Below are positions 1 to 57,393 of a stretch of DNA of 57,393 nucleotides, one piece after another. The notes below the pieces were generated by a model. It had not been told where the DNA came from. It saw only the letters and a list, made by a program, of their open reading frames with translations, and searched no databases. This stretch comes from an uncultured Coriobacteriaceae bacterium (GTDB lineage Bacteria > Actinomycetota > Coriobacteriia > Coriobacteriales > Coriobacteriaceae): positions 1 through 57,393 of the forward strand of contig CALUOP010000011.1 of the NCBI GenBank assembly GCA_944322305.1, in the 5' to 3' direction. Within the stretch, counting starts at the first letter, position 1, and every line of letters begins with the position of its first letter. A program made the translations under genes and the position numbers.

Positions 1-63
1 GGCTACATGAGCCCCGTCGAGTTCAGGAAGGCGGGGCTGATCCTGTCGAAACCGTCCAAATAA
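1..63 (+). CDS. C-terminal fragment of an IS3-family transposase
   Basis: Frame 1 reads GYMSPVEFRKAGL and ends at a TAA at 61-63. The YMSPVEFR block is the usual C-terminal ending of IS3-family DDE transposases of the IS150 group (compare 'GMSPVQYR'). Only the last 20 residues are in the window; the catalytic core lies beyond the edge. The stop codon sits 14 bp inside the element border. Confidence 0.6.
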   Translation, partial: GYMSPVEFRKAGLILSKPSK

Positions 64-77
64 GTGTAGCCAATCCA
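1..77 (+). mobile_element. End of an IS3-family insertion sequence (IS150-group-like), cut by the window edge
   Basis: These 77 bases are the exact reverse complement of the last 77 bases of the window (57317-57393), while the flanks on either side differ. The segment carries the 3' end of a transposase gene and an outer edge that, read inward on the minus strand from base 77, is TGGATTGGC then CACTTATTTGGACGG. This resembles the terminal repeats of IS150-type IS3 elements, which often carry a TTGGAC block. The border at 77 is supported because the neighbouring sugar-transferase frame loses family similarity exactly there. The family assignment is inferred from the transposase tail. Confidence 0.75.
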
Positions 78-740
78 CTGCGGGAACTCGTCTATGGAGT
101 GCTTGCGGATGAACTTCCCGATCTTGGTCACCCTGGGGTCGTCCTTGATCTTGAAGAGAGGGCCGTCCGCCTCGTTCTTGGCCCTGAGCTCCTCGAGCCG
201 CTCGTCCGCGTCTCTGTACATGCTCCGGAACTTGAGCATGGGGAAGGTCCTCACCTCTCCCCTCCTCGTTATCCTGCCGACACGCTGCTGGACGTAGATG
301 GGGCAGCCCGGGGACTCCAGGCGGATCGCGAGGCAGAGCAGCGCCCCGGGGACCAGGCCCACGGCCACCACGGCCCCGGAGAACGCTATGTCGAAGAGGC
401 GCTTGGCGGCGCGGTAGAGGCGCCGGTCCAGCAGGGGCTCCGGCGCCGCGGCCACCACCCGCGGGCCCCGCTCGCTGCCGGGCTCCACGAAGGCGTAGTC
501 GCCGGGCTCAGTCTCCACCCCGGCTGCGGCCGCGGCGTCCACCGCGCCTATGCCGGTGAGGTCCAGGGTGTCCGAGGGGGATCCGCCGGTCCTGGCCGGT
601 GTGACGGCGGGGACAGGCGTGCCCGTTCCGCCTTCGGCGGTACAGGACGAGCCAGTCCCCTCTGTCCCACCTGCGGCAATCCCCGTGGCCCCACGTGCGG
701 GGTCAAGCTGACCCCGTGGCTTTTGTTGTTTCTCGTTCAT
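3..740 (-). pseudogene. Sugar transferase (polyprenyl-phosphate glycosyl-1-phosphate transferase), truncated by IS insertion
   Basis: The N-terminal part is a bacterial sugar transferase, the membrane enzyme that starts a surface polysaccharide by loading a sugar phosphate onto undecaprenyl phosphate. After an Ala/Gly-rich N-terminus of about 100 residues come one membrane segment (AVVAVGLVPGALLCLAI) and the family motifs YVQQRVG, MLKFRSM and DDPRVTKIGKFIRKHSIDE. The normal continuation (LWNVLKGDMSLVGPRP in relatives) is missing. After DEFPQ the frame enters the IS at base 77 and stops at 3-5. The start at 740 (MNEKQQ) has AAAGGGTCGGC upstream; an in-frame ATG at 767 has no clear ribosome site. 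It lies 39 bp after a NusG-like gene, as in antiterminator-controlled polysaccharide operons. The catalytic C-terminus is lost, so this copy is probably inactive. Confidence 0.85.
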
Positions 741-779
741 GCCGACCCTTTGATCGATTGCAACCATGGATCAAACCCG

Positions 780-1361
780 TTACGCCGTTGCCGCCACCGG
801 ACGCGCCAGATCGCTGTACGCCGGGCGCTTGCCCTCGCGGGGAACGCGCTGCAAAAGGCCTAGGCCCACGCGCGTCTCTACCGGGCGCCCGCAGAAGTTG
901 ATGCACAGATACGCCACGCTCTTGCGACGGTTCACCCGCGTGATCATGGCCTCGTGGCTCTTCAGCGGCCCGCGCGTCACCACGATGCGGTCGCCGTCTT
1001 CGAACTCCTCGATGTGGCCCTTGCTCATGGGTACGCAGCGCTGCCCCGGCTTGGTAAACCCGCCGATGAGGTCAACCTCCTCGGCAGCCAGCGGCACGAA
1101 CTTCTCGCCCATGGAAAGCACGCGGGCAAACTCCGGAAGCGCCACCAGGTGCCGCTCAAGCTCCTCGGGCTTGTCGGTCACGGCGATGAGGTATCCCGGG
1201 AAGAGCATCCGCTCGCAGGGAACCCAGCTGCCGCGCACCTTCATCTCGGTGGCATAGCGCGGGCAGAAGCACTCCTGCAGCACGTCCGAGCCAACCACGC
1301 GGCTGATGAGCCGCGCCATGGCGTCCTCGCGCCCTTTTATCACCTGAACCACGTACCACAT
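780..1361 (-). CDS. NusG-family transcription antiterminator, LoaP-like (second of two)
   Basis: A 193-residue specialised NusG paralogue. The N-terminal NGN domain starts MWYVVQVIKGREDAM and contains the typical LFPGYL block. A C-terminal KOW-type region follows (DRIVVTRGPLKSHEAMITRVNRRK). Genomic NusG is usually shorter between these parts, and specialised paralogues such as LoaP or UpxY typically sit at the head of long biosynthetic operons. This one is directly upstream of a sugar transferase, so its likely job is to bind RNA polymerase and carry it through the polysaccharide operon. I chose the ATG at 1361 because the protein begins with the canonical family start and has GGTGAGG just upstream. 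A longer frame reaches 1631 but adds an unrelated low-complexity extension. Confidence 0.8.
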   Translation of the reverse strand: MWYVVQVIKGREDAMARLISRVVGSDVLQECFCPRYATEMKVRGSWVPCERMLFPGYLIAVTDKPEELERHLVALPEFARVLSMGEKFVPLAAEEVDLIGGFTKPGQRCVPMSKGHIEEFEDGDRIVVTRGPLKSHEAMITRVNRRKSVAYLCINFCGRPVETRVGLGLLQRVPREGKRPAYSDLARPVAATA

Positions 1362-1450
1362 CGGCCTCACCGCCCTTCGCGTCTGCCACACAACAAAGCT
1401 GGGGGAACGCAAACGCGCTGGGGCGGGTACGCTACGACGCCACGTAAAAA

Positions 1451-1527
1451 GGCTCGATCCTGAGCCCTTGGATGCTTTCATATGGCTCCGCCATGCCGCT
1501 TGCTCGCGGCGCTTTAAGGCTTCGCCA
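1451..1527 (-). promoter_or_regulatory. Row of small hairpins in the leader between the two NusG-like genes
   Basis: The 473-bp gap between the two antiterminator genes contains four short stem-loops in a row: GGCTC/GAGCC (1451-1466), ATGGC/GCCAT (1482-1494), GCCGC/GCGGC (1495-1510) and GGC/GCC (1519-1527). LoaP proteins are known to act through RNA hairpins in operon leaders, so a structured leader is plausible here. I found no convincing promoter in the gap. The role is inference. Confidence 0.3.
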
Positions 1528-1834
1528 TACCGGCCTGTGGCCAGATCTCCAGCGCGTATGCATTCCCCCAGCTCATCGACACACGCTCGCGGCGCTGCCC
1601 CGACAATTGGGGTATGATCCTCGCCCGCCAAGCGGGCTCAGCAAGAGTGCGGACGGCCTACGGACTTGCCACCGCCGACCGCTTTCAGCTTGCTGCGCGC
1701 AAACCAACGAAAGACCTGGGCCCTATCCGTTGGACTGCGCGCAAAAAGCTGACGCGTACATGCCGTCTGCCAAGGGGCCACACTCCCCTGCTCGGGGTTT
1801 GAGCTCCGCCCATGGCAGCTGGCGAGCAGAGCAC

Positions 1835-2548
1835 CTACGTCTTGCTCACCACCTCAAGCGCTACGCGCGGCATACGCGGACGCACAGGCTTTTGGGCGCT
1901 GAGGGCTGTCGACGAGCGCGCACGGCGCTGAGCCGCTATGGAGGGACGTGGCGGCACTGGGCACGCCGGGCTGTTCTCGCCCGCCGCGCAGGCTCCGGTG
2001 CCGGTGAGCACGCCGAAGGCCGCCGGATTCAGATACGCAGCCCGGCGGTGCCTGTCCACCTTGCGCACCAACTGCTCAAGGCCCTTCAGCGGGCCGGCGC
2101 TCACCCGCAGTCGCCCGTCCACGATGCACCCCACCGAAGCTTCCACCGCATGCGCCGGGCCACCCAGCTGGCGGATAAGCGCAGCTTCCTGCGGCTCAAG
2201 CGTGGCAACGGCCTCGCCCGCCCCGCGCACCAGCTGCACCGAGCGGGCAAGCACCTGCAGGTTTTTCTCGAGAAGATCGGGGTCGGCGGTTTCTACCAGC
2301 ACGTAGCCGGGGAACAGCACCTCGTTCACCTGGCGCCACACGCCGCCCTCGCGCTTGAACGCGGCGCGCCGCAGGGCGTACGCACACGTAGCGGCACCCT
2401 CGGCCGCACGCATGACGCGGCGTGCAACAGCATCCTCGTGCCCGGCGCGCACGGCAACGGCGCACATGAGCAGGCGCGGACTCAGCGGACGCGAGCCGTC
2501 TGGCGCAGCGCCTGCGGGGTGAGCGTTAGCGCCGGGACGAGCGGACAC
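1835..2548 (-). CDS. NusG-family transcription antiterminator paralogue (first of two)
   Basis: A 237-residue protein with an NGN-like core (CAVAVRAGHEDAVARRVM, then NEVLFPGYVLVE) and a KOW-like segment (GRLRVSAGPLKGLEQLVRKVDRHRRAAYL). It is a more divergent relative of the gene downstream. The N-terminal 27 residues and the last 50 residues (Ala/Pro/Arg-rich) are unlike the family. The GTG start at 2548 is supported by AGGGGAG five bases upstream; an internal ATG at 2467 matches the family start better but has no ribosome site. Two such paralogues in tandem ahead of one sugar transferase is unusual. The first may control the second through the leader between them, but nothing in the sequence proves it. 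Confidence 0.65.
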   Translation of the reverse strand: MSARPGANAHPAGAAPDGSRPLSPRLLMCAVAVRAGHEDAVARRVMRAAEGAATCAYALRRAAFKREGGVWRQVNEVLFPGYVLVETADPDLLEKNLQVLARSVQLVRGAGEAVATLEPQEAALIRQLGGPAHAVEASVGCIVDGRLRVSAGPLKGLEQLVRKVDRHRRAAYLNPAAFGVLTGTGACAAGENSPACPVPPRPSIAAQRRARSSTALSAQKPVRPRMPRVALEVVSKT

Positions 2549-2616
2549 AGCACTCCCCTGCGCATACGCAAGCGCCGCACGATCATCTGCCTGGATATTG
2601 CGTTGTAAGAAAACGG

Positions 2617-2793
2617 TTAGCGGTTCAGCAGCGTCCGATCCATACGGATCAAACGAGCTGCCCCCCCAGTCACACTTTTTACGGGGTAAGCAACGGCGCT
2701 GGCACGACCCTCAACCAGCGCGGTGCCAGTCGACAGAGAGCGCACGGAACCAGCGCGCTGCGCACGCAACGCAGAACGATCGCAACCTGCCAT
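2617..2793 (-). CDS. Small Arg-rich ORF at the head of the antiterminator operon
   Basis: A 58-codon frame beginning MAGCDRSALRAQRAGSVRSL. I recognise no family. It is listed because its ATG at 2793 has the best ribosome site nearby (GGAAGGAG, six bases upstream) and because a candidate extended -10 lies about 75 bp upstream. It ends 68 bp before the first NusG-like gene. It could be a real small protein, a leader peptide, or a chance frame in high-GC DNA. Confidence 0.35.
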   Translation of the reverse strand: MAGCDRSALRAQRAGSVRSLSTGTALVEGRASAVAYPVKSVTGGAARLIRMDRTLLNR

Positions 2794-2869
2794 GCTCACT
2801 CCTTCCGACCCAACCCGCTGCGGCACAAGGCGCCGCAGCAATAGTTTGCACTATGGTAGCGCATTCCAC

Positions 2870-2900
2870 ACTATAGCAAAAGAGGAGGCCCCACCCGCAA
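2870..2900 (-). promoter_or_regulatory. Candidate promoter for the antiterminator/polysaccharide operon
   Basis: On the minus strand TGCTATAGT (an extended -10, TATAGT at 2870-2875) is preceded by TTGCGG at 2895-2900, a 19-bp spacing. A direct repeat of CACTAT overlaps it (2850-2875). Transcription would start near 2863, about 70 bases before the small ORF. The -35 match and spacing are weak, so the extended -10 carries the call. Confidence 0.4.
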
Positions 2901-3163
2901 TTCCACACGGTTGTAGCACAAGGCCCCAGGGCGCATGCCTGCTCCCGAGAAACACCTTGGTGGCACCGCGTGGAGGACGAAGGCGTCATGTGCGGCAAAC
3001 GCGGGAGCGTTACACCAGCTGGGACCGGCGGGCGGGACCAAAACGCCCGCTGCGTTCGGCCGCACAGCACCGCAACGTCGACGGCGAGAAACCGCGCCGG
3101 ATGAGAACGCCCGCTGCGGACAGGCGCTCAGAGTGGCAGCCAGACGGAGGGGCGCGCAAAGCA

Positions 3164-3557
3164 TTCGACAGGTGCAAGGGGCTGGCAACAAAGGGCCCAG
3201 TACGCAAACGGCGCTTGCGCAAACTACTTGGCAGGTACGAGGAACATCACATACCCGGCTTGCTCTGGGCGCATTTTTCTCGGCAGGTGCAGCTCGCGGA
3301 ATGCCTAGGGCATGTTTTTCTCGACAGATGCAGCTGACGGAGCGCCTGTAGCGCCCAGGATTTTGTATCTGCCGAGCAAACCGTGCAGAAAACGGCGAAA
3401 AACCCTCAGGCTCTCCGCACCTGTCGAGAGAAAAGCGCGACGCGAGCCGGGGCGCATTGCCACACAATCCGCAAGGCCACGCCTGCCGAGAAAACGCGCA
3501 GCGCTAGCTAGGACATTGCGCCATACGAATCGCAGGGCCACGCCTGTCGAGAAGAAC
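3164..3557. repeat. Cluster of CTGCCGAGAAAA-type repeats, left copy
   Basis: The 720-bp gap between recN and the small ORF holds seven or more copies of a short motif. Forward copies (CTGYCGAGWRAA, often followed by CGCGCAG) are at 3369-3380, 3421-3434, 3483-3495 and 3544-3557. Inverted copies (TTTTTCTCGRCAG) are at 3274-3286 and 3315-3327, with a partial one at 3164-3176. Copies are usually flanked by TGCA or GCAC. The rest of the gap (2901-3160) shows no gene or promoter that I can support. The same motif recurs at 13371-13834. Confidence 0.75.
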
Positions 3558-3598
3558 GCGCGGACGGCGCGCGAGACGCGCCGCAGCCCCGCCGGCTG

Positions 3599-5227
3599 CT
3601 ACCGCTCCCACTCCGCAAGCAGCATGCGCGCGTGCTCCAGGCTCGCCTCGGACTGCTCGCCCGAAAGCATGCGCGCCACCTCGGCCACGCGCTCATCGCC
3701 CGTCACCTCGGAAAGCACGGTCACCGGGCGCTCGTCTTTGCTGCGCGTCACCACATAGTGGGTCGCGGCGGCCACCGCCACCTGCGCCAGGTGCGTCACC
3801 ACGATGACCTGGTGGGTGCGCGCCAAGTCGGCCAGCACCGCAGCGAGCGAGCGCGCCGTGGCCCCGCCCACGCCGGCATCCACCTCGTCGAACACCAAGG
3901 TGTCGGCCGCGTCGGCCTCGCCCAGCACCACCTTCACGGCAAGCATCACGCGCGAAAGCTCGCCGCCCGAGGCGATCTTTTTCAGCGGCCGCGGCGTCAG
4001 GCCCGAGCCCGAGCGGTACAAAAGCTCGCAGGCGCTGGGGCCCTCGACGGTCCACTTCTCGCGCGGCAGGGGCTTGGCGCTCCACACCAGCTCGGCGCTG
4101 CCCATCTCGAGCCGCACCATCTGGCGCGACACGGCCCGGCAAAACGCCGGCGCCGCGTTGTTGCGCGCGCGGTCGAGCGCCTTGGCCGCCTTCGCAAGCT
4201 CCGCCTCGGCGGCGTCAACGGCGGCGCGGGCGCGCTTCTCGCGCTCGGAGGCGTCGTCCACCACGGAAAGCAGCTCGCTTGCGGCGTCGCGCGCGGCGAA
4301 CACGTCCTCCATGCGCGGGCCGAAGCTGCGCATGAGCCCCCGCAGCGCCGAGAGCCGCTCCTGCATCTGCGCAAGCTCCGCCGGGTCGAAGTCCACCGCC
4401 TCCTGGTAGCTGCGCAGGTCGGCCGCGGCGTCCTCCATGACGATGGCGGCCTCGGCAAGGTTGTCGGCGAACTCTCCCAGCTTGGCGTCGACCGTGCGCA
4501 TGCGTGCCAGCTCCGCGATGGCGCTGTTCACGCCGTCGAGCGCCCCGCCCTCGGCTGAAAGCGCCTCGTGGGCGCTGTAGGCGCATGAGACGAGCGCCTC
4601 GGCGTGTTCGGCGCGCGGAAGCGTCTCCTCGAGCTCCTCCACCTCGCCGGGCTGCGGGTCAACCTCGCCGATGCGCTCCAGCGCAAAGCGAGCCTCCTCG
4701 ACCTTGGCTCCCTTGGTGCGCGCCGCCTCCAGCACGCGCTCAAGCTCGCGGGCCGCAGCACGCGCCGCAGCAAGCTTTCCGCGGTACTCATCGAGCGCCG
4801 GCCCGACCTTCTCGGCCGCCCAGGAGTCGATCATCGCCACATGGTTGGCAGCGGCAAGCAGGCGCTGGTGCTCGTGCTGACCGCACAAGTCGATGGTGGC
4901 GCCCACGCGCTCGGCCAGCTCGCGCACGCTCGCCACGTGTCCGTTGATGCTCACGCGGCTGCGCCCGTCGGCACCCACGCGCCGGCGCACGGCGATGCCC
5001 TCGGCGTCATCCGGCCCCTCGTACACGCGGCCCTCAACGCAGAGATGGTCCTCCCCTTCGCGCACCTGGCCGGCCTCGGCGCGCTCGCCCATCAGAAGCT
5101 TCAGCGCCGAGAGCAAAGCCGTCTTGCCCGCGCCGGTCTCGCCGGTCAGCACGGTGAGGCCGCGCCCCGGCGTGAGCGTTGCCTGGGCGATAAGCGCCAC
5201 GTTCTCTACCTGGATCTCATCAATCAT
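3599..5227 (-). CDS. recN: DNA repair protein RecN
   Basis: A 542-residue SMC-like ATPase that acts early in double-strand-break repair. The Walker A box GETGAGKT is at residues 29-36. A long coiled-coil centre rich in Ala, Glu and Arg follows. The C-terminal half carries the ABC signature SGGELSRVMLAVKVVL and Walker B DTLVFDEVDAGVGG, with the D-loop/H-loop region VIVVTHLAQVA. The length is near the family norm of 550-570. The ATG at 5227 overlaps the end of nadK by eight bases, so translation is probably coupled. It is the last gene of a tlyA-nadK-recN unit, matching the tlyA-(argR)-recN order of Firmicutes; argR is absent here. Confidence 0.96.
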   Translation of the reverse strand: MIDEIQVENVALIAQATLTPGRGLTVLTGETGAGKTALLSALKLLMGERAEAGQVREGEDHLCVEGRVYEGPDDAEGIAVRRRVGADGRSRVSINGHVASVRELAERVGATIDLCGQHEHQRLLAAANHVAMIDSWAAEKVGPALDEYRGKLAAARAAARELERVLEAARTKGAKVEEARFALERIGEVDPQPGEVEELEETLPRAEHAEALVSCAYSAHEALSAEGGALDGVNSAIAELARMRTVDAKLGEFADNLAEAAIVMEDAAADLRSYQEAVDFDPAELAQMQERLSALRGLMRSFGPRMEDVFAARDAASELLSVVDDASEREKRARAAVDAAEAELAKAAKALDRARNNAAPAFCRAVSRQMVRLEMGSAELVWSAKPLPREKWTVEGPSACELLYRSGSGLTPRPLKKIASGGELSRVMLAVKVVLGEADAADTLVFDEVDAGVGGATARSLAAVLADLARTHQVIVVTHLAQVAVAAATHYVVTRSKDERPVTVLSEVTGDERVAEVARMLSGEQSEASLEHARMLLAEWER

Positions 5228-6233
5228 CGCGCCGCACTCCGTAGAACACGCGGGACACCGAGGAGTAGAAGCTCTCGGGGCCGTAATCCAACAGCAACAC
5301 GTCGCCCGGGCCGCGCCGCACCACCACGCGCGCTATGTCGCCCGGGCACTCGAGCACCTGGCCGTCCACCTGCACCGAGGCGTGGGTCGGGCGGTCGTAG
5401 TCGAGCGCCAGCTCAACCACGTCGGAGGGCGAGGTGAGAAACGCACGCGCCTGGATGGTGTGCGGGGCTATGGGCACGCACACCATGCCGGTGTAGTCGG
5501 GGCTCACGATGGGGCCGCCGGCCGAAAGCGCGTAGCCGGTGGAGCCCGTGGCGGTTGAGACCACGATGCCGTCGCCGCGCAGCTTGTCGATGCGGTGGCC
5601 GGACACGGTGATCTCCACCTCGATCATCTCGCCCAGCGCGCCGCGCGTAAGGGCGAGGTCGTTCAGGGCAAAGACGGTAAGCGGCTGCGGGGGCTCGCCG
5701 GCCCCAGACGCGGCGGCGCCGGCAACCGCGACGCTCGGGCGCTTCTCGGCCGCCGGGACGGCGGGAACGCGCATCACGTCCGCCGCGGGGCCGCACGCCC
5801 CCACGGGGACGATGTCGGCCGAGAGCGTGGCGCGGCGGCTCACGTGCATCTCGCCGGCAAGCGCGTCGGCCACCACTTCCAAGATGTTCACGTCGGCCGG
5901 ATTGGCCGCGGTGAGAAAGCCCAGGTGACCGTAGGAGAGCCCGAGGATGGGAATGCCGCGCGTGCCCACGATGCGGGCCGCGCGCAGAAGCGTGCCGTCG
6001 CCGCCGAGCGAGATCACCAGCTCGGCCGTCTCAAGCGTCGCCGCGTCAAGGGTCGGGGCGGCGGCAAGACCCGGCCCCACGCCGGCCGGAGCCGCGGCGT
6101 CGGCGCTGTCCCCGGCGCGCATGTCAGGCGCCCACGCCACGTCGTAGCCCTGGCGCTTGAGCCAGGTCTCGAGCATGAGCGCGTCCTGCACCGCCTCGAT
6201 GCGGGAGCAGTTCACCACCAGCAGCACGTTCAT
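5220..6233 (-). CDS. nadK: NAD kinase
   Basis: A 337-residue cytosolic enzyme that phosphorylates NAD to NADP. The diagnostic GGDGT motif is at residues 77-81 (ISLGGDGTLLRAAR), followed by GHLGFLTA and the second conserved block FALNDLALTRG. An Ala/Pro-rich insert (PAVPAAEKRPSVAVAGAAAS) before the second block makes it longer than the usual 280-300 residues. The ATG at 6233 overlaps the tlyA stop as ATGA, and the family N-terminus MNVLLVVN fits this start. It sits between tlyA and recN as in many Gram-positive genomes. Confidence 0.95.
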   Translation of the reverse strand: MNVLLVVNCSRIEAVQDALMLETWLKRQGYDVAWAPDMRAGDSADAAAPAGVGPGLAAAPTLDAATLETAELVISLGGDGTLLRAARIVGTRGIPILGLSYGHLGFLTAANPADVNILEVVADALAGEMHVSRRATLSADIVPVGACGPAADVMRVPAVPAAEKRPSVAVAGAAASGAGEPPQPLTVFALNDLALTRGALGEMIEVEITVSGHRIDKLRGDGIVVSTATGSTGYALSAGGPIVSPDYTGMVCVPIAPHTIQARAFLTSPSDVVELALDYDRPTHASVQVDGQVLECPGDIARVVVRRGPGDVLLLDYGPESFYSSVSRVFYGVRRDD

Positions 6234-7042
6234 CGCGTATCCCCGTCCGTTATGCGCACGGCCTCGGCGCGGCAGCTCGCCGCCGCGCGCTCCGTCTCGT
6301 CGGGCGCGCACGCGCAGCGCTCGCCCAGCAGGAAAAACTCCCTGTTGCCCTTTGTACCCGTAATGGGAGAGGCACACACCCCGCGCGGCACGAGCCCGGA
6401 CGCGGCAAACAGCCCGATGACGTCGAGAAGCACCTGGCGGTGCACGGCCGGGTCGCGCACGATGCCGCCGGCGCCCACCTGGTCGGCCGGCGCCTCGAAC
6501 TGCGGCTTCACCAGCGTGAGGAAGCGGCCCGCGCCGTCCAGCGCCTCGAGCGTGGCCGGCAGGATGGTGTGAATGCTCGTGAACGACACGTCGCACACGG
6601 CCAGGCTGAACCGCGCGCGGTACCCCAGCGCCGGTAGGTCGCAGATGTTGGTGCGCTCGAGCAGGGTCACGCGGTTGTCGTTGCGCAGGCTCCAGTCGAA
6701 CTGCGCACGCCCCACGTCAACCGAGACCACGTGCGCAGCCCCGCGCTTGAGCAGGCAGTCGGTGAAGCCGCCCGAGGAGCACCCGATGTCCAAACACGAA
6801 AGCCTCGCCGGATCGACGCCGAAGGCGTCGAGCGCACCGGCGAGCTTGACCCCGCCGCGGCTCACGTACGGCGCCCGCCCCTTCACGTGCAGGGGCAGCC
6901 CGGGCTTCACCTGCGTGCCGGGGGACGAGAAGCGCTCGCCGCCCGAGGACACGAGCCCTGCCATCACGCAGCGCACCGCGTCGTCTTGCGTGGGGCACAG
7001 CCCCTGCGCCACCAGCTCGGCATCCAAACGCACGCGCCTCAT
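6230..7042 (-). CDS. tlyA: TlyA-family rRNA (cytidine-2'-O)-methyltransferase
   Basis: A 270-residue protein with an S4 RNA-binding domain at the N-terminus (about 1-60, MRRVRLDAELVAQGL) and an FtsJ-type SAM methyltransferase domain. The SAM loop is LDIGCSSGGFTDCLL (84-98), with KLAGALDAF before it and VKPQFEA later. TlyA proteins 2'-O-methylate ribosomal RNA and were once called hemolysins. The start at 7042 has a strong AGGGGAGGGG ribosome site. It is the first gene of the tlyA-nadK-recN run; the 200-bp gap upstream holds the xseB terminator. Confidence 0.93.
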   Translation of the reverse strand: MRRVRLDAELVAQGLCPTQDDAVRCVMAGLVSSGGERFSSPGTQVKPGLPLHVKGRAPYVSRGGVKLAGALDAFGVDPARLSCLDIGCSSGGFTDCLLKRGAAHVVSVDVGRAQFDWSLRNDNRVTLLERTNICDLPALGYRARFSLAVCDVSFTSIHTILPATLEALDGAGRFLTLVKPQFEAPADQVGAGGIVRDPAVHRQVLLDVIGLFAASGLVPRGVCASPITGTKGNREFFLLGERCACAPDETERAAASCRAEAVRITDGDTR

Positions 7043-7171
7043 GCGGCACCCCTCCCCTTTGCACGGCGCAGACGGCGCGAGTGAGCGCCGCCCGCCTGTT
7101 CGAACCCTTCCGTTATTCTCGCATACAACATCCGCGCCACGTCCGAGAAGCGCTTCCGCCGCACGCAGCAA

Positions 7172-7211
7172 AACGGCGCGGCACGAAGCCAGGGCTCCAT
7201 GCCGCGCCGTT
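7172..7211 (-). terminator. Intrinsic terminator after xseB
   Basis: A perfect 12-bp stem (AACGGCGCGGCA at 7172-7183 with its complement at 7200-7211) is followed on the minus strand by TTTTGC. It lies 31 bp after the xseB stop and separates the efp-xseB run from tlyA. Confidence 0.75.
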
Positions 7212-7242
7212 GCCGCACGTGTCGCAGGCGTGCCTGCGCGCG

Positions 7243-7548
7243 TTACGCGTTGTTCTCGGCAGCCTGGTCTTGAGCTGCCGGGGCGTCGGGCGCACCGGTA
7301 TCGGGCGCACCGGCGGCCTCCGCGTTCTCGTCGGCCGCCTGCTCGCCGTTTAAGCGCGCCTCCTCGGCCGGGCTGAACTCCATGGTGTCCACAAGCTCCA
7401 CAGCCTTGGATCCAAGCTCGATGGCCTCGTCGAACAGGTCGAGCGAGCGCTCCAGCGAGGTGTCCTTGGAGCGCACCGTCGAGATGATCTCGTCCAAGCG
7501 CTCGGTGATGTCCTCGAAGTGGCGGATGTTCTTGGTCTCGACCGCCAT
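7243..7548 (-). CDS. xseB: Exodeoxyribonuclease VII small subunit
   Basis: A 101-residue protein. Residues 8-70 (FEDITERLDEIISTVRSKD, then LERSLDLFDEAIELG) are the compact helical XseB fold. The last 30 residues are an acidic Ala/Pro/Asp-rich tail not present in most relatives. XseB works with the large subunit XseA to degrade single-stranded DNA, and the two are usually adjacent. XseA is not in this window. The start follows the nusB stop by three bases with an ATG in family position. Confidence 0.9.
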   Translation of the reverse strand: MAVETKNIRHFEDITERLDEIISTVRSKDTSLERSLDLFDEAIELGSKAVELVDTMEFSPAEEARLNGEQAADENAEAAGAPDTGAPDAPAAQDQAAENNA

Positions 7549-7551
7549 GCC

Positions 7552-8073
7552 TTACGCCTCGGTCTCGTCGAGCACCACGGGCTCCGCATCGGAAGCCTCA
7601 GCCACAGCCTCGGCCGCCGCCTGGGCAGACGCCTCCTCCACCGCCGCAACGCTGCTGCCAGTGGTGTCGCGCGCGATGCGGCCGAGCACGCCGTTGACGA
7701 AGCGGGCGCTCTCGTCGGTGCCGTAGGCCTTGGCGATCTCAACGGCCTCGTTGATGGCCACTGCCACGCTCGGCAGGTCCTCCACGCTCGTCATCTCGTA
7801 CACCGCCAGGCGCAACAGGTTGCGGTCGGTGCCGGGCATGCGCTCCAAGCGCCAGTTCTCCGAGGCAGCAGCCAGCCGCGCGTCGATGACGTCGCGCTCC
7901 TGGTAGCAGCCGCGCGCCAGCTCAACCGCGTAAGGGTCGAGCGGGCCCTTGGACAGCAGGTAGTCGCCCGCCAGCACCTCGTCCACCGTCTGGCCCAAAA
8001 CCTCGGCCTGGAACAAGAGCTGCAGGGCCTGGCTGCGGGCCAGCGTGCGGCCGCGTTCAACATGTAAACTCAA
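7552..8073 (-). CDS. nusB: Transcription antitermination factor NusB
   Basis: A 173-residue RNA-binding antitermination factor that acts with NusE (S10) on rRNA operons. Family features include GRTLARSQALQLLFQAEVLGQ at the N-terminus, DRNLLRLAVYEM, and INEAVEIAKAYGTDESARFVNGVLGRI near the C-terminus. An acidic/Ala tail of about 35 residues follows. The start is a TTG at 8073 with AAGGAG five bases upstream. This ribosome site overlaps the stop of the asp23-like gene, so translation is probably coupled. Confidence 0.95.
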   Translation of the reverse strand: MSLHVERGRTLARSQALQLLFQAEVLGQTVDEVLAGDYLLSKGPLDPYAVELARGCYQERDVIDARLAAASENWRLERMPGTDRNLLRLAVYEMTSVEDLPSVAVAINEAVEIAKAYGTDESARFVNGVLGRIARDTTGSSVAAVEEASAQAAAEAVAEASDAEPVVLDETEA

Positions 8074-8075
8074 GG

Positions 8076-8438
8076 CTACTCCTTGGGGAAGACGAGTCCG
8101 TCGATGCAGATGTCGATCTCGGCAACCTTGACGCCCACCTGGGCGTCGATCGCCTCGGCGATCGCCTCGCGCACAGCGGCGGCCAGCTTCTTGAAGGGAT
8201 AGCCGAAAAACACCACCAGGCGCACGGTAAGCTTCAGCGCGTCGTTCTCGACCTCTGCCACAACCGCCGGCTCCTGCTGCGCGGTGCGCGCGGTGAGCAT
8301 CATGCTCACCAGGTTGGTGGCGAGATCCTTCACGCCGACGGTGGCGACGCCGTCCACGCTCTCGGCGGCGCGTGAGACGATGGCGGCGATAACCCCTTGC
8401 GAGATGCCGAGGCCGTCGATCCTGATTTCCTGAGCCAT
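8076..8438 (-). CDS. Asp23/Gls24 family envelope stress response protein (YqhY-like)
   Basis: A 120-residue Asp23-domain protein (ISQGVIAAIVSRAAESVDGV at the start, VVFFGYPFKKLAAAVREAI in the middle, ending DGLVFPKE). In Firmicutes the equivalent gene yqhY lies between accC and nusB, and its product influences acetyl-CoA carboxylase activity. The same position here supports that role. The ATG at 8438 has AGGAGAG at good spacing; an upstream in-frame ATG at 8471 would add 11 residues without a ribosome site. Confidence 0.88.
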   Translation of the reverse strand: MAQEIRIDGLGISQGVIAAIVSRAAESVDGVATVGVKDLATNLVSMMLTARTAQQEPAVVAEVENDALKLTVRLVVFFGYPFKKLAAAVREAIAEAIDAQVGVKVAEIDICIDGLVFPKE

Positions 8439-8496
8439 GAGACACTCTCCTAACAGCTCGTGAACGAACATCTCAGCTTACCGTGAACGCCCAAAC

Positions 8497-8528
8497 GATG
8501 CAAGGGCACCCGAAGGTGCCCTTGCATC
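8497..8528 (-). terminator. Strong UUCG hairpin between accC and the asp23 gene
   Basis: A perfect 14-bp stem (GATGCAAGGGCACC at 8497-8510 and complement at 8515-8528) closed by TTCG on the minus strand, the extra-stable C(UUCG)G tetraloop. It starts 10 bp after the accC stop. The following bases (GTTTGGG) are a weak U-tract, so it may be a partial terminator or an mRNA-end stabiliser rather than a full stop. Confidence 0.65.
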
Positions 8529-8538
8529 TCCCGTTGCC

Positions 8539-9894
<1,356 letters not shown>

Positions 9895-9904
9895 GGCGCG
9901 CCTC

Positions 9905-11818
<1,914 letters not shown>

Positions 11819-12096
11819 AGACCTGCCTCCTCTCGTGTAGTTGTTTTTCCAAGCCGCGCGGGCGACCTGAACCAGACTGCCTTCCAATATACTCCATGCG
11901 GACGGCGAGCCTGCCCGCGGGCTTGCGGTAGGCCGCATCGTTTCCGCGAACGGTCGCGGCCGGCGGCGGCAAAACCTGCGCTTGACAAAACGTTTGACCA
12001 GGGGGCGGGCGGCGGGCGGGGGACGGGTCGCCCCGGCGGGCGGGCCGCGCGGGCGAGCGGTAGGTGGCGACCCCTGCGCAGCAAGAGCACCCCTCC
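11819..12096. other. Upstream region of the carboxyltransferase-accC operon
   Basis: Noncoding. A possible -10 (TATATT on the minus strand near 11888) lies about 70 bp before the carboxyltransferase start, without a clear -35. Otherwise I see only GC-rich sequence up to the repeat array. Confidence 0.3.
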
Positions 12097-12472
12097 GGTT
12101 AACCGCCCTTATCGCATGGAAGAGCTCGGATAGGCGCACCCGCCGCACAAGAATGCCCGATTGACCGCTGTTATGTCAAAGAGAGGCGCGGAAGCAAACG
12201 CTGCGTCGGCGCGGACGCTTAGGTTAACCGCCCTTATCGCATGGAAGGATCCGGTTTCCCGCTTATTCGCACAGAGAGGTTCAGTTAGTCGTTGTTATCG
12301 CATGTGGAAAACGGTTAGTCGCAAAAAAGACCGCCAACTCGCGGATAAACGCGAATTGGCGGTCGTAGGAGCGACTAACATGATGCAAGCAGTCGCAAAA
12401 GCGATCAACGCAGCTCTTTGTCGTTCGAAATCGCGGTCAACCAGTCGCTAAAGGTCGGAACCGCGGCCAACC
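12097..12472. repeat. Head-to-head array of degenerate 30-32 bp repeats around a hairpin (array 1)
   Basis: The gap between efp and the carboxyltransferase operon carries a periodic signal. On the left, reverse-oriented units start with GGTTAACCGC or a variant at 12097, 12128, 12159, 12190 (weak), 12222, 12253, 12283 and 12313, spaced 30-32 bp. In the middle is a hairpin at 12329-12364. On the right, forward units end in GCGACTAAC, GCGATCAAC, GCGGTCAACC and GCGGCCAACC, with AAC at 12379, 12409, 12441 and 12471. Left units are reverse complements of right units. The same family fills 44682-45119 and probably 27573-27846. No coding frame follows the period. Confidence 0.75.
12323..12364 (-). 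terminator. Intrinsic terminator downstream of efp, at the centre of repeat array 1
   Basis: GACCGCCAA at 12329-12337 pairs with TTGGCGGTC at 12356-12364, with extra pairing of CGCG inside. On the minus strand the stem is followed by TTTTTT. It is a textbook terminator for efp, and it also forms the axis about which the 30-bp repeats reverse orientation. A second, imperfect stem (12485-12522) abuts the efp stop. Confidence 0.7.
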
Positions 12473-12521
12473 GCGGGCAGCTGCGGCTCTTCTCGCCTGC
12501 CGGCGCGGTGCGGCGAAAAGC

Positions 12522-13085
12522 CTAGACGCGCTGGACGAACTTGCCGTCGCGGGTGTCGACCTTCACGCGGTCGCCGACGTTGAGGTACATCGGCACCTGG
12601 ATGACGGCGCCGGTCTCAACGGTGGCGGGCTTGGTGGAACCCTGGACGGTGTCGCCCTTGAAGCCAGGCTCGGTCTCGGTGATCTCCACCTCGATGAACA
12701 TGGGCGGGTTCACGCCGAGCAGCTCGCCGTTGGCGTACATGAGCTGGCAGACGTCGGTCTCCTTCATGAACTTGGCGTTGTCGCCGATCATGCTGGCCGG
12801 CACCTCGATCTGCTCGTACGTGTCGTTGTCCATGAAGTAGAACAGGTCACCGTCGTTGTAGAGGTACTGCATCTCACGGGTGCGCATCTCGATCTGCTCG
12901 AACTTGCTGCCGGCGTTGCAGGTGAGCTCGTTGACGCGGCCGGTGCGCAGGTCCTTGATCTTGTAGCGGACGAAGGCGCCGCCCTTGCCGGGCTTGACGT
13001 GCTGGAACTCGACCAGGGTGTAGTACTTGCCCTTGATCTCCAGGCCGATGCCGTTTTTGAACTCTGCCGTGCTGATGGTTGCCAT
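12522..13085 (-). CDS. efp: Translation elongation factor P
   Basis: A 187-residue, three-domain factor that relieves ribosome stalling at proline stretches. The family start ATISTAEFKNGIGLEIKGK is followed by the tip loop KPGKGGAFVR, Lys34, the residue modified in many bacteria. It ends with the C-terminal block VQVPMYLNVGDRVKVDTRDG (here VIQVPMYLNVG). The length matches the family. The start at 13085 has GGAGAAGGG. It heads the conserved efp-accB-accC-yqhY-nusB order. Confidence 0.97.
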   Translation of the reverse strand: MATISTAEFKNGIGLEIKGKYYTLVEFQHVKPGKGGAFVRYKIKDLRTGRVNELTCNAGSKFEQIEMRTREMQYLYNDGDLFYFMDNDTYEQIEVPASMIGDNAKFMKETDVCQLMYANGELLGVNPPMFIEVEITETEPGFKGDTVQGSTKPATVETGAVIQVPMYLNVGDRVKVDTRDGKFVQRV

Positions 13086-13370
13086 GAAAAACCCTTCTCC
13101 TCCGCGCGCGATGCCGCACCTCCTTGCGGAATGCGCCGACATGCGCCTGAAATCATAGCCTGAGCCATTATACGCGCATGCGCTGACCACGCAAAACGCT
13201 GCGCGCCGATTCCACAGGACGGGGCGTGGGGCGGAAAGCGATGCCGGATGAGCGCAAGGCGGACAGGGCCGGCAAGATCTGTCGCCGGCGCCCGCTGCAG
13301 CGGGATCGCGCTCCCCCTACAGCCCGTGGGCGCGCGCTCGTCGTCTGCCGTCGGATCACCCGACCTGCAC

Positions 13371-13842
13371 TTGCCGAGTAAAACGCGCAGGTACCCGAGG
13401 GGCTGCGCGTTTCTCTCGGCAGACGCAGCAAACATGAGGGTCTTCTGGCCGTTTCTGCGCAAAACACTCGACAGACGCAAAGGGCCGCCGAGCGGGATAG
13501 CCGCAGCGTGTGCATCTGCCGAGAGGAATGTGGCGGCGGCGCGCCTCCGAGCGTGAGTAGCTCGTATCTGCCGAGTAAACATGACAGGTAAGCTGCCCGG
13601 CGCACAGGCGCTTTGCACCTGCCGAGAAGAATACGCACGAAAGGATGTTTTGAGTGCGACCTCGCTGGATCTGCTGGGTAAAAAGCGCAGCCTTTGGGAA
13701 CTGCCGAATAATACGCGCGGACCCCTGCACCTGTCGAGAAGAACGCGCAGGCGCCCGGGAGGTTGCATGTTTCTCTCGGCAGATGCAACGAGCATGACAC
13801 CTCTGGGCTCATTTCTGCGCAAAACACTCGACAGATGCAAAG
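13371..13842. repeat. Cluster of CTGCCGAGAAAA-type repeats, right copy, with a duplicated composite unit
   Basis: In the 917-bp gap between efp and the hydrolase gene, forward motif copies are at 13371, 13516, 13568, 13619, 13671 (variant), 13701 and 13731. Inverted copies (GTTTCTCTCGGCAG or ACACTCGACAG) are at 13409, 13464, 13769 and 13824. Bases 13371-13482 and 13731-13842 are two diverged copies of the same 112-bp composite (one forward then two inverted motifs, ending GCAAAGGG). To the right, 13877-13965 contains two copies of a GCGCCGGCRT...GGCGCCCGGC stretch. No gene is visible in 13086-14002. Confidence 0.75.
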
Positions 13843-14002
13843 GGTCTCGCGAAGGATGGGGCGAAGCCCAGCGCGCCGGCATCCGGCGTGCGGCGCCCGG
13901 CATTCCGACGTCGCGCCGTACGGCGCCGGGCGCTCCAGCGCGCCGGCGTGCGGCGCCCGGCGTTTCGTCGCTGACACCAGGCGACGCGCGCTCCGCGCTT
14001 CT

Positions 14003-14704
14003 CTACAGCCCGCGAGCGCGCGCTTCGGCTAGGTAGGGGTTGGCGGCCAGCTCGCGCTCCATCACGGTCGAGGGACCGTGGCCCACCAGGCAGAGCGTGT
14101 CGGCCGGCAGCAACCGCGCGAGCTTGCCCAGCGAGGCCAGCAGCGCGTCGGCGTCGCCGCCGGCGAGGTCGGTGCGGCCGGCGGAACCCGGGAAGAGCGT
14201 GTCGCCCACAAAGGCCACGTGCCCCGCCGCGCACGCGCAAAACAGCACGACGCCGCCGGGCGTGTGGCCGGGCGTCTCGACAACCTGCAGCGTCACCTCG
14301 CCAAACGTCACGGTGTCGCCCTCGTGCAGCATCCGGTCGGGCGCCGGCGCGTCGGCGTCGTACCCGAAGCTGTGCGAGCTGTTGGCCCGCGCGCTCTGGG
14401 CGCGCTCCGCGTCCGTCTCGGAGATGAGGTATGGCGGCCGTACACCGCATGCCTTCTCGCACGCGTCGAGCACGCCCTCCACGCCGCCAACATGGTCGCC
14501 GTGGCCGTGAGTAGAGATCACCGCCGCAAGCCGCACGCCGGGGTGCTTCTCGGCCAGGTAAGCGTAAACCTCGGCACCCTCGCCGCCGGGATCCACCACC
14601 ACGGCCTCCCCCGCCGACACGGCCAGGTAGGTGTTGGTCTGAAGCGGACAGGTGTTCACCACGTCAATGGCAAGCTGGCCGCCAGGCGTCAGGTCAAGCT
14701 GCAT
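14003..14704 (-). CDS. Metallo-beta-lactamase-fold hydrolase (glyoxalase II-like)
   Basis: A 233-residue cytosolic metallohydrolase. The metal motif HxHxDH is THGHGDH (65-71), with DPGGEG before it, a later metal His in TPGHTPGG, the bridging Asp in FVGDTLFPGSAGRTDL, and a final His in LVGHGPST. The sequence resembles hydroxyacylglutathione-hydrolase-like proteins; the true substrate is unknown because Gram-positive anaerobes often lack glutathione. It follows rel as in many clostridial recJ-relA-hydrolase clusters, but a 218-bp gap suggests its own promoter. The ATG at 14704 has AAAGGA upstream. Confidence 0.88.
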   Translation of the reverse strand: MQLDLTPGGQLAIDVVNTCPLQTNTYLAVSAGEAVVVDPGGEGAEVYAYLAEKHPGVRLAAVISTHGHGDHVGGVEGVLDACEKACGVRPPYLISETDAERAQSARANSSHSFGYDADAPAPDRMLHEGDTVTFGEVTLQVVETPGHTPGGVVLFCACAAGHVAFVGDTLFPGSAGRTDLAGGDADALLASLGKLARLLPADTLCLVGHGPSTVMERELAANPYLAEARARGL

Positions 14705-14922
14705 GAGATACGTCCTTTCATCGAAAAAGCAGTCAAACGCGGCAGGCAAGACGCGCCGCTCTACACAAGCTCGCCAACATCGCTCCAGCGTCATTGCGCC
14801 AAGCAAACGAGGAGCACGCACAACGAGAAAAGCGGGACGCCGTCGCTGGCCGCAGACGCCAAAAACGCCCCCCGCAGACACCTCCGCCCGCCGGCAACGC
14901 CAGCGCAGCCCCGCCCCCGCGC

Positions 14923-17286
14923 TTACCGCCGGCGCTTGGACGTGGCGCCCTCGCCGGGCATGAGGCGCCGCGCGTCGTAGACGCTCGGCACGCGCGTCAC
15001 CGCCGCGAGCAGCGGGTCGAGCGCCGAGGCGTCGGAGATCTCCACCAGAAAGCGCAGCTCGGCGATGCCGTCGCGGTCCACGCTCGTGGACGACGACAGG
15101 ATGTTGCCCGCCGCGTCGGCGATGGTTTTGCTCACGTCCACCAGCATGCCGATGCGGTCGAGCCCCTCCACCACGATCTCCACCTGGAACAGGGCATCCG
15201 AGCTGGTGTCCCACTCCACCGCGATCATGCGCTCGGGGTTCTCCATGAGGCCCTTCACGTTGGGGCAGTCGGCCCGGTGCACGCTCACACCGCGGCCGCG
15301 CGTCACGAAGCCCACGATGTCGTCGCCCGCCACGGGATTGCAGCAGTGCGCCAGACGCACCAGCACGTCGTCCGTGGCGCCTTTCACCACCACGCCGGAG
15401 CTCGAGCGGCGGCGCGGCTTGCGGTTGGAGCCGCGCGGGTGCTCGTGCACCCCGAAGCTCGCCAGCGGCGCCCCGCCGGCACCGGCGATCTGCGCGGGCG
15501 CCGGGTCGAGGATGGCCTGCGTCTTGTTGGCCACCTGCTTGGCCGTGACCTTGCCCGAGCCGATGGCGGCGAAAAGGTCCTCCAGCTGCTTGAACTTGAG
15601 CTTCTCGGCCACCTGGGCAAGGGCGCGGGTGGAGCGCTGGGTGGAGATGCCGTAGCCGCGCTTGCGCAGCTCGCGGGCGAGCTGGTCGCGGCCTGCCGCG
15701 GCGTCGTCGTTTTTGGTGACCGCCGTGAAGTAGCGGCGGATCTTGGAGCGCGCCGAGGGGGTCTTGACGATGTCGAGCCAGTCACGCGAGGGCTTGGCGT
15801 TCTTGTTGGTGAGGATCTCCACGCGGTCGCCCATGGCAAGCTCGTGGGTGAGCGGCGCCACCACGCCGTTGACCTTGGCGCCCACGCAGTGGTTGCCCAC
15901 CTCGGTGTGCACCGCGTAGGCGAAGTCGAGCGGGGTCGACCCGGCGCGCAGGCTCATGACCTCGCCCTTGGGCGTGAACACGAAGATCTCGCTGTCGTAG
16001 AGGTCAACCTTCAGCGAGTGCAGGAACTCCTTGGGGTCGTCGAAGTCGTCGGCGGCCGCCCAGTCCAGCGAGCGCTTGAGCATGTTGATCTGCTCGTCCA
16101 AGCGCTGGGCGTCGGTGGACTTGCGCGCGCTCGAGCCGCCCGACTTCTTGTAGAGCCAGTGCGCCGCGATGCCGTACTCGGCCTGCTCGTGCATCTCGTG
16201 CGTGCGGATCTGGATCTCGAGCGGGCGCGCCGCCGGGCCGATCACCGTGGTGTGGAGACTCTGGTAGTTGTTGAGCTTGGGCGTGGCGATGTAGTCCTTG
16301 AAGCGCCCGGGCATGGGGTGCCACAGGCTGTGCACCGCGCCGAGCACGCTGTAGCAGTCGCGCACGCTCTGGGTGATCACGCGCAGGGCGATGAGGTCGA
16401 AGATCTCGGAGAACTCCTTGCCCTTGCGCTTCATCTTCTGGTAGATGCTCCAGTAGTGCTTGGGCCTGCCGCTGATGGAGAAGCCCGTGAGCCCCACGCT
16501 CTCCAGCTCGTCGGAGAGCGTCTTGATAGTCTCCTCGAGGTAGCGCTCGCGCGCCTCGCGGCTCTCGGCCACCATGCGCGAGATGCGCTGGTAGTTCTCG
16601 GGCTCGAGGTAGAAAAACGAGAGGTCCTCGAGCTCCCACTTGATGGAGGAGATGCCCAGGCGGTCGGCCAGAGGCGCGTAGACGTCCATGGTCTCGCGCG
16701 CCTTGAACAGGCGCCGGTCGGGCGGCAGGGCCGCGAGCGTGCGCATGTTGTGCAGGCGGTCGGCCAGCTTGATGATAACCACGCGGATGTCCTTGGACAT
16801 GGCCAGAAACATCTTGCGCAGGTTCAGCGCCTGCTTCTCGTCCATCGAGGCGACCTGGATGTTGGTGAGCTTGGTCACACCGTCCACCAGCTCGGCCACC
16901 GTGTCGCCGAACTCGCGGGCCACATCGCCCAGCGAGGTGTCGGTGTCCTCCACCGTGTCGTGCAGCAGCGCGGCGCACACCACGTCGGAGTCCATGGAGA
17001 GGTCGGCCAGGATGGTGGCCACCTCCACGGGGTGGTTGATGTAGAGCTCGCCGGAGCGGCGACGCTGGCAGCTGTGCTTCTCGGCCGCGAAGCAGTAGGC
17101 GCGCTCCACGCGCGCGCAGTCCTCGGGCGACATGTAGCGCAGGCAGACCTCATAGAGGATGGGGTAGGTCTCCGCCGCGATCTCGGCCGGGACGTCCTCC
17201 GCGCGGGTGTAGTGGTGCATCGCGGAGAACGGGAACAGCTGGCCCTTAACGTTGCGCGACGCCTTCTCCTGGTTTTTCTCCGCCAT
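14923..17286 (-). CDS. rel: Bifunctional (p)ppGpp synthetase/hydrolase Rel
   Basis: A 787-residue stringent-response enzyme that makes and degrades (p)ppGpp. Order of domains: HD hydrolase (ALLHDTVEDT, HD at 109-110), synthetase (IFDLIALRVI, YIATPKLNNYQSLHTTV, LEIQIRTHEMHEQAEYGIAAHW), TGS (VFTPKGEVMSLRAGSTPLDFAYAVHTEVG), helical/zinc region (LAHCCNPVAGDDIVGFVTRGRG), and a C-terminal ACT domain. The hydrolase His/Asp pairs are intact, so it should be bifunctional. The ATG at 17286 is 15 bp after the recJ-recQ stop; a TTG three codons upstream is too close to the AGGGAGG site. Confidence 0.97.
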   Translation of the reverse strand: MAEKNQEKASRNVKGQLFPFSAMHHYTRAEDVPAEIAAETYPILYEVCLRYMSPEDCARVERAYCFAAEKHSCQRRRSGELYINHPVEVATILADLSMDSDVVCAALLHDTVEDTDTSLGDVAREFGDTVAELVDGVTKLTNIQVASMDEKQALNLRKMFLAMSKDIRVVIIKLADRLHNMRTLAALPPDRRLFKARETMDVYAPLADRLGISSIKWELEDLSFFYLEPENYQRISRMVAESREARERYLEETIKTLSDELESVGLTGFSISGRPKHYWSIYQKMKRKGKEFSEIFDLIALRVITQSVRDCYSVLGAVHSLWHPMPGRFKDYIATPKLNNYQSLHTTVIGPAARPLEIQIRTHEMHEQAEYGIAAHWLYKKSGGSSARKSTDAQRLDEQINMLKRSLDWAAADDFDDPKEFLHSLKVDLYDSEIFVFTPKGEVMSLRAGSTPLDFAYAVHTEVGNHCVGAKVNGVVAPLTHELAMGDRVEILTNKNAKPSRDWLDIVKTPSARSKIRRYFTAVTKNDDAAAGRDQLARELRKRGYGISTQRSTRALAQVAEKLKFKQLEDLFAAIGSGKVTAKQVANKTQAILDPAPAQIAGAGGAPLASFGVHEHPRGSNRKPRRRSSSGVVVKGATDDVLVRLAHCCNPVAGDDIVGFVTRGRGVSVHRADCPNVKGLMENPERMIAVEWDTSSDALFQVEIVVEGLDRIGMLVDVSKTIADAAGNILSSSTSVDRDGIAELRFLVEISDASALDPLLAAVTRVPSVYDARRLMPGEGATSKRRR

Positions 17287-17301
17287 AGCGCTCAAGCCTC
17301 C

Positions 17302-20300
17302 CTACTTGGACCCGTCCTGCGCGTCCGGCGTGATGGGCCGGTTGATGCGCGCGAGCATGTCGGCCGCCGAAGCGCTGAGCGCCCACGTTTTGAACGCGTC
17401 GAACGCGCGGCGGGCGCGCATCCCTTCAAGATAGCGTATCGACGCCTCAAGTTCTACCCGCCCGGGGTGCTCCGCCATCGCGATGCGGCGCATTTCTCCT
17501 GCTCCCGTAACATGCGCGAAACCTAGCTCGGTGAAAATCGCCAGCCCCGAGGACACCGCCTGCTCGGCCACGGGGGTGCGCATGTCTATGGCCAGGCACA
17601 TGCTCGCGATGTCGCGGTCGGTGGCCGAGAAGCTCTCCTCCCCCGTCTCGCAGCGGTGCCGGCGCCACATGGTCTGCAGCGCCCGGTACAGCGTCACCAG
17701 CTCGGCGCGCTCGGGCGCCGCCCCGGTGAGCAGGCGCTCGTTGATGCGGGCGTCGCGCGAGGAGTACAGGAGGTGGATCTGCGCGGGCGCCCCGTCGCGG
17801 CCGGCCCGCCCGCTCATCTGGTTGAACTCCACCGCGCCGAAGGGCATGTGGTAGAGCACCACATGGCGGATGTCGGGCAGGTTCACGCCCTCGCCGAAGG
17901 CCGAGGTCGAGACGATGCAGGTGAGCTCGCCCGAGCGGAAGGCCCCCTCGACATCGCCGCGGACCTCGCGCGTGAGGCCGGCGTTGTAAAAGGCGATGCG
18001 GCTGCCCAGCTCGGGCACGCGCTTGCGCAGCATCCGCGTGAGCGAGACGGACTGCTCGCGGGAGTTCACGTACACCACGCACTTCTGCCCCGTGGCGACA
18101 AGGGACACCAGGCGGTTCTCGCGGCAGGCGAGGTCGCGCTCGTCCACCACCTCTAGGTTCTCGCGGCAGGAGGCGTCGGTGACGACCGTGTCGACGGCGA
18201 GCAGCCGGCAGATCTCCGAGGCGGCGTCAGGGGCCGCGGTGGCGGTGACGGCCAGCACGCGCGGGTGCCCGAGCTCCTCGAGCACGCGGGGCATCTCGGC
18301 GTAGGCGGTGCGGTGCCCGCCCTTGGCCTGGGCGGCGTGGTGCGCCTCGTCTACCACCACGAAGCCCACGCGCCCGGCGGCGGCGAAGCGGTCAGCGTGG
18401 ATAGCGAGAAACTCCGGCGTGGTGAGTACGATGTCAACCGAGCCGGAGGCGAGCGCGGCGAAGACCTCGTCGCGGCGGTCTTGGTCGGACTCGCCGGTGA
18501 GCACGCGGGCGACAAGCCCGATCTTGGCGAGGTCGGCCTCCAGGTGGAGGGCCTGGTCGGCCACGAGCGCGCGCAGCGGGTAGACGAAGACGCTCGCGCG
18601 CCCGCGCGTCAGCGCCTCGCACGTGGCGTGGATGTGGAAGATGAGCGACTTGCCGCGCCCCGTGGCCATGACGCAGAGCACGTTCTGCCCGGCGGCGAGC
18701 GCCTTAAGGGCGGAGGCCTGCGCAGGGTGCAGCGAGCCGTCGCCGATGAAGAGGCGCGTCAGGCGCTCGGTCAGGGCGGGCTCGGGCAGCGCGGCGAGCT
18801 CGGCGCGGGCGCGGGCGGCCTCAGCCGAGAGGGCCGGCGGCGCAACTGGGCAGGTGAGGCAGGCCTCCTCCTGCGCGCCCAGCTCCTCCATGAGCTCGGG
18901 GTCGGGCGCCGCGGCGAGCGCCTGGGGGCGGCCGTCGCGCGTAAGGCCGTCGCGCAGCAGGATGTCCTTCACCATGAGCTTGGTCTTCACGCGGCCCTGC
19001 CAGTGCTCGGCCACCGCCTCGAAGACCAGGTCGACCGCGCCGTCGTAGGAGGCCACGCGGGAGATGTCAGGCACGCGGAACATGATGGCCGGCACGCTCG
19101 TGCGCCCGTCGGTGGCTAAAAAGCGCAGGTGGTCGCCGGTTTTACCCACCGGCACGCGGTCGGTCATGGTAACGCCGGTGGCCGCCAGAAGCGGCACCTT
19201 GTTGCCCTGGCCGTAGGGCTCGAGCACCGCCATGCTCTCCACGGTGGGCGTGTCCAGCTCGCCGAGCGCCACCACGCCCGCCACCTCGCCGGTGTCCTCG
19301 AAGTCCTCCGCGGGCACGGCGGCGAGCGCCTCCTCGAGCCGCGCGCGCAGCTCGTCGAGCTTGTCGGCCGCGCAGGTGACGCCCACCGCGCCGGCGTGCC
19401 CGCCGAAGCGCATGAGCACGTCGGAGCACTGCTCGACCGCCTCGAACAGGTTGACCCGCCCCACCGAGCGGCCCGAGCCGTGGGCCACGCCGTCGACGAT
19501 CGAGAACAGCAGCGCCGGCACGTGGTAGCGGTTCACCAGGCGCGAGGCGACGATGCCCTTCACGCCCTCGTGCCAGCCCTGGCCGCCCACGAGCACCACG
19601 CGCCCGCCGGCGTAGGTCTGCTCGGCGAGCGCCATGGCCTCGTCGGTGAGCTCGGCCTCGATGCGGCGGCGTTCCTGGTTGATCTCCTCGAGCTGGGCGG
19701 CGAGCTTGCCGGCCTTGGCCGGGTCGCGCGCCAGCAGGAGGTCGAGCGCGAGCGCCGGGTCGGTCATGCGGCCGGCGGCGTTCAGGCGCGGGATAAGCGA
19801 GAACGACAGGCTGTCGGCCGAGACCTGCGAAAGATCGGTGCCGGTGACGGCGGCGAGCGCCACGAAGCCGGGGCGCTGGCTTGCGCGCATCATGCGGATG
19901 CCGTCGGCCACGAGCGCGCGGTTCTCGGGTGTGAGGGTCATCATGTCGGACACGGTGCCGAGCGCCGCCACCTCGGTGAAGCGGCGCCACAGGTTAGGCT
20001 CGCCGCGGCGGCGCCCGAGCTCGTGCACGAGCTTGAGGGCCACGCCCGCGCCGGCGAGCTCGCGGCTGGGGCTCGCGGCGTCGAGCTTGGGGTCGGCCAC
20101 CGGGATGCCCTGGGGCACCAGGTCGGCCGGCTCGTGGTGGTCGGTCACCACCACGTCGATGCCCTGGGAGAGCAGGTAGGCGGTGTCGTTCTTGGCGGCG
20201 ATGCCGTTGTCGACCGTAATGACGAGCGAGGGCCGGCAGGCGGCTATCACACGGTCGAGCGCCTCTTTTGACAGGCCGTAGCCCTCGTCGAAGCGGCGCG

Positions 20301-20655
20301 GGATGAAGGGGCGCACCCGGCCGCCGAGCTCGAGCAGGGCCTCGGTGAGCAGGCAGGTCGAGGTGATGCCGTCCACGTCGAAGTCGCCGAAGACGGCGAT
20401 CTGCTCGCCTGCGTCAAGCGCGCGCCCGACACGGTCGGCCACCTCGCCGAGGCCGGGGATGATGAGCGGGTCCTCCCAGTCGCGCTCGAGCGAAGGCGTG
20501 AGGAAGCGGCGCGCCTCCTCGACCGAGGAGATGCCGTGCGCCACCATGACGCGCGCCACCAGCGGCGCCACGCCGAGGGCGCAGGATAGCTCGTTTTCTA
20601 GGGATGGGTTTGCGGGAACCACCTGCCACCGGTGGCTGGTTGCGAGAGACGACAT
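17302..20655 (-). CDS. recJ: RecJ exonuclease fused to a RecQ-like superfamily 2 helicase
   Basis: A 1117-residue fusion. Residues 1 to about 580 are RecJ, a 5'-3' single-strand exonuclease: DFDVDG (91-96), DNG and TDHHEP (171-176), and the DHHA1 motif GGHAGAVG (418-425). After an Ala-rich linker with EEACLTCP (596-603), a helicase core begins: Walker A TGRGKS (665-670), DEAHH (769-773), TATAAP, and motif VI QMSGRAGRDG (946-955). Motif VI matches RecQ, while SAFGEGVNLPDIR is less RecQ-like. No typical RQC zinc site or HRDC domain is evident in the last 160 residues. RecJ and RecQ cooperate in RecF-pathway resection, so one polypeptide could unwind and digest. The ATG at 20655 has AGGA eight bases upstream. 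It is cotranscribed with rel. Confidence 0.93.
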   Translation of the reverse strand: MSSLATSHRWQVVPANPSLENELSCALGVAPLVARVMVAHGISSVEEARRFLTPSLERDWEDPLIIPGLGEVADRVGRALDAGEQIAVFGDFDVDGITSTCLLTEALLELGGRVRPFIPRRFDEGYGLSKEALDRVIAACRPSLVITVDNGIAAKNDTAYLLSQGIDVVVTDHHEPADLVPQGIPVADPKLDAASPSRELAGAGVALKLVHELGRRRGEPNLWRRFTEVAALGTVSDMMTLTPENRALVADGIRMMRASQRPGFVALAAVTGTDLSQVSADSLSFSLIPRLNAAGRMTDPALALDLLLARDPAKAGKLAAQLEEINQERRRIEAELTDEAMALAEQTYAGGRVVLVGGQGWHEGVKGIVASRLVNRYHVPALLFSIVDGVAHGSGRSVGRVNLFEAVEQCSDVLMRFGGHAGAVGVTCAADKLDELRARLEEALAAVPAEDFEDTGEVAGVVALGELDTPTVESMAVLEPYGQGNKVPLLAATGVTMTDRVPVGKTGDHLRFLATDGRTSVPAIMFRVPDISRVASYDGAVDLVFEAVAEHWQGRVKTKLMVKDILLRDGLTRDGRPQALAAAPDPELMEELGAQEEACLTCPVAPPALSAEAARARAELAALPEPALTERLTRLFIGDGSLHPAQASALKALAAGQNVLCVMATGRGKSLIFHIHATCEALTRGRASVFVYPLRALVADQALHLEADLAKIGLVARVLTGESDQDRRDEVFAALASGSVDIVLTTPEFLAIHADRFAAAGRVGFVVVDEAHHAAQAKGGHRTAYAEMPRVLEELGHPRVLAVTATAAPDAASEICRLLAVDTVVTDASCRENLEVVDERDLACRENRLVSLVATGQKCVVYVNSREQSVSLTRMLRKRVPELGSRIAFYNAGLTREVRGDVEGAFRSGELTCIVSTSAFGEGVNLPDIRHVVLYHMPFGAVEFNQMSGRAGRDGAPAQIHLLYSSRDARINERLLTGAAPERAELVTLYRALQTMWRRHRCETGEESFSATDRDIASMCLAIDMRTPVAEQAVSSGLAIFTELGFAHVTGAGEMRRIAMAEHPGRVELEASIRYLEGMRARRAFDAFKTWALSASAADMLARINRPITPDAQDGSK

Positions 20656-20711
20656 GCGGGTGTCCTATCAGAGTGGCCCGCTGCGGCGAGCCGTGCGTTT
20701 GTACGCCGCCC

Positions 20712-20717
20712 ATTATA
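20712..20717 (-). promoter_or_regulatory. Candidate -10 of the recJ-rel operon
   Basis: A perfect TATAAT on the minus strand about 57 bp before the recJ start, in an AT-rich island (ATTATATAA) of otherwise very GC-rich DNA. No good -35 is visible at 17 bp. Confidence 0.45.
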
Positions 20718-20857
20718 TAACGCCGTGCGGACACGAAATTCGCTTCGCCGCTCGCAGGGGCATTCACGCCGCTCAGAGCAGGGCGCGCCGGCCCCGGACG
20801 ATTCCTGAGCCGACGCGCCCCGTGCTTGCCTGCGCCGTCGATGCCGGCAGACGCGCC

Positions 20858-21457
20858 TTACGCCGCAGGGAAGCTGTCCTTGTCGGGCGCGAAGCTCTGC
20901 ATGGCCTTGATCGTGCGGTCGAAGAGCTCGTTCACATCCCAGCCGAGCATGTCGGCGCCGGCGCGGATGACATCGCGGCTGCAGCCGGCGGCGAAGCTCT
21001 TGTCTTTGAACTTCTTCTTGAGCGACTTCACCGTGAAGTCCATCACGCTCTTGCTCGGGCGCATGACCACCGCCGCGCCGATAAGCCCGGTGAGCTCGTC
21101 GGTGGCGTAGAGCACCTTCTCCATCTCGAGCTCGGGCGCCGGCAGCTCCGGGTTCACCGAGCTCGCGTGGCTCTGGATGGCGCGGATAAGCTCCGGCGTG
21201 CCGCCCGCCTCTTTGAGCAGCGGCTCGGCGTAGAGCGTGTGGCGCGCGGGGTCGTCCGCGTGCTCCTCCCAGTCCAGGTCGTGGAGCAACCCCACCACGC
21301 CCCAGAACTCCTCGTTGTCCGGGTCGAGCTCGCGGGCGTAGTAGCGCATCACGCCCTCAACCGTCTCGCCGTGGGTGATGTGGAACGGGTCGGTGTTGTG
21401 CGCTTTGAGCAGCGCGAGCGCGTCCTCGCGCGCGATGCCGGCGTTGAGCGTGGGCAT
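20858..21457 (-). CDS. HD-domain metal-dependent hydrolase
   Basis: A 199-residue HD-superfamily protein. The signature is a first His in FHITHGETV (26-32), LLHDLDWEEH (58-67), an ATDEL block near residue 118, and a final conserved region ending in DVNELFDRTIKAMQSF. Such small HDIG proteins are putative phosphohydrolases of nucleotides or similar substrates; the substrate here cannot be told. The ATG at 21457 has GGAGGAGG. It stands alone between recJ and proA. Confidence 0.82.
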   Translation of the reverse strand: MPTLNAGIAREDALALLKAHNTDPFHITHGETVEGVMRYYARELDPDNEEFWGVVGLLHDLDWEEHADDPARHTLYAEPLLKEAGGTPELIRAIQSHASSVNPELPAPELEMEKVLYATDELTGLIGAAVVMRPSKSVMDFTVKSLKKKFKDKSFAAGCSRDVIRAGADMLGWDVNELFDRTIKAMQSFAPDKDSFPAA

Positions 21458-21603
21458 GGCTTCCTCCTCCGTTGCGGTGGTTCGTACGCACCCATTCTGG
21501 CACAACCGCGCGGGCAGGCCGCCCAGCAACCGGAGCCGCAACCTTCGGCGGCGCTTAAAAGAATCGCGCCGAGAACCTCAGTTTTTGCGCGATGCGGATG
21601 CGA

Positions 21604-21635
21604 CTGCCGTACCCGTCCCCAATGGCGAATGGCAG
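21604..21635 (+). repeat. Dispersed short repeat, copy 1 (CCGTACCCGTCCCC)
   Basis: A stretch TGCCGTACCCGTCCCC followed by AATGGCG and then GAATGGCA. Relatives are at 40798-40828 and 57289-57316. It lies in the 208-bp gap between proA and the HD gene, where I see nothing else. Confidence 0.5.
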
Positions 21636-21665
21636 GGGCGCCACGCCCTGCACGTATGAACCTGC

Positions 21666-22985
21666 CTACGGGCGCGTCTGCCCCTCCCCGCGGATCACGT
21701 ACTTGGAGCTCGTGAGCGCCTCGGCCGCGAAGGGCCCGCGCACGTGCAGCTTCTGCGTGGAGATGCCGATCTCGGCGCCCAGCCCGAACTGCCCGCCGTC
21801 GGTGAAGCGCGTGCTCGCGTTGGCGTAGACCGCCGCCGCGTCCACCCCGGCCAGGAACCTCTCGCACGCCTCCCGATCCTCGGCCACGATGGCCTCGGAG
21901 TGGCCGGTGCCGTAGCGGTTGACGTGTGCCACCGCCTCGTCCACGCCGCTCACGCACTTGACCGAGATCTCAAGCGCCAGGTACTCGCGGCCCCAGTCCT
22001 CCTCGGTGGCGGGCACCGCGTCCACCGGCGCGGGGGCGGGCTCGCCGGCCTCGGCGGCAGCCGCGGCGCGGGCCTCGCTGGCGACAACGGCCGCAGCGAG
22101 CGTCTGGGCGTCGCCGTGCACCTTCACGCCGTGGTCGGCCAGGTCGGAAAGCATGAGCGGCAGGAAGTCCGGCGCGATCTTCTCGTCCACCAAAACCGAC
22201 TCGCAGGCGTTGCACACGCCCACGCGCTGGGTCTTGGCGTTGACGATGATGGCGCGCGCCTTGGCAAAGTCGGCCGACTCGTGCACGTACACGTGGCAGT
22301 TGCCGGTGCCCGTCTCGATGACCGGCACGCGGGCGTGCTCCACGCAGTGGCGGATGAGCCCGGCGCCGCCGCGCGGGATGAGCACGTCAACCAGGCCGTG
22401 CAGGCTCATGAGCTCGTCGGTGGCAGCGCGGTCGGTGGTCTCGATGATGGCGACGGAGCCCGCCGGGCAGCCGGCTTCCTCGGCGGCCGCGGCGAGCACG
22501 TGGGCGATGGCCACGCACGAGCGCTGCGCCAGCGAGCCGCCGCGCAGCAGGCAGGCGTTGCCGGTGCGGATGCAGATGGCCGCGGCGTCGGAGGTCACGT
22601 TGGGGCGCGCCTCGTAGATCATGGCCACCACGCCCAAAGGCACGCTCACGCGCTGCAGGTGAAGCCCGCAGGCGATCTCGCGCTCCTCGAGCACGCGGCC
22701 CACGGCGTCGGGCAGCGCGGCCAGGGACTCGATGCCGGCGGCCATGTCTTCCACGCGGCTCTCGTCCAGGTACAGGCGGTCGAGAAGCCCCGCGTCGGTG
22801 CCCTTGGCGCGGGCCGCCTCCATGTCGGCGGCGTTGGCGGCGAGCACCTCGGGCGCGTGGGCGCGCAGCGCGGCGGCCATGGCGGCCAGCGCGCTCACGC
22901 GCTGCTCGTTGGAGAAGGTGGCGAGCACGCGCGAGGCCTCCTTGGCCCGCTGCGCCAGCTCGCGCACAGATACGGTATCGGCCAT
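21666..22985 (-). CDS. proA: Gamma-glutamyl phosphate reductase
   Basis: A 439-residue aldehyde-dehydrogenase-fold enzyme, second step of proline synthesis (glutamyl-5-phosphate to glutamate-5-semialdehyde, NADPH). Conserved blocks: PLGVVAMIYEARPNVTSDAA, CLLRGG, LIPRGGAGLI, and the catalytic Cys region RVGVCNACESVLVD. An Ala/Glu/Pro insert of about 30 residues (ASEARAAAAAEAGEPAPAPV) in the C-terminal third explains the extra length over the usual 415. The start at 22985 has AAAGGA. It lies 60 bp after proB, an ordinary proBA operon. Confidence 0.96.
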   Translation of the reverse strand: MADTVSVRELAQRAKEASRVLATFSNEQRVSALAAMAAALRAHAPEVLAANAADMEAARAKGTDAGLLDRLYLDESRVEDMAAGIESLAALPDAVGRVLEEREIACGLHLQRVSVPLGVVAMIYEARPNVTSDAAAICIRTGNACLLRGGSLAQRSCVAIAHVLAAAAEEAGCPAGSVAIIETTDRAATDELMSLHGLVDVLIPRGGAGLIRHCVEHARVPVIETGTGNCHVYVHESADFAKARAIIVNAKTQRVGVCNACESVLVDEKIAPDFLPLMLSDLADHGVKVHGDAQTLAAAVVASEARAAAAAEAGEPAPAPVDAVPATEEDWGREYLALEISVKCVSGVDEAVAHVNRYGTGHSEAIVAEDREACERFLAGVDAAAVYANASTRFTDGGQFGLGAEIGISTQKLHVRGPFAAEALTSSKYVIRGEGQTRP

Positions 22986-23045
22986 GATGGTTCCTTTCGT
23001 TGCGGTGTGAGAGGCCGGCGGCGCGATGCGACGGCAGGCAAGCGC

Positions 23046-24158
23046 TTACACGAACACGATCATCTCGTCGCGGTGGACGGCCGGGTGGCCGGCGAGGCCG
23101 GATAGCAGGCGGTTGCCCTCGATCTCGGCCTGGCTGCGGCCGGCGGCCAAGAACAGCTCGTCGGAGGAGGCGCCCACGCGCCCGCGGGCGATCACGAAGC
23201 CGTCCTCGTCGGCGATGTTCACCACGTCGCCGCGCTCGAAGGCGCCCTCCACGCGCGTGACGCCCACGGCCAGAAGCGACGAGCCGCGGTTGGCCAGCGC
23301 GTCGGCCGCGCCGCCGTCCACGGTGAGGGTGCCGTGCACCGTGTCGCCCAGCGCGATCCACAGCTTGCGCGGGGCGATCTCGCGACGCGCGGCCGGCGGC
23401 ACGAAGCGCGTGCCGATCTCCTCGCCCGCCGCAAGGCGCGTGAGCTGGTCCTGCTCGCGCCCGTCGCAGACCACGGTGGGGATGCCCGCGCACATGAGCA
23501 CGCGCGCGGCGCGGATCTTGGTGATCATGCCGCCCGTGCCCACGCCCGAGGTGGCGTCGCCGGCGGCGTCCACGATGGCGCGGTCGATGCGGCGCACCTC
23601 CGGCAGCAGCCGGGCGTCGGGGTCGGTGCCGGGGTTGGCGGTGTAGAGCCCGTCGATGTCCGAGAGGATCACGCACAGGTCGGCCCCCACCAGACAGGAA
23701 ACCAGCGCGCCCAAGGTGTCGTTGTCGCCGAAGCGGATCTGCTCGACCGACACCGTGTCGTTCTCGTTCACCACGGGCGTGACGCCCAGGGAGAGCAGGC
23801 GTGTGAGGGTGTCGCGCGCGTGCAGGTAGGCCGAGCGGTGCGCGGTGTCGTTTCTGGTGAGCAGCACGAGCGAGGCCGTGAGCCCCTCGGCCGAGAAGGC
23901 CTCGTCGTAGGCGGTGACGAGCGCGGCCTGGCCCACCGAGGCGGCCGCCTGCAGGGTCGGCATGTCGCGCGGGCGGCGCTTGAGCCCCAGGCGCGGCAGG
24001 CCGCAGGCGATGGCGCCCGAGCTCACCACCACGAGCTGCCAGCCCTGCTCGCGCAGGGCCGCCGCCTGGCTGGCCAGCTGCGCCAGATACGCGCGGTCGG
24101 GCTGCCCCGTGCCGTCTACCAGCGTGGACGAGCCGATCTTCACTACCATGGTCCTCAT
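23046..24158 (-). CDS. proB: Glutamate 5-kinase
   Basis: A 370-residue kinase for the first step of proline synthesis. It has an amino-acid-kinase domain (VVKIGSSTLVDG, VVVSSGAIACG, NENDTVSVEQIRFGDNDTLGA, LLSDIDGLYT-type block LSDIDGLYTANP) followed by a C-terminal PUA domain (from about 280, PRKLWIALGDTVHGTLTVDGGA). The kinase is normally feedback-inhibited by proline. The ATG at 24158 has AGGAG six bases upstream. It is followed by proA. The 231-bp gap upstream shows no clear promoter. Confidence 0.96.
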   Translation of the reverse strand: MRTMVVKIGSSTLVDGTGQPDRAYLAQLASQAAALREQGWQLVVVSSGAIACGLPRLGLKRRPRDMPTLQAAASVGQAALVTAYDEAFSAEGLTASLVLLTRNDTAHRSAYLHARDTLTRLLSLGVTPVVNENDTVSVEQIRFGDNDTLGALVSCLVGADLCVILSDIDGLYTANPGTDPDARLLPEVRRIDRAIVDAAGDATSGVGTGGMITKIRAARVLMCAGIPTVVCDGREQDQLTRLAAGEEIGTRFVPPAARREIAPRKLWIALGDTVHGTLTVDGGAADALANRGSSLLAVGVTRVEGAFERGDVVNIADEDGFVIARGRVGASSDELFLAAGRSQAEIEGNRLLSGLAGHPAVHRDEMIVFV

Positions 24159-24389
24159 GACGAGCTCCTGCCCTCGTGCGTTAGCCTTGGCTCCCATCAT
24201 AGCAGGAGCGGCCCCGCAGGGCCGCCCCGTCAAGGTGCTTCTGTGCGACAAGAGCCTGCCGCTTGGAGCGGCGCGGGCCGTGCGGCGCGGAGCGTAGGCC
24301 CACCGGCCGGGGCGCACCCTGCGCGCCGGCAGGATTGTCCGGGCCGAGCCTCCGCGCCCGCCGGCCTCGCCCCGGCGGCAGCGCTCGCG

Positions 24390-25883
24390 CTAATGCCAGT
24401 GGTTGGAGGCCTTCTGGGTGCTCAGGCTCTCGCGCACCAGACGCTCGCGCGTCTCGGCCAAGCCCTTCTCCATGCCCACCAGGTAGGCCTGCGGGTTCAG
24501 GAAGCGCTTCACCGCCGGGTCGAGCGCGTCGAGGGCCGCCGCGCAGCGCTCGCGCGCGGTCTCGAGCGGCTCGCGCGGGGCGCACGCGCGCCCGTCGCGC
24601 ACGATGGGCTGCAGAAGCTCGCGGAACTCCACGCCCTCGGTGTCCTCCTCGCGCGCAGGGTCCTCGACGTCCACCAGCACGGTGCCCGCGCAGTCGGCGA
24701 GTTCGGGGTCGTAGATCATGTCGCCCAGCGGCATGCCGGCCGGGTCGAAGAAGCGGCGCAGGCGCTGCACGCCGGGGATGGTGCGCTTGTAGGGCTGCTC
24801 GGAGAGCTTCATGGTGGGCGTCCACGGCAGGTCGGGCGCGTCCCTGCGGGCGGAGAGCTTGTAGACGCAGCCCAGCGCCGGCTGGTCGTAGCAGGTGGCA
24901 AGCTTGGTGCCCACGCCGAAGGAGTCGATCGGCGCGCCCTGGTTGAGCAGGCTCTGGATGGTGTACTCGTCCAGGTCGTTGGAGATGGAGATCTTCACGT
25001 AGGGCAGGCCCTCCTGGTCGAAGCGCCGGCGCACGTACTTGGAGAGGCGAGCCAGGTCGCCGGAGTCGATGCGGATGGCCGCCAGACGCTCGCCGCGCTC
25101 CTCCATCTCCTTGGCCACCGTGATGGCGTTCTCGACACCCTGCCGCACGTCGTAGGTGTCGATGAGCAGGGTGCAGTTCTTGGGGCTCGAGGCCGCGAAG
25201 GCGCGGAACGCCTCGAGCTCCGTGGGGAAGCTCATGACCCAGCTGTGCGCGTGCGTGCCGAAGACCGGGATGCCGTACTTGCGGCCCGCCAGCACGTTGG
25301 AGGTGCTGGAGCAGCCCGCCACGTAGCTGGCGCGGGCCACAGCCATGCCGCCGTCGGGGCCCTGGGCGCGGCGCAGGCCGAACTCCGCCACCGGGCGGCC
25401 CTGGGCGGCCTGGATCACGCGGGCCGTCTTGGTGGCCACGAGCGTTTGGAAGCCGATGGTGTTGAGCAGCGCCGTCTCCAGCAGCTGGCACTCGAGCACG
25501 GGGCCGGTCACGCGCACCATGGGCTCGCGCGGGAACACGAGCTCGCCCTCGGGTACGGCGTCAACGTCCACGTGGCAGCGGAAACTGCGCAGGTACTCTA
25601 GAAAGCCCGGCTTGAACAGCGCGCCGCCGGCCGGGGCCTTAAGGCTCGCCAGATAGGCCACGTCCTCCTCGGTGAAGCGAAAGTTCTCGACCAGCTCGGG
25701 CAGGTCGGAAGCGCCGCAGGCAACCGCGTAGCCGCTGCCGAAGGGGTGGTCGCGGTAGAAGGCGGTGAAGCAGCCTTCCTCCTCGACCTTGCCGGTTTCC
25801 CAGAAGCCTTGGGCCATCGTGATCTCGTACAGGTCGGTGAGCAGCGCCACGTCGGTGGGGCGCGTTGGATCGGTGAGTGCCAT
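24390..25883 (-). CDS. pncB: Nicotinate phosphoribosyltransferase
   Basis: A 497-residue enzyme of NAD salvage that joins nicotinate to PRPP with ATP hydrolysis. Family blocks: LLTDLYEITMAQGFWE, FYRDHPFGSGYAV, EFGLRRAQGPDGG, GTHAHSWVMSF, IRIDSGDLA, KISISNDLDEYTI and SFGVGTKL. The length fits the longer Gram-positive class. The start at 25883 has AGAAGG. With nadK elsewhere in the window it covers two NAD steps; a deamidase or NAD synthetase is not nearby. Confidence 0.95.
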   Translation of the reverse strand: MALTDPTRPTDVALLTDLYEITMAQGFWETGKVEEEGCFTAFYRDHPFGSGYAVACGASDLPELVENFRFTEEDVAYLASLKAPAGGALFKPGFLEYLRSFRCHVDVDAVPEGELVFPREPMVRVTGPVLECQLLETALLNTIGFQTLVATKTARVIQAAQGRPVAEFGLRRAQGPDGGMAVARASYVAGCSSTSNVLAGRKYGIPVFGTHAHSWVMSFPTELEAFRAFAASSPKNCTLLIDTYDVRQGVENAITVAKEMEERGERLAAIRIDSGDLARLSKYVRRRFDQEGLPYVKISISNDLDEYTIQSLLNQGAPIDSFGVGTKLATCYDQPALGCVYKLSARRDAPDLPWTPTMKLSEQPYKRTIPGVQRLRRFFDPAGMPLGDMIYDPELADCAGTVLVDVEDPAREEDTEGVEFRELLQPIVRDGRACAPREPLETARERCAAALDALDPAVKRFLNPQAYLVGMEKGLAETRERLVRESLSTQKASNHWH

Positions 25884-25984
25884 GGTACCTTCTTTGCGTT
25901 GGGTCCCGCCGCTCGGCGATCGGCGGGGCACGGGGTTGCGCCCGGAGCCCTCGGCGCCGGGCGAGATGCGCCGCTGGGGCGCCG

Positions 25985-26395
25985 CTACTGCAAAACGATG
26001 TAGATGCCGAAGGCGATAACCGCCACGAGCGCGAGGCCGATGAGGATCTTCTGCGCGGGCGGCATGCCCGGGATCTCCTCGCCCTCCTTGAGCTCGGGCG
26101 TGGCCACCATGCGCTCGCCGAAGCTCATCTCCTCGCGGCTCTTGCGCGGGGCGGGCTCGGGGGTGGGTGTCGGCGCGGGGGCTGCGGCGGCGGGAGCTGC
26201 CAACGTGGGGGCCGCCGGAGCCGGGGCCTTCGCCGCGTGCTTCTCGGCCGCCGCCTGCTCGGCGCGCAGGGCCTCCAGCTCCGCGCGGTCGCGGCGAGCC
26301 TGCTCCTCGGCCTCGCGACGCTTCTTCTCGGCGCGCAGCTCTTCAAGCTCCGCGCGCTCCTCGGCGCTCAGGGGCGCGTTGTTATCGTCTGACAT
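25985..26395 (-). CDS. Tail-anchored coiled-coil protein of unknown function
   Basis: A 136-residue protein that I do not recognise. Residues 8-50 are a charged, Glu/Arg/Ala-rich coiled coil (EELRAEKKRREAEEQARRD). A Pro/Ala linker follows (about 58-88), then REEMSFGERMVATPELKEG and a single C-terminal membrane helix (ILIGLALVAVIAFGIYIVL, about 117-135). There is no signal peptide, so it should be anchored with its N-terminus in the cytoplasm. AAAGG precedes the ATG at 26395. It lies between the radical SAM gene and pncB with small gaps on both sides. Confidence 0.7.
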   Translation of the reverse strand: MSDDNNAPLSAEERAELEELRAEKKRREAEEQARRDRAELEALRAEQAAAEKHAAKAPAPAAPTLAAPAAAAPAPTPTPEPAPRKSREEMSFGERMVATPELKEGEEIPGMPPAQKILIGLALVAVIAFGIYIVLQ

Positions 26396-26463
26396 ACCAA
26401 GCCTTTCGACGGCTGATCGTTTGGGAACCAGTATACCCGCATATCCCGGCGGAAACGCCGCCG

Positions 26464-27486
26464 TTACGAAGCGGCCGACGCGAGGACGCCCGTGGTGTCG
26501 AACGGCGGGGTGAAGCTTTCGTCGACCGCTCCCCCCTCTTGCCAAAACATCTGCGTGAAGCCCAGGTCGTCGGCGTGGTCGAGCACGCGCTCGTACTCCT
26601 CGCCTGTCACGGCGCGGGAAAGCTCGCCGCCGGACGCGCGCATGGCCGCGTTGGGGGTGTACTGGTTCATGACCGATATGGGCACGTCGCCCACCGTGTC
26701 CCAGACCAGGTCGAGCACGCGGCACGAGTCGTCGGCGTGGCCCGGCAGAACCAGGTGACGGACGATGAGCCCCTGCGTCATGCAGCCGGGCTCGGGCGAG
26801 GGCACGTTTTGCTCGCCCGGCGCGTTCTGCTCGACGGGAGCACCCTTCTCGCCCGGTGCGTTCTGCTCGGGCACGTAGCGCACCCCGCCGCGGCGCTCGA
26901 TCTCGGCGGCCATGGCGGCAAGCGCGCGGGCGGCCTGAGCCGGGTAGTCGCTCACGTGGGAGAGCTCCTGGGCGAGCGCAGCGTCGGCGTACTTGAAGTC
27001 GGTGAGCCACACGTCCACAAGGTCGCCGAGCTCGCGGACGGCCTCCGGACGTTCGTAGCCGCTTGTGTTGTACACGACCGGGATGGAAAGGCCGGCCGAG
27101 CGCGCCGCCGCCAGCGCGTCGGGCAGCAGGTGGGCGTAGTGGGTGGCCGTGACCAGGTTGATGTTGTTGGCGCCTTGGGCTTGGAGCTCCAGCATGATCT
27201 GGGTCAGGCGCGCGGGCGGCACCTCGAGGCCGAAGTTGCCGGTTGAGATCTCGTGGTTCTGGCAGTAGACGCACTTGAGCGGGCAGCCGCTGAAAAAGAC
27301 CGTGCCCGAGCCGCGCTCGCCGGAGATGGGCGGCTCCTCCCAAAAGTGCAGTGCCGCACGCGCCAGGCGCAGCTTGTCCGTTGCGCCGCACACGCCGCGC
27401 TGGCCCGCCGCGCGGTTGGCGCCGCAAAGGCGCGGGCACAGCGCGCAGGACGTGGGCGCGCTGCCGATCAAGAGCTTGTGAGGCAT
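26464..27486 (-). CDS. Radical SAM protein, PflX/pyruvate-formate-lyase-activase-like
   Basis: A 340-residue radical SAM enzyme of the COG1313 (PflX) type. The N-terminus has extra cysteines (C14, C17, C21, C33 in SCALCPRLCGANR and GVCGA). The SAM cluster motif CPLKCVYC gives C68, C72 and C75. HFWEEPPISG and GSGTVFFSG are typical of this group. The substrate is unknown; activation of a glycyl radical enzyme is possible but no such partner is here. A Glu/Pro-rich insert near residues 207-228 contains an imperfect repeat EQNAPGE. The start at 27486 has AAGGGAAGG. Confidence 0.88.
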   Translation of the reverse strand: MPHKLLIGSAPTSCALCPRLCGANRAAGQRGVCGATDKLRLARAALHFWEEPPISGERGSGTVFFSGCPLKCVYCQNHEISTGNFGLEVPPARLTQIMLELQAQGANNINLVTATHYAHLLPDALAAARSAGLSIPVVYNTSGYERPEAVRELGDLVDVWLTDFKYADAALAQELSHVSDYPAQAARALAAMAAEIERRGGVRYVPEQNAPGEKGAPVEQNAPGEQNVPSPEPGCMTQGLIVRHLVLPGHADDSCRVLDLVWDTVGDVPISVMNQYTPNAAMRASGGELSRAVTGEEYERVLDHADDLGFTQMFWQEGGAVDESFTPPFDTTGVLASAAS

Positions 27487-27572
27487 GGCGAGTTCCTTCC
27501 CTTCCGCGGAGTCGCGTGGTCGCGCACCGCCGTACCGCATTGTCCCACAACCGCGCGAGGCGGCGGGCGGAC

Positions 27573-27846
27573 AGCTGACCGCGAGAACGGCATGCCGGTC
27601 GCGGTTGGCCACCCAAACGGAGGCCAGGTTGCCCGCCTAAACAGCAGCCACCTTGGGTGAAACAGGCGCGTTGGATGCGCCGCGTGAGACAAACCGGGAA
27701 CATGACGTCGCCGTCGCGGCCGACTGATGGGCACGGCGACGCTACCAACAGCTGTGCGACAAAACGTCGTCGTCGCAATCAACCGCTGGGCACGGCGACA
27801 CTGCGGCGACAAACCCCTAGACGGGACAACGACGCAGCAACCAACC
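27573..27846. repeat. Probable third head-to-head array of 30-bp degenerate repeats (array 2, weaker)
   Basis: The 475-bp gap between the radical SAM gene and the tRNA promoter contains reverse-type cores at 27573 (AGCTGACCGCG), 27603 (GGTTGGCC) and 27628 (GGTTGCCCGC), then a small stem GGCGC/GCGCC (27665-27681). Forward cores follow, ending near 27724 (GCGGCCGAC), 27749, 27783 (GCAATCAACC), 27814 and 27845. The 12-mer GGGCACGGCGAC occurs at 27729 and 27788, 59 bp apart. Spacing is less regular than in the other two arrays. Confidence 0.45.
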
Positions 27847-27962
27847 GAGCCGCCAGACCGCGCTGTCACGGCGCCCGCCTGGGATCGAGATACCAACGCA
27901 CGCATTTCCAGACTCCCAACCGCAGGAACCCGCGCGCGGCGGAGATATTTTTGAGAATGCCG

Positions 27963-27991
27963 TTGACAAACGAGGGGCGTTTCGGCATACT
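27963..27991 (+). promoter_or_regulatory. Promoter of tRNA-Ala
   Basis: A consensus TTGACA (27963-27968), a 17-bp spacer and CATACT (27986-27991), 15 bp before the tRNA. It is the best sigma-70-type promoter in the window. Confidence 0.85.
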
Positions 27992-28006
27992 TTGCTCTTG
28001 TCACTT

Positions 28007-28082
28007 GGGGATGTAGCTCAGCTGGGAGAGCGCTGCCGTCGCATGGCAGAGGCCGAGGGTTCGATTCCCTTCATCTCCACCA
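28007..28082 (+). tRNA. tRNA-Ala (anticodon CGC)
   Basis: A full cloverleaf of 76 bases with an encoded CCA end. The acceptor GGGGATG pairs with CATCTCC and includes the G3:U70 pair that marks alanine tRNAs. The D-arm starts at GCTCAGCTGGGAGAGC. The anticodon stem CTGCC/GGCAG encloses the loop GTCGCAT with anticodon CGC, reading GCG. The T-arm is GAGGGTTCGATTCCCTT-like. It has its own promoter and terminator and is a single-gene unit. Confidence 0.97.
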
Positions 28083-28093
28083 TTTGATGTGCA

Positions 28094-28117
28094 AGCCCCG
28101 CCACCTGCGGGGCTTTT
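28094..28117 (+). terminator. Terminator of tRNA-Ala
   Basis: AGCCCCG and CGGGGCT form a stem around CCACCTG, followed by TTTTT. It begins about 11 bp after the tRNA CCA end. Confidence 0.85.
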
Positions 28118-28178
28118 TCATATGAAGCGACGCTTCCCGTAGAGAAGCCGCTCAGCGCCATGGGAGAAGTGGTCCGCT

Positions 28179-28793
28179 GTGGTTGTTATCCCTGCCTGCG
28201 TAAGCGATCTAAGCGCCGTCGAGACCCTTTACCATGCTGCCATTGCCGCCATGCAAAACACCCCGCTCGACATCTGGTGGAAATGGGGCCTGCACCCTAC
28301 CCGCGAAGGATTGGTGCGCGAAACCGCTGCCGGCAACGTGCTTATAGCGCTGGGCGAAAACGACGCGGACGTGACGGGCATGCCCGCCGCTCACGCTGCC
28401 GGCGCAAACGCCTCCCAGCAGGAGAACCCCTGCAACGACGCGCCGGCCGACCGCACCATCCTGGGCGCTTTGGTGCTCAACAACGTACAGGGCGCCGAAT
28501 ACCCGCTGGCCCCGTGGCCGGTTGCCGCCGCACCTGAGGAGGTGGCGGTTATCCACCTGCTTTGCGTCTCCCCCACCGCCCGTGGCCGCGGCGTCGCCAA
28601 GCAGATGCTCGCCGCCGCAGCGCAAACGGCGCGCGAGCGCGGCGCCCGCGCGCTGCGCCTCGACGTGTTCTCCAACAACGCGCCGGCTGTCGCGCTCTAC
28701 CGCACCTGCGGCTTTGTTGACCTTGGCGAATTCGACCTCACCGTAGGCGGCGGCCTGCGCCACGCCTCGCACCTCATGGAGCTCGCGCTGTAG
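28179..28793 (+). CDS. GNAT-family N-acetyltransferase
   Basis: A 204-residue acetyltransferase, one of the few plus-strand genes. The acetyl-CoA loop is VSPTARGRGVAKQML, followed by the RLDVFSNNAPAVALYRTCGFVDLGE block that closes the GNAT fold. The first part (LSAVETLYHAAIAAMQ, TPLDIWWKWGLHP) resembles N-terminal regions of similar Gram-positive GNATs. A 30-residue insert around residues 65-95 is Ala/Asn-rich. The GTG start at 28179 follows GGGAGAAGTGG; there is no in-frame ATG upstream. The substrate is unknown. Confidence 0.85.
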   Translation: MVVIPACVSDLSAVETLYHAAIAAMQNTPLDIWWKWGLHPTREGLVRETAAGNVLIALGENDADVTGMPAAHAAGANASQQENPCNDAPADRTILGALVLNNVQGAEYPLAPWPVAAAPEEVAVIHLLCVSPTARGRGVAKQMLAAAAQTARERGARALRLDVFSNNAPAVALYRTCGFVDLGEFDLTVGGGLRHASHLMELAL

Positions 28794-29152
28794 CAACGCG
28801 TGATGCCGACATGGTGCGCCTGCGCTTGTATTTCCCGCATCTAATAACGCTCTACTGGTAACAGCTTCCTCTCAGAAGCCGTTTTCGACCTGTACGGGAA
28901 AAGTTTTGCTCGCAGGCCGTTCTGCAAGGAAGAAAATGCGAGCACGACGCATCTGCCACGTGCGGCTGCAGGCCGCGCCACGGTAAGCTGGGCACCATTT
29001 GGCGCAGCCGAAGGGGCAGCGTGCAACTCCCGGATTTCCGGGGGGGGTTGCGCGCGGCTTGGGAGGCCAGCCGGTCCCTGGACGCCGAACCCGCGGCCAA
29101 CCCGACCCCCGAGAGCCGGGTCCGCAAACGGCCGCGGGGCCGGCGCCTCGGC

Positions 29153-29199
29153 CGTAAGACGAAATGCGCCAAACCAGGTACGGCCTAGTTTGGCGTACG
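29153..29199. repeat. Palindromic element, copy 1 (CGTAAGACG flank)
   Basis: CGTAAGACGAAATG followed by CGCCAAAC, AGG, TACGG, CCT and GTTTGGCG. It is an imperfect palindrome of the family at 29386, 50451, 50591 and 52606. Just to the left (29022-29047) is an ACTCCCGG-type stretch that resembles the palindrome at 44766. Confidence 0.7.
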
Positions 29200-29221
29200 G
29201 CCGCGGCGAACCCGGCACACG

Positions 29222-29348
29222 AAAAATGGATGTCGTTTCGCGCGGGTGCGGCGAGTATGCCGGCCGGGTGTCAGTCGATCTACCTGCGCCTTTCGTAAGA
29301 GACGGGGCGCCTCTACTCGAGACGCCCCTCTAAAACCACATCCATTTT
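29222..29348. repeat. MITE-like segment with 16-bp inverted ends
   Basis: AAAATGGATGTCGTTT at 29223-29238 is matched, inverted with one mismatch, by AAACCACATCCATTTT at 29333-29348. The roughly 95-bp interior contains a stem GGGGCG/CGCCCC near 29304-29327 and no coding frame. It may be a nonautonomous element or a large regulatory hairpin. No target duplication is obvious. The surrounding gap (28794-29459) otherwise holds the two palindromic elements and no gene that I can support. Confidence 0.4.
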
Positions 29349-29385
29349 CGGGGAGGGTGGGAAACCTACCCCATTCCCGCCGTTC

Positions 29386-29430
29386 CGTCTTACGAAATGC
29401 GCCAGATTAGGCACGGCCTAATCTGGCGCA
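29386..29430. repeat. Palindromic element, copy 2 (CGTCTTACG flank)
   Basis: CGTCTTACGAAA then a perfect 15-bp inverted repeat, TGCGCCAGATTAGGC (29398-29412), a 3-base loop, and its complement (29416-29430). It ends 29 bp from the trpS stop and could end trpS transcripts, though no T-run follows. Confidence 0.8.
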
Positions 29431-29459
29431 TCGGGACAGGGCGGCCGGCGTCGACTGGG

Positions 29460-30509
29460 TTAGTAGACCATGCCCATGGCCTCGCGCACCTCGGCGAGCG
29501 TAGCCTCGGCAATTTCGTTGGCGCGGCGGTTGCCCTCGGCCAGCACGTCCTTCACGTACCCGAGATCGTTCTCAAACTGGTGACGGCGCTCGCGAATGGG
29601 CTCGAAGTAGCCGTTCACTGCCTCGGTCACGTACTTTTTAAGCTGGCCCGAGCCGCCCATGCCGATCTCGGCGGCGATCTCCTCAGGCGCACGGCCCGTA
29701 CAGATAGCGGCGGTGGACAGCAGACCGCTCACGCCCGGACGGTTCTCGGGATCGAAGGTGATCATGCGCTCGGAGTCGGTCTGGCTCTTCTTGATGCGCT
29801 TTGCCGTCTCCTCGGGCGTCATGCTGATCGAAATCGCGTTGCCGTAGCTCTTGCTCATCTTGCGGCCGTCGAGCCCCGGCAGCAGCGGCGTCTCCGAAAG
29901 CAGCGCGTCCACCTCGGGGAACACGTGGCCGTAGCGGTTGTTGAAGCGACGAGCGATGAGGCGAGTGAGCTCGATATGCGGCAGCTGGTCGCGCCCCACC
30001 GGCACCACGTTGCCCTTGCAGAACAGGATGTCGCACGCCTGATGCACCGGGTAGGTCAGCAGAAGCCCCGTGAGCTCGTGGCCCGACGCCTCCATCTCGG
30101 CCTTGACCGTGGGGTTACGCTGCAGCTCGGCCTCGGACACGAGCGAGAGGAACGGCAGCATGAGCTGGTTGCAGGCAGGCACCGCGGAGTGCGCGTAGAT
30201 CATGGTCTTGTCCGGGTCGATGCCGCACGCCAGGTAGTCCATGACCATGTTGTACACGTTGTCCTGGATGTGCTCGGTGGTGTCGCGATCGGTGATGACC
30301 TGGTAGTCGGCAATGAGGATAGCCGTGTTAACGCCCAGGTCCTGCAGCTCCACGCGGCCCTTCAACGTGCCGAAGTAGTGGCCCAGGTGCAGGCGCCCCG
30401 TCGGGCGGTCGCCGGTGAGCATGCGATATTTCTCGGGATGAACGGCCAGGTCGGCGTAGATCTCGTCGCTGCGCTTGAGACTGGCCTCGTAACTGCCAAC
30501 GTTGGGCAT
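29460..30509 (-). CDS. trpS: Tryptophanyl-tRNA synthetase
   Basis: A 349-residue class I synthetase that charges tRNA-Trp. The HIGH motif appears as HLGH (41-44) in GDRPTGRLHLGHYFG and the KMSKS loop as GRKMSKSYGN. Trp-pocket and dimer blocks include YQVITDRD, AACDILFCKG-type (HQACDILFCKG) and PVGRDQLPHIELTR. The ATG at 30509 has AGGAGG five bases upstream. No T-box or attenuator is evident in the 180-bp leader. Confidence 0.97.
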   Translation of the reverse strand: MPNVGSYEASLKRSDEIYADLAVHPEKYRMLTGDRPTGRLHLGHYFGTLKGRVELQDLGVNTAILIADYQVITDRDTTEHIQDNVYNMVMDYLACGIDPDKTMIYAHSAVPACNQLMLPFLSLVSEAELQRNPTVKAEMEASGHELTGLLLTYPVHQACDILFCKGNVVPVGRDQLPHIELTRLIARRFNNRYGHVFPEVDALLSETPLLPGLDGRKMSKSYGNAISISMTPEETAKRIKKSQTDSERMITFDPENRPGVSGLLSTAAICTGRAPEEIAAEIGMGGSGQLKKYVTEAVNGYFEPIRERRHQFENDLGYVKDVLAEGNRRANEIAEATLAEVREAMGMVY

Positions 30510-30691
30510 GGGTTCCTCCTGTCGATTGCGTCGCGCCCCATCATACTACACGGGGAGCTGGACGATAAGCTCGCGGGGAACCGCGGGGGCGGCGGGGAAG
30601 ATCCCGGGCTTCAGCCCCGGGTAAACGTTGCCCAGGCGCGAACGGCCCCAGCGTCACGCGCAGGTATGCCGAAATCGTGGTTCGCGTGGCG

Positions 30692-31948
30692 CTAGTCGCG
30701 GGGGCGGAAGTGCTTGCCGGACGGGGTGCCGGCGTGGTCGCCGGGGAGCTTCTCGGCCAGGTCGCGGCGACGCTTCTCGTGCGCTTCGTGCGCGGCGCGC
30801 TCCTCCTCGGCAAAGGCGGGGTCGTCCGGCGTCACGATCTCGTCGCGACGGGTCTTAGGGTTGTAATGGTGCCGCAGCACCGGCTCGAACAGGTGCAGAT
30901 GCAGCGCCACCGCCAGCGAGAGCACTGCCAGCAGGATGAAGATCACCACGCGCGCCGCCAACGAGACCTGCGTGATCACCGCCGCACCGATCGCCAGCAG
31001 GATGCACCAGCAGTAGATGAGCAGCACGGCCTGGCGCTGGTTGTACCCCTCTTGGATGAGACGGTGGTGGATGTGGCCCTTGTCGGCGACGTCCATGCCC
31101 ACGTGGGCGCGCTTGCGGCGCACGATGGCCGAGAACGTGTCGATGATGGGCACGCCGGCAACGATGAGCGGCACGAGCAGCGAGGTCAGCGCGGCGGTGC
31201 GGCTCACGTTGAGCAGCGAGATCACGCCGAGCAGAAAGCCCAGCATCAACGCGCCGGAGTCACCCAAAAAGATGCTCGCCGGGTGGAAGTTGTAGCGCAG
31301 AAACGCAAGGCACGCGGCCGCCAGCGCAATGGAGAGCGCGGCGGCGTCCACGCGGCCGAACAGCAGCGCGTAGTTGTACATGGAAAGCGCCGCGATGGCG
31401 GAGATGCCCGTGGCGAGGCCGTCGAGACCGTCGATGAGGTTGATGATGTTGCTGAAGGCCACCAGGTAGAACACCGTGATGGGATACGCGATCCAACCCA
31501 GCTCGATCTCGCTGCCCGCGATGAAGGGGTTCACGATGTGCGAGATCGAAAGGCCGCTCGCCACCGCAACCGAGGCGGCCGCCACCTGCCCGGCCAGCTT
31601 GGCCTTAGGCGCGAGCTGGAACACGTCGTCGATCGCACCGGTGGCGAACACGATCCCCACCGCCGCGGCAAGCCCGGGGTAGCTGATGTTCATGCTCGGG
31701 TGCGGGATAAGCTCCGGCGGCCACCCGAAACACACGGTGCCCACGTACTGCACCACGAGAGCGGCGGCCAGCCCGCAGAACAGGGCGATGCCCCCCATGC
31801 GCGGCACCGGGCGCTTGTTGATGCGGCGGGCGGAGGGGTAGTCGACAGCGTTGAGCTTGAGCGCGATGCGCTTGGCCACCGGCGTCATGAGAAACGTGAC
31901 GACGAACGCCGTGAGCGCCAAGTATATGTGCGTCACCGTGAAGCCCAT
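30692..31948 (-). CDS. WecA/TagO-type undecaprenyl-phosphate N-acetylhexosamine 1-phosphate transferase
   Basis: A 418-residue polytopic membrane enzyme of the MraY/WecA family that starts wall-polymer or polysaccharide assembly by moving a sugar phosphate from UDP-sugar to undecaprenyl phosphate. Key motifs: PVPRMGGIALF, the Asp pair in GAIDDVFQL, NIINLIDGLDGLA, FLGDSGALMLGFL and the His loop DKGHIHHRLI. MraY is excluded by the HIHHRL loop and missing MraY-specific blocks. About ten membrane helices are followed by an unusual charged tail of about 60 residues. The start at 31948 has GAGG. It is separate from the truncated sugar transferase at the left edge. Confidence 0.9.
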   Translation of the reverse strand: MGFTVTHIYLALTAFVVTFLMTPVAKRIALKLNAVDYPSARRINKRPVPRMGGIALFCGLAAALVVQYVGTVCFGWPPELIPHPSMNISYPGLAAAVGIVFATGAIDDVFQLAPKAKLAGQVAAASVAVASGLSISHIVNPFIAGSEIELGWIAYPITVFYLVAFSNIINLIDGLDGLATGISAIAALSMYNYALLFGRVDAAALSIALAAACLAFLRYNFHPASIFLGDSGALMLGFLLGVISLLNVSRTAALTSLLVPLIVAGVPIIDTFSAIVRRKRAHVGMDVADKGHIHHRLIQEGYNQRQAVLLIYCWCILLAIGAAVITQVSLAARVVIFILLAVLSLAVALHLHLFEPVLRHHYNPKTRRDEIVTPDDPAFAEEERAAHEAHEKRRRDLAEKLPGDHAGTPSGKHFRPRD

Positions 31949-32140
31949 CGAACCTCGTCCCGAAAATGCCCCGAGCGCCGCAAGGCGCCCCTTTTTGATC
32001 TAGGACATGATACTCGATAGCGAGGGCAACGCGCGAGCGCCGCGCCCGAAAACACGCCACGGCTAAACCGCTGCGACAACGCTGAACGCGCGCCCAAGAG
32101 GTCCCTGCGCGAAAAAGCGCAGGCAGCAGGCTGGTTTTCC

Positions 32141-32533
32141 CTACTTGTCGCCGGCGTCGAGGAAGATCTTGCGCGTGATGAAGTTGTAGAGGGTCACGAT
32201 GGCGGTGGCGACAACCTTGACCAGGCGGTAGTCGAACCCCAGCAGATCGGTGCCGAGCCACATGAGCAGGTCGGTCAGGGCAAGGCCGATAGCCGACAGC
32301 ACGACGAAGATGAAAAACTCGCGCTTGCGGCTCATGTCGTCTTTGTGCGAGAACACGTAGTGCATGCTCGCGAAGTAGTTGAACACCACCGAGACGATGA
32401 ACGAGAAGGTGGCGCTCAGCACCTCGCTCAGCCCCACGACCTCGTGAAGGAAGACCATCACCAGGAAGTCGATGACGAAGGCGACGATGCCCACACCGGC
32501 GAATTTTATGAACTGTACCTTTAAGTTACTCAT
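32141..32533 (-). CDS. GtrA-family membrane protein
   Basis: A 130-residue protein with four predicted membrane helices (FAGVGIVAFVIDFLVMVFL; LSATFSFIVSVVFNYFAS; FFIFVVLSAIGLALTDLLMWL; VKVVATAIVTLYNFITRKIF). GtrA proteins are thought to help flip or position undecaprenyl-phosphate sugars for glycan modification. The YNFITRKIF ending is typical. The ATG at 32533 has no ribosome site; instead TATACT lies eight bases upstream, suggesting a leaderless message. An upstream frame to 32602 is possible but poorly supported. It lies 192 bp upstream of the WecA/TagO-type gene. Confidence 0.88.
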   Translation of the reverse strand: MSNLKVQFIKFAGVGIVAFVIDFLVMVFLHEVVGLSEVLSATFSFIVSVVFNYFASMHYVFSHKDDMSRKREFFIFVVLSAIGLALTDLLMWLGTDLLGFDYRLVKVVATAIVTLYNFITRKIFLDAGDK

Positions 32534-32541
32534 GGTGAAGG

Positions 32542-32550
32542 AGTATAGCA
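32542..32550 (-). promoter_or_regulatory. Extended -10 placing the gtrA transcript start at its ATG
   Basis: On the minus strand TGCTATACT (TATACT at 32542-32547) is followed by eight bases and the ATG. Transcription would start at or next to the A of the start codon. The -35 region is poor (GTTTCC), which fits an extended -10 promoter. Confidence 0.45.
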
Positions 32551-32871
32551 CGGGCCCGCGCAAAGGAAACCCCGCGCACAAAAAGCCCGCCCCCAGCTTC
32601 ACGTAAATGAACCCACCCTCAACAGGTGGGCGCCCTCATCGCCTGTTCCAGCTTCCTTACCAACGAAGGATGCCTGTACTGAACGCGAGTGTGTGGGCTC
32701 CCAAAAAACACTTGACGGTTCACCCAGTTGATCCGCTGGGAGCGGAACACCTTCACTATAGCCGAAAAAACCGGCAACGTAAGCCTTGACTTTTCCCAGC
32801 GTACGAATTGCTCCGCCAAGGCGAGAAAGGCGCGTTGGATCTGCGAAGACCCGCGTTGCCCGGGGCGTATC

Positions 32872-34275
32872 CTAGGCGCCCACCGACGGTAAGACCTGCC
32901 GGGGCGCAGGGAACTTCACCGTGATGGTGGTGCCCTCCCCCAGCTTGCTCGACAGCTCGAGCTCGGCCTTGTGGAACACCACCGCGTGCTTCACGATGGC
33001 CAGGCCCAGCCCCGTGCCGCCGCTTTCGCGCGTGCGGCTGGGGTCCACGCGGTAGAAGCGCTCGAACACCTTGGCCTGGCTCTCCTCGGGGATGCCGATG
33101 CCGGTGTCGGCCACCGAGAGCACCGCTTGCCCCTCCTCGCGCCACAGCGTGATGAGCACGCTGCCGCCGGGCTTGTTGTAGCGGATGGCGTTGTCGCACA
33201 GGTTGTACACCAGCTCGTCGAGCAGGCGCGGCAGGCCCTGCACGATCACCGGCTCGCCCTCGACCCCGATGGTCACCTGGCGCTTCTTGGCCGAGCTCGC
33301 CAGGCGGTCGGCCACGTCGGCGGCGATGCCCATGAGGTCGACCGGCTCCTCCTCGCCCAGGAACGAGCGGTCGCGCGAGCGCTCGGACTCGTCCATCTTG
33401 GAGAGGATGAGGATGTCGTTGACCAGCGCGGTCAGGCGCTGCGCCTCGTCGTAGATGCGCCCGGCGAAGTTGCGCACGTCCTCGGGCCGCACCAGTCCCT
33501 CGCGGATGAGCTCGGCCGCGCCGGAGACGCTGGCAAGCGGGGTCTTGAGCTCGTGGGTCACGTTGGCCGTGAACTCGCGGCGCATGGCATCGGCGCCCTT
33601 GAGCTCCTCAAGCTGTCGGGCGAGCTCGGCTTGCTGGGAGGAGATCTTGCCGATGAGCGGGGTCATCTCGGCATACGAGGCCGAGGCCTCGGGGTTGGCC
33701 GGGTCGATGGCCAGGATCGGCTGCACCAGGCGCCGCGCCGCCACGCGGGCCGCAACCCAGCTCGCCGCCACGATGCCCGCCCCCACCAGCAGCAGGATCC
33801 ACGCGTCGTTGAAGATGATCCCCAGCGCGTTGGAAAGCTCGACGGAAAGCCGCACCACGCTGCCGTCTTCCAGGCGGTTGGCCTCGTAGATGCTCACGGC
33901 GCCCACCGTCTCGCTCGAGCGCTCGGACGAGCCGGCGCCGGTGCGCTGAGCCTGCTCGATCTCCGGGCGCTCGGCGTGGTTCTCCAGGTCGGTTGCGTCT
34001 GCGTCGGTGTCGAAGAGCACCTCGCCGTCGGGTGCCACCAGCGTCATGCGCACGCTGTCCAGGTCGTAGTCCTCAAGCGCGGCCACCGGGTCAGCCGCGC
34101 CCGAGAGCGACGCCGAGAACACCTTGGCCTCCTGCGCGAGCATCTCGTGCGCGTCCGAGACGGCCGCGTACTGGAAGATGCAGGCGGAGAAGACCAGCAT
34201 CGCCACCGCAACCGCCGTGGCGGTGGCGGCGATGGTCACGAAGAGCCGCTTGAACAGCGAGGGCTGCTGGGCCAT
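32872..34275 (-). CDS. phoR: Sensor histidine kinase PhoR
   Basis: A 467-residue membrane sensor. One N-terminal helix (VTIAATATAVAVAMLVFSACIF) and a second near residue 165 (IILLLVGAGIVAASWVAARV-like) enclose an extracytoplasmic domain of about 120 residues. A HAMP-like linker is followed by the HisKA box VTHELKTPLASVSG, the N box LVYNLCDNAIRYNKPGG, and G boxes VADTGIGIPEES and GGTGLGLAIVKH. As the last gene of the pst-phoU-phoB run it should phosphorylate PhoB under phosphate limitation. The ATG at 34275 has AAAGGAG. The 270-bp gap downstream shows no gene. Confidence 0.93.
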   Translation of the reverse strand: MAQQPSLFKRLFVTIAATATAVAVAMLVFSACIFQYAAVSDAHEMLAQEAKVFSASLSGAADPVAALEDYDLDSVRMTLVAPDGEVLFDTDADATDLENHAERPEIEQAQRTGAGSSERSSETVGAVSIYEANRLEDGSVVRLSVELSNALGIIFNDAWILLLVGAGIVAASWVAARVAARRLVQPILAIDPANPEASASYAEMTPLIGKISSQQAELARQLEELKGADAMRREFTANVTHELKTPLASVSGAAELIREGLVRPEDVRNFAGRIYDEAQRLTALVNDILILSKMDESERSRDRSFLGEEEPVDLMGIAADVADRLASSAKKRQVTIGVEGEPVIVQGLPRLLDELVYNLCDNAIRYNKPGGSVLITLWREEGQAVLSVADTGIGIPEESQAKVFERFYRVDPSRTRESGGTGLGLAIVKHAVVFHKAELELSSKLGEGTTITVKFPAPRQVLPSVGA

Positions 34276-34339
34276 GGGCGCGCTCCTTTCCAAACGCCAA
34301 AGGGCGGACGCAAGCGCCCGCCCTGCTGAGAACGATACC

Positions 34340-35029
34340 TTACCGCACCTTCTCGGCGCGCCGCAGGCGGTAGCCCACCCCGCGCACCGTCTCGATCATG
34401 TCGGCGTGGTCCTTGAGCTTTTGGCGCACGGTCTGCACGTGCACGTCCACCGTGCGGCTGCCGCCGTCGAAGTCCCAACCCCACACCCGCTGCAAGAGCT
34501 CCTCGCGCGTGAACACCACGCCCGGGCTCTGGATGAGAAACGCCAGCAGGTCGAACTCGCGCATCGTGAGGTTCACCTCGGCGCCCGCGCAGCTCACCTC
34601 GCGCCGGGCGGTATCCACCGTGAGCGGCCCTTCAGTGAAGACCGTGTCGCGCCGGGCCGTGTGGATGCGCGCACGACGCAGCAGGGCGCGCACGCGGCTG
34701 ACCATCTCCATCATGCCGAAGGGCTTGGTGAGGTAGTCGTCGGCCCCGGCGTCGAGCGCCGTCACGGTGTCGAGCTCGCCGTCCTTGGCTGTGATCATCA
34801 TCACCGGCACGGCGGCGAGCCCCGGCGTCTTGCGCATGCGCTTCAAGATGGCCAGCCCGTCGGTGTCGGGCAGCATGATGTCGAGCAGCACCGCGTCGGG
34901 CGTGCGGCGGGCGCAGGCGGCGCGGAACTCCGCGTCGCTCGCCATGCCCTCCGCGTCGATGCCCGCCTGCTCAAGCGCGTACAGCGTCAGCTCGCGGATG
35001 TTCGTGTCGTCCTCAACGTAGTAAACCAC
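34340..35029 (-). CDS. phoB: Phosphate response regulator PhoB/PhoP
   Basis: A 229-residue OmpR-class regulator. The receiver has acidic EDD near the N-terminus, phospho-Asp in LLDIMLPDTDG, Thr in MMITAKD and Lys in LTKPFGM. The C-terminal winged helix has LTMREFDLLAFLI, RVWGWDFDGGSRTVDVHVQTVRQKL and IETVRGVGYRL. The start is a GTG at 35029, nine bases after the phoU stop; the GGGGGAG site overlaps the phoU end. It likely binds the repeat upstream of pstS. Confidence 0.94.
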   Translation of the reverse strand: MVYYVEDDTNIRELTLYALEQAGIDAEGMASDAEFRAACARRTPDAVLLDIMLPDTDGLAILKRMRKTPGLAAVPVMMITAKDGELDTVTALDAGADDYLTKPFGMMEMVSRVRALLRRARIHTARRDTVFTEGPLTVDTARREVSCAGAEVNLTMREFDLLAFLIQSPGVVFTREELLQRVWGWDFDGGSRTVDVHVQTVRQKLKDHADMIETVRGVGYRLRRAEKVR

Positions 35030-35038
35030 CGGTCAGGT

Positions 35039-35737
35039 TCACTCCCCCGCCGTCTCGCTTTTCTCAATCACCGTCTGCTGCGAGTGTACATCATGCACGC
35101 CGGTTACGCGGAACACAGCCCAGTTGGCGATGCGCTCGGCGTCGTCGGCCATGCGCTCGAAGTACTTGGCCACCATGAGGAGCTCGGGCAGGTGCCGGGC
35201 GCCGTGCTCGGCCTCGCGGATGAGCTTGACCACGGTCTGCTCGGCGTCGGCGTACATGGCGTCGACCTTGTCGTCCATGGCGAAGACGGCGTTGGCAAGA
35301 TCGGTGTCCTGCTCGCGGAACGCCTGGACCGAGCGCTCGACCATGCGGGCCACGTGCTCGGCGGCGCGGCTGAAGTCGTCGCGCAGGTTGGCGAGGGCCT
35401 CGGCCGGGATGGTCTGCGAGAGGTAGGCGACGTCGCGGGTCATCTCGTCGATGTGGGTGAGGTCGGAGACCACGCGGAAGGCGCCGGAGACGAAGCGCAG
35501 GTCGCCGGCGATGAGCGGCTGCTGCAGCAGCATGATGTCCAGGCAGGTGGACTCGATGGCCTCGCGCAGGCGACGCTCGGCCTTGCGGCCGGCGATGACG
35601 CCGGTGGCCGCGCCCTCGTCGCCCTTGAGCGCCAGGTCGAGCGTGCGGATGTCGGCGGCGGTCTTGTCGGAGAGGCGGTCGATGTAGGACTGCACCTCGT
35701 CGAGCTGCTTCAGGAACTCAGAACGTGTGGTAGGCAT
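35039..35737 (-). CDS. phoU: Phosphate transport regulator PhoU
   Basis: A 232-residue protein of two three-helix bundles, repressor of the Pho response in complex with PstB and PhoR. Conserved metal-binding stretches appear as DLTHIDEMTRDVAYL and MVAKYFERMADDAERIANWAVF. The ATG shares bases with the pstB stop (TAATG), so translation is coupled. GGAAGG lies upstream. Confidence 0.95.
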   Translation of the reverse strand: MPTTRSEFLKQLDEVQSYIDRLSDKTAADIRTLDLALKGDEGAATGVIAGRKAERRLREAIESTCLDIMLLQQPLIAGDLRFVSGAFRVVSDLTHIDEMTRDVAYLSQTIPAEALANLRDDFSRAAEHVARMVERSVQAFREQDTDLANAVFAMDDKVDAMYADAEQTVVKLIREAEHGARHLPELLMVAKYFERMADDAERIANWAVFRVTGVHDVHSQQTVIEKSETAGE

Positions 35738-36558
35738 TAGCTGAACCTTCCCGTCAGATAGTCGTTGGTAAGTTTCTCCTTGGGGTGGCTGAAGATCTCC
35801 TTGGTGGGGCCGGCCTCCACGAGCTCGCCCAGATAGAAGAAGGCGGTCTTGTCGGCCACGCGCGTTGCCTGCTGCATGTTGTGCGTCACCACCACCACAG
35901 TGTGGTCCTCGGAGAGCTGCTGCATGAGCTCCTCGACCACGCCGGTGGAGATGGGGTCGAGGGCGCTCGTGGGCTCGTCCATCAGAAGCACCGAGGGGTC
36001 GGTGGCAAGCGCGCGGGCGATGCAGAGGCGCTGCTGCTGGCCGCCGGAAAGGCTCAGGCCGGAGTGGTCGAGCTTGTCCTTCACCTCGTCCCAGAGGGCT
36101 GCGCGCGTCAGGCAGCGCTCCACAATCTCGTCGGCCTCTGCGCGGCTGAGCTTGCCCATGCGCTTGGGGCCGTAGAGGATGTTGTCGCGGATGCTCATGG
36201 GGAAGGGGTTCGGATGCTGGAAGACCATGCCCACGTACACGCGCAGGGCGTTGGGGTCGGTCTTGAAGATGTCGCGGCCGTCGAACTCGATGGTGCCCTC
36301 CGTGCGCACGGACTCCACGAAGTCGCACATGCGGTTGAACGTGCGCAGCAGCGTGGACTTGCCGCAGCCCGACGGGCCGATGAAGGCCGTGGCGCGGTTC
36401 TTGGGGATCTCGAGCGTGATGTGCTTGAGCGCTTGGAAGTCGCCGTACCACAGGTTGAAGTCACGGATGGAAAGCGCCGAGGGCACGCCCTCGATCACGC
36501 GGTGGTCCACCCCCGCGCCCTCGACCCTGCGGGCCGACGTCGTGTCGTTGTTCTGCAT
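35737..36558 (-). CDS. pstB: Phosphate ABC transporter ATP-binding protein (second PstB)
   Basis: A 273-residue ATPase of the phosphate importer. Walker [11 protein letters not shown]-loop [12 protein letters not shown], signature [15 protein letters not shown], Walker [14 protein letters not shown] and switch His in [10 protein letters not shown] are intact. An N-terminal 25-residue extension is not shared with its paralogue. I chose the ATG at 36558 because GGAGG is five bases upstream; an ATG at 36570 overlapping the preceding stop is the alternative. Confidence 0.95.
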
Positions 36559-36569
36559 ACGTTCCTCCA

Positions 36570-37358
36570 TCAGCCGAACCTACCCGTCAGGTAGTCGGAG
36601 AGCCGCTGGTCCTTGGGGGCCGAGAAGATCTGCTGGGTGGTGCCGGTCTCCACCATGTCGCCCATGTAGAAGAAGGCGGTGCGGTCGGACACGCGGCCGG
36701 CCTGCTCCATGTTGTGCGTCACGATGATCTGGCAGATGCCCGCCCCCGCCTCCGCGATGGAGCGGATGGTCTCCTCGATCGTGAAGGTGGAGATAGGGTC
36801 AAGCGCCGAGCAGGGCTCGTCGTAGAGGATCACGTCGGGCTTCATGGCGAGCGTGCGCGCGATGCACAGGCGCTGCTGCTGGCCGCCGGAAAGCGCGTGG
36901 GCGGACTGCTTGAGCTTGTCCTTCACCTCGTCCCAGAGCGCTGCCTGCTTGAGCGAGGTCTCCACCAGCTCGTCCTCCTCGTCCTTGCCGTGGAGCCGCC
37001 CGTGCTTCTTGGGCGCGAACAGGATGTTCTCGCGGATGGACTTGCGGAAGGGCGTGGGCTGCTGGAAGACCATGCCGATGGACTTGCGCAGCTCGAAGAG
37101 GTTCTCGGTCTTGGTGTTGATGTTGCGGCCGTGGTAGAAGATCTCGCCGCCCACGCGGCACTTGGGGATCTCGCGGTTCATGAGGTTCAGGCACCGCAGG
37201 AACGTGGACTTGCCGCAGCCCGACGGGCCGATGAGCGCCGTGACCTCGCCGCCCTTGAACGTGAGGTCGGTCTTGTGCAGCGCCTCGTGCGTGAGGTCGT
37301 AGGTCACCGTGACGTTGCGCGTGGTGAGCAGGGCCTCGTTTTGCGTGGTGTCGCTCAT
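36570..37358 (-). CDS. pstB: Phosphate ABC transporter ATP-binding protein (first PstB)
   Basis: A 262-residue paralogue of the next gene with all ATPase motifs ([59 protein letters not shown]). Two PstB genes in tandem are known from streptococci and lactobacilli. Differences near the Q-loop and the [13 protein letters not shown] region suggest distinct contact with the permeases or PhoU. The ATG overlaps the pstA stop (ATGA) and the ribosome site AAGGAGG lies within pstA. Confidence 0.95.
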
Positions 37359-38266
37359 TCGGCGGTCAGCCTCCTTGCAAGGAACTTGCCGAGCACGCGC
37401 GCGAGCACGTTGAAGAGCAGCACGCACACCAGAAGCACGGCGGCGGTGCCCCAGACGATCTCGTCGTTGCCGGGGGTCGGCTCCATCTTGAGCTTCCAGA
37501 TGTGGACGGCGAGCGTCTCGGCGGGGCGGAAGATGTTGAAGGGGTTGGTGGGGCTGGCGAGGTTGGTGCTGGCGAAGTTCAGGCGCGCAGCGGCCGAGCC
37601 CGAGGTGAAGATCAGCGCGGCGGCCTCGCCGAACACGCGGCCGGCCGAGATCACGATGCCCGTGACGATGGCGGGCATGGCCGCCGGGAGCATCACGTTG
37701 ACGGTGGTCTCCCAGCGCGTGAGGCCCATGGCCAGCGCCGCGTCATGCTGGCTGCGCGGCACGTCCTCGAGCGCCTGCTGGATGGTGCGGACCAGGATCG
37801 GGATGTTGAACATGGTCAGCGCCAGCGCGCCGGCGATGATGGAGATGCCCCAGCCGAGCGTCACCACGAAGAACAGCGAGCCGAACATGCCCACCACGAT
37901 CGACGGCAGGCTCGAGAGGGTCTCGATGGCCGTGGACGCCGCGGAGGTGATCCAGTTGTCAGGCGCGTACTCCACCAGGAAGATGGCCGCGCCCAGCGAG
38001 ATGGGCACCGAGATCACGAGCGTGATGAGGAGCATGTAGAACGAGTCGAACAGCTGGTAGAGGATGCCCGGGGCCACGTCGTCGGTGGAGGGGTTGGTGA
38101 GGAAGCCCGGGGAGAGCGCCTTGCCCGCGCCCTGAACCAGGATGTAGACGACGATGGCGGCGAGCAGCACGAGCACGAAGCCCACGATGCAGGTGAGGAT
38201 GCCCGTGGCGATCTTGTTCTGCAGGCCGATGCGCTTGACGTGCGCGTCGAGGTTGCGGTTAGCCAC
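37355..38266 (-). CDS. pstA: Phosphate ABC transporter permease PstA
   Basis: A 303-residue inner-membrane permease with six predicted helices and the EAA loop facing PstB ([22 protein letters not shown]). The N-terminal helix is [22 protein letters not shown]. The start at 38266 overlaps the pstC stop by eight bases, so the pair is translationally coupled. Confidence 0.95.
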
Positions 38267-39158
38267 GCTTCTTCGCCCCCTTCTTGCCGATGAGGTGGAT
38301 TACGGCGATGAACACCAGAGACATCGCGAGCAGCAGCAGGCCGAGCGACCACAGCGCGTGGTACTGCACCGAGCCGGTGGTGGCGTTGGAGAGGCCCGAG
38401 GTCAGCGCCGTGGTGAGCGTGGCCGCCGGGTCGAGCAGGCCGGTGGGCATGGAGCGCTCCACGCCGCCGATGACCATCTGGACGGCGAGCGTCTCGCCGA
38501 AGGCGCGCGTCATGCCGAGGATAACCGCGGTCATGAGCGAGGGCAGGGCGCTTTTGAGCACCACGTGCCACACGGTCTGCCAGCGCGTGCACCCCAGCGC
38601 GTAGGAGCCCTCGCGGTACTCGTTGGGCACCGCGTCGAGCGCGTCGATGGAGAGCGTGGTCACCGTGGGAAGGATCATCACGGCGAGCACGATGGCGCCC
38701 GACAGGATGCCGGCGCCGGTGCCGGCGGCCTCGCCGAAGATGGCGCGCATCGCGGCGTTGACGACCGAGAGGCCCAAGACGCCGTAGACGACCGACGGGA
38801 TGCCCACCAGAAGCTCGACCAGCGGCTGGAAGACGCGGCGGCCGAAGCCGGGGGCAACCTCAACCACGAAGATGGCCGAGCCGAGGGCCACCGGCAGTGC
38901 GAAGACCGTGGAGAGCAGGGTCACCGAAAAGGAGCCCACGATGAGGGGCAGGGCCCCGAAGCGGCCGTCCTCGGGGATCCAGTTACCGCCCGAGATGAAC
39001 GACCAGAAGTCAACGCCGTCTTGGAGAAACGTGGCCAGGCCCTGCTGGGCCACCATCACGATGAGGGTGACGACCACGAGCGCTACCAGCGCGATGCACA
39101 GGCCCGTGACCGTGAGGCCGACGTTTTCCAAGGAGCGCTTTGGCATGAGCTTTGCCAT
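38259..39158 (-). CDS. pstC: Phosphate ABC transporter permease PstC
   Basis: A 299-residue permease partner of PstA. Six helices and the EAA loop EGSYALGCTRWQTVWHVVLKSA are visible, with the family block GGNWIPEDGRFGALPLIVGS near residue 65. The ATG at 39158 has AAAGG eight bases upstream; a longer frame adds nine residues. A hairpin in the gap after pstS probably lowers expression relative to pstS. Confidence 0.95.
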   Translation of the reverse strand: MAKLMPKRSLENVGLTVTGLCIALVALVVVTLIVMVAQQGLATFLQDGVDFWSFISGGNWIPEDGRFGALPLIVGSFSVTLLSTVFALPVALGSAIFVVEVAPGFGRRVFQPLVELLVGIPSVVYGVLGLSVVNAAMRAIFGEAAGTGAGILSGAIVLAVMILPTVTTLSIDALDAVPNEYREGSYALGCTRWQTVWHVVLKSALPSLMTAVILGMTRAFGETLAVQMVIGGVERSMPTGLLDPAATLTTALTSGLSNATTGSVQYHALWSLGLLLLAMSLVFIAVIHLIGKKGAKKRG

Positions 39159-39178
39159 GTCGCAGCCTTTCTCGAAAA

Positions 39179-39211
39179 GGGGCATCCCATCGCCATGTGA
39201 CGGGATGCCCC
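39179..39211 (-). terminator. Attenuator-type hairpin between pstS and pstC
   Basis: A perfect 10-bp stem, GGGGCATCCC (minus strand) with a 13-base loop and complement, followed by TTTTCG. Its position just after pstS fits partial termination or 3' stabilisation, giving more binding protein than permease. Confidence 0.7.
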
Positions 39212-39238
39212 GCAGAGCAACCTATGTGCGCAGCAGCC

Positions 39239-40174
39239 TTACGCGGCCGTTACGTTGCCCTCGGCGTCCTTCTTGACCTGCATGTCGGTCAGCGGGATGA
39301 AGCCCTCCTCGGGCACGAGGTTGGCCTGGACGTCGTCGGAGAGCATGTACTCGATGAAGGCCTTGGTGACCTCGTCGGCGTCGGAGGTGGTGTACATGTG
39401 CTCGTAGGACCAGATGTTGAAGTCGCCGGACTCGACGTTCTCCTGCGTGGGCTCGACGCCGTCAACGGAGAGGGCCTTGAACTTGGAGTCATCGAAGTAG
39501 TTGAAGGCCACGTAGGAGATGGCGCCCTCGGTCTGGGAGACCTTGTCCACCACGGTGCCCGAGGAATCCTCCTCCGCAACGGGCTTGAAGGTGTCCGGCA
39601 CGGTAGCGCCCGCCAGCACGGCGTCCTCGAAGGTGGCGCGGGTGCCGGAGCCGGCCTTGCGGTTGATGACCTGGATGGTGCCGGCGCTGCCGCCCACCTC
39701 GGACCAGTCGGTGATCTCGCCGGTGAAGATGCCCTTGAGCTGCTCGGTGGAGATGTCGTCGATGTCCACGCTCGGGTTCACGATCGGGCCCATGCCCACG
39801 ATGGCAACCTGGTTGTCGACGAGCTTCTCGACGTCGGCAGCATCGAGCTTGGTCTCGGCGAAGACGTCGGAGCGGCCGATCTGCACCTTGCCGTCCTTGA
39901 TGTCGGAGAGGCCCTGGCCAGAGCCGCCGGCGGAGATGGAGATGGACACGTCGGGGTTGGCGTCCATGAATTCGTTCGCAGCGGCCTCAACGAGGGGCTG
40001 GAACGAGGTGGCGCCGGAGCAGGAGATGGAGCCGGAGAGCGTGCTGCCAGCGGCAGCCGAGCCGCCCTCGGTGGCAGCCTGCTGGCCACCGCAGCCCGCC
40101 AGGCCCAGGCCGGCGGCCGCAGCAGCACCGAACGCGCCGATGAACGAACGTCGAGAGATATCGAAACCCTGCAT
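39239..40174 (-). CDS. pstS: Phosphate-binding lipoprotein PstS
   Basis: A 311-residue extracellular phosphate-binding lipoprotein. The N-terminus SRRSFIGAFG with twin Arg (8-9), a hydrophobic stretch and lipobox LAGC (Cys28) indicate Tat export and lipid anchoring. Binding blocks include SGATSFQPLVEAAANEFMD, GGSGQGLSDIKDG, and the phosphate-contacting RKAGSGTRATFED. It is the first gene of the operon and delivers phosphate to PstCA. Confidence 0.96.
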   Translation of the reverse strand: MQGFDISRRSFIGAFGAAAAAGLGLAGCGGQQAATEGGSAAAGSTLSGSISCSGATSFQPLVEAAANEFMDANPDVSISISAGGSGQGLSDIKDGKVQIGRSDVFAETKLDAADVEKLVDNQVAIVGMGPIVNPSVDIDDISTEQLKGIFTGEITDWSEVGGSAGTIQVINRKAGSGTRATFEDAVLAGATVPDTFKPVAEEDSSGTVVDKVSQTEGAISYVAFNYFDDSKFKALSVDGVEPTQENVESGDFNIWSYEHMYTTSDADEVTKAFIEYMLSDDVQANLVPEEGFIPLTDMQVKKDAEGNVTAA

Positions 40175-40260
40175 GGTTCTCCCTTCGAAAAGACATCTGG
40201 GAGACCGTTCTCCCGAGCGCTTATCGCCCGGGCACGCACCCTCCCTTAGAACCGCAGAGC

Positions 40261-40347
40261 ATCATAGGGCGCGCTGCGGCAGACGCCGCGGGTGAGCAGC
40301 GATGCCTTACAAAGGCGTGATGGGGCCTTACATTTCCCTTACATTTG
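40261..40347 (-). promoter_or_regulatory. pstS promoter with a probable Pho box
   Basis: CCTTACA occurs at 40305, 40326 and 40337 (plus strand), spaced 21 and 11 bp. The last two are followed by TTTC/TTTG, giving 11-bp direct repeats like the PhoB box of other bacteria. On the minus strand TATGAT (40261-40266) is a likely -10, about 87 bp before the pstS start and about 40 bp downstream of the repeats. A fourth CCTTACG at 40374 is out of phase. Confidence 0.6.
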
Positions 40348-40485
40348 CGTTGTTGGGTGAGTGTTTCTCTTTACCTTACGCTGATGCGCCCAGCTTGCAA
40401 GGGGTGTTACCGAGTTGAAACCGTTTGGAAAACGCGTGGCGCGCGGTTGCGTGCCGCGGCGGCGCGCAACGTTCCGCCGCACAGC

Positions 40486-40607
40486 GAAGGGCCCGCCTCC
40501 TTGCGGGGCGGGCCCTTCTAGCACCGTTGGGATACGCACAGAGGGGAGGGATGCATATCGCCTGACAGAAGCTGTTTTGTAGTTCATCGCCGTCAGCGCC
40601 TGTCGTT
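40486..40607 (-). ncRNA. Candidate small RNA or separate leader upstream of pstS
   Basis: A good minus-strand promoter (TTGCGT at 40636-40641, 16-bp spacer, TATAGT at 40614-40619) predicts a start near 40607. About 90 bases on is a perfect 12-bp stem (40486-40497 with 40507-40518). No T-run follows it, and an 82-codon frame from 40587 lacks a ribosome site. It may be a short RNA or the start of a long pstS leader. Confidence 0.25.
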
Positions 40608-40797
40608 AAGTTAACTATAGCGAACTATTGGAGAGACGCAACGACAAGATCTGAGTTAGCCATGTCTTACACATTTGCTCCACAACTGGATGCGCCGGGG
40701 AGGGATGCGACGGGGAGCCGGTGGCCAAGGGGCGGCCGCCGCAGGCACGGGCGATCGCGCGTGTCACGGGTGCGCGCGACGGCGGCGCTGGCGTCAT

Positions 40798-40828
40798 CTG
40801 CCATCCGTACCCGTCCCCTATGGCGGGG
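40798..40828 (+). repeat. Dispersed short repeat, copy 2
   Basis: CTGCCATCCGTACCCGTCCC followed by CTATGGCGGGG. It matches copies at 21604 and 57289. It lies 14 bp past the end of the flavin-like gene. Confidence 0.55.
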
Positions 40829-40841
40829 TGTTCGCGCGTCG

Positions 40842-41333
40842 TCAGCTCCGCGCCATCATGAGCTCTTTGGCCTCCTTGCCGGTGAGGTGCTCTATCGTGA
40901 GCTCCAGCAGGCACAGGGCGTTCCAAAACGAGCCGATCTCGGCGTCCACGCTCTCAGCGGACTCGTTGGGGGAATACCGACGGGCGAGAAGCTCGATGGC
41001 GGCGCGCTTCTCGGCCTCGTCCTCCAGCACGCGAATAGTTCCGAAGGCGATAACGCTGCGGAACAGCGTGGTGAAGCGCTCTGGCAGCACGTCGTCTTGG
41101 GCGATCACGCAAAACGACGCCTTGGGCGAGCGCGCAACCGCGTCCACCTTGTGCCCTGCACGGGCGCTGTGGAAGTACAGCTTGCCGTCAGCGTAAACGT
41201 AGCTCATCGGCACCGCGTACGGGTATCCGTCGTCGCCCGCCAGCGCAAGCACGCCCGAGGTGCCCGCGCGAAGGATCTCAACCGCTTCTTCGTGTGCCAG
41301 CTGCTGACGCTTCCTTCTCATGCTGCGAAACAT
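40842..41333 (-). CDS. Pyridoxamine 5'-phosphate oxidase-like (NimA-type) flavoprotein
   Basis: A 163-residue split-barrel protein of the PNPOx/NimA group. AHEEAVEILRAGTSGVLALAGDDGYPYAVPMSYVY forms the FMN-barrel start; KLYFHSARAGHKVDAVARSPKASFCVI continues it. Such proteins bind FMN or related cofactors; the clan includes putative nitroimidazole reductases. The substrate is unknown. The ATG at 41333 has GGAG at short distance; an ATG four codons in is an alternative. Confidence 0.85.
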   Translation of the reverse strand: MFRSMRRKRQQLAHEEAVEILRAGTSGVLALAGDDGYPYAVPMSYVYADGKLYFHSARAGHKVDAVARSPKASFCVIAQDDVLPERFTTLFRSVIAFGTIRVLEDEAEKRAAIELLARRYSPNESAESVDAEIGSFWNALCLLELTIEHLTGKEAKELMMARS

Positions 41334-41562
41334 CGCTTCCGCTCCTTACCGCAGGTGTCACCGCCCCGCACGCGTGGTTGGGCCGGCGCGCGGCCCAACC
41401 GAGCGGCGAGGTTTACGTTCGCCGCACTGTACCACAGGCGCGTACCTGCGGCCAGCGCGCCGGCGTTTGTTACCGGCGTGAAAGAAAGCGGCACAGGGCG
41501 GCTCCGGTGCGTCGGGGCCGGCCGCGGGCCTGCGGTACGCGCCAGCTTGCGGCCTGCTCGGC

Positions 41563-41801
41563 GCTCGGCGCCACCCTGTGGGCTCTGCTTTGCGCTGTGC
41601 GGCTGCCCTGCGCGCTCCTGCTTGGCGCCGCCAGGCCGCTCGCACAGCCTTGTTTGGCGCCGCGCGCGGCCCTACCCCCACTCGGCGCCACAGAGCCCGC
41701 AGCGTCTTGGCGCGCAACCAGCAACGTCTTGGTGCGAGAAGCTCCGAGGCCGCTCGCAGGGCACGGCCTGCCGTTTGCCGCCGGGCATCTTGGCGCAAAA
41801 C
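41563..41801. repeat. Loose cluster of TTGGCGCC/TCGGCGCC motifs
   Basis: The 559-bp gap between two genes holds seven related motifs: GCTCGGCGCCACC (41563), GCTTGGCGCCGCC (41620), GTTTGGCGCCGCG (41652), ACTCGGCGCCACA (41680), TCTTGGCGCGCAA (41705), TCTTGGTGCGAGA (41727) and TCTTGGCGCAAAA (41789). Spacing is irregular (22-62 bp). I see no gene in 41334-41892. Confidence 0.5.
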
Positions 41802-41892
41802 CCGCGCCCACCCAACCGGTATCCCACCTAAGACGGTGCCACCCCTCCGGTTTTCCGAGACGCACCGGTACGCGAAGGGCGATCTTTGTGCC

Positions 41893-42957
41893 ATGGACAT
41901 CTGCATCTCACATACCACCGCCGTAGAGTGGCTGCTCTCACGGCAAGACCCTGTCGCCAGCGGCTGGGCGAAGCCGTACCCCGCCGGCACGGGCGCTCCC
42001 GCCTGCCCGCCTACCGCGGCGGCTCTGCTCCGCGCCTGCAACGCCCTCAGCATCCGCCCTTCGCCCGCGCGACCGCTCGACGTGCTGGTCAGCGCCAGCA
42101 ACGCGCGGCGGCACTGCCCCAACACGCTCGTCCACCTGCAGCAAAGCGCGCAAGGGAACGGGATGTTTTTGAGCTTGGGACGCGGCGTGGGGCTTTGCGC
42201 TCCCCCGCTTGCCTTTGCGCAGGCGTGCACGCAGCTTGACGACCAGGGCGCCATCGCGCTGGCCTACGCCCTCTGCAGCCGGTTCTCCCCTCAGAGGCGC
42301 GGTTGGTGCGAGCGGGCGGGGCGGCGCGCGCTCTGCCAGCCCGCGCACCTTGAGCGCTGCGCAGCAGCCGTCTGCGCGCCCGGTAGCCGGCGCGCTCAGC
42401 GAGCAGCGTCCCTCGTTGCGGGCGGGGCGCGCACGCCCCTCGCCATGGGGCTCGCCATGCTGTTTTCGCTGCCCCCGCGCTTCGGCGGCTACGGCCTGGG
42501 GCAAGCGAGGTTCGACGCCGAGCTCACACTCCCTCTGCGCGGGGGCGCCACCGAGCCTGCGCGCTACGCATCCTGCGTGCCTGACGTGCTTATCGCCCGA
42601 GAAGACCGCGGGCAGCCCGCGCGCTTGGTTCTTATCGACTGCGCAGAGGCAGGCCTGCCCGTTGCGCGCGCAGGCCCAAGATGCGCGGGCGCAACCGCTT
42701 GGGAGCACGCGCTGCTCCCCCGGCAGGCAACCTACGTGCGCGTTCGCGCAGAGCAGCTGAGGAGCTTCGACGCGGTTGAGGCGCAGGCCGAACGCATGCG
42801 ACGCACCCTGGGCAAGCTGAAGCCCCGACTCTCACCCGAGCTGGCGCGGCGCTACCGGCGCAGGCGCATGGCGCTGTGGAAGCGCTTCGTTGTCCCCGCG
42901 CTAGCGCCGAGCGCCGAAACGTACGGGTTGGCCACCCTGCTGCCGGCGCGCGCGTAA
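41893..42957 (+). CDS. Hypothetical protein resembling a Coriobacteriia-specific DUF559-like family
   Basis: A 354-residue plus-strand protein. Its order of blocks (N-terminal ICISHTTAVEWL, LDVLVSASNARR, LCAPPLAFAQ, a Gly-rich PPRFGGYGLGQARFDAEL, PDVLIARE, then RLVLIDCAEAG) recalls large hypothetical proteins common in this class that end in a VSR/DUF559-like fold with a VEYDS-type active site. Here that site reads VLIDCAE, so catalytic residues may be lost. This resemblance is from memory, not a search. The ATG at 41893 has only a distant AAGGGCG. It converges with the MFS gene. Confidence 0.5.
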   Translation: MDICISHTTAVEWLLSRQDPVASGWAKPYPAGTGAPACPPTAAALLRACNALSIRPSPARPLDVLVSASNARRHCPNTLVHLQQSAQGNGMFLSLGRGVGLCAPPLAFAQACTQLDDQGAIALAYALCSRFSPQRRGWCERAGRRALCQPAHLERCAAAVCAPGSRRAQRAASLVAGGARTPLAMGLAMLFSLPPRFGGYGLGQARFDAELTLPLRGGATEPARYASCVPDVLIAREDRGQPARLVLIDCAEAGLPVARAGPRCAGATAWEHALLPRQATYVRVRAEQLRSFDAVEAQAERMRRTLGKLKPRLSPELARRYRRRRMALWKRFVVPALAPSAETYGLATLLPARA

Positions 42958-43118
42958 CGCGCTGGGAGCTAGGTCGGCACCTGCGCGGCACAGCGTCTAG
43001 AAGGACAGCCGGCTTGACGCCGCCGAGGAGGCTGGAGCGCCAACGGAGCAGCGGCCGAGCGGCAAAGCCGGCGCGGCGGCGCTGCTTGGCCGCCCGGCTG
43101 CCGCAGCTCGCCGCGCGC

Positions 43119-44363
43119 TTATCGGCCGCGCAGCACCCGCACGCTTACGGCCAGCTGGCACGCCAGCAGGGCTGCGGCAACAACCCACAGCGCGGGATAG
43201 CCGGCAACGGCGAGAAGCGCGCCGCCCAGCGTGCTGCCCACGCCGCCGCCCGCGAAAACGCCGAAGCCCACGAGCCCCGTGCAGAGGCCCGCCTGCGCGG
43301 GGTCGGCGTCCATGGAAAGCGAGACGAGCGTGGGCTGCACGAGGATGTACCCGAGCCCCAGGCACGCCGCCGCCGCAAGCGCCGGCTGCCACCATCCCGT
43401 CAGCGCCACGAGCACCAGGGCAAGCGCCGCGCACACGCCGGAAACCTCGCCTGCCGCGATCACGCCGCTAAGCCCGCGACGGGCGCCCAGGCTACCGGAA
43501 AGCGCGCCGCCAACCAAGCAGAACACGCCGTAGAGCATCATCACCAAACCCGCTTGCGTGGCGCTGAGCCCGCACCGCTCCGAAAGGAAGGTGCCCATGA
43601 GACCGTAGACGCCCAAGAACAGCACGCCGGTGGTGCAGGCAAGCAGGAACACCGCCCTGCCGGGGCCGAAAAACACCCGCGCCGCGTTGCGCAAAAACGT
43701 CACCGGAGCCGCCGGGGAAAGCGAGCGACCGGCGGCCTTGGAAGCGCGCGGGCAAGGGTTGGGAGACGCTTGCCCCGCCCCGTCTTTCTCGCCCGCGGCG
43801 TGCGCAGGCTCGCGCAGCGTCCACAAAAGCGCCCAGGCCACGAGCGCCAGCGCGCCGAACGAGGCAAACGCCGCGCGCCACCCCACCACGTCGGTGAGGA
43901 TGCCGCCGAGCCCCGCCGAGAGCCCTTGGCCGGTGAACGTGATCCCCATGAGGATGCCCACGGCGCCCGCGCGCCTGGCTGCGCCCACCGTGTCGCCCAC
44001 GAAAGCCTGAGAGACCGAGATAATGCCCGCTGCGAAGCATCCCGTGAGGATACGCGCCGCCACGAGCGCCGGCAACGTCGGCACCGCCGAGCAGGCGAAC
44101 GTGCCCACCGCAAGCCCCAGCACGATAACGCGCAGAAGGCGCAGGCGGCCGAACCGGTCGCCGAGCGAACCGCACACCGGCTGCAGCGCGCCGTAAGGAA
44201 CCAGGTACGCCGTGAGCACGATGGCGGCCGCAGACGGCAGCACGGAAAGCGTCTGGGCGATCGAGGGCAGCGCCGGCGAGACGAACCAGTTGTCCGCCGC
44301 TGAAACCAACCCGCAAAACCCGAGCGCTCCGATAACATGCAGCTCTTTTGGCGAGAAGCGCAT
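43119..44363 (-). CDS. Major facilitator superfamily transporter
   Basis: A 12-helix MFS protein of about 414 residues. The loop 2-3 motif is GSLGDRFGRLRLLRV and a drug-antiporter-like motif C region is MGITFTGQGLSAGLGGIL. The central cytoplasmic loop is long and Pro/Ser-rich (AGEKDGAGQASPNPCPRASK). The profile fits drug/proton exporters but the substrate is unknown. Two starts are close: ATG 44363 with TAAGG four bases upstream, or ATG 44375 directly abutting AAGGGG. A candidate -10 CATACT lies near 44518 on the minus strand. Confidence 0.85.
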   Translation of the reverse strand: MRFSPKELHVIGALGFCGLVSAADNWFVSPALPSIAQTLSVLPSAAAIVLTAYLVPYGALQPVCGSLGDRFGRLRLLRVIVLGLAVGTFACSAVPTLPALVAARILTGCFAAGIISVSQAFVGDTVGAARRAGAVGILMGITFTGQGLSAGLGGILTDVVGWRAAFASFGALALVAWALLWTLREPAHAAGEKDGAGQASPNPCPRASKAAGRSLSPAAPVTFLRNAARVFFGPGRAVFLLACTTGVLFLGVYGLMGTFLSERCGLSATQAGLVMMLYGVFCLVGGALSGSLGARRGLSGVIAAGEVSGVCAALALVLVALTGWWQPALAAAACLGLGYILVQPTLVSLSMDADPAQAGLCTGLVGFGVFAGGGVGSTLGGALLAVAGYPALWVVAAALLACQLAVSVRVLRGR

Positions 44364-44681
44364 ACGCCTTACCATCCCCTTCGATCAGTTGGCCGGCAGA
44401 CACCTCCGCCGCGGACTTCGCGGTGCAGCCCGCCCAGCGCAGGCCGGCCTTGCTGCGGCGCCATCCACACGGACGCGCAGAACTTGGCGTTGACGCTGGC
44501 GCCTGCCAAACCTCAGTATGCCACAGCAGGCTTGTTTCGGAGCGCCTTCTACGTGCGCAGCCGCTTGCCGTTTTGCCACGCATCCCACCCGCCAGCCAGG
44601 CTGCCCCCCTCACACGGAAACGCTCGCATCGCCTCGATTTGACGCCATTTCGTCGGATGTTATTTCGACACCAGGAAGGGC

Positions 44682-45119
44682 GCTTGGTCGTCCAAGCGAC
44701 CTGCAAGGGTGCGGTTGGTCGCGCTTTTGTCGTTGCGGGAACGGTTGGTCGCTCGGACCGCACGCAACTCCCGGAAATTCGGGAGTTAGATGCAGTGTAA
44801 GCGACCAAAAGGGATTTACCTGTCGTTATCGCGATCAACTGGAAGCTTAGATGACGTTGTCGCGAGCAACGGGGCGCTTAGCCGTCGCGAGCGCGGGCAA
44901 CCGAAGCTTAGATGACATTACCGCGGGCAAGCGAATGGACTGCGAGCCGCTGCTGCAATTAACCAGAAGCTTAGATGTCCTGGTCGCGGACAATTGAAGC
45001 CTGGATGTCGCAACCGCGGGCAAAACCGACGCTTAAGTGTTGCGGACGCGGCTAAGCAGACGAATTGCGGGCCACAACTGCGGCCAACAGGAAGCTCCGC
45101 TATCGCGGGTGTGGGCAAG
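44682..45119. repeat. Head-to-head array of degenerate 30-32 bp repeats around a hairpin (array 3, best copy)
   Basis: The 889-bp gap between the MFS gene and the ABC-F gene contains a striking period. Reverse units start GCTTGGTCG (44682), GGTTGGTCGCG (44713) and GGTTGGTCGC (44743). A hairpin AACTCCCG/CGGGAGTT is at 44766-44787. Eleven forward units follow with conserved GCGRNCAA cores whose last A is at 44808, 44838, 44869, 44900, 44930, 44962, 44993, 45023, 45055, 45087 and 45118 (steps of 30-32). Several units begin GAAGCTTAGATG. The rest of the gap shows no gene. Confidence 0.8.
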
Positions 45120-45252
45120 CAGGCAGGGCGCTGGCAGCGAGGTGCGGCTGGGACAGGCGAACGGGCTAGGGGCAACGCAACGCGGCTGGAACGGCCGGAG
45201 CAGTCGAAATGGGCAGGCGGGTTTGAGACGGCATCGCCGTCGCCGCCTGCGG

Positions 45253-47190
45253 CTAGCCCTCCAGGGTTTCCGACAGCTCAAGCCACTCGGTTTCGAGCTC
45301 GTCGAGCGCCTCCTGCGCTGCGTCGACCTTGGCCTGGCCGTCTTCCAGCGCCTGGTAGTTGGTGGGGTCGGCCGCGGCCAGCTCGGCACGCGCCGCCTCT
45401 AGGCGACCGCGCTGCGTCTGCATCTTGCGCTCAACCGACGCCAGCTGCTTCTTCAGCCGGTACTCCTCCTGCCGCGAAAGCTGCGGCCGAGAAGCGCCTG
45501 CGCCGCTCGCACCCGCCGCGCCGCCAGAGCCCGCGGGGGCGCCGGCGGTCCCAGGAGCCGTGCGCGGGCCCGCGCTGTCGCTCTTCTTACCCGCCGCCGC
45601 ATCCCGCGCAGCGGCGTCGCGCTCGTCCAGCAGGCGCAGGTACTCGTCAACCCCGCCGGGCACGTGGCGCAGGTGCCCGTCTATCAGCGCGTACTGGTGG
45701 TCGGTCACGCGCTCCATGAGGTAGCGGTCGTGGCTCACCAGGATGAGGGTGCCCGGCCAGCCGTCGAGTAGGTCCTCCACGATGGCGAGCATATCGGTGT
45801 CCAGGTCGTTGCCGGGCTCGTCCAAGATGAGCACGTTGGGCTCGGCCAAGATGGTGAGCAGAAGCTGCAGGCGGCGGCGCTGCCCACCCGAGAGGTCGCG
45901 CACGCGCGAGAGCAGCTGCTCGCGCGTGAAGCCCAGGCGCTCGAGGAGCTTTTCGGGGCTCGTCTCCTTGCCATCCACCACGTAGGTGCGCTTGTAGCGC
46001 GAGAGAATCTCGCGCAGGGTGTCGTCCATCACCGGTGCGAGCTCGGTAAGCTGCTGCGACAGCGTGCCGAACTTGACCGTCTGACCGATCTTGACCCGCC
46101 CGCGCGTGGGCGCAAGCACGCCCTCCAGCACGCTGAGCAGCGTTGACTTGCCCGCGCCGTTCTCGCCCAGAACGCCGAAGCGGTCCCCCGGGCCGATGAG
46201 CCACGTGATGTCGCGCAGCACCTCGCGCGGCGCGCGCTCCCCCGCCGGCGCCGCACCCTCTGCGCCCGCCGCCGCGCCGACGCCCGAAGCCGCGGGCGCG
46301 TCAAAGGAGACCGACACGTTCTCCAGGTCGATCACCTGCTTGCCCAGGCGCGCCACGGCCAGGCGCTTGAGCTCGAGGGTGTTTCTCACCGGCGGCTCGT
46401 CGGCGATAAGCTCGCGCGCGGCGTCCACGCGGAACTTGGCCTTGGTGGAGCGCGCCTGCGCCCCGCGCGAAAGCCACGCGAGCTCCTTGCGGATCATGTT
46501 CTGGCGGCGCTGCTCGGCCACCGCGGCCTGCCGGTCGCGCTCGACGCGCTGCAAGATGTAGGCGGAGTACCCGCCCTCGAAGGGCTCCACCCGCCCGTCG
46601 TGCACCTCCCACATGTGCTCGCAGACCTCGTCCAAGAACCAGCGGTCGTGCGTCACCACCAGAAGCGCGCCCTGGCCGGGCTGCCAGCGGCTCTTGAGGT
46701 GCCGCGCGAGCCAGGCGATGGCGCGCACGTCCAGGTGGTTGGTGGGCTCGTCGAGCATGAGCACGTCCCAGGTGCCGATGAGCAGGCGCGCCAGGTCGAC
46801 CCGGCGACGCTGGCCGCCCGAGAGCGTGCCCACCGGCGCGTCCCACGGCACGTCGGCGATGAGCCCGGCGATGATGCCGCGGATGCGGGCGCTGGCCGCC
46901 CACTCGTACTCCGGCATGCCGCCCACCACGTTCTCGCCCACCGAGCGCGCGGGGTCCAGGGCGTCCGTCTGCCCCAGCACGCCCACTGCCAAGTCGCGCC
47001 GCCACGTGACGCGCCCCTGGTCGGGCTCCACGGTGCGCGCGAGCACGCCCAGAAGCGACGACTTGCCGTCGCCGTTGCGGCCCACGATGCCTATGCGGTC
47101 GCCCTCGTTCACGCCGAGGGTGACCGCGTCGAACACGTGGCGCGTGGGGTACTCGAGCCCCATGCTGTCGCAGCCTATGAGAATCGCCAT
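45253..47190 (-). CDS. uup: ABC-F family ATPase, Uup-like
   Basis: A 645-residue soluble protein with two ABC domains. First: Walker A GRNGDGKSS, signature LSGGQRRRVDLA, Walker B VLMLDEPTNHLD. Second: GENGAGKST, LSGGQRRRLQLL, VLILDEPGNDLD. The linker between them holds a long charged helix typical of ABC-F. The C-terminal 110 residues are an Ala/Gly linker and a coiled coil (YRLKKQLASVERKMQTQRGRL-type), the DNA-binding feature of Uup. ABC-F proteins act on ribosomes; Uup also influences transposon excision. The ATG at 47190 lies 31 bp downstream of the pepV stop. Confidence 0.88.
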   Translation of the reverse strand: MAILIGCDSMGLEYPTRHVFDAVTLGVNEGDRIGIVGRNGDGKSSLLGVLARTVEPDQGRVTWRRDLAVGVLGQTDALDPARSVGENVVGGMPEYEWAASARIRGIIAGLIADVPWDAPVGTLSGGQRRRVDLARLLIGTWDVLMLDEPTNHLDVRAIAWLARHLKSRWQPGQGALLVVTHDRWFLDEVCEHMWEVHDGRVEPFEGGYSAYILQRVERDRQAAVAEQRRQNMIRKELAWLSRGAQARSTKAKFRVDAARELIADEPPVRNTLELKRLAVARLGKQVIDLENVSVSFDAPAASGVGAAAGAEGAAPAGERAPREVLRDITWLIGPGDRFGVLGENGAGKSTLLSVLEGVLAPTRGRVKIGQTVKFGTLSQQLTELAPVMDDTLREILSRYKRTYVVDGKETSPEKLLERLGFTREQLLSRVRDLSGGQRRRLQLLLTILAEPNVLILDEPGNDLDTDMLAIVEDLLDGWPGTLILVSHDRYLMERVTDHQYALIDGHLRHVPGGVDEYLRLLDERDAAARDAAAGKKSDSAGPRTAPGTAGAPAGSGGAAGASGAGASRPQLSRQEEYRLKKQLASVERKMQTQRGRLEAARAELAAADPTNYQALEDGQAKVDAAQEALDELETEWLELSETLEG

Positions 47191-47221
47191 GCCGGCCTTG
47201 CCTTTCTTGAGCGCGGGCGCC

Positions 47222-48631
47222 TTACTCCTGGTAGTCGAGCTCCATGAGGCGCGTGAGCGCGATGACGTACATCTTGAGCGCGCGGCGCAGCAGCTCCTCG
47301 CTGGCCGCCTCGTTGGGGCCGTGCATGGTGCCGGCCCACGCCGGCAGCTCGAGGTCGGCCTCCTCGGGCCCGAAGCTCGTGGCGCACTTGAAGTTGCGGG
47401 CGTAGGTGCCGCCGCCCATGGCGAAGAGCTTGGCCTGCTTGCCGGTCACCTCGTTGTAGGTGGCGAGCAGCGCCTGCACCGCCGGGAAGTCGGCCGAGAC
47501 CGAGAACGGCGGCTTGGTCATGCCGATGCGCGCCTCGGCGCCGTGCTTCTCGGCCAGCGCCGTGAGCTTGTCGGCAAGCTCGGCGACGGAGGTGCTGTCG
47601 GGGAAGCGGATGTCGATCGTCTGCACGAAGCGGCCGTCCTCCTTGCGCATGGTGCCGCCAATGCAGGTGAGCGGCCCGAAGGCCTCGCTTTCGGTGGCGA
47701 CGCCCATGGCGCGGCCCGCCGTGTCGGCGTGAATGGTGGCGAGCAGCTCGAAATAGTCTCGCTCAGACGGGGCAAGCAGGTTGTTCTCGCGCGCGTAGGC
47801 AACGAGCAGGCCGATGGCGTTCACCGTGCCCTCGGGTACCGAGGCGTGCCCGCCGACACCCGCGGCGGTGAGGCGCGCCACGCCGCCGCCCGCGTCCTCG
47901 ACGGTGATCCGCTCGGCGGCGGGCAGGGTCGCGGCGTCGGCCTTGACCTCCATCACCGCGGAGCCGGGAACGGCGTTGGTGACGGTGCCCCCCTCGAAGG
48001 ACACCACGTTGCCGCCCTCGATGACCGGGCTTGCGAAGCCCATGTCGAACAGGCCCTTCTCGGCGTTGCAGACCGGGAACTCCGCGTCGGGGGTGAACAG
48101 GAAGGCCGGGTCGGCGTGGTTCTCAAGATAATGGTGGACGTCGGTCATGCCCACCTCCTCGTCGCAGCCGATCAGCGCGCGGAAGCTGTGGCGCGGCGTG
48201 ATGCCGTGCTTCAGGAAGTACGCGCCGGCGTAGAGCGAAAGGATCGCCGGGCCCTTGTCGTCGATGACGCCGCGGCCGAGCAGCCAGCCCTCGCGACGCT
48301 CCATATGGAAGGGGTCGGTGGCCCAGCCGGCACCCGCGGGCACCACGTCCACGTGCGCGATGGTGGCGATCTGCGTGTCGTCGGCACCGGGGATGTCGGC
48401 CATGCCCACGTAACCCTCGTCGTCCGAGATCTGGTAGCCGAGCTTCTCGGCGATGCCGAGCGTGCAGTCGAGCGCGGCGCGGACCTCGGGCCCAAACGGC
48501 GCGCCGGGCTCGGCGGCGGCGCTGTCGGCCACGGAAGGATGGCTCACCACGGCGGCGATGTCTGCCACCACGTCCTCCCAGACCTCGTCGACATAGGCGT
48601 CAACGCGCTGGTTGAGCTCGGGATCGATCAT
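47222..48631 (-). CDS. pepV: M20 family dipeptidase, PepV/Sapep-like
   Basis: A 469-residue zinc peptidase. The metal ligands are in THVDVVPAG-type IAHVDVVPAG, GVIDDKGP and GCDEEVG, with DAEFPVCNAEKG and a lid domain in the middle third. A final His is expected in GPNEA-type TMHGPNEAAS. PepV-type enzymes cleave dipeptides including beta-Ala and D-Ala forms in the cytosol. The ATG at 48631 has AGGAG. A CATAAT on the minus strand near 48686 may be its -10. Confidence 0.9.
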   Translation of the reverse strand: MIDPELNQRVDAYVDEVWEDVVADIAAVVSHPSVADSAAAEPGAPFGPEVRAALDCTLGIAEKLGYQISDDEGYVGMADIPGADDTQIATIAHVDVVPAGAGWATDPFHMERREGWLLGRGVIDDKGPAILSLYAGAYFLKHGITPRHSFRALIGCDEEVGMTDVHHYLENHADPAFLFTPDAEFPVCNAEKGLFDMGFASPVIEGGNVVSFEGGTVTNAVPGSAVMEVKADAATLPAAERITVEDAGGGVARLTAAGVGGHASVPEGTVNAIGLLVAYARENNLLAPSERDYFELLATIHADTAGRAMGVATESEAFGPLTCIGGTMRKEDGRFVQTIDIRFPDSTSVAELADKLTALAEKHGAEARIGMTKPPFSVSADFPAVQALLATYNEVTGKQAKLFAMGGGTYARNFKCATSFGPEEADLELPAWAGTMHGPNEAASEELLRRALKMYVIALTRLMELDYQE

Positions 48632-48832
48632 GGTTGCTCCTATCTGTTGGTTGGCGGTCAAAGCCGCCTTGCAAGGTCGGTACCTATTATGCACGATCGC
48701 GCGGACACGGTTTCGCGCGGGACGCTGCCGCGGGGCGTCGCTGCGGGTCGGGCGGGCGGCGCGAGGCCCCGCCCGGATCAGCCGGGCGACAAGCGCCGAC
48801 GTCGGCCGGACGCGCCCTTCTCGTCCGCCGCG

Positions 48833-49504
48833 CTACAGCCTCTGCCGCACCAGGTCGAGAAGCTCGGGCAAGCCGCCCACGGTAAGCGCCGCGCCCGCGC
48901 CCTCGAGCTCGCCGGTCTTGGCGGCGCCGGAGTACACGCCCACGCACGGGACCCCCAGCGCGGCGGCGCCCTCCACGTCGTGATGGCGGTCGCCCACCAT
49001 GAAGGCCTCCCCGGGCGCGCGGCCGAGCATCTTCAGCGCGTCGGCGATGGAGTCGGCCTTGGTGGCGCGGACGCCGGGAACCACGCCGGCAAGCGCGTCG
49101 ATCCGCGGCAGGACGCCCACGTCGGCCGCAAGCTTGCGCGCGCCCGTCTCCAGGCGCGAGGTGGCAACGGCCACGGCGCGACCGCGGGCGCGCAGCGTAT
49201 CGAGCAGCTCGAGCGCGCCGGGCATGGGCGGGTAGTCGCTCGGGCCCGCTTGGTCGAAGATGCGGCGGTACTCGGCGGTGGCCTCTTCGGCCTCGCGCTG
49301 GGTCATGCGGAAGTTGTCGCGGAAGCCCTCCACCAGCGGCGGGCCGATCAGGCAGCTCAGGTCGGCCAGCTCTTCGGGCGCGTAACCGCGCGCGCTGAGA
49401 ACCGCGGCGGCCGTGCGCATCACGATGGGGCCGGTGTCCACCAGCGTGCCGTCAAAGTCGAAAAGCGCCACCGGGCGGGCGAGAAACGCGAGGTCGTCAG
49501 TCAC
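48833..49504 (-). CDS. HAD-family phosphatase (phosphoglycolate phosphatase-like)
   Basis: A 223-residue haloacid-dehalogenase-type phosphatase. Nucleophile motif FDFDGTLVDTG (16-26), cap domain, motif II VAVATSR, Lys in TKADSI, and motif IV MVGDRHHDVEGA. It is similar to Gph/YfnB-type enzymes; the substrate is not determined. The GTG start at 49504 has AAGGG six bases upstream. Confidence 0.88.
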   Translation of the reverse strand: MTDDLAFLARPVALFDFDGTLVDTGPIVMRTAAAVLSARGYAPEELADLSCLIGPPLVEGFRDNFRMTQREAEEATAEYRRIFDQAGPSDYPPMPGALELLDTLRARGRAVAVATSRLETGARKLAADVGVLPRIDALAGVVPGVRATKADSIADALKMLGRAPGEAFMVGDRHHDVEGAAALGVPCVGVYSGAAKTGELEGAGAALTVGGLPELLDLVRQRL

Positions 49505-49568
49505 GGGTATCCCTTCTCTGCAGTCAAACGCCTTTCATGATACGGCGAGCGCGCGCCCGGAAACAAGT

Positions 49569-49598
49569 GCGCCCCGCACGGGGATCCATGCGGGGCGC
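49569..49598 (-). terminator. Terminator after the lipoprotein gene
   Basis: A perfect 10-bp stem GCGCCCCGCA with complement around a 10-base loop, followed on the minus strand by ACTTGTTT. It lies about 50 bp after the lipoprotein stop. Confidence 0.65.
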
Positions 49599-49646
49599 GA
49601 GGTGCCGAGTCGGGAAGCGCAAACCCGCCCCGGAGCGTTGCCAGAT

Positions 49647-50222
49647 CTAGTCGTCGATGCCGAGGGTGAGCTCCATGCCGTCCTTGGCGTAGCTCAGCCG
49701 GTCGTCCAGGTAGTCGATCGCCCGCTCGATGCGCATGTAGTCGTCGTAGGCAAGCGTGCCGTTCTTGGCAGCGAGCTCTTGGTTCTCGTCGTAGGTGTCC
49801 ATCTCGTGCTCAAGCGCGTCGATCTGCTGCTTTACGCCGATGAACGTCTGGTAGTTGGCGTTGCGGTCGTCGGAGACCTGCACGTCTTGGCAGGCAGCCT
49901 CGAGCTCTGCCGCGCGCGCCTCGAAATCGGCCAGCTCGGGGTAGGTCGCCGCGAGCTCGGAGGAAAGCGCCTCGTCGGTCTGGGCGGTCGCGCCCGCGGT
50001 GCCGCCCGAGGCGCCTGCGCTGCCGGAGTCCTGCGCCGAGCCGCCGGTCGCGGAGCTCTTCTCGTCCAACTGCTTCTGCAGATCCTCTACCTGCTGCTCA
50101 AGCTCGTCGACGCGCGCGTCGCTGTCCGAAGCCTGCTGGCAGCCGGCCAGCCCCACGGTGAGCGCCAGGCATGCGGCGGCGCATGCGGCCATCAAGCGGC
50201 GGGATCGGTTCGTAACATGCAT
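49647..50222 (-). CDS. Coiled-coil lipoprotein of unknown function
   Basis: A 191-residue secreted lipoprotein. Basic N-terminus, hydrophobic stretch and lipobox LAGC (Cys28), then a coiled coil (ARVDELEQQVEDLQKQLDEK, 36-55), a Gly/Ser/Ala linker (56-85), and a helical acidic C-terminus rich in conserved-looking Tyr and Glu (QTFIGVKQQIDALEHEM). I recognise no domain. The ATG at 50222 has AAAGGAG. Confidence 0.8.
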   Translation of the reverse strand: MHVTNRSRRLMAACAAACLALTVGLAGCQQASDSDARVDELEQQVEDLQKQLDEKSSATGGSAQDSGSAGASGGTAGATAQTDEALSSELAATYPELADFEARAAELEAACQDVQVSDDRNANYQTFIGVKQQIDALEHEMDTYDENQELAAKNGTLAYDDYMRIERAIDYLDDRLSYAKDGMELTLGIDD

Positions 50223-50450
50223 GGTCGTACTCCTTTCCTGCCGGCAGCGTCTGCGCCGCGCTTGCCCGCACCACCTGCGCGCTGCGCTGTGACGCGCCGC
50301 GCCACGCTGAGACGCCACCATCTGCTGTCTTATCGGTTTCATTATGGCCAGCTTAGCCGTTTGGAAACTAAAGAATCGCTGAAGATCGGGCGAGCACCCC
50401 GTCTGCTCGGTAAGTGGTGAGAAACGAGAAGGACAGCCAACCGCCTCGCC

Positions 50451-50623
50451 CCGTAAGACGAAATGCGCCAAATGAGGCCAGGTCTAAATTGGCGCACGTG
50501 GAGAGCTGCGCATAGGAAAAGCATCGCACAGCTGACAAAAGAACCCGAAACAGGCCGTCCTTGTCAGTTGTGCGATGCTTTCCCAAAGGGTGCGCCAAAT
50601 TAGGCACGGCCTAATTTGGCGCA
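50451..50623. repeat. Nested inverted repeats: palindromic element copies 3 and 4 flanking a 21-bp stem
   Basis: Copy 3 (50451-50497, flank CGTAAGACG, imperfect TGCGCCAAAT...TTGGCGCA) and copy 4 (50591-50623, a perfect 15-bp stem, no flank) enclose another inverted repeat: AAAGCATCGCACAGCTGACAA (50518-50538) with its complement at 50561-50581, one mismatch that is a G:U in RNA. All this lies just after the sufB stop and may end its transcript. Confidence 0.75.
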
Positions 50624-50642
50624 AGCACGCGATGTCGATCGC

Positions 50643-51611
50643 TTAGGAGAGGAAGTCCTCCAAGATCTGCTCCTCGGCCTCCTCCTCGGTGAGGCCCAGC
50701 GTCATGAGCTTCACGATGGCCTCGCCGGCGATCTTGCCGATGGCGGCCTCGTGCACCAGCTGCGCCTCGGTGGACTTGGCGTCGATGGCCGGGATGCTCG
50801 TCACGCGCGCGTTGTCCATGATGATGGAGTCGCACTGCACGTGGCCGCGGCAGGCGGCCGCACCGGTCACGTTGGGATGGAACACCTGCACGGAGTTGCC
50901 GCGAGCCACCGAGCGGGAGATCACGCGCACCGTGGCGCCGTCGCCCACCATCTCGAAGTCCAGGTCGCTCGTTGCATGCTGCTCGCCGTGCGTCATGAGC
51001 TTCTCGGTGATGACGAGCTTGGCGTCGGCCTCGAGCGTGCCGGTGGTCTTGCGCACGGTGCTCGAGACGCCCTTGATCTGCACCATCTCCATCTCCATGG
51101 AGGCGCCCTCGCCCAGGTGCACCTCGGTGGTGGGGTTCAGGATGCGCGCGCCGGTGCCCTCGCCCTCGCCGTAGTGCTTCTCAACATAGACCACGTGGCT
51201 GCCGGGCTCCAGGAAGAAGCGGTGGATGCCGTCGTGCTCGGCGTCCTTGTCGCCGCCGTTGTGGATGCCGCAGCCGGCCACGATGTAGACGTCGGCGCCC
51301 GCGCCGATGAAGAAGTCGTTGTAGACCACGTCGTGCACGCCCTCCTCGGTCACCACGACCGGGATGTGCACGTGCTCGTTCTTGCAACCCGCGTCGACGC
51401 GGATGTCGATGCCGGGGTTGTCGGTCTTGCTCGTGATGGTCACGTGGTCGGAGTTGGTGCGGCACGCCAGGCACCCGTTCTTGCGGATGTTGACGGCGCC
51501 CTCGGTCTCGCCGTGCATGTCGGCGATAACCTCGAGCATCTCGCGCGAGATGGCGTCGAGGTCGAGCTCGGAGCCGACCTGAGCCGGCGCGACAGCGGTA
51601 TTCTCAGCCAT
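50643..51611 (-). CDS. sufB: SufB/SufD-family Fe-S scaffold protein (SmsB-like)
   Basis: A 322-residue beta-helix scaffold, much shorter than classic SufB (about 480). It keeps the catalytic-type Cys in VQCDSIIM and the Glu in LVHEAAIGKIAGE that match SufB residues used for cluster building. Extra cysteines occur in GCLACR and GCGIHNGG. With SufC upstream and no SufD, SufS or SufU, it fits the minimal SUF-like system (SMS) described from anaerobes. The ATG at 51611 has GGAGG and lies 12 bp after sufC. Confidence 0.9.
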   Translation of the reverse strand: MAENTAVAPAQVGSELDLDAISREMLEVIADMHGETEGAVNIRKNGCLACRTNSDHVTITSKTDNPGIDIRVDAGCKNEHVHIPVVVTEEGVHDVVYNDFFIGAGADVYIVAGCGIHNGGDKDAEHDGIHRFFLEPGSHVVYVEKHYGEGEGTGARILNPTTEVHLGEGASMEMEMVQIKGVSSTVRKTTGTLEADAKLVITEKLMTHGEQHATSDLDFEMVGDGATVRVISRSVARGNSVQVFHPNVTGAAACRGHVQCDSIIMDNARVTSIPAIDAKSTEAQLVHEAAIGKIAGEAIVKLMTLGLTEEEAEEQILEDFLS

Positions 51612-51623
51612 GAGACGGCCTCC

Positions 51624-52391
51624 TTAGTACGACACAGCCTCCGCCGTGCGCGTGAAGGCGCAGGCGGGATCTTGGTTCTTGCTGAACATGAGCGTGGGGT
51701 AGATCTCGTCGCGCGTGCCGCGGCGGGTCACCTCGCCGTCCTTGATCACGATGATCTCGTCGGCCATCTGCATGATGCGCTCCTGGTGCGAGATGATCAG
51801 GATCGTGTGGTCGGGCTGGGTCTTGTGCAGCTCCTCGAAGGTGGCCGTGAGCTTGTCGAAGCTCCACAGGTCGATGCCGGCCTCCGGCTCGTCGAAGATG
51901 GCGAGCTTGGGGTTGCGCGCCAAGATCGAGGCGATCTCGATGCGCTTGAGCTCGCCGCCGGAAAGCGACTTGTCAACGTCGCGGTCCAGGTAGTTGGCCG
52001 AGCACAGCCCCACGGCCGAGAGGTACTTGTTGCACGCGGCCGAGCTCATGCGCTTCTCGCCCGAGGCGATGCGGATGAGCTTGGCGACCTTCATGCCCGT
52101 GAAGCGCGCGGGCTGCTGGAAGCCGTAGCCGATCCCCAGGCGCGCACGCTCGTCGATGGGCAGGTGGGTGATGTCGGTACCGTCGAAGGTGATGGTGCCG
52201 CCCGTGGGCTGCTCGATGCCCATGATGAGCTTGGACAGCGTGGACTTGCCGCCGCCGTTGGGGCCGGTGATGACGATGAGCTTGCCCGGCTCCACGGTCA
52301 GCGAGAGGTCGCGGATAATATCGTGGTCGCGGTCGTCATAGGAGTCCTGCCCCGCCTTGACCGTGTATGACACGTTCTTCAGTTCAAGCAC
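51624..52391 (-). CDS. sufC: Fe-S cluster assembly ATPase SufC (SmsC-like)
   Basis: A 255-residue ABC ATPase. Walker A GPNGGGKST, Q-loop GFQQPARFTG, signature LSGGELKRIEIA, Walker B AIFDEPEAGIDLWS, H-loop ISHQERIM. The DEPEAGIDLWSF block is typical of archaeal and minimal-system SufC rather than of classic SufC. The start is a GTG at 52391 with AAGGGGAG five bases upstream; a longer frame has no support. TATAGT on the minus strand near 52452 may be its -10. Confidence 0.92.
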   Translation of the reverse strand: MLELKNVSYTVKAGQDSYDDRDHDIIRDLSLTVEPGKLIVITGPNGGGKSTLSKLIMGIEQPTGGTITFDGTDITHLPIDERARLGIGYGFQQPARFTGMKVAKLIRIASGEKRMSSAACNKYLSAVGLCSANYLDRDVDKSLSGGELKRIEIASILARNPKLAIFDEPEAGIDLWSFDKLTATFEELHKTQPDHTILIISHQERIMQMADEIIVIKDGEVTRRGTRDEIYPTLMFSKNQDPACAFTRTAEAVSY

Positions 52392-52605
52392 GTGCTCTCC
52401 CCTTCCAAAACGATGATCGGGCGGCGTGCGCCCGCTTTTTTCGCGGCATCTACTATACCCGATGAGCGCCTGCGGCGCTCGCCAGCCGCACCGGATATCG
52501 CCTGCCAGCTTAGCACAGCATACCCCGTACACGCCACAATATGCTAGTTATACTCATTCATTTTTTCTGCACGGAAGAGATCGCGAGAACCGCTCGGGCA
52601 AAAAC

Positions 52606-52650
52606 CGTCTTACGAAATGCGCCAAATTAAGCACGGCCTCATTTGGCGCA
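52606..52650. repeat. Palindromic element, copy 5 (CGTCTTACG flank)
   Basis: CGTCTTACGAAATG then CGCCAAATTA, GCACGGC, and CTCATTTGGCGCA. It lies directly against the pgi terminator. Confidence 0.75.
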
Positions 52651-52652
52651 TG

Positions 52653-52681
52653 AAAAAAGGCCCCGCGGGTGCGGGGCCTTC
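52653..52681 (-). terminator. Intrinsic terminator of pgi
   Basis: AAGGCCCCGC and GCGGGGCC form a stem around a short loop, followed on the minus strand by TTTTTT. It lies about 35 bp after the pgi stop. Confidence 0.85.
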
Positions 52682-52714
52682 GTCTGCGCGTACGTTCGGC
52701 AAGGGCGCGTGCGC

Positions 52715-54406
52715 TTACTTGCGGTGCAGGCGGTAGTACTGGATGAGCGACTGCGTGGAAGCGTCCTGAGCAGCCAGGGCCTCGTCGTCGTGGAAGGCAG
52801 GGGTAATCTGCTTGGCGAGCTGCTTGCCCAGCTCAACGCCCCACTGGTCGTAGGAGTCGATGCCCCAGACCGTACCCTCGACGAAGGTGATGTGCTCGTA
52901 GAGCGCGATAAGCTCGCCGAGCGAGAAGGGCGTGAGCGCCTCGCCGAAGATGGACGTGGTGGGACGGTTGCCCGCGAAGCAGCGCGCCGGAACAATCTGC
53001 TCGGGCGTGCCCTCGGCGCGCACCTCGTCGGCCGTCTTGCCGAAGGCCAGCGCCTTGGTCTGCGCCAGGAAGTTGCCCAGGAACAGCTCGTGCACGTCCT
53101 GGTCGCCGTCCTTGGCGGGGTTGGGGGTGTTCACGAAGGCGATGAAGTCCGCCGGGACCATCTTGGTGCCCTGGTGGATGAGCTGGTAGAAGGCGTGCTG
53201 GCCGTTGGTGCCGGGCTCGCCCCAGAAGATCTCGCCGGTGCCGCAGGTGATCTCGGAGCCGTCCCAGCGCACGTGCTTGCCGTTGGACTCCATGGTGAGC
53301 TGCTGCAGGTAGGCCGGGAAGCGGTGCAGGTACTGGTTGTAGGGCAGCACCGCGTGGGTCTCGGCGCCGAAGAAGTCGGCGTACCACACGTTGACAAGGC
53401 CCATCAGCGCCACGGCGTTGCGCTCGAGCGGGGTGTTCTCGAAGTAGCGGTCCATGGCGTAGAAGCCCTTGAGGAACTCCTCGAAGCGCTCCGGGCCGAA
53501 GACCACGATGAGCGACAGGCCCACGGCGGAGTCGACGGAGTACCGACCGCCGACCCAGTTCCAGAAGCCGAAGGCGTTCTCGGGGTCGATGCCGAACTCC
53601 TCAACCAAGGCAAGCGCGGTGGAAACGGCCACGAAGTGCTTGGCGATGGCCTCGGCGTTCTGCTCGTCGGAGCCGTCGATGGCGCCCTGGGCGTACAGCT
53701 GCTCGAGCATCCACGTCTTGACCTCGCGGGCGTTGGTGAGGGTCTCGAGGGTGGTGAAGGTCTTGGAGACGATGATCACCAGCGTGGTCTCCGGGTCGAG
53801 GCCCTTAACCTTCTCGGCCATGTCGTTCGGGTCGATGTTGGAGATGTAGCGGCAGTCGATGCCGGCGTCGGCGTAGGGCTTGAGCGCCTCGTACACCATC
53901 ACGGGGCCGAGGTCGGAGCCGCCGATGCCGATGGAGATGAGGTGCTCGATGCGCTTGCCGGTGACGCCCTTCCACTCGCCCGAGCGCACCTTCTCGGCGA
54001 AGGCGTACATGCGGTCGAGCTCGTGGCGCACGTCGGCCACGCAGTCCTGATCGCCGTCGAAGACGGTGCCCTTCTCGGACTCGGGGCGGCGCAGGGCGGT
54101 GTGCAGCACCGCGCGGTCCTCGGTGGTGTTGATGTGCACGCCGGAGAACATGTCGGCGCGGCGCTCTTCGAGCTTGACCTCGCGGGCCAGGTCAACGAGA
54201 AGCTTCAGGGTCTCGTCGTCCACCAGGTTCTTGGATAGGTCGAAGCGAAGGTCGTTCACGTCGAAGGTAAGCTTCTCGACGCGCTTGTCGTCCTGGGCGA
54301 ACCAGTCTTTGAGGCTGATGCCCTGGGCGGTGAGCTCGTCGTAGTGCTTCTTGAGCGCTGCCCACGCGATGGTCTTGGTCGCGTCGACCGGTGCGGATAC
54401 TGCCAT
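52715..54406 (-). CDS. pgi: Glucose-6-phosphate isomerase
   Basis: A 563-residue cytosolic enzyme interconverting glucose-6-phosphate and fructose-6-phosphate, of the long (E. coli/eukaryote) class. Signature blocks: [49 protein letters not shown], and the catalytic Lys/His region [13 protein letters not shown]. The ATG at 54406 has GGAGG at good spacing. The neighbouring ROK glucokinase supplies its substrate. Confidence 0.97.
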
Positions 54407-54611
54407 GCGCTTCCTCCTTGGGTCACAGGCGCGCGTGCGCCCGACGGACTGCCCGTACGCTCACCAGTATAGTCTCCTCCGCCCTGGCCGAACCACCAGA
54501 ACAGCCGAAAGGTTGGCGCGAGAAACACACCCGGCAACGAGCGGCCGGCAAACGGAGCGGGTCCTGTGCAGCGCGCCGCCCGCGCAGCGCCGCCACGCGC
54601 TCGATACGAGA

Positions 54612-54647
54612 AAAGCGCTCCGACCGCTTAGGCGGACGGAGCGCTTT
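54612..54647 (-). terminator. Terminator of rpsA
   Basis: AAAGCGCTCCG at 54612-54622 pairs with its complement at 54637-54647 around a 14-base loop, followed on the minus strand by TTCTCG. It lies 32 bp after the rpsA stop. Confidence 0.7.
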
Positions 54648-54679
54648 GCAGGCTTTTGTGCGCTTGGGAAGCGATGCCG

Positions 54680-55840
54680 TTACTCGGCGTCCTTCTTCTC
54701 GGCCTTCTCGGGCAGCGGCGCAACCTCGATCTCGGTGCCGAGGGTCTCGGCGGCCGACTTCATCGACAGGGAGATGCGGCGACGGTCGAGGTCGATCTCC
54801 ATGACCTTGACCTGCACCTTGGCACCCACGTGGGTAACCTGGCTCGGCTGGTCAACGTGCTTGTTGGCCATCTCGGAGATGTGAACCAGGCCCTCGATGC
54901 CCTCGCCCAGGTCAACGAACGCGCCGAACGGGACGAGCTTGGTGACGGTGCCCTCGACGATGGCCCCGACCGGGTACTTCTTGACGAGCGAACGCCACGG
55001 ATCCTCGGTGGTCTGCTTGAGACCCAGCGAGATGCGCTCGCGATTCAGATCGACGTCGAGCACCTCGACCTCGACCTCCTGGCCCACCTTGACAACCTCG
55101 GACGGATGGTTGACATGGTTCCAGGAGAGCTCGGAGATGTGGATGAGGCCGTCGATGCCGCCCAGATCCACGAAGGCGCCGAAGTCCACGATGGAGGAAA
55201 CGGTGCCCTTGAGGCGCATGCCGGCCTTGAGCTTGGAGAGGATCTCCTGACGCTCGGCCTTGCGGGACTCCTCGAGCACCACGCGGCGGGAAAGCACCAC
55301 GTTGTTGCGATTGCGATCCATCTCGATGACGCGAGCCTCGATGGTGGTGCCCAGGTAGGCAGAGAGATCCTTCACGCGGCGAAGGTCAACCAGGGAGGCG
55401 GGCAGGAAGCCGCGCAGGCCGATGTCGAGGATGAGACCGCCCTTGACGACCTCGATAACCTCGCCCTCGACGTTCTCGCCGGAGTTGAACTTCTCCTCGA
55501 TACGGTTCCAGGCGCGCTCGTACTCGGCGCGCTTCTTGGAGAGGATGAGACGGCCGTCCTTGTCCTCCTTCTGGAGCACGAGAGCCTCGATGGTGTCGCC
55601 CAGGTTGACGATATCTGCAGGGTTGGCATCCTTGCGGATGGAGAGCTCGCGAACGGGGATGACGCCCTCGCTCTTGAACCCGATGTCAAGCAGCACCTCG
55701 TCGCGCTCGATCTTAACGACCGTGCCGGTAACCAGGTCGCCCTCGTCGAACTCGGTCATCGTGCCGTCGATGAGGCTGTCCATCTCGGCGTCGCTGACAT
55801 CCTCTAGCGAAAAGATGGACGCGTTCTGAATCTCACTCAA
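54680..55840 (-). CDS. rpsA: 30S ribosomal protein S1
   Basis: A 386-residue RNA-binding protein with four S1 domains (about 34-105, 120-188, 207-275 and 292-362), the Gram-positive form rather than the six-domain E. coli form. Repeats show IVDFGAFVDLGGIDGLIHIS and LVPFGAFVDLGEGIEGLVHI. The C-terminal tail is acidic (EKAEKKDAE). The start is most likely a TTG at 55840 with AAGGGG seven bases upstream (frame SEIQNASIF); the next ATG would lose 19 residues. Confidence 0.95.
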   Translation of the reverse strand: MSEIQNASIFSLEDVSDAEMDSLIDGTMTEFDEGDLVTGTVVKIERDEVLLDIGFKSEGVIPVRELSIRKDANPADIVNLGDTIEALVLQKEDKDGRLILSKKRAEYERAWNRIEEKFNSGENVEGEVIEVVKGGLILDIGLRGFLPASLVDLRRVKDLSAYLGTTIEARVIEMDRNRNNVVLSRRVVLEESRKAERQEILSKLKAGMRLKGTVSSIVDFGAFVDLGGIDGLIHISELSWNHVNHPSEVVKVGQEVEVEVLDVDLNRERISLGLKQTTEDPWRSLVKKYPVGAIVEGTVTKLVPFGAFVDLGEGIEGLVHISEMANKHVDQPSQVTHVGAKVQVKVMEIDLDRRRISLSMKSAAETLGTEIEVAPLPEKAEKKDAE

Positions 55841-55982
55841 AGGTGGACCCCTTCCAGATACGGGGCCCCGATTGCTTGAACCTGCAGATGCGTGCCGCAA
55901 GGCGCACCTCGCCGCACCCACCAAAACCAAACACCTCGGGGGCCGATAGATACACTGCGCGAAGGATATTCACGCGTTTGCT

Positions 55983-56011
55983 AGATTACGTTGAATCGCT
56001 AGCGATTGCAA
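55983..56011 (-). promoter_or_regulatory. Promoter of rpsA
   Basis: On the minus strand TTGCAA (56006-56011), a 17-bp spacer and TAATCT (55983-55988). The start would lie about 135 bases upstream of the TTG, leaving a leader of some length. Confidence 0.6.
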
Positions 56012-56123
56012 GGGGCAAATGCAAGGTTTCAGCCCCATTACGCAAAGTTCACGAGCGGGCGGCCCGCCCGGTGCCGCCGTGCAAAACAGCAGGTACCGTA
56101 ACAAGCCGCCCTTCTGCCCTCGT

Positions 56124-57071
56124 TTACGCCTGCGCGGCGTCGAGCGCGAGCTTGGCCGCGCCGTAGATGCCGGCGTCGTTGCCGATCTTGGCGAGCACGA
56201 TCGGCGTGTCTTTGCACGAAGAGAAGGCCATCTCGCGGTAGACCGCGGTTACCGCGTCGATGAGCGGGTCGCCGGCGTTGGAAACGCCGCCGCCGATGAT
56301 GAAGACGTCCGGGTCGACGGTGGAGGCGATGATGCCGAGCGCGCGGCCCAGGTAGCGCGCGAACTTCTCAACCACGCGGGCGGCAAGGGCGTCGCCGTCC
56401 TTGTAAGCGTCCCACACGTTTTTGGAGGTGACCTCCTCGCCGCGCAGGGCCGAGGGGTCGTCCGAGGCGGCGAGCTCCTCGTTGGCCAGGCGCACGATGC
56501 CGGTGGCCGAGGTGTACTGCTCAAGGCAGCCGGCGTTGCCGCAGTTGCACTTGATGGTCTCGTGCGGGTTCACGTTGAAGTGGCCGATCTCGCCGCCGGC
56601 GCCGTGGGCGCCCGCGATCATCTTGCCGTCGACGATGATGCCGCCGCCCACGCCCGTGCCGAGCGTGACCATGACCACGTTGCGGTAGCCCTCGCCGCCG
56701 CCGCGCCACATCTCGCCGAGGGCGGCCACGTTGGCGTCGTTGCCCACGGCGGAGGTGAGGCCGCTGAGCTCGCTGAACTCGCTGGCCACGTCCTTGCGGC
56801 CCCAGTGCAGGTTCACGGCCACCGGCACCACGCCGTCGGCGTCAACCGGGCCCGGCACGCCCAAGCCGGCACCGGCCACGTCGGCCTTGTCGATACCGAG
56901 CTCGGCCAGCTTGGCATCCAGGGCGCGCGCCACGTCGGGCAGGATGTTGGCCCCGCCGTTGTCGGTGTTGGTGGCCACTGACCATTTCTCCTCGAGCTCG
57001 CCTTCGGTGGTGAACAGCCCGCACTTGACCGAGGTGCCGCCCACGTCGATGCCGATGCAGTACTTTGCCAT
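56124..57071 (-). CDS. glk: ROK-family glucokinase
   Basis: A 315-residue sugar kinase. ATP site IGIDVGGTSVKCGLF, sugar block VGNDANVAALGEMWRG, LGTGVGGGII, and the ROK zinc/His motif GHFNVNPHETIKCNCGNAGCLEQ. It should phosphorylate glucose in the cytosol; regulators with this domain carry an extra HTH that is absent here. The ATG at 57071 has AGAAGGAG. A TATACT on the minus strand at 57133-57138 may be its -10. Confidence 0.94.
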   Translation of the reverse strand: MAKYCIGIDVGGTSVKCGLFTTEGELEEKWSVATNTDNGGANILPDVARALDAKLAELGIDKADVAGAGLGVPGPVDADGVVPVAVNLHWGRKDVASEFSELSGLTSAVGNDANVAALGEMWRGGGEGYRNVVMVTLGTGVGGGIIVDGKMIAGAHGAGGEIGHFNVNPHETIKCNCGNAGCLEQYTSATGIVRLANEELAASDDPSALRGEEVTSKNVWDAYKDGDALAARVVEKFARYLGRALGIIASTVDPDVFIIGGGVSNAGDPLIDAVTAVYREMAFSSCKDTPIVLAKIGNDAGIYGAAKLALDAAQA

Positions 57072-57288
57072 GGCTTCTCCTTCTGATAGCGATATGCGCG
57101 CATCCAGGCGCACAGGTATACCGGTAAGCGACAGTATAGTGGCCGCTCTGCGGGCGCGCGGGCGCTCTTCTGTAAGCGGCGCCTTTTGCGTGGCAGCGGC
57201 AGGGCGGCAAGCGCCGGCGGCACCACGGAAAGATACCGGCCAGACCTGCCGCTGGGAGACGCGCCGAAGGCGGGCGCTGCCGCACGCG

Positions 57289-57316
57289 CTGCCATCCGCA
57301 CCCCTCCCCTGGCGGA
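57289..57316 (+). repeat. Dispersed short repeat, copy 3, abutting the IS end
   Basis: CTGCCATCCGCACCCCTCCC followed by CTGGCGGA. It matches the copies at 21604 and 40798. The IS border follows directly, so the element may have inserted into this repeat. Confidence 0.5.
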
Positions 57317-57393
57317 TGGATTGGCTACACTTATTTGGACGGTTTCGACAGGATCAGCCCCGCCTTCCTGAACTCGACGGGGCTCATGTAGCC
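57317..57393 (-). mobile_element. End of an IS3-family insertion sequence, second copy
   Basis: The exact reverse complement of bases 1-77. Read on the minus strand, 57331-57393 encodes the same 20-residue transposase tail (GYMSPVEFRKAGL...) ending in TAA. The terminal TGGATTGGC begins at 57317. The left and right flanks outside these 77 bases are unrelated, so these are two insertion sites of one element. Confidence 0.75.
57331..57393 (-). CDS. C-terminal fragment of an IS3-family transposase, second copy
   Basis: The same 20 codons as at 1-63, on the minus strand. The remainder is outside the window. Confidence 0.6.
   Translation of the reverse strand, partial: GYMSPVEFRKAGLILSKPSK

What the first reader, a model, noticed from the sequence alone, without database searches (positions are those of the whole stretch)
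17302..20655. RecJ nuclease and RecQ-like helicase in one polypeptide
All RecJ motifs (DFDVDG, DHH, GGHAGAVG) and SF2 helicase motifs (TGRGKS, DEAHH, QMSGRAGRDG) are in one intact frame. RecQ and RecJ are known to cooperate in RecF-pathway resection, so the fusion would be a self-contained unwinding nuclease. The helicase lacks clear RQC/HRDC parts and has a divergent motif V, so it may be a distinct helicase branch. It is cotranscribed with rel.
Basis: partly seen in the sequence, partly recalled or inferred. Interest (0 to 1): 0.7.

Follow-up and report, generated by a model that had tools for sequence, protein, structure and literature searches.

The report
RecJ nuclease fused to RecQ-like helicase
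One protein carries both a DNA-chewing nuclease (RecJ) and a DNA-unwinding motor related to RecQ; the fusion is an ancient, conserved enzyme of a whole bacterial class, and the unexplained tail on the RecJ of common bacteria such as Bacillus appears to be the decayed remains of the same motor.

Summary
Window 20655-17302 (minus strand) is one intact 1117-aa frame: a full RecJ (DHH, DHHA1, OB) joined by a disordered ~40-aa linker to an SF2 helicase with a RecQ-type core. It is not an artefact: 166 distinct fusions recovered here keep every catalytic residue of both halves tested, it is near-universal in the class (Coriobacteriia), and it also occurs in sister actinobacterial classes and in 13 of 149 sampled Bacillota, always at the same recJ-(apt)-rel-MBL locus. 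The helicase is a separate clade from RecQ: it has no RQC, zinc or HRDC domain and has lost the aromatic-loop Trp in all 166; the genome also has a normal RecQ. (1) 120 of 166 fusions have a HIRAN domain between nuclease and helicase; the window's lineage has lost it. (2) The C-terminal domain of ordinary Bacillota RecJ (Pfam PF10141) is a degenerate remnant of this helicase: profile matches reach E 3e-42 through decay intermediates, and Bacilli-type tails align to it at 96% probability (shuffled controls about 1% or less). Most likely function: coupled unwinding and 5'-to-3' digestion that widens gaps before RecA loading. Function is inferred; no assay exists.

The parts
17302..20655 (-). recJ-helicase fusion gene, 1117 aa
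   Evidence: ORF; Pfam and NCBIfam; orthologues
19954..20403 (-). DHH domain (residues 85-234), catalytic D91/D93/D95, D149, D172-H173-H174, near D237
   Evidence: PF01368 E 6.8e-20; residues conserved in 165-166 of 166
19321..19593 (-). DHHA1 domain (355-445), H420 in GGH motif
   Evidence: PF02272 E 3.5e-13
18964..19275 (-). RecJ OB domain (461-564)
   Evidence: PF17768 E 8.5e-18; full-length model aligns to RecJ-DNA complex 5f55, Z 51.9 over 528 residues
18826..18948 (-). disordered linker (about residues 570-610), the place where HIRAN sits in 120 of 166 orthologues
   Evidence: pLDDT about 35; HIRAN in orthologues
18226..18726 (-). helicase RecA1 domain (644-810) with Walker A TGRGKS (18646-18663) and DEAHH (18337-18351)
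   Evidence: PF00270 E 9.6e-24; model pLDDT 90
17791..18111 (-). helicase RecA2 domain (849-955) with motif V TSAFGEGVN and motif VI QMSGRAGRDG
   Evidence: PF00271 E 1.5e-22
17326..17718 (-). C-terminal tail (about 980-1110): long helix, winged-helix-like H-H-H-E-E, two helices; shared with Bacillota RecJ C-termini
   Evidence: model; PF10141 matches in orthologues; hhalign
14923..17295 (-). rel (RelA/SpoT), start TTG 17295 or ATG 17286, GGAGG in front
   Evidence: TIGR00691 785 bits; sequence; synteny
14003..14680 (-). MBL-fold hydrolase (approximate start), third gene of the conserved block
   Evidence: conserved next to rel in most orthologous loci and in Monoglobus
20712..20717 (-). TATAAT, possible -10 box of the recJ-rel operon
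   Evidence: sequence only; not reported by the promoter scan, which also asks for a -35 box

Best explanation
It is a bifunctional DNA-processing enzyme: a complete RecJ 5'-to-3' single-strand exonuclease tethered by a flexible linker to a RecQ-like SF2 motor. The proposed mechanism: the motor translocates 3' to 5' along the intact template strand at the 5' side of a gap or at a tailed end, peeling off the strand that carries the 5' end, and the RecJ half digests that strand 5' to 3' as it is displaced. Both halves thus advance in the same direction on opposite strands, widening the gap and leaving 3'-ended single-stranded DNA for RecFOR/RecA. Shown: the two halves, intact catalytic residues, RecQ-type fold, conservation, locus. 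Inferred from RecQ and RecJ biochemistry: polarities, unwinding, coupling and the gap-repair role. In most orthologues a HIRAN domain (a fork and 3'-end binder in HLTF) between the halves probably positions the enzyme at 3' ends or forks; the window's lineage does without it.
For: Domain searches; 166 distinct fusions with all catalytic residues of both halves conserved; fold of the helicase half matches RecQ, WRN, BLM with Z 24-28 and the nuclease half matches DNA-bound RecJ 5f55 with Z 51.9; the halves are separately well folded (pLDDT 89) with a disordered linker and no fixed mutual orientation (pTM 0.58), as expected of a tether. In E. [quoted passage not shown] recJ and recQ are overlapping neighbour genes in Bacteroides. 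HIRAN of HLTF binds fork-like DNA and is described as a recogniser of ssDNA 3' ends (PMC4666394).
Against: No biochemical or genetic data for any member. The RecQ aromatic-rich loop, which couples DNA binding to ATP hydrolysis in RecQ (own knowledge), lacks its Trp in all 166 fusions, so unwinding may differ from RecQ. The genome also has canonical RecQ and AddAB-like proteins, so the need for a second such machine is unclear. Several lineages lost the ATPase or the whole helicase from RecJ without losing RecJ.
Confidence: 0.6

Rival explanations
1. Fork-remodelling enzyme: the motor acts mainly as a translocase that remodels or reverses stalled forks (HIRAN-guided, as in HLTF), and RecJ trims the nascent strand. 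Gap widening is secondary.
For: HIRAN between the halves in 120 of 166; HLTF HIRAN binds forks and is needed for fork reversal (PMC4666394); the RecQ aromatic-loop Trp is missing in all.
Against: The motor is RecQ-type, not SWI/SNF-type; the window's lineage lost HIRAN and kept the motor intact.
Confidence: 0.25
2. The helicase half is chiefly a DNA-binding and regulatory module that tethers or gates RecJ; ATP turnover is not needed for most of its work.
For: In many Bacillota the homologous region has lost Walker A, DEAH and motifs V/VI yet is retained as a domain (PF10141), so a non-enzymatic role exists there.
Against: Walker A Lys, DExH and both arginine fingers are invariant in 166 of 166 intact fusions, which shows selection for ATPase function in these.
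Confidence: 0.12
3. Independent acquisitions: the helicase was fused to RecJ several times or passed between phyla, and the Bacillota C-terminal domain is unrelated.
For: Intact fusions are scattered in Bacillota (13 of 149); deep RecJ branches are poorly resolved.
Against: The fused helicases form one clade, inside which the Actinomycetota split from Bacillota and Coriobacteriia are one group; same domain order, HIRAN and tail, same recJ-rel locus; graded homology down to Bacilli tails.
Confidence: 0.12
4. Anti-phage defence protein: the helicase half scores against DpdF and PsyrT helicase models.
For: PADLOC DpdF-type models 203 bits.
Against: Core gene with a match in all 219 high-quality genomes sampled of the class, at a fixed housekeeping locus beside rel; those models are general RecQ-like helicases.
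Confidence: 0.01

Closest known systems
RecJ (TIGR00644), e.g. Deinococcus radiodurans and Thermus RecJ
   Same: DHH, DHHA1 and OB domains, all catalytic residues, fold (5f55, Z 51.9 over 528 residues)
   Different: carries a whole SF2 helicase and a different C-terminal tail
RecQ family helicases (RecQ, BLM, WRN)
   Same: RecA1-RecA2 core fold (Z 24-28), motif 0 Gln, DExH, QxxGRxGR
   Different: below the recQ_fam cut-off (177 against 219.8 bits), no RQC/Zn/HRDC, aromatic-loop Trp lost in all, FGEG(V/I)(N/D) motif V, separate clade
WRN (RecQ helicase with a 3'-5' exonuclease) and Bacillota DinG (helicase with a 3'-5' exonuclease, PMC12345164)
   Same: nuclease plus SF2 helicase in one chain
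   Different: here the nuclease is RecJ (DHH, 5'-3') and would act on the other strand from the motor; no common origin of the fusion
Pfam PF10141, ssDNA-exonuc_C (C-terminal domain of Bacillus and Staphylococcus RecJ)
   Same: homologous to RecA2 plus tail of this helicase
   Different: degenerate: RecA1 and helicase motifs lost; not an ATPase by sequence
HLTF/Rad5 HIRAN (PF08797)
   Same: same HIRAN domain, with a PxNPxDxNA-like motif, is in 120 of 166 orthologues
   Different: absent from the window protein; partner motor is RecQ-like, not SWI/SNF
recJ-recQ gene pair of Bacteroidota
   Same: nuclease and RecQ genes overlapping as neighbours
   Different: two separate proteins, annotated as an ordinary RecQ

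Membership tests
RecJ exonuclease | TIGR00644 equivalog score over cut-off | tested here: met
   449.1 against 396.9 bits
RecJ exonuclease | DHH, DHHA1 and RecJ_OB domains with metal-binding Asp/His residues | tested here: met
RecJ exonuclease | 5'-3' ssDNA exonuclease activity | not testable with these tools
   needs purified protein
RecQ family helicase | RecQ-type two-RecA core fold | tested here: met
   Foldseek best hit RecQ 4tmu E 9.5e-24; Z 24-28 to WRN, BLM, RecQ
RecQ family helicase | TIGR00614 recQ_fam score over curated cut-off | tested here: not met
   177.1 against 219.8 bits
RecQ family helicase | aromatic-rich loop with Trp after DExH | tested here: not met
   no Trp in 166 of 166; Phe kept in a few Bacillota
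RecQ family helicase | RQC and zinc-binding domain (HRDC optional) | tested here: not met
   no Pfam match at E up to 1; the genome's own RecQ has all three. Whether the tail is a diverged RQC is unresolved
RecQ family helicase | branches within the RecQ clade | tested here: not met
   fusion helicases and 13 RecQs are separate groups (SH-aLRT 94 and 99; quick tree, few outgroups)
HIRAN-containing protein | PF08797 domain | tested here: not met
   absent in the window protein; present in 120 of 166 orthologues
PF10141 ssDNA-exonuc_C | score over Pfam cut-off (26.4 bits) | tested here: not met
   no hit in the window genome; sub-threshold hits in orthologues L104, L073, L202 (16.6-22.2 bits); homology shown instead by profile comparison
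DpdF / PsyrT defence helicases | defence-locus context | tested here: not met
   fixed recJ-rel locus

The most novel reading that the evidence does not exclude
The RecJ of the common ancestor of Bacillota and basal Actinomycetota (or an early member of one of them) was a three-part machine, nuclease-HIRAN-RecQ-like helicase. Coriobacteriia and scattered Bacillota still use it, and the textbook RecJ of Bacillus, Listeria and Staphylococcus is a truncated descendant whose C-terminal domain (PF10141) is the dead motor.
Probability: 0.75. Interest if true: 0.72.

Novelty: new variant of a known kind. Interest (0 to 1): 0.62.

Why it matters
RecJ and RecQ are the classic example of a nuclease and helicase thought to work together in gap repair, but in E. 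coli they are separate, loosely coupled proteins. A natural covalent fusion, conserved through a class of gut and environmental bacteria, gives a direct system for asking whether and how the two are coupled. The HIRAN form links bacterial gap processing to the domain that guides human HLTF to stalled forks. The decay series explains where the unannotated C-terminal domain of Bacilli RecJ came from and predicts that it binds DNA or partners without ATP.

Tried and rejected
Assembly artefact: rejected (166 distinct fusions). Fusion limited to the window's genus or order: rejected. Sole RecQ or sole end-resection enzyme of the cell: rejected (canonical RecQ; no AddA over cut-off, but paired PDDEXK_1 proteins of AddAB size in most of 39 genomes). 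Defence system: rejected (scores, core-gene pattern). A HIRAN remnant in the window linker: none detectable. Tail as an RQC relic: unresolved; structural alignments to RecQ end near the Zn region and do not reach the RecQ winged helix. Match of S. aureus RecJ 8y30 to the model beyond the nuclease core: 638 residues, model 1-1083 and chain 2-735, against about 528 for other RecJs, but overall rmsd 24.8, so supporting only. First count of conserved residues included a few antisense ORFs; redone cleanly. Literature: no open paper found on a RecJ-helicase fusion, RecJ-HIRAN or the origin of PF10141; subscription papers, e.g. the original HIRAN description, could not be checked. Phage copies: one IMG/VR contig, L267, possibly host flank, not pursued.

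Full report
Check of the observation. Window 20655..17302 on the minus strand is a single ATG-started frame of 1117 aa. It contains DHH (85-234), DHHA1 (355-445), RecJ_OB (461-564), DEAD (644-810) and Helicase_C (849-955), all far above Pfam cut-offs, and passes the NCBIfam recJ equivalog (449 against 397 bits). The stop codon is followed by a GGAGG and the start of rel within 6-15 nt; a TATAAT lies 57-62 nt upstream of the recJ start, although the promoter scan, which also asks for a -35 box, reported none.

It is not an artefact. The genome (2.35 Mb, 15 contigs) has one copy. Each of the 65 genomes searched in the family has a strong match, almost all full-length. In the class 242 of 246, and 219 of 219 high-quality, genomes match at E<=1e-30. 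Matches with both halves in one frame run through five families of the order and the other orders. I collected 166 distinct fused proteins; the RecJ metal-site residues (D91, D93, D95, D149, D172, H173, H174, D237, H420) and the helicase residues (Q646, K669, D769, E770, H772, T806, Q946, R950, R953) are kept in 165-166 of 166. So both halves are under selection for catalysis.

Distribution beyond the class. A phylum-wide sample finds the helicase in three further family groups outside the class, always in frames of 1147-1340 aa; one is Candidatus Oleimmundimicrobium. A genome scan with named records finds it in Bacillota: Orenia metallireducens, Thermincola MAGs and others. In all of these it is fused to RecJ and followed by rel, in Orenia after a gap of about 540 nt that would fit apt, as in the B. 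subtilis recJ-apt-relA order known to me. Of 149 evenly drawn Bacillota, 13 have it, all in frames of 1197-1255 aa. I found no free-standing version of this helicase. Monoglobus, with a helicase-free RecJ, has the same recJ-rel-MBL order, so the locus itself is old.

Hidden third domain. In orthologues from other orders of the class, other Actinomycetota, Bacillota, and some Coriobacteriales the frame is about 100-130 aa longer between OB and helicase. That stretch is HIRAN (PF08797, 31-59 bits against 24.7). 120 of 166 have it; the window and 45 others, all from the window's order, do not, and nothing of it is detectable in the window's linker. The helicase-less L091 beside its fused sister L094 shows that the whole helicase can also be dropped.

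What the helicase is. The predicted helicase half (pLDDT 90) has a RecQ-type core: best Foldseek hit RecQ 4tmu (E 9.5e-24), and WRN, BLM, RecQ4 and bacterial RecQ at Z 24-28. It is not a RecQ by membership: below the recQ_fam cut-off, no RQC, zinc or HRDC, no Trp in the aromatic-rich loop in any of 166, motif V FGEG(V/I)(N/D) against FGMG(I/V)(D/N), and a clade separate from 13 RecQs including the genome's own canonical RecQ. Inside the clade the order is Bacillota, then other Actinomycetota, then Coriobacteriia, as expected of inheritance by descent.

Relation to ordinary Bacillota RecJ. Many Bacillota RecJs have a 190-420 aa C-terminal extension, in part Pfam PF10141. Searched with the fusion-helicase profile, 20 such extensions give a graded series: 3.5e-42, 2.9e-26, 2e-18, 4.8e-16 and so on to marginal, against 0.3 or worse for reversed controls. 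The best (L255) aligns over RecA2 and tail but with motifs V and VI gone; L257 and L260 (996 and 983 aa) keep a RecA1-like stretch without Walker A or DEAH, judged by eye. Bacilli-type tails (Bacillus-like, Paenibacillus, Listeria) align collinearly with RecA2 plus tail (hhalign 96.1%, E 3e-9, 215 columns; 20 column-shuffled controls at most 1.1%; canonical RecQ 0.6%). PF10141 itself hits an intact fusion (L202, E 7e-6). The solved S. aureus RecJ aligns to the full model over about 110 more residues than other RecJs, reaching model residue 1083 (rmsd large, supporting only). On a RecJ-core tree intact fusions and relics are interleaved (deep branches weak). Loss from an ancestral fusion is the simplest reading, because proteins lacking Walker A and motifs V/VI cannot be the source of an intact SF2 helicase.

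How it most likely works. Shown: two intact catalytic modules, joined by a flexible tether (linker pLDDT about 35, pTM 0.58). From established work: RecJ digests 5'->3', RecQ moves 3'->5', and both act in one epistasis group to enlarge gaps at the 5' side (PMC9203016). Inferred: the motor runs on the template strand, displacing the 5'-ended strand that the tethered nuclease removes, so that both move the same way on opposite strands. HIRAN, a binder of fork-like DNA and of ssDNA 3' ends (PMC4666394), would position the ancestral form. Because canonical RecQ and AddAB-like proteins coexist, the role is more likely gap or fork processing than sole double-strand-end resection.

Limits. No activity has been measured. 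The trees are quick trees. HHalign E-values are for single comparisons. Prior mention of this architecture in subscription literature could not be excluded.

Noticed in passing
L091 (G071:C6) 4736-6448: A 571-aa RecJ with no helicase at the same recJ-rel locus, next to fused sisters in the same genus (L094, L111): a recent loss of the helicase half.
   Followed up: partly
L118 2911-5445 (Fusobacterium vincentii): 845-aa RecJ whose C-terminus keeps a RecA1-like stretch without Walker A (LLIGNFEYNSIQKKVLASIF...): a possible helicase relic outside Bacillota; profile match E 0.001. PF10141 also rang weakly in Thermotoga maritima.
   Followed up: partly
L117 1962-5577 (Bacteroides finegoldii): recJ and recQ overlap by 8 nt as neighbouring genes; a parallel genetic coupling of the two in Bacteroidota.
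   Followed up: no
L219 3762-8501 (Thermincola genome G621): A RecQ-like helicase in an open frame of about 1600 aa, with roughly 270 aa before and 900 aa after the helicase; domains not examined.
   Followed up: no
L212, L214 (Coriobacteriia genomes G144, G152): Short RecQ-like helicases of about 455 aa in the class; possible second RecQ subfamily.
   Followed up: no
L115 2938-5016, L116: Oscillospiraceae RecJs that seem to keep only the winged-helix tail of the lost helicase.
   Followed up: partly
window 9905-12148 (-): Protein with an oxaloacetate-decarboxylase-like alpha part and a C-terminal biotin-carrier-like part in one frame (read by eye, not searched).
   Followed up: no

Follow-up and report, generated by a model that had tools for sequence, protein, structure and literature searches.

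Helically phased, dyad-centred repeat arrays dispersed through the genome of an uncultured Coriobacteriaceae bacterium

Interspersed repeats of bacteria are usually described by their sequence or by a hairpin, whereas the array family reported here preserves rotational register across hundreds of sites in the genome. To our knowledge, no interspersed repeat family with a helically phased, dyad-centred anatomy is known, and a literature search covering open-access text, with most subscription journals lying outside it, returned no described element of such a layout. The closest described systems include the BOX, RUP and SPRITE repeats of Streptococcus pneumoniae, of which BOX is modular. They are small dispersed repeats that, like the present family, have multiplied in a single species and are sparse or missing in its relatives, a species-limited distribution from which the pneumococcal elements were judged parasitic (PMC3049150). 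These repeats are described by extensive secondary structures, whereas the dyad positions of the array family show no covariation and its sites are helix-phased. REP, BIME and REPIN elements are likewise dispersed intergenic palindromic repeats, occur as inverted pairs and are protein-bound in known cases (PMC2817692, PMC3116915), the REP sequences being palindromes of 20-40 bp (PMC3733652) that are linked to a RAYT gene.

Anatomy of the array between the MFS and ABC-F genes

The analysed stretch (the window) comprises 57,393 bp of one contig. The array described in the earlier note on this DNA occupies positions 44682-45089, in the gap between genes for an MFS transporter and an ABC-F ATPase. 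G003 denotes the sister species, and G001 and G002 are congeners.

43119-44375, minus strand: MFS transporter, flanking gene outside the element (NCBIfam scan)
44376-45252, no strand: whole intergenic gap, 877 bp (comparison with G001, G002 and G003)
44682-44767, plus strand: left arm, three units at 44682, 44713 and 44743 (unit matrix scan)
44712-44872, plus strand: 161-bp core common to the dispersed copies, almost gap-free (alignments A5 and A7; models R1 and R2)
44766-44787, no strand: central dyad AACTCCCGGAAATTCGGGAGTT (sequence; conserved in the aligned copies)
44786-45089, minus strand: right arm, ten units (unit matrix scan; steps of 30-32 bp)
45253-47190, minus strand: ABC-F ATPase, flanking gene outside the element (NCBIfam scan)

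Units of the left arm read GGTTGGTCGC-N5-CGACATCTAA on the plus strand and follow one another in steps of 31 and 30 bp, while those of the right arm start at 44786, 44816, 44847, 44878, 44908, 44940, 44971, 45001, 45033 and 45065. The complete step series from left to right is 31, 30, 43 (across the dyad), 30, 31, 31, 30, 32, 31, 30, 32 and 32 bp. Both arms converge on a dyad axis near 44776, and the consensus of the central dyad over the family copies is AACTCCCGGAAATCCGGGAGTT. An earlier note on this DNA had described three reverse units and a central palindrome, AACTCCCG-gaaatt-CGGGAGTT, which agree exactly with the matrix scan and the sequence, and eleven forward units, of which ten were scored and the eleventh, near 45096-45118, fell under the matrix threshold.

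The unit matrix (25 bp) was trained solely on copies outside the window. It detected 13 units in the 877-bp gap. Dinucleotide shuffling of the same gap (1000 shuffles) left 0.35 units on average and never more than 3. Plain autocorrelation of the gap at lag 30-31 reached 0.34 and did not surpass the best shuffle (0.35). As base-by-base autocorrelation stays within the shuffle range, the case for this single array rests on the motif and its spacing.

A dispersed family of oriented, helically phased units

The array belongs to an interspersed repeat family. A first BLAST search of the whole genome returned further copies with 69-75% identity, centred on the palindrome. Once oriented by their GGAAATCC centre, 14 copies (12 from this genome and two from G003) could be aligned over 161 bp almost without gaps. 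Mean identity among aligned copies of the family is ~62%. Comparable arrays elsewhere, for which the earlier note had recommended a search, were found within the same genome, where a sequence-only model gave 171 matches on both strands that merged into about 71 elements on 12 contigs (genome size 2.35 Mb). Two of the additional elements are located in the window.

12097-12472, no strand: second family element, dyad at ~12346 (model and unit scan)
28985-29127, no strand: third family element, GC-rich, ending just past its own dyad (model; repeat comparison)

The former contains plus-strand units at 12097, 12159, 12222, 12283 and 12313 and minus-strand units at 12356, 12386, 12418 and 12448. The latter adjoins a 430-bp repeat common to another locus at 95.6% identity; homology of the window copy of this repeat begins at the array dyad, and the left half is therefore missing. 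The repeat itself (29027-29456) is shared with locus L057 (95.6%) and partly with L103, L063 and L076. At L063, one array lies between two paralogous 1.5-kb stretches (1232-2706 and 3264-4748, 83% identity). A second, near-perfect palindrome family occurs beside some arrays (L059 2775, L064 2821 and L075 2819 in this genome; L115 4221 in G003) and is built from a variable outer stem, an AAC/AAC internal loop, a CCGG stem and a loop of GCCCGATATC or GCCCGTTATC. The first and last 77 bp of the contig (1-77 and 57317-57393) are perfect reverse complements of each other, which probably represents an assembly overlap at a repeat.

Throughout the family, the two-box unit GGTTGGTCGC-N5-CGACATCTAA recurs about every 30 bp as an oriented, non-palindromic site (boxes A and B), the palindrome being confined to the array centre. 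Across 58 stretches of this genome the 25-bp matrix identified 701 units between genes (100 kb examined) and 109 within coding sequence (338 kb), corresponding to 7.0 versus 0.32 units per kb. The median dyad is accompanied by 9 units (5-15), spanning 389 bp, and the polarity is convergent, with 629 of 683 units (92%) within 450 bp oriented towards the dyad. Of the 75 adjacent plus/minus unit pairs, 66 show a dyad spacing of exactly 43 bp.

Successive spacings on the same strand cluster at 30-32, 40-44, 51-55, 61-64 and 71-76 bp, with few at 82-104 bp, and 5 of 518 are off phase; helical register is maintained, as this quantisation indicates. Because core spacings may be inherited with the core, the phasing test was restricted to flank spacings of at least 35 bp, and the 144 flank spacings yielded a phase concentration of 0.79 at a best period near 10.2 bp. 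Local duplication may yield some of the repeated spacings within a locus, an effect limited by counting each distinct spacing once per locus, which still gave a phase concentration of 0.78 at 10.4 bp (n=112); a random-spacing null did not exceed 0.31 in 2000 trials. Site spacing is quantised in whole helical turns, as a phased protein-binding array requires. The genome-wide spacing strongly supports the earlier proposal that the cores share one face of the DNA, and helical phasing across the genome lends similarly strong support to a protein-binding array, albeit with a putative binder. The judgement that the array is neither a CRISPR nor a simple satellite also holds. A CRISPR was rejected, as only short boxes are conserved, their spacing follows helical turns and the units are inverted about a dyad, and the window locus has MFS and ABC-F genes as neighbours instead of cas genes.

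Folded RNA was a further possibility raised in the earlier note. The arms are inverted repeats and the central palindrome can pair, so that the converging arms might form a long hairpin in a transcript. Among 54 copies, however, 74.8% of the pairings were standard pairs compared with 74.2% after within-column partner shuffling, and shuffles reached the observed level in 65 of 500 trials, so that covariation is no higher than column composition gives. An RNA hairpin is unsupported because the paired dyad positions do not covary; the arms match since both carry the same site and not through co-evolution. Furthermore, an Rfam search of the array returned no family above the curated gathering score. 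With stems lacking compensatory changes, a structured RNA family was rejected. The elements also have no fixed orientation relative to genes, and helical-turn spacing is a property of duplex DNA, making the folded-RNA reading extremely improbable.

Distribution, lineage-specific gain and sequence constraint

Among 67 genomes of the family and 397 of the order, elements are confined to this genome and G003, a distribution that a second model, with 40 relatives, also gave. The window genome (G000) contains about 71 elements and G003 contains three, whereas model searches of G001 and G002 found none. The search for arrays in relatives was hence successful for G003 but not for the remaining family and order genomes. 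The sole order-level match outside the genus, in G315, was rejected because it lacks an array and resembles coding sequence. A search of 84,980 species, each represented by one genome, for the exact two-box pattern gave three matches, which were also rejected, being chance-like and without a surrounding unit array. Two of the three G003 copies lie inside blocks that are 94-98% identical to this genome, compared with ~81% at the window locus, which probably reflects recent exchange of these copies. The high-identity blocks are 5-6 kb long (L112 versus L114, and L064 versus L115), and about 150 bp beside the L112 array are present solely in this genome.

The distribution is BOX-like, with many intergenic copies in one species and few or none in relatives. 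Species restriction and absence from order relatives equally fit a parasitic repeat, of BOX or REPIN type, whose own mobiliser or copying process would use the phased sites and whose copies would be useless to the host. The existence of closely related and locally duplicated copies is also in line with such a selfish element. Contrastingly, searches of viral, phage and plasmid collections found no member of the family at the sensitivity of each search, and an origin from phages, plasmids or viruses was rejected on these grounds.

The gain at the window locus resembles insertion, which again fits a selfish repeat. The 877-bp gap there compares with 82 bp (aligned gene ends) in G003 and with about 3 bp from the MFS start to the ABC-F stop in G001 and G002. 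Since the flanking genes nearly abut in the congeners, most of the gap is a lineage-specific gain. At all ten loci with G003-matched flanks and an unshared element (the window locus included), the window genome has the longer gap, as a selfish repeat would predict. With regard to transposon or MITE features, shorter orthologous gaps exist, but divergence of the flanks prevents the exact ends from being placed; no terminal repeats or target duplication, which would favour a selfish repeat, were established. Element positions along the unordered contigs are compatible with random placement, which again suits a selfish repeat and gives no sign of domain-level placement.

RAYT-mobilised REP elements were considered separately. 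The array family has a non-palindromic unit of ~30 bp and a core of >160 bp, unlike the short REP palindromes, and one Y1_Tnp gene each was identified in G000 (L158, G000:C4:265091) and G003 (L159, G003:C1:68235) and none in G001 or G002. This lone REP-type transposase gene of the window genome is flanked by other repeats (TTGGGGACGTG...), with no array element within 1.5 kb, which also speaks against a selfish repeat of REPIN type. Mobilisation by RAYT was rejected, as the transposase is flanked by different repeats and the unit is not a hairpin palindrome. The flanking repeats of the Y1 transposase genes are short, of GGGGACG type, and differ between G000 and G003.

Nearly all copies are intergenic according to our own simple gene caller, with two predicted ORF overlaps. 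Tandem, convergent and divergent gaps account for 41, 15 and 11 copies versus 194, 38 and 36 in the background, about the background proportions, and neighbour-gene orientation at background level argues against a promoter or terminator role. Operator arrays controlling adjacent genes would be in keeping with the location of some copies upstream of genes and with the phased sites, which are typical of cooperative repressors. However, the background proportions of gap types place many copies downstream of both neighbours, and the neighbouring genes are functionally incoherent; we regard operator arrays as very unlikely.

Sequence constraint was assessed in 11 independent close pairs, with conserved sites defined by the other 32 copies. 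Divergence was 0.085 per conserved site versus 0.323 per variable site, a 3.8-fold lower rate of change at the positions that the remaining copies conserve (rho -0.67, p 2e-18). A decaying repeat would be expected to change evenly, whereas the observed rates are uneven between site classes, and the slower change at conserved sites in recent duplicates indicates purifying selection. Copies keep both constraint and phase after duplication, which a non-functional parasite copy would not need, and we consider a selfish repeat without use to the host, the chief alternative reading, rather unlikely.

Proposed binding platform and comparison with known systems

Oriented sites in helical register, convergence on a palindrome, constraint after duplication and indifference to the direction of transcription are the requirements for one protein to assemble cooperatively on duplex DNA. 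We consider it probable, at roughly 60%, that each element offers a putative self-associating, sequence-specific DNA-binding protein a platform on which it binds cooperatively. About nine sites (5-15) per dyad share a helical face and are oriented towards the central palindrome, so that bound protein could build up from the dyad along both arms, and the resulting complex would wrap, bend or stiffen DNA locally or bridge elements. The approximately 70 intergenic addresses would then constitute distributed nucleoprotein nodes on the chromosome. We infer protein binding, oligomerisation of the bound protein and an architectural rather than purely selfish role. A host role in chromosome architecture is our leading reading, and the elements may possibly act as nucleoid anchors, as had been suggested from the sequence.

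More tentatively, the ~70 arrays with roughly 700 sites could represent a lineage-private, sequence-addressed chromosome-organising system, with nodes built by one putative oligomerising protein, possibly a clade-restricted second ParB-like protein. The gene for this second ParB-like protein is located at L173 (G000:C4:194000-204000), while the chromosomal ParB is encoded at C3:302327. A 94%-identical copy is present solely in G003 and absent from G001 and G002, and other relatives, with ~37-44% identity, occur in ten other family genomes. As a candidate binder, the protein is a weak lead, because G000 and G003 are sister species that share many genes and because its gene lies in an element-free stretch that holds only a two-unit array fragment (units 30 bp apart), about 1.4 kb from the gene.

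Should a host protein build complexes on the arrays, a new set of chromosomal addresses would have arisen within a single lineage, and as most of these are missing from the sister species, the origin of chromosome-organising sites would be open to direct testing. Were the family selfish, it would represent a repeat whose spread depends on the helical geometry of DNA.

Several known systems share features with the array family. STAR elements of staphylococci are direct repeats interspersed in intergenic DNA, with expansion and contraction that vary between loci, and the abstract describing them mentions neither dyad-centred organisation nor helical phasing (PMC3532100). Plasmid centromeres (parC, tubC and the parS iterons of pSM19035) are also site arrays that seed a helical nucleoprotein complex (PMC5016525). 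Unlike the array family, with about 70 chromosomal loci and ~30-bp units, they occupy one or few loci per replicon, consist of short repeats and usually lie beside their own par genes. A partition centromere was rejected in view of the about 71 loci and the MFS and ABC-F neighbours at the window locus. Noc sites of Bacillus subtilis resemble the array family in number, with about 70 over the chromosome, and in each seeding a protein complex (PMC4331003), but are discrete palindromes largely missing near the terminus, whereas each present locus is an array, and along the unordered contigs no region was seen to exclude the elements. H-NS at the proV negative regulatory element recognises an AT-rich motif at a single locus and not a dispersed, dyad-centred repeat family, but there too helically phased high-affinity sites are found, which nucleate bridging (PMC5418058).

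Follow-up and report, generated by a model that had tools for sequence, protein, structure and literature searches.

The SUF-like minimal system (SMS) and MIS, a minimal ISC system of IscS and IscU, were reportedly defined in a 2022 paper. Archaeal SMS has been found to assemble and transfer [4Fe-4S] clusters (PMC12192291, PMC12442378, PMC12584684). In M. jannaschii, the SmsC2B2 complex holds a [4Fe-4S] cluster on C218/C239/C242 of SmsC, and, in anaerobic E. coli devoid of both ISC and SUF, the system functions when sulfide is supplied, a desulfurase being reported as not required (PMC12192291). The SufB2C2 complex of Methanococcus maripaludis and Methanothermococcus carries its cluster on SufC C218/C237/C240, and the SufB cysteines were described as dispensable (PMC12584684). 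SmsB2C2 of T. kodakarensis was reported to use either sulfide or an unlinked cysteine desulfurase (PMC12442378). M. acetivorans deleted for both copies of sufCB was reported to be unaffected in growth and Fe-S content; this host also has IscSU (PMC10500019). Among the literature surveyed, the SMS mechanism is known from archaea only, and no biochemistry on the short bacterial SMS branch was found; a search of the open-licence literature returned no paper on SMS in Coriobacteriales. The available part of PMC12803347 makes no mention of SMS, and Collinsella stercoris is listed with SufBD in the available part of PMC8896826.

The window analyzed here, a stretch of 57,393 nucleotides from an uncultured Coriobacteriaceae bacterium (assembly GCA_944322305.1, contig CALUOP010000011.1), contains the gene pair smsCB (Table 1). 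A sequence-only reading of this DNA had described a two-gene minimal operon with a short scaffold of 322 residues and no partner gene adjacent, and the locus agrees on each point. The gene for the ATPase, smsC, comes first and is followed on the same strand, after a gap of 12 nt, by smsB, and the neighbours are unrelated: pgi lies upstream, and a HAD hydrolase and an ORF that matches no Pfam family lie downstream. SmsB matches PF01458 (SUFBD_core) at 1.5e-19 and SmsC matches ABC_tran at 1.4e-29, and smsB was the sole PF01458 match in a profile search of the host genome, which is 98.8% complete. The two are not a chance pair of ORFs: among 81 loci (the 80 best relatives and the window locus), 76 have smsC no more than 150 bp upstream of smsB. 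In these 80 relatives the flanks of smsCB, taken up to 6 kb, hold an IscS-like or IscU-like gene in one case and SufD or Rrf2 in none; these counts, with the close smsC-smsB spacing, make the partner-free two-gene layout the rule for the short-SmsB branch. The locus thus has the arrangement expected of an SMS, a two-gene smsC-smsB operon in which SmsB is the sole SufB/D-type protein and SufD is absent.

Table 1. Features of the window and cysteine-desulfurase-type genes of the host genome (positions are those of the window)
Feature	Position	Strand	Description
smsC	51624-52391	minus	SufC-like ABC ATPase, 255 aa, GTG start, Cys 120/130/244
smsB	50643-51611	minus	SufB/D-core scaffold, 322 aa, Cys 47/50/76/114/254/260, HEA 287-289
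33-bp palindromic repeat	29398-29430		
33-bp palindromic repeat	50591-50623		
33-bp palindromic repeat	52618-52650		
33-bp palindromic repeat	near 29165		weaker copy
33-bp palindromic repeat	near 50464		weaker copy
Desulfurase-type gene 1			adjoins yedF; above TIGR01977 cut-off
Desulfurase-type gene 2			adjoins mnmA; NifS-like
Desulfurase-type gene 3			NifS-like

Copies of a 33-bp palindromic repeat, TGCGCCAAAT...ATTTGGCGCA, flank smsCB. This repeat is present at 26 places in the host genome, at 1 in the congener G149 and at 0 in G150 and G151, a distribution that suggests a REP-like element of recent spread.

The curated NCBIfam cut-offs are reached by neither protein: SmsB scores 57.6 bits against SufB (cut-off 346.4), 51.1 against SmsB (650) and 48.8 against SufD (222), and SmsC scores 142.9 against SufC (212.8). 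By sequence, the closest solved chain to SmsC is M. jannaschii SmsC MJ0035 (1.2e-45), while the closest to SmsB are M. mazei 4dn7 (4.5e-21) and MJ0034 (7e-16), with E. coli SufB behind (1.3e-9). The AlphaFold2 model of SmsC (mean pLDDT 87.9, about 50 in the low-confidence C-terminal tail that holds C244) fits best to M. jannaschii SmsC 9h7x (Z 30.4, rmsd 1.9, 227 aligned), and its ABC fold also fits unrelated transporters at Z 28. GPNGGGKST, LSGGE and FDEPEAG, which we take to be the Walker A/B and signature motifs, are all present in the window SmsC and show little or no variation across 51 aligned SmsC, consistent with an intact ABC ATPase. The SmsB model (mean pLDDT 90.2) has the beta-helix, C-terminal helical hairpin and short N-terminus expected of an SmsB. 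It aligns with 4dn7 (Z 34.9, rmsd 2.5, 309 aligned), the E. coli SufBCD chain 5awf_B (Z 32.7, rmsd 1.9, 292 aligned) and MJ0034 (9h78_B; Z 30.5, rmsd 2.5, 282 aligned), and listed folds other than the SufB/SufD type reach Z 12.7 at most. Because MJ0034 is itself a chain of 321 residues, a short scaffold is normal for this branch.

Phylogeny against SmsB and classic SufB, the check that the sequence-only reading had proposed, places SmsB outside both the SufB and the SufD clades. In a 30-row tree, which has several long branches and in which both PDB rows are partial, short bacterial SmsB forms a clade (98/93), with SufB (100/100) and SufD (100/100) separate. Short bacterial SmsB also stands apart from MJ0034 and from the long form of other families of the class. 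Classic SUF has SufD together with SufB and SufC; here each of the 4 genomes of the host genus, including the host itself, has one PF01458 gene, the short one, and so has SMS only. smsCB is an SMS-type scaffold operon and not classic SUF.

The operon is not unique, since Clostridia and Eggerthellaceae-like genomes commonly carry operons of about 60% identity. Scanning GTDB contigs gave at least 540 relatives among at least 593 pattern matches, and the best 80, which were kept, include 3 Coriobacteriaceae at 93-96% identity and are mostly Clostridia at 56-61%. Within the order, SmsB of the window type (E<1e-100) was found in 53 of 197 genomes, the listing of which leaves off 15 genomes with no match; within the family it occurs only in 3 genomes of the host genus among the 48 family genomes listed. 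Of 149 genomes sampled from the class, 24 are other members of the same family, and 23 of these have classic SufB and SufD. One member of the family, G146, is 99% complete and shows no PF01458 match, which reflects either an assembly gap or a member with neither SUF nor SMS. Another genome, G094, has a full suf operon and, separate from it at C3:369943-370616, two short adjoining fragments, one of a SufBD core (182-aa frame) and one SufS-like (113-aa frame); these fragments are likely a remnant or a partial second suf locus. A contig titled Prevotellaceae (L029) has an SmsB that falls among Acidaminococcaceae rows and is nearly identical to that of Succiniclasticum, and is probably mis-binned.

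Canonical SufS and canonical SufU scored above cut-off in the same 18 of 30 panel genomes, with none of the 4 host-genus genomes among these, and all 12 without them have window-type SmsB. In 7 of these 12 SUF-less genomes the best IscU-type match, at 61-81 bits, is below the 92.5-bit cut-off; it is directly beside an IscS-like match, and these genomes are therefore read as having MIS. The remaining 5, without an IscS-IscU pair, are the 4 of the host genus and G058. Thus the linked IscS-IscU pair that defines MIS is found in 0 of the 4 host-genus genomes; TIGR01994 gave no match in G000, G149 and G150 and 20 bits in G151. The NifU_N-like proteins of the host genome are divergent, and none is beside a desulfurase in the stretches examined. 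Among 13 genomes, A-type carriers were found in none and an Mrp-type ATPase in all, and the complement of M. jannaschii, as given in the available part of PMC12192291, is the same.

The source of sulfur was addressed through the desulfurase genes of the host. A genome search for sufS, sufU and iscS was also proposed with the sequence-only reading: canonical SufS and SufU are absent, and three cysteine-desulfurase-type genes are present, all unlinked to smsCB (Table 1). A sulfide-only supply would go with a genome free of cysteine desulfurase, which this one is not, and because of the three unlinked genes such a route is not implied. The claim that the bare operon implies a sulfide-fed or unlinked-desulfurase route was therefore too strong, as both routes are left. 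Free sulfide and an unlinked desulfurase are both possible sources of the sulfur used by smsCB.

The key Cys and Glu residues were said to be kept in one protein, and SmsB does contain both the QCDS motif (C260) and HEA (H287, E288, A289), all four residues being invariant in 41/41 aligned SmsB. In a larger set of 111 rows, C114 is conserved in 111, C260 in 111 and C254 in 110. Alignments show C114 and C260 to be common to MJ0034, and C254 to have no Cys counterpart in MJ0034 or 4dn7. Judged by motif and position, C114/C260 would correspond to SufB C254/C405, the equivalence also given for the methanogen protein (PMC12584684). An N-terminal CxxC (C47, C50) was considered as a conserved cluster site and rejected, as it is restricted to the host genus (7/111 rows, representing 4 genomes). 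It reads CLAC at residues 47-50 and is present in 4/4 genomes of the genus.

In SmsC, C130 and C244 are invariant in 108/108 bacterial rows, among which three genomes of the host genus may be counted twice. The SmsC tail has one Cys in 72 of these rows, two in 27 and three in 9, and a C-terminal CxxC in 0/108. For C120, one alignment shows Cys in 79/79 rows and a second places it at position 120 in 33/33 Coriobacteriales rows and at 121 in 75/75 others; the two disagree because the Firmicutes rows are one residue short, and C120 may be read as one invariant Cys when a one-residue gap is allowed. In the window SmsC, K217 stands opposite the residue taken as MJ0035 C218, and the methanogen-type ligands (C218, C237/239, C240/242; CXnCXXC) are absent. 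As methanogen C218 has no counterpart here and the C-terminal CxxC is missing too, the cluster site must be at least partly unlike that of methanogens. The C-terminal Cys region is reported to vary among SmsC (PMC12192291), for which reason the methanogen motif was not treated as defining SMS.

The gene pair, its family, the predicted folds and the genome complement make it probable that the product of smsCB is an SMS-type Fe-S scaffold of two subunits, the only recognized scaffold of the SUF, ISC or SMS kind in the host genus. By homology to archaeal SMS, the beta-helix protein SmsB would dimerize and bind one SmsC ABC ATPase per C-terminal helical hairpin to give SmsC2B2, on which a cluster would be assembled from iron and sulfide. 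ATP binding and hydrolysis by SmsC would then reset the complex for transfer of the cluster to apo-proteins, either directly or via the Mrp-type ATPase, which is considered as a possible carrier because no A-type carrier was found. An additional scaffold is possible, because the host genome encodes two divergent NifU_N-like proteins. The harmless sufCB deletions of M. acetivorans (PMC10500019), albeit in a host that has IscSU, and the missing CXnCXXC motif also weigh against the scaffold reading. More tentatively, and with some doubt on our part, short-SmsB bacterial SMS might represent a third kind of SUF-family scaffold. Its clade-specific invariant Cys (SmsC C120/C130/C244 and/or SmsB C254 with C114, C260 and H287/E288) would build the cluster in the SmsB dimer or between SmsB and SmsC, in contrast to methanogens, where the site is in the SmsC tail, and to SUF, where it is a SufB-SufD site, and this SMS would be the sole canonical scaffold of the host genus, without IscU or SufU.

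Family relatives possess sufCBDSU, and smsCB could in principle be what was left of such an operon, sufB and sufC, after loss of sufD, sufS and sufU. SmsB, however, is 25-35% identical to family SufB over the matched part and SmsC 31-36% identical to family SufC; SmsB groups with Clostridia and Eggerthellaceae-like SmsB, and its score against the SufB model and its place in the 30-row tree oppose a position in the SufB clade. On these trees and model scores the remnant explanation was dropped as very improbable. The housekeeping scaffold could instead be another protein, either an IscU-like protein paired with a GGGtGRT protein, or a NifU_N-like protein whose gene lies close to a purB-like one, in which case smsCB would be accessory, serving repair, transfer or only some targets. 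We regard this as quite unlikely. In all 8 family SUF loci examined, Rrf2-sufCBDSU and the IscU-like/GGGtGRT pair share one stretch of 13-19 kb, and the host genome has the pair without any adjoining suf gene. The NifU_N-like protein scores 46.8 bits, over the Pfam cut-off, and the tolerance of M. acetivorans to sufCB loss (PMC10500019) also fits an accessory role. Against this, the IscU-like and NifU_N-like proteins score 56.4 and 26.3 bits, far under the NCBIfam scaffold cut-off of 187.9, and the pair is not a SUF replacement, because genomes that keep full SUF have it too. The pair itself (L238 8316-10121; L224-L228, L234, L236 and L237) is possibly Fe-S-linked.

If smsCB is taken as an SMS scaffold, its origin can be read in two ways. 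The host genus may have acquired SMS from Clostridia or other Firmicutes in replacement of SUF, or it may have retained SMS from a Coriobacteriales ancestor. Acquisition is supported by the Clostridia homologues of about 60% identity among the best 80 relatives, and forcing the host genus to the Firmicutes side of the SmsB tree is rejected weakly (p-AU 0.043). In the same tree, however, the host genus groups with an SMS and SUF genome from another family of the order (98/94), a sister relation that may be overstated because long branches meet, and the Coriobacteriales set that contains it is split from Firmicutes at 100/100. In the rpoB tree, which includes all but one host-genus genome that had no rpoB match, the host genus branches as sister to all other family members, which group at 99/96. 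Family SufB groups, against rpoB, with that of a different family in the order, and holding the two sister families together in the SufB tree is rejected (p-AU 1.6e-4). Because the family SUF genes disagree with the rpoB tree, SUF seems more mobile than SMS, and acquisition of SMS from Firmicutes is unlikely. Most simply, SMS would be old in the order and retained by the host genus, the rest of the family having acquired SUF; loss of SUF in the host genus also fits.

At first sight smsCB is an ordinary pair for anaerobes, and what makes it noteworthy is the clean SMS-only genome and the unexplained Cys pattern. In this widespread branch of gut bacteria, the cluster site known from archaea cannot be intact. 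With SMS and neither SUF nor canonical IscU in the host genus, and SUF and no SMS in its sister genera, the host genus is a natural experiment on how lineages swap Fe-S machines and on whether SMS alone suffices, a question left open by the M. acetivorans deletions (PMC10500019).

The closest described system is the SMS of M. jannaschii (MJ0035/MJ0034; PDB 9h78/9h7x/9h7y/9hbl), which shares with smsCB the two genes, the short SmsB with equivalents of SufB C254/C405 and HEA, the SmsC ABC ATPase and the lack of SufD. It differs in that its SmsC binds the cluster through C218 and a C-terminal CxxC (C239/C242), in place of which the window SmsC has C120/C130/C244, and in that the window SmsB has the extra, near-invariant C254. 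Methanogen SufB2C2 is likewise a two-component scaffold without SufD, and its SufC Cys motif is missing from the window SmsC. The Thermococcus kodakarensis SmsB2C2 is again two-component and free of SufD, but its SmsB is of the long type, described as 430-450 residues (PMC12442378), compared with 322 here. Within the 30-genome panel, MIS accompanies SMS in 7 of the other 8 genomes that lack SUF, and it was not found in the 4 genomes of the host genus. The classic SUF of the family, sufCBDSU with a divergent Rrf2 regulator, shares the SufBD core and the SufC-like ATPase with smsCB, whereas the smsCB locus is without SufD, SufS, SufU and Rrf2, and canonical SufS and SufU are absent from the host genus altogether.
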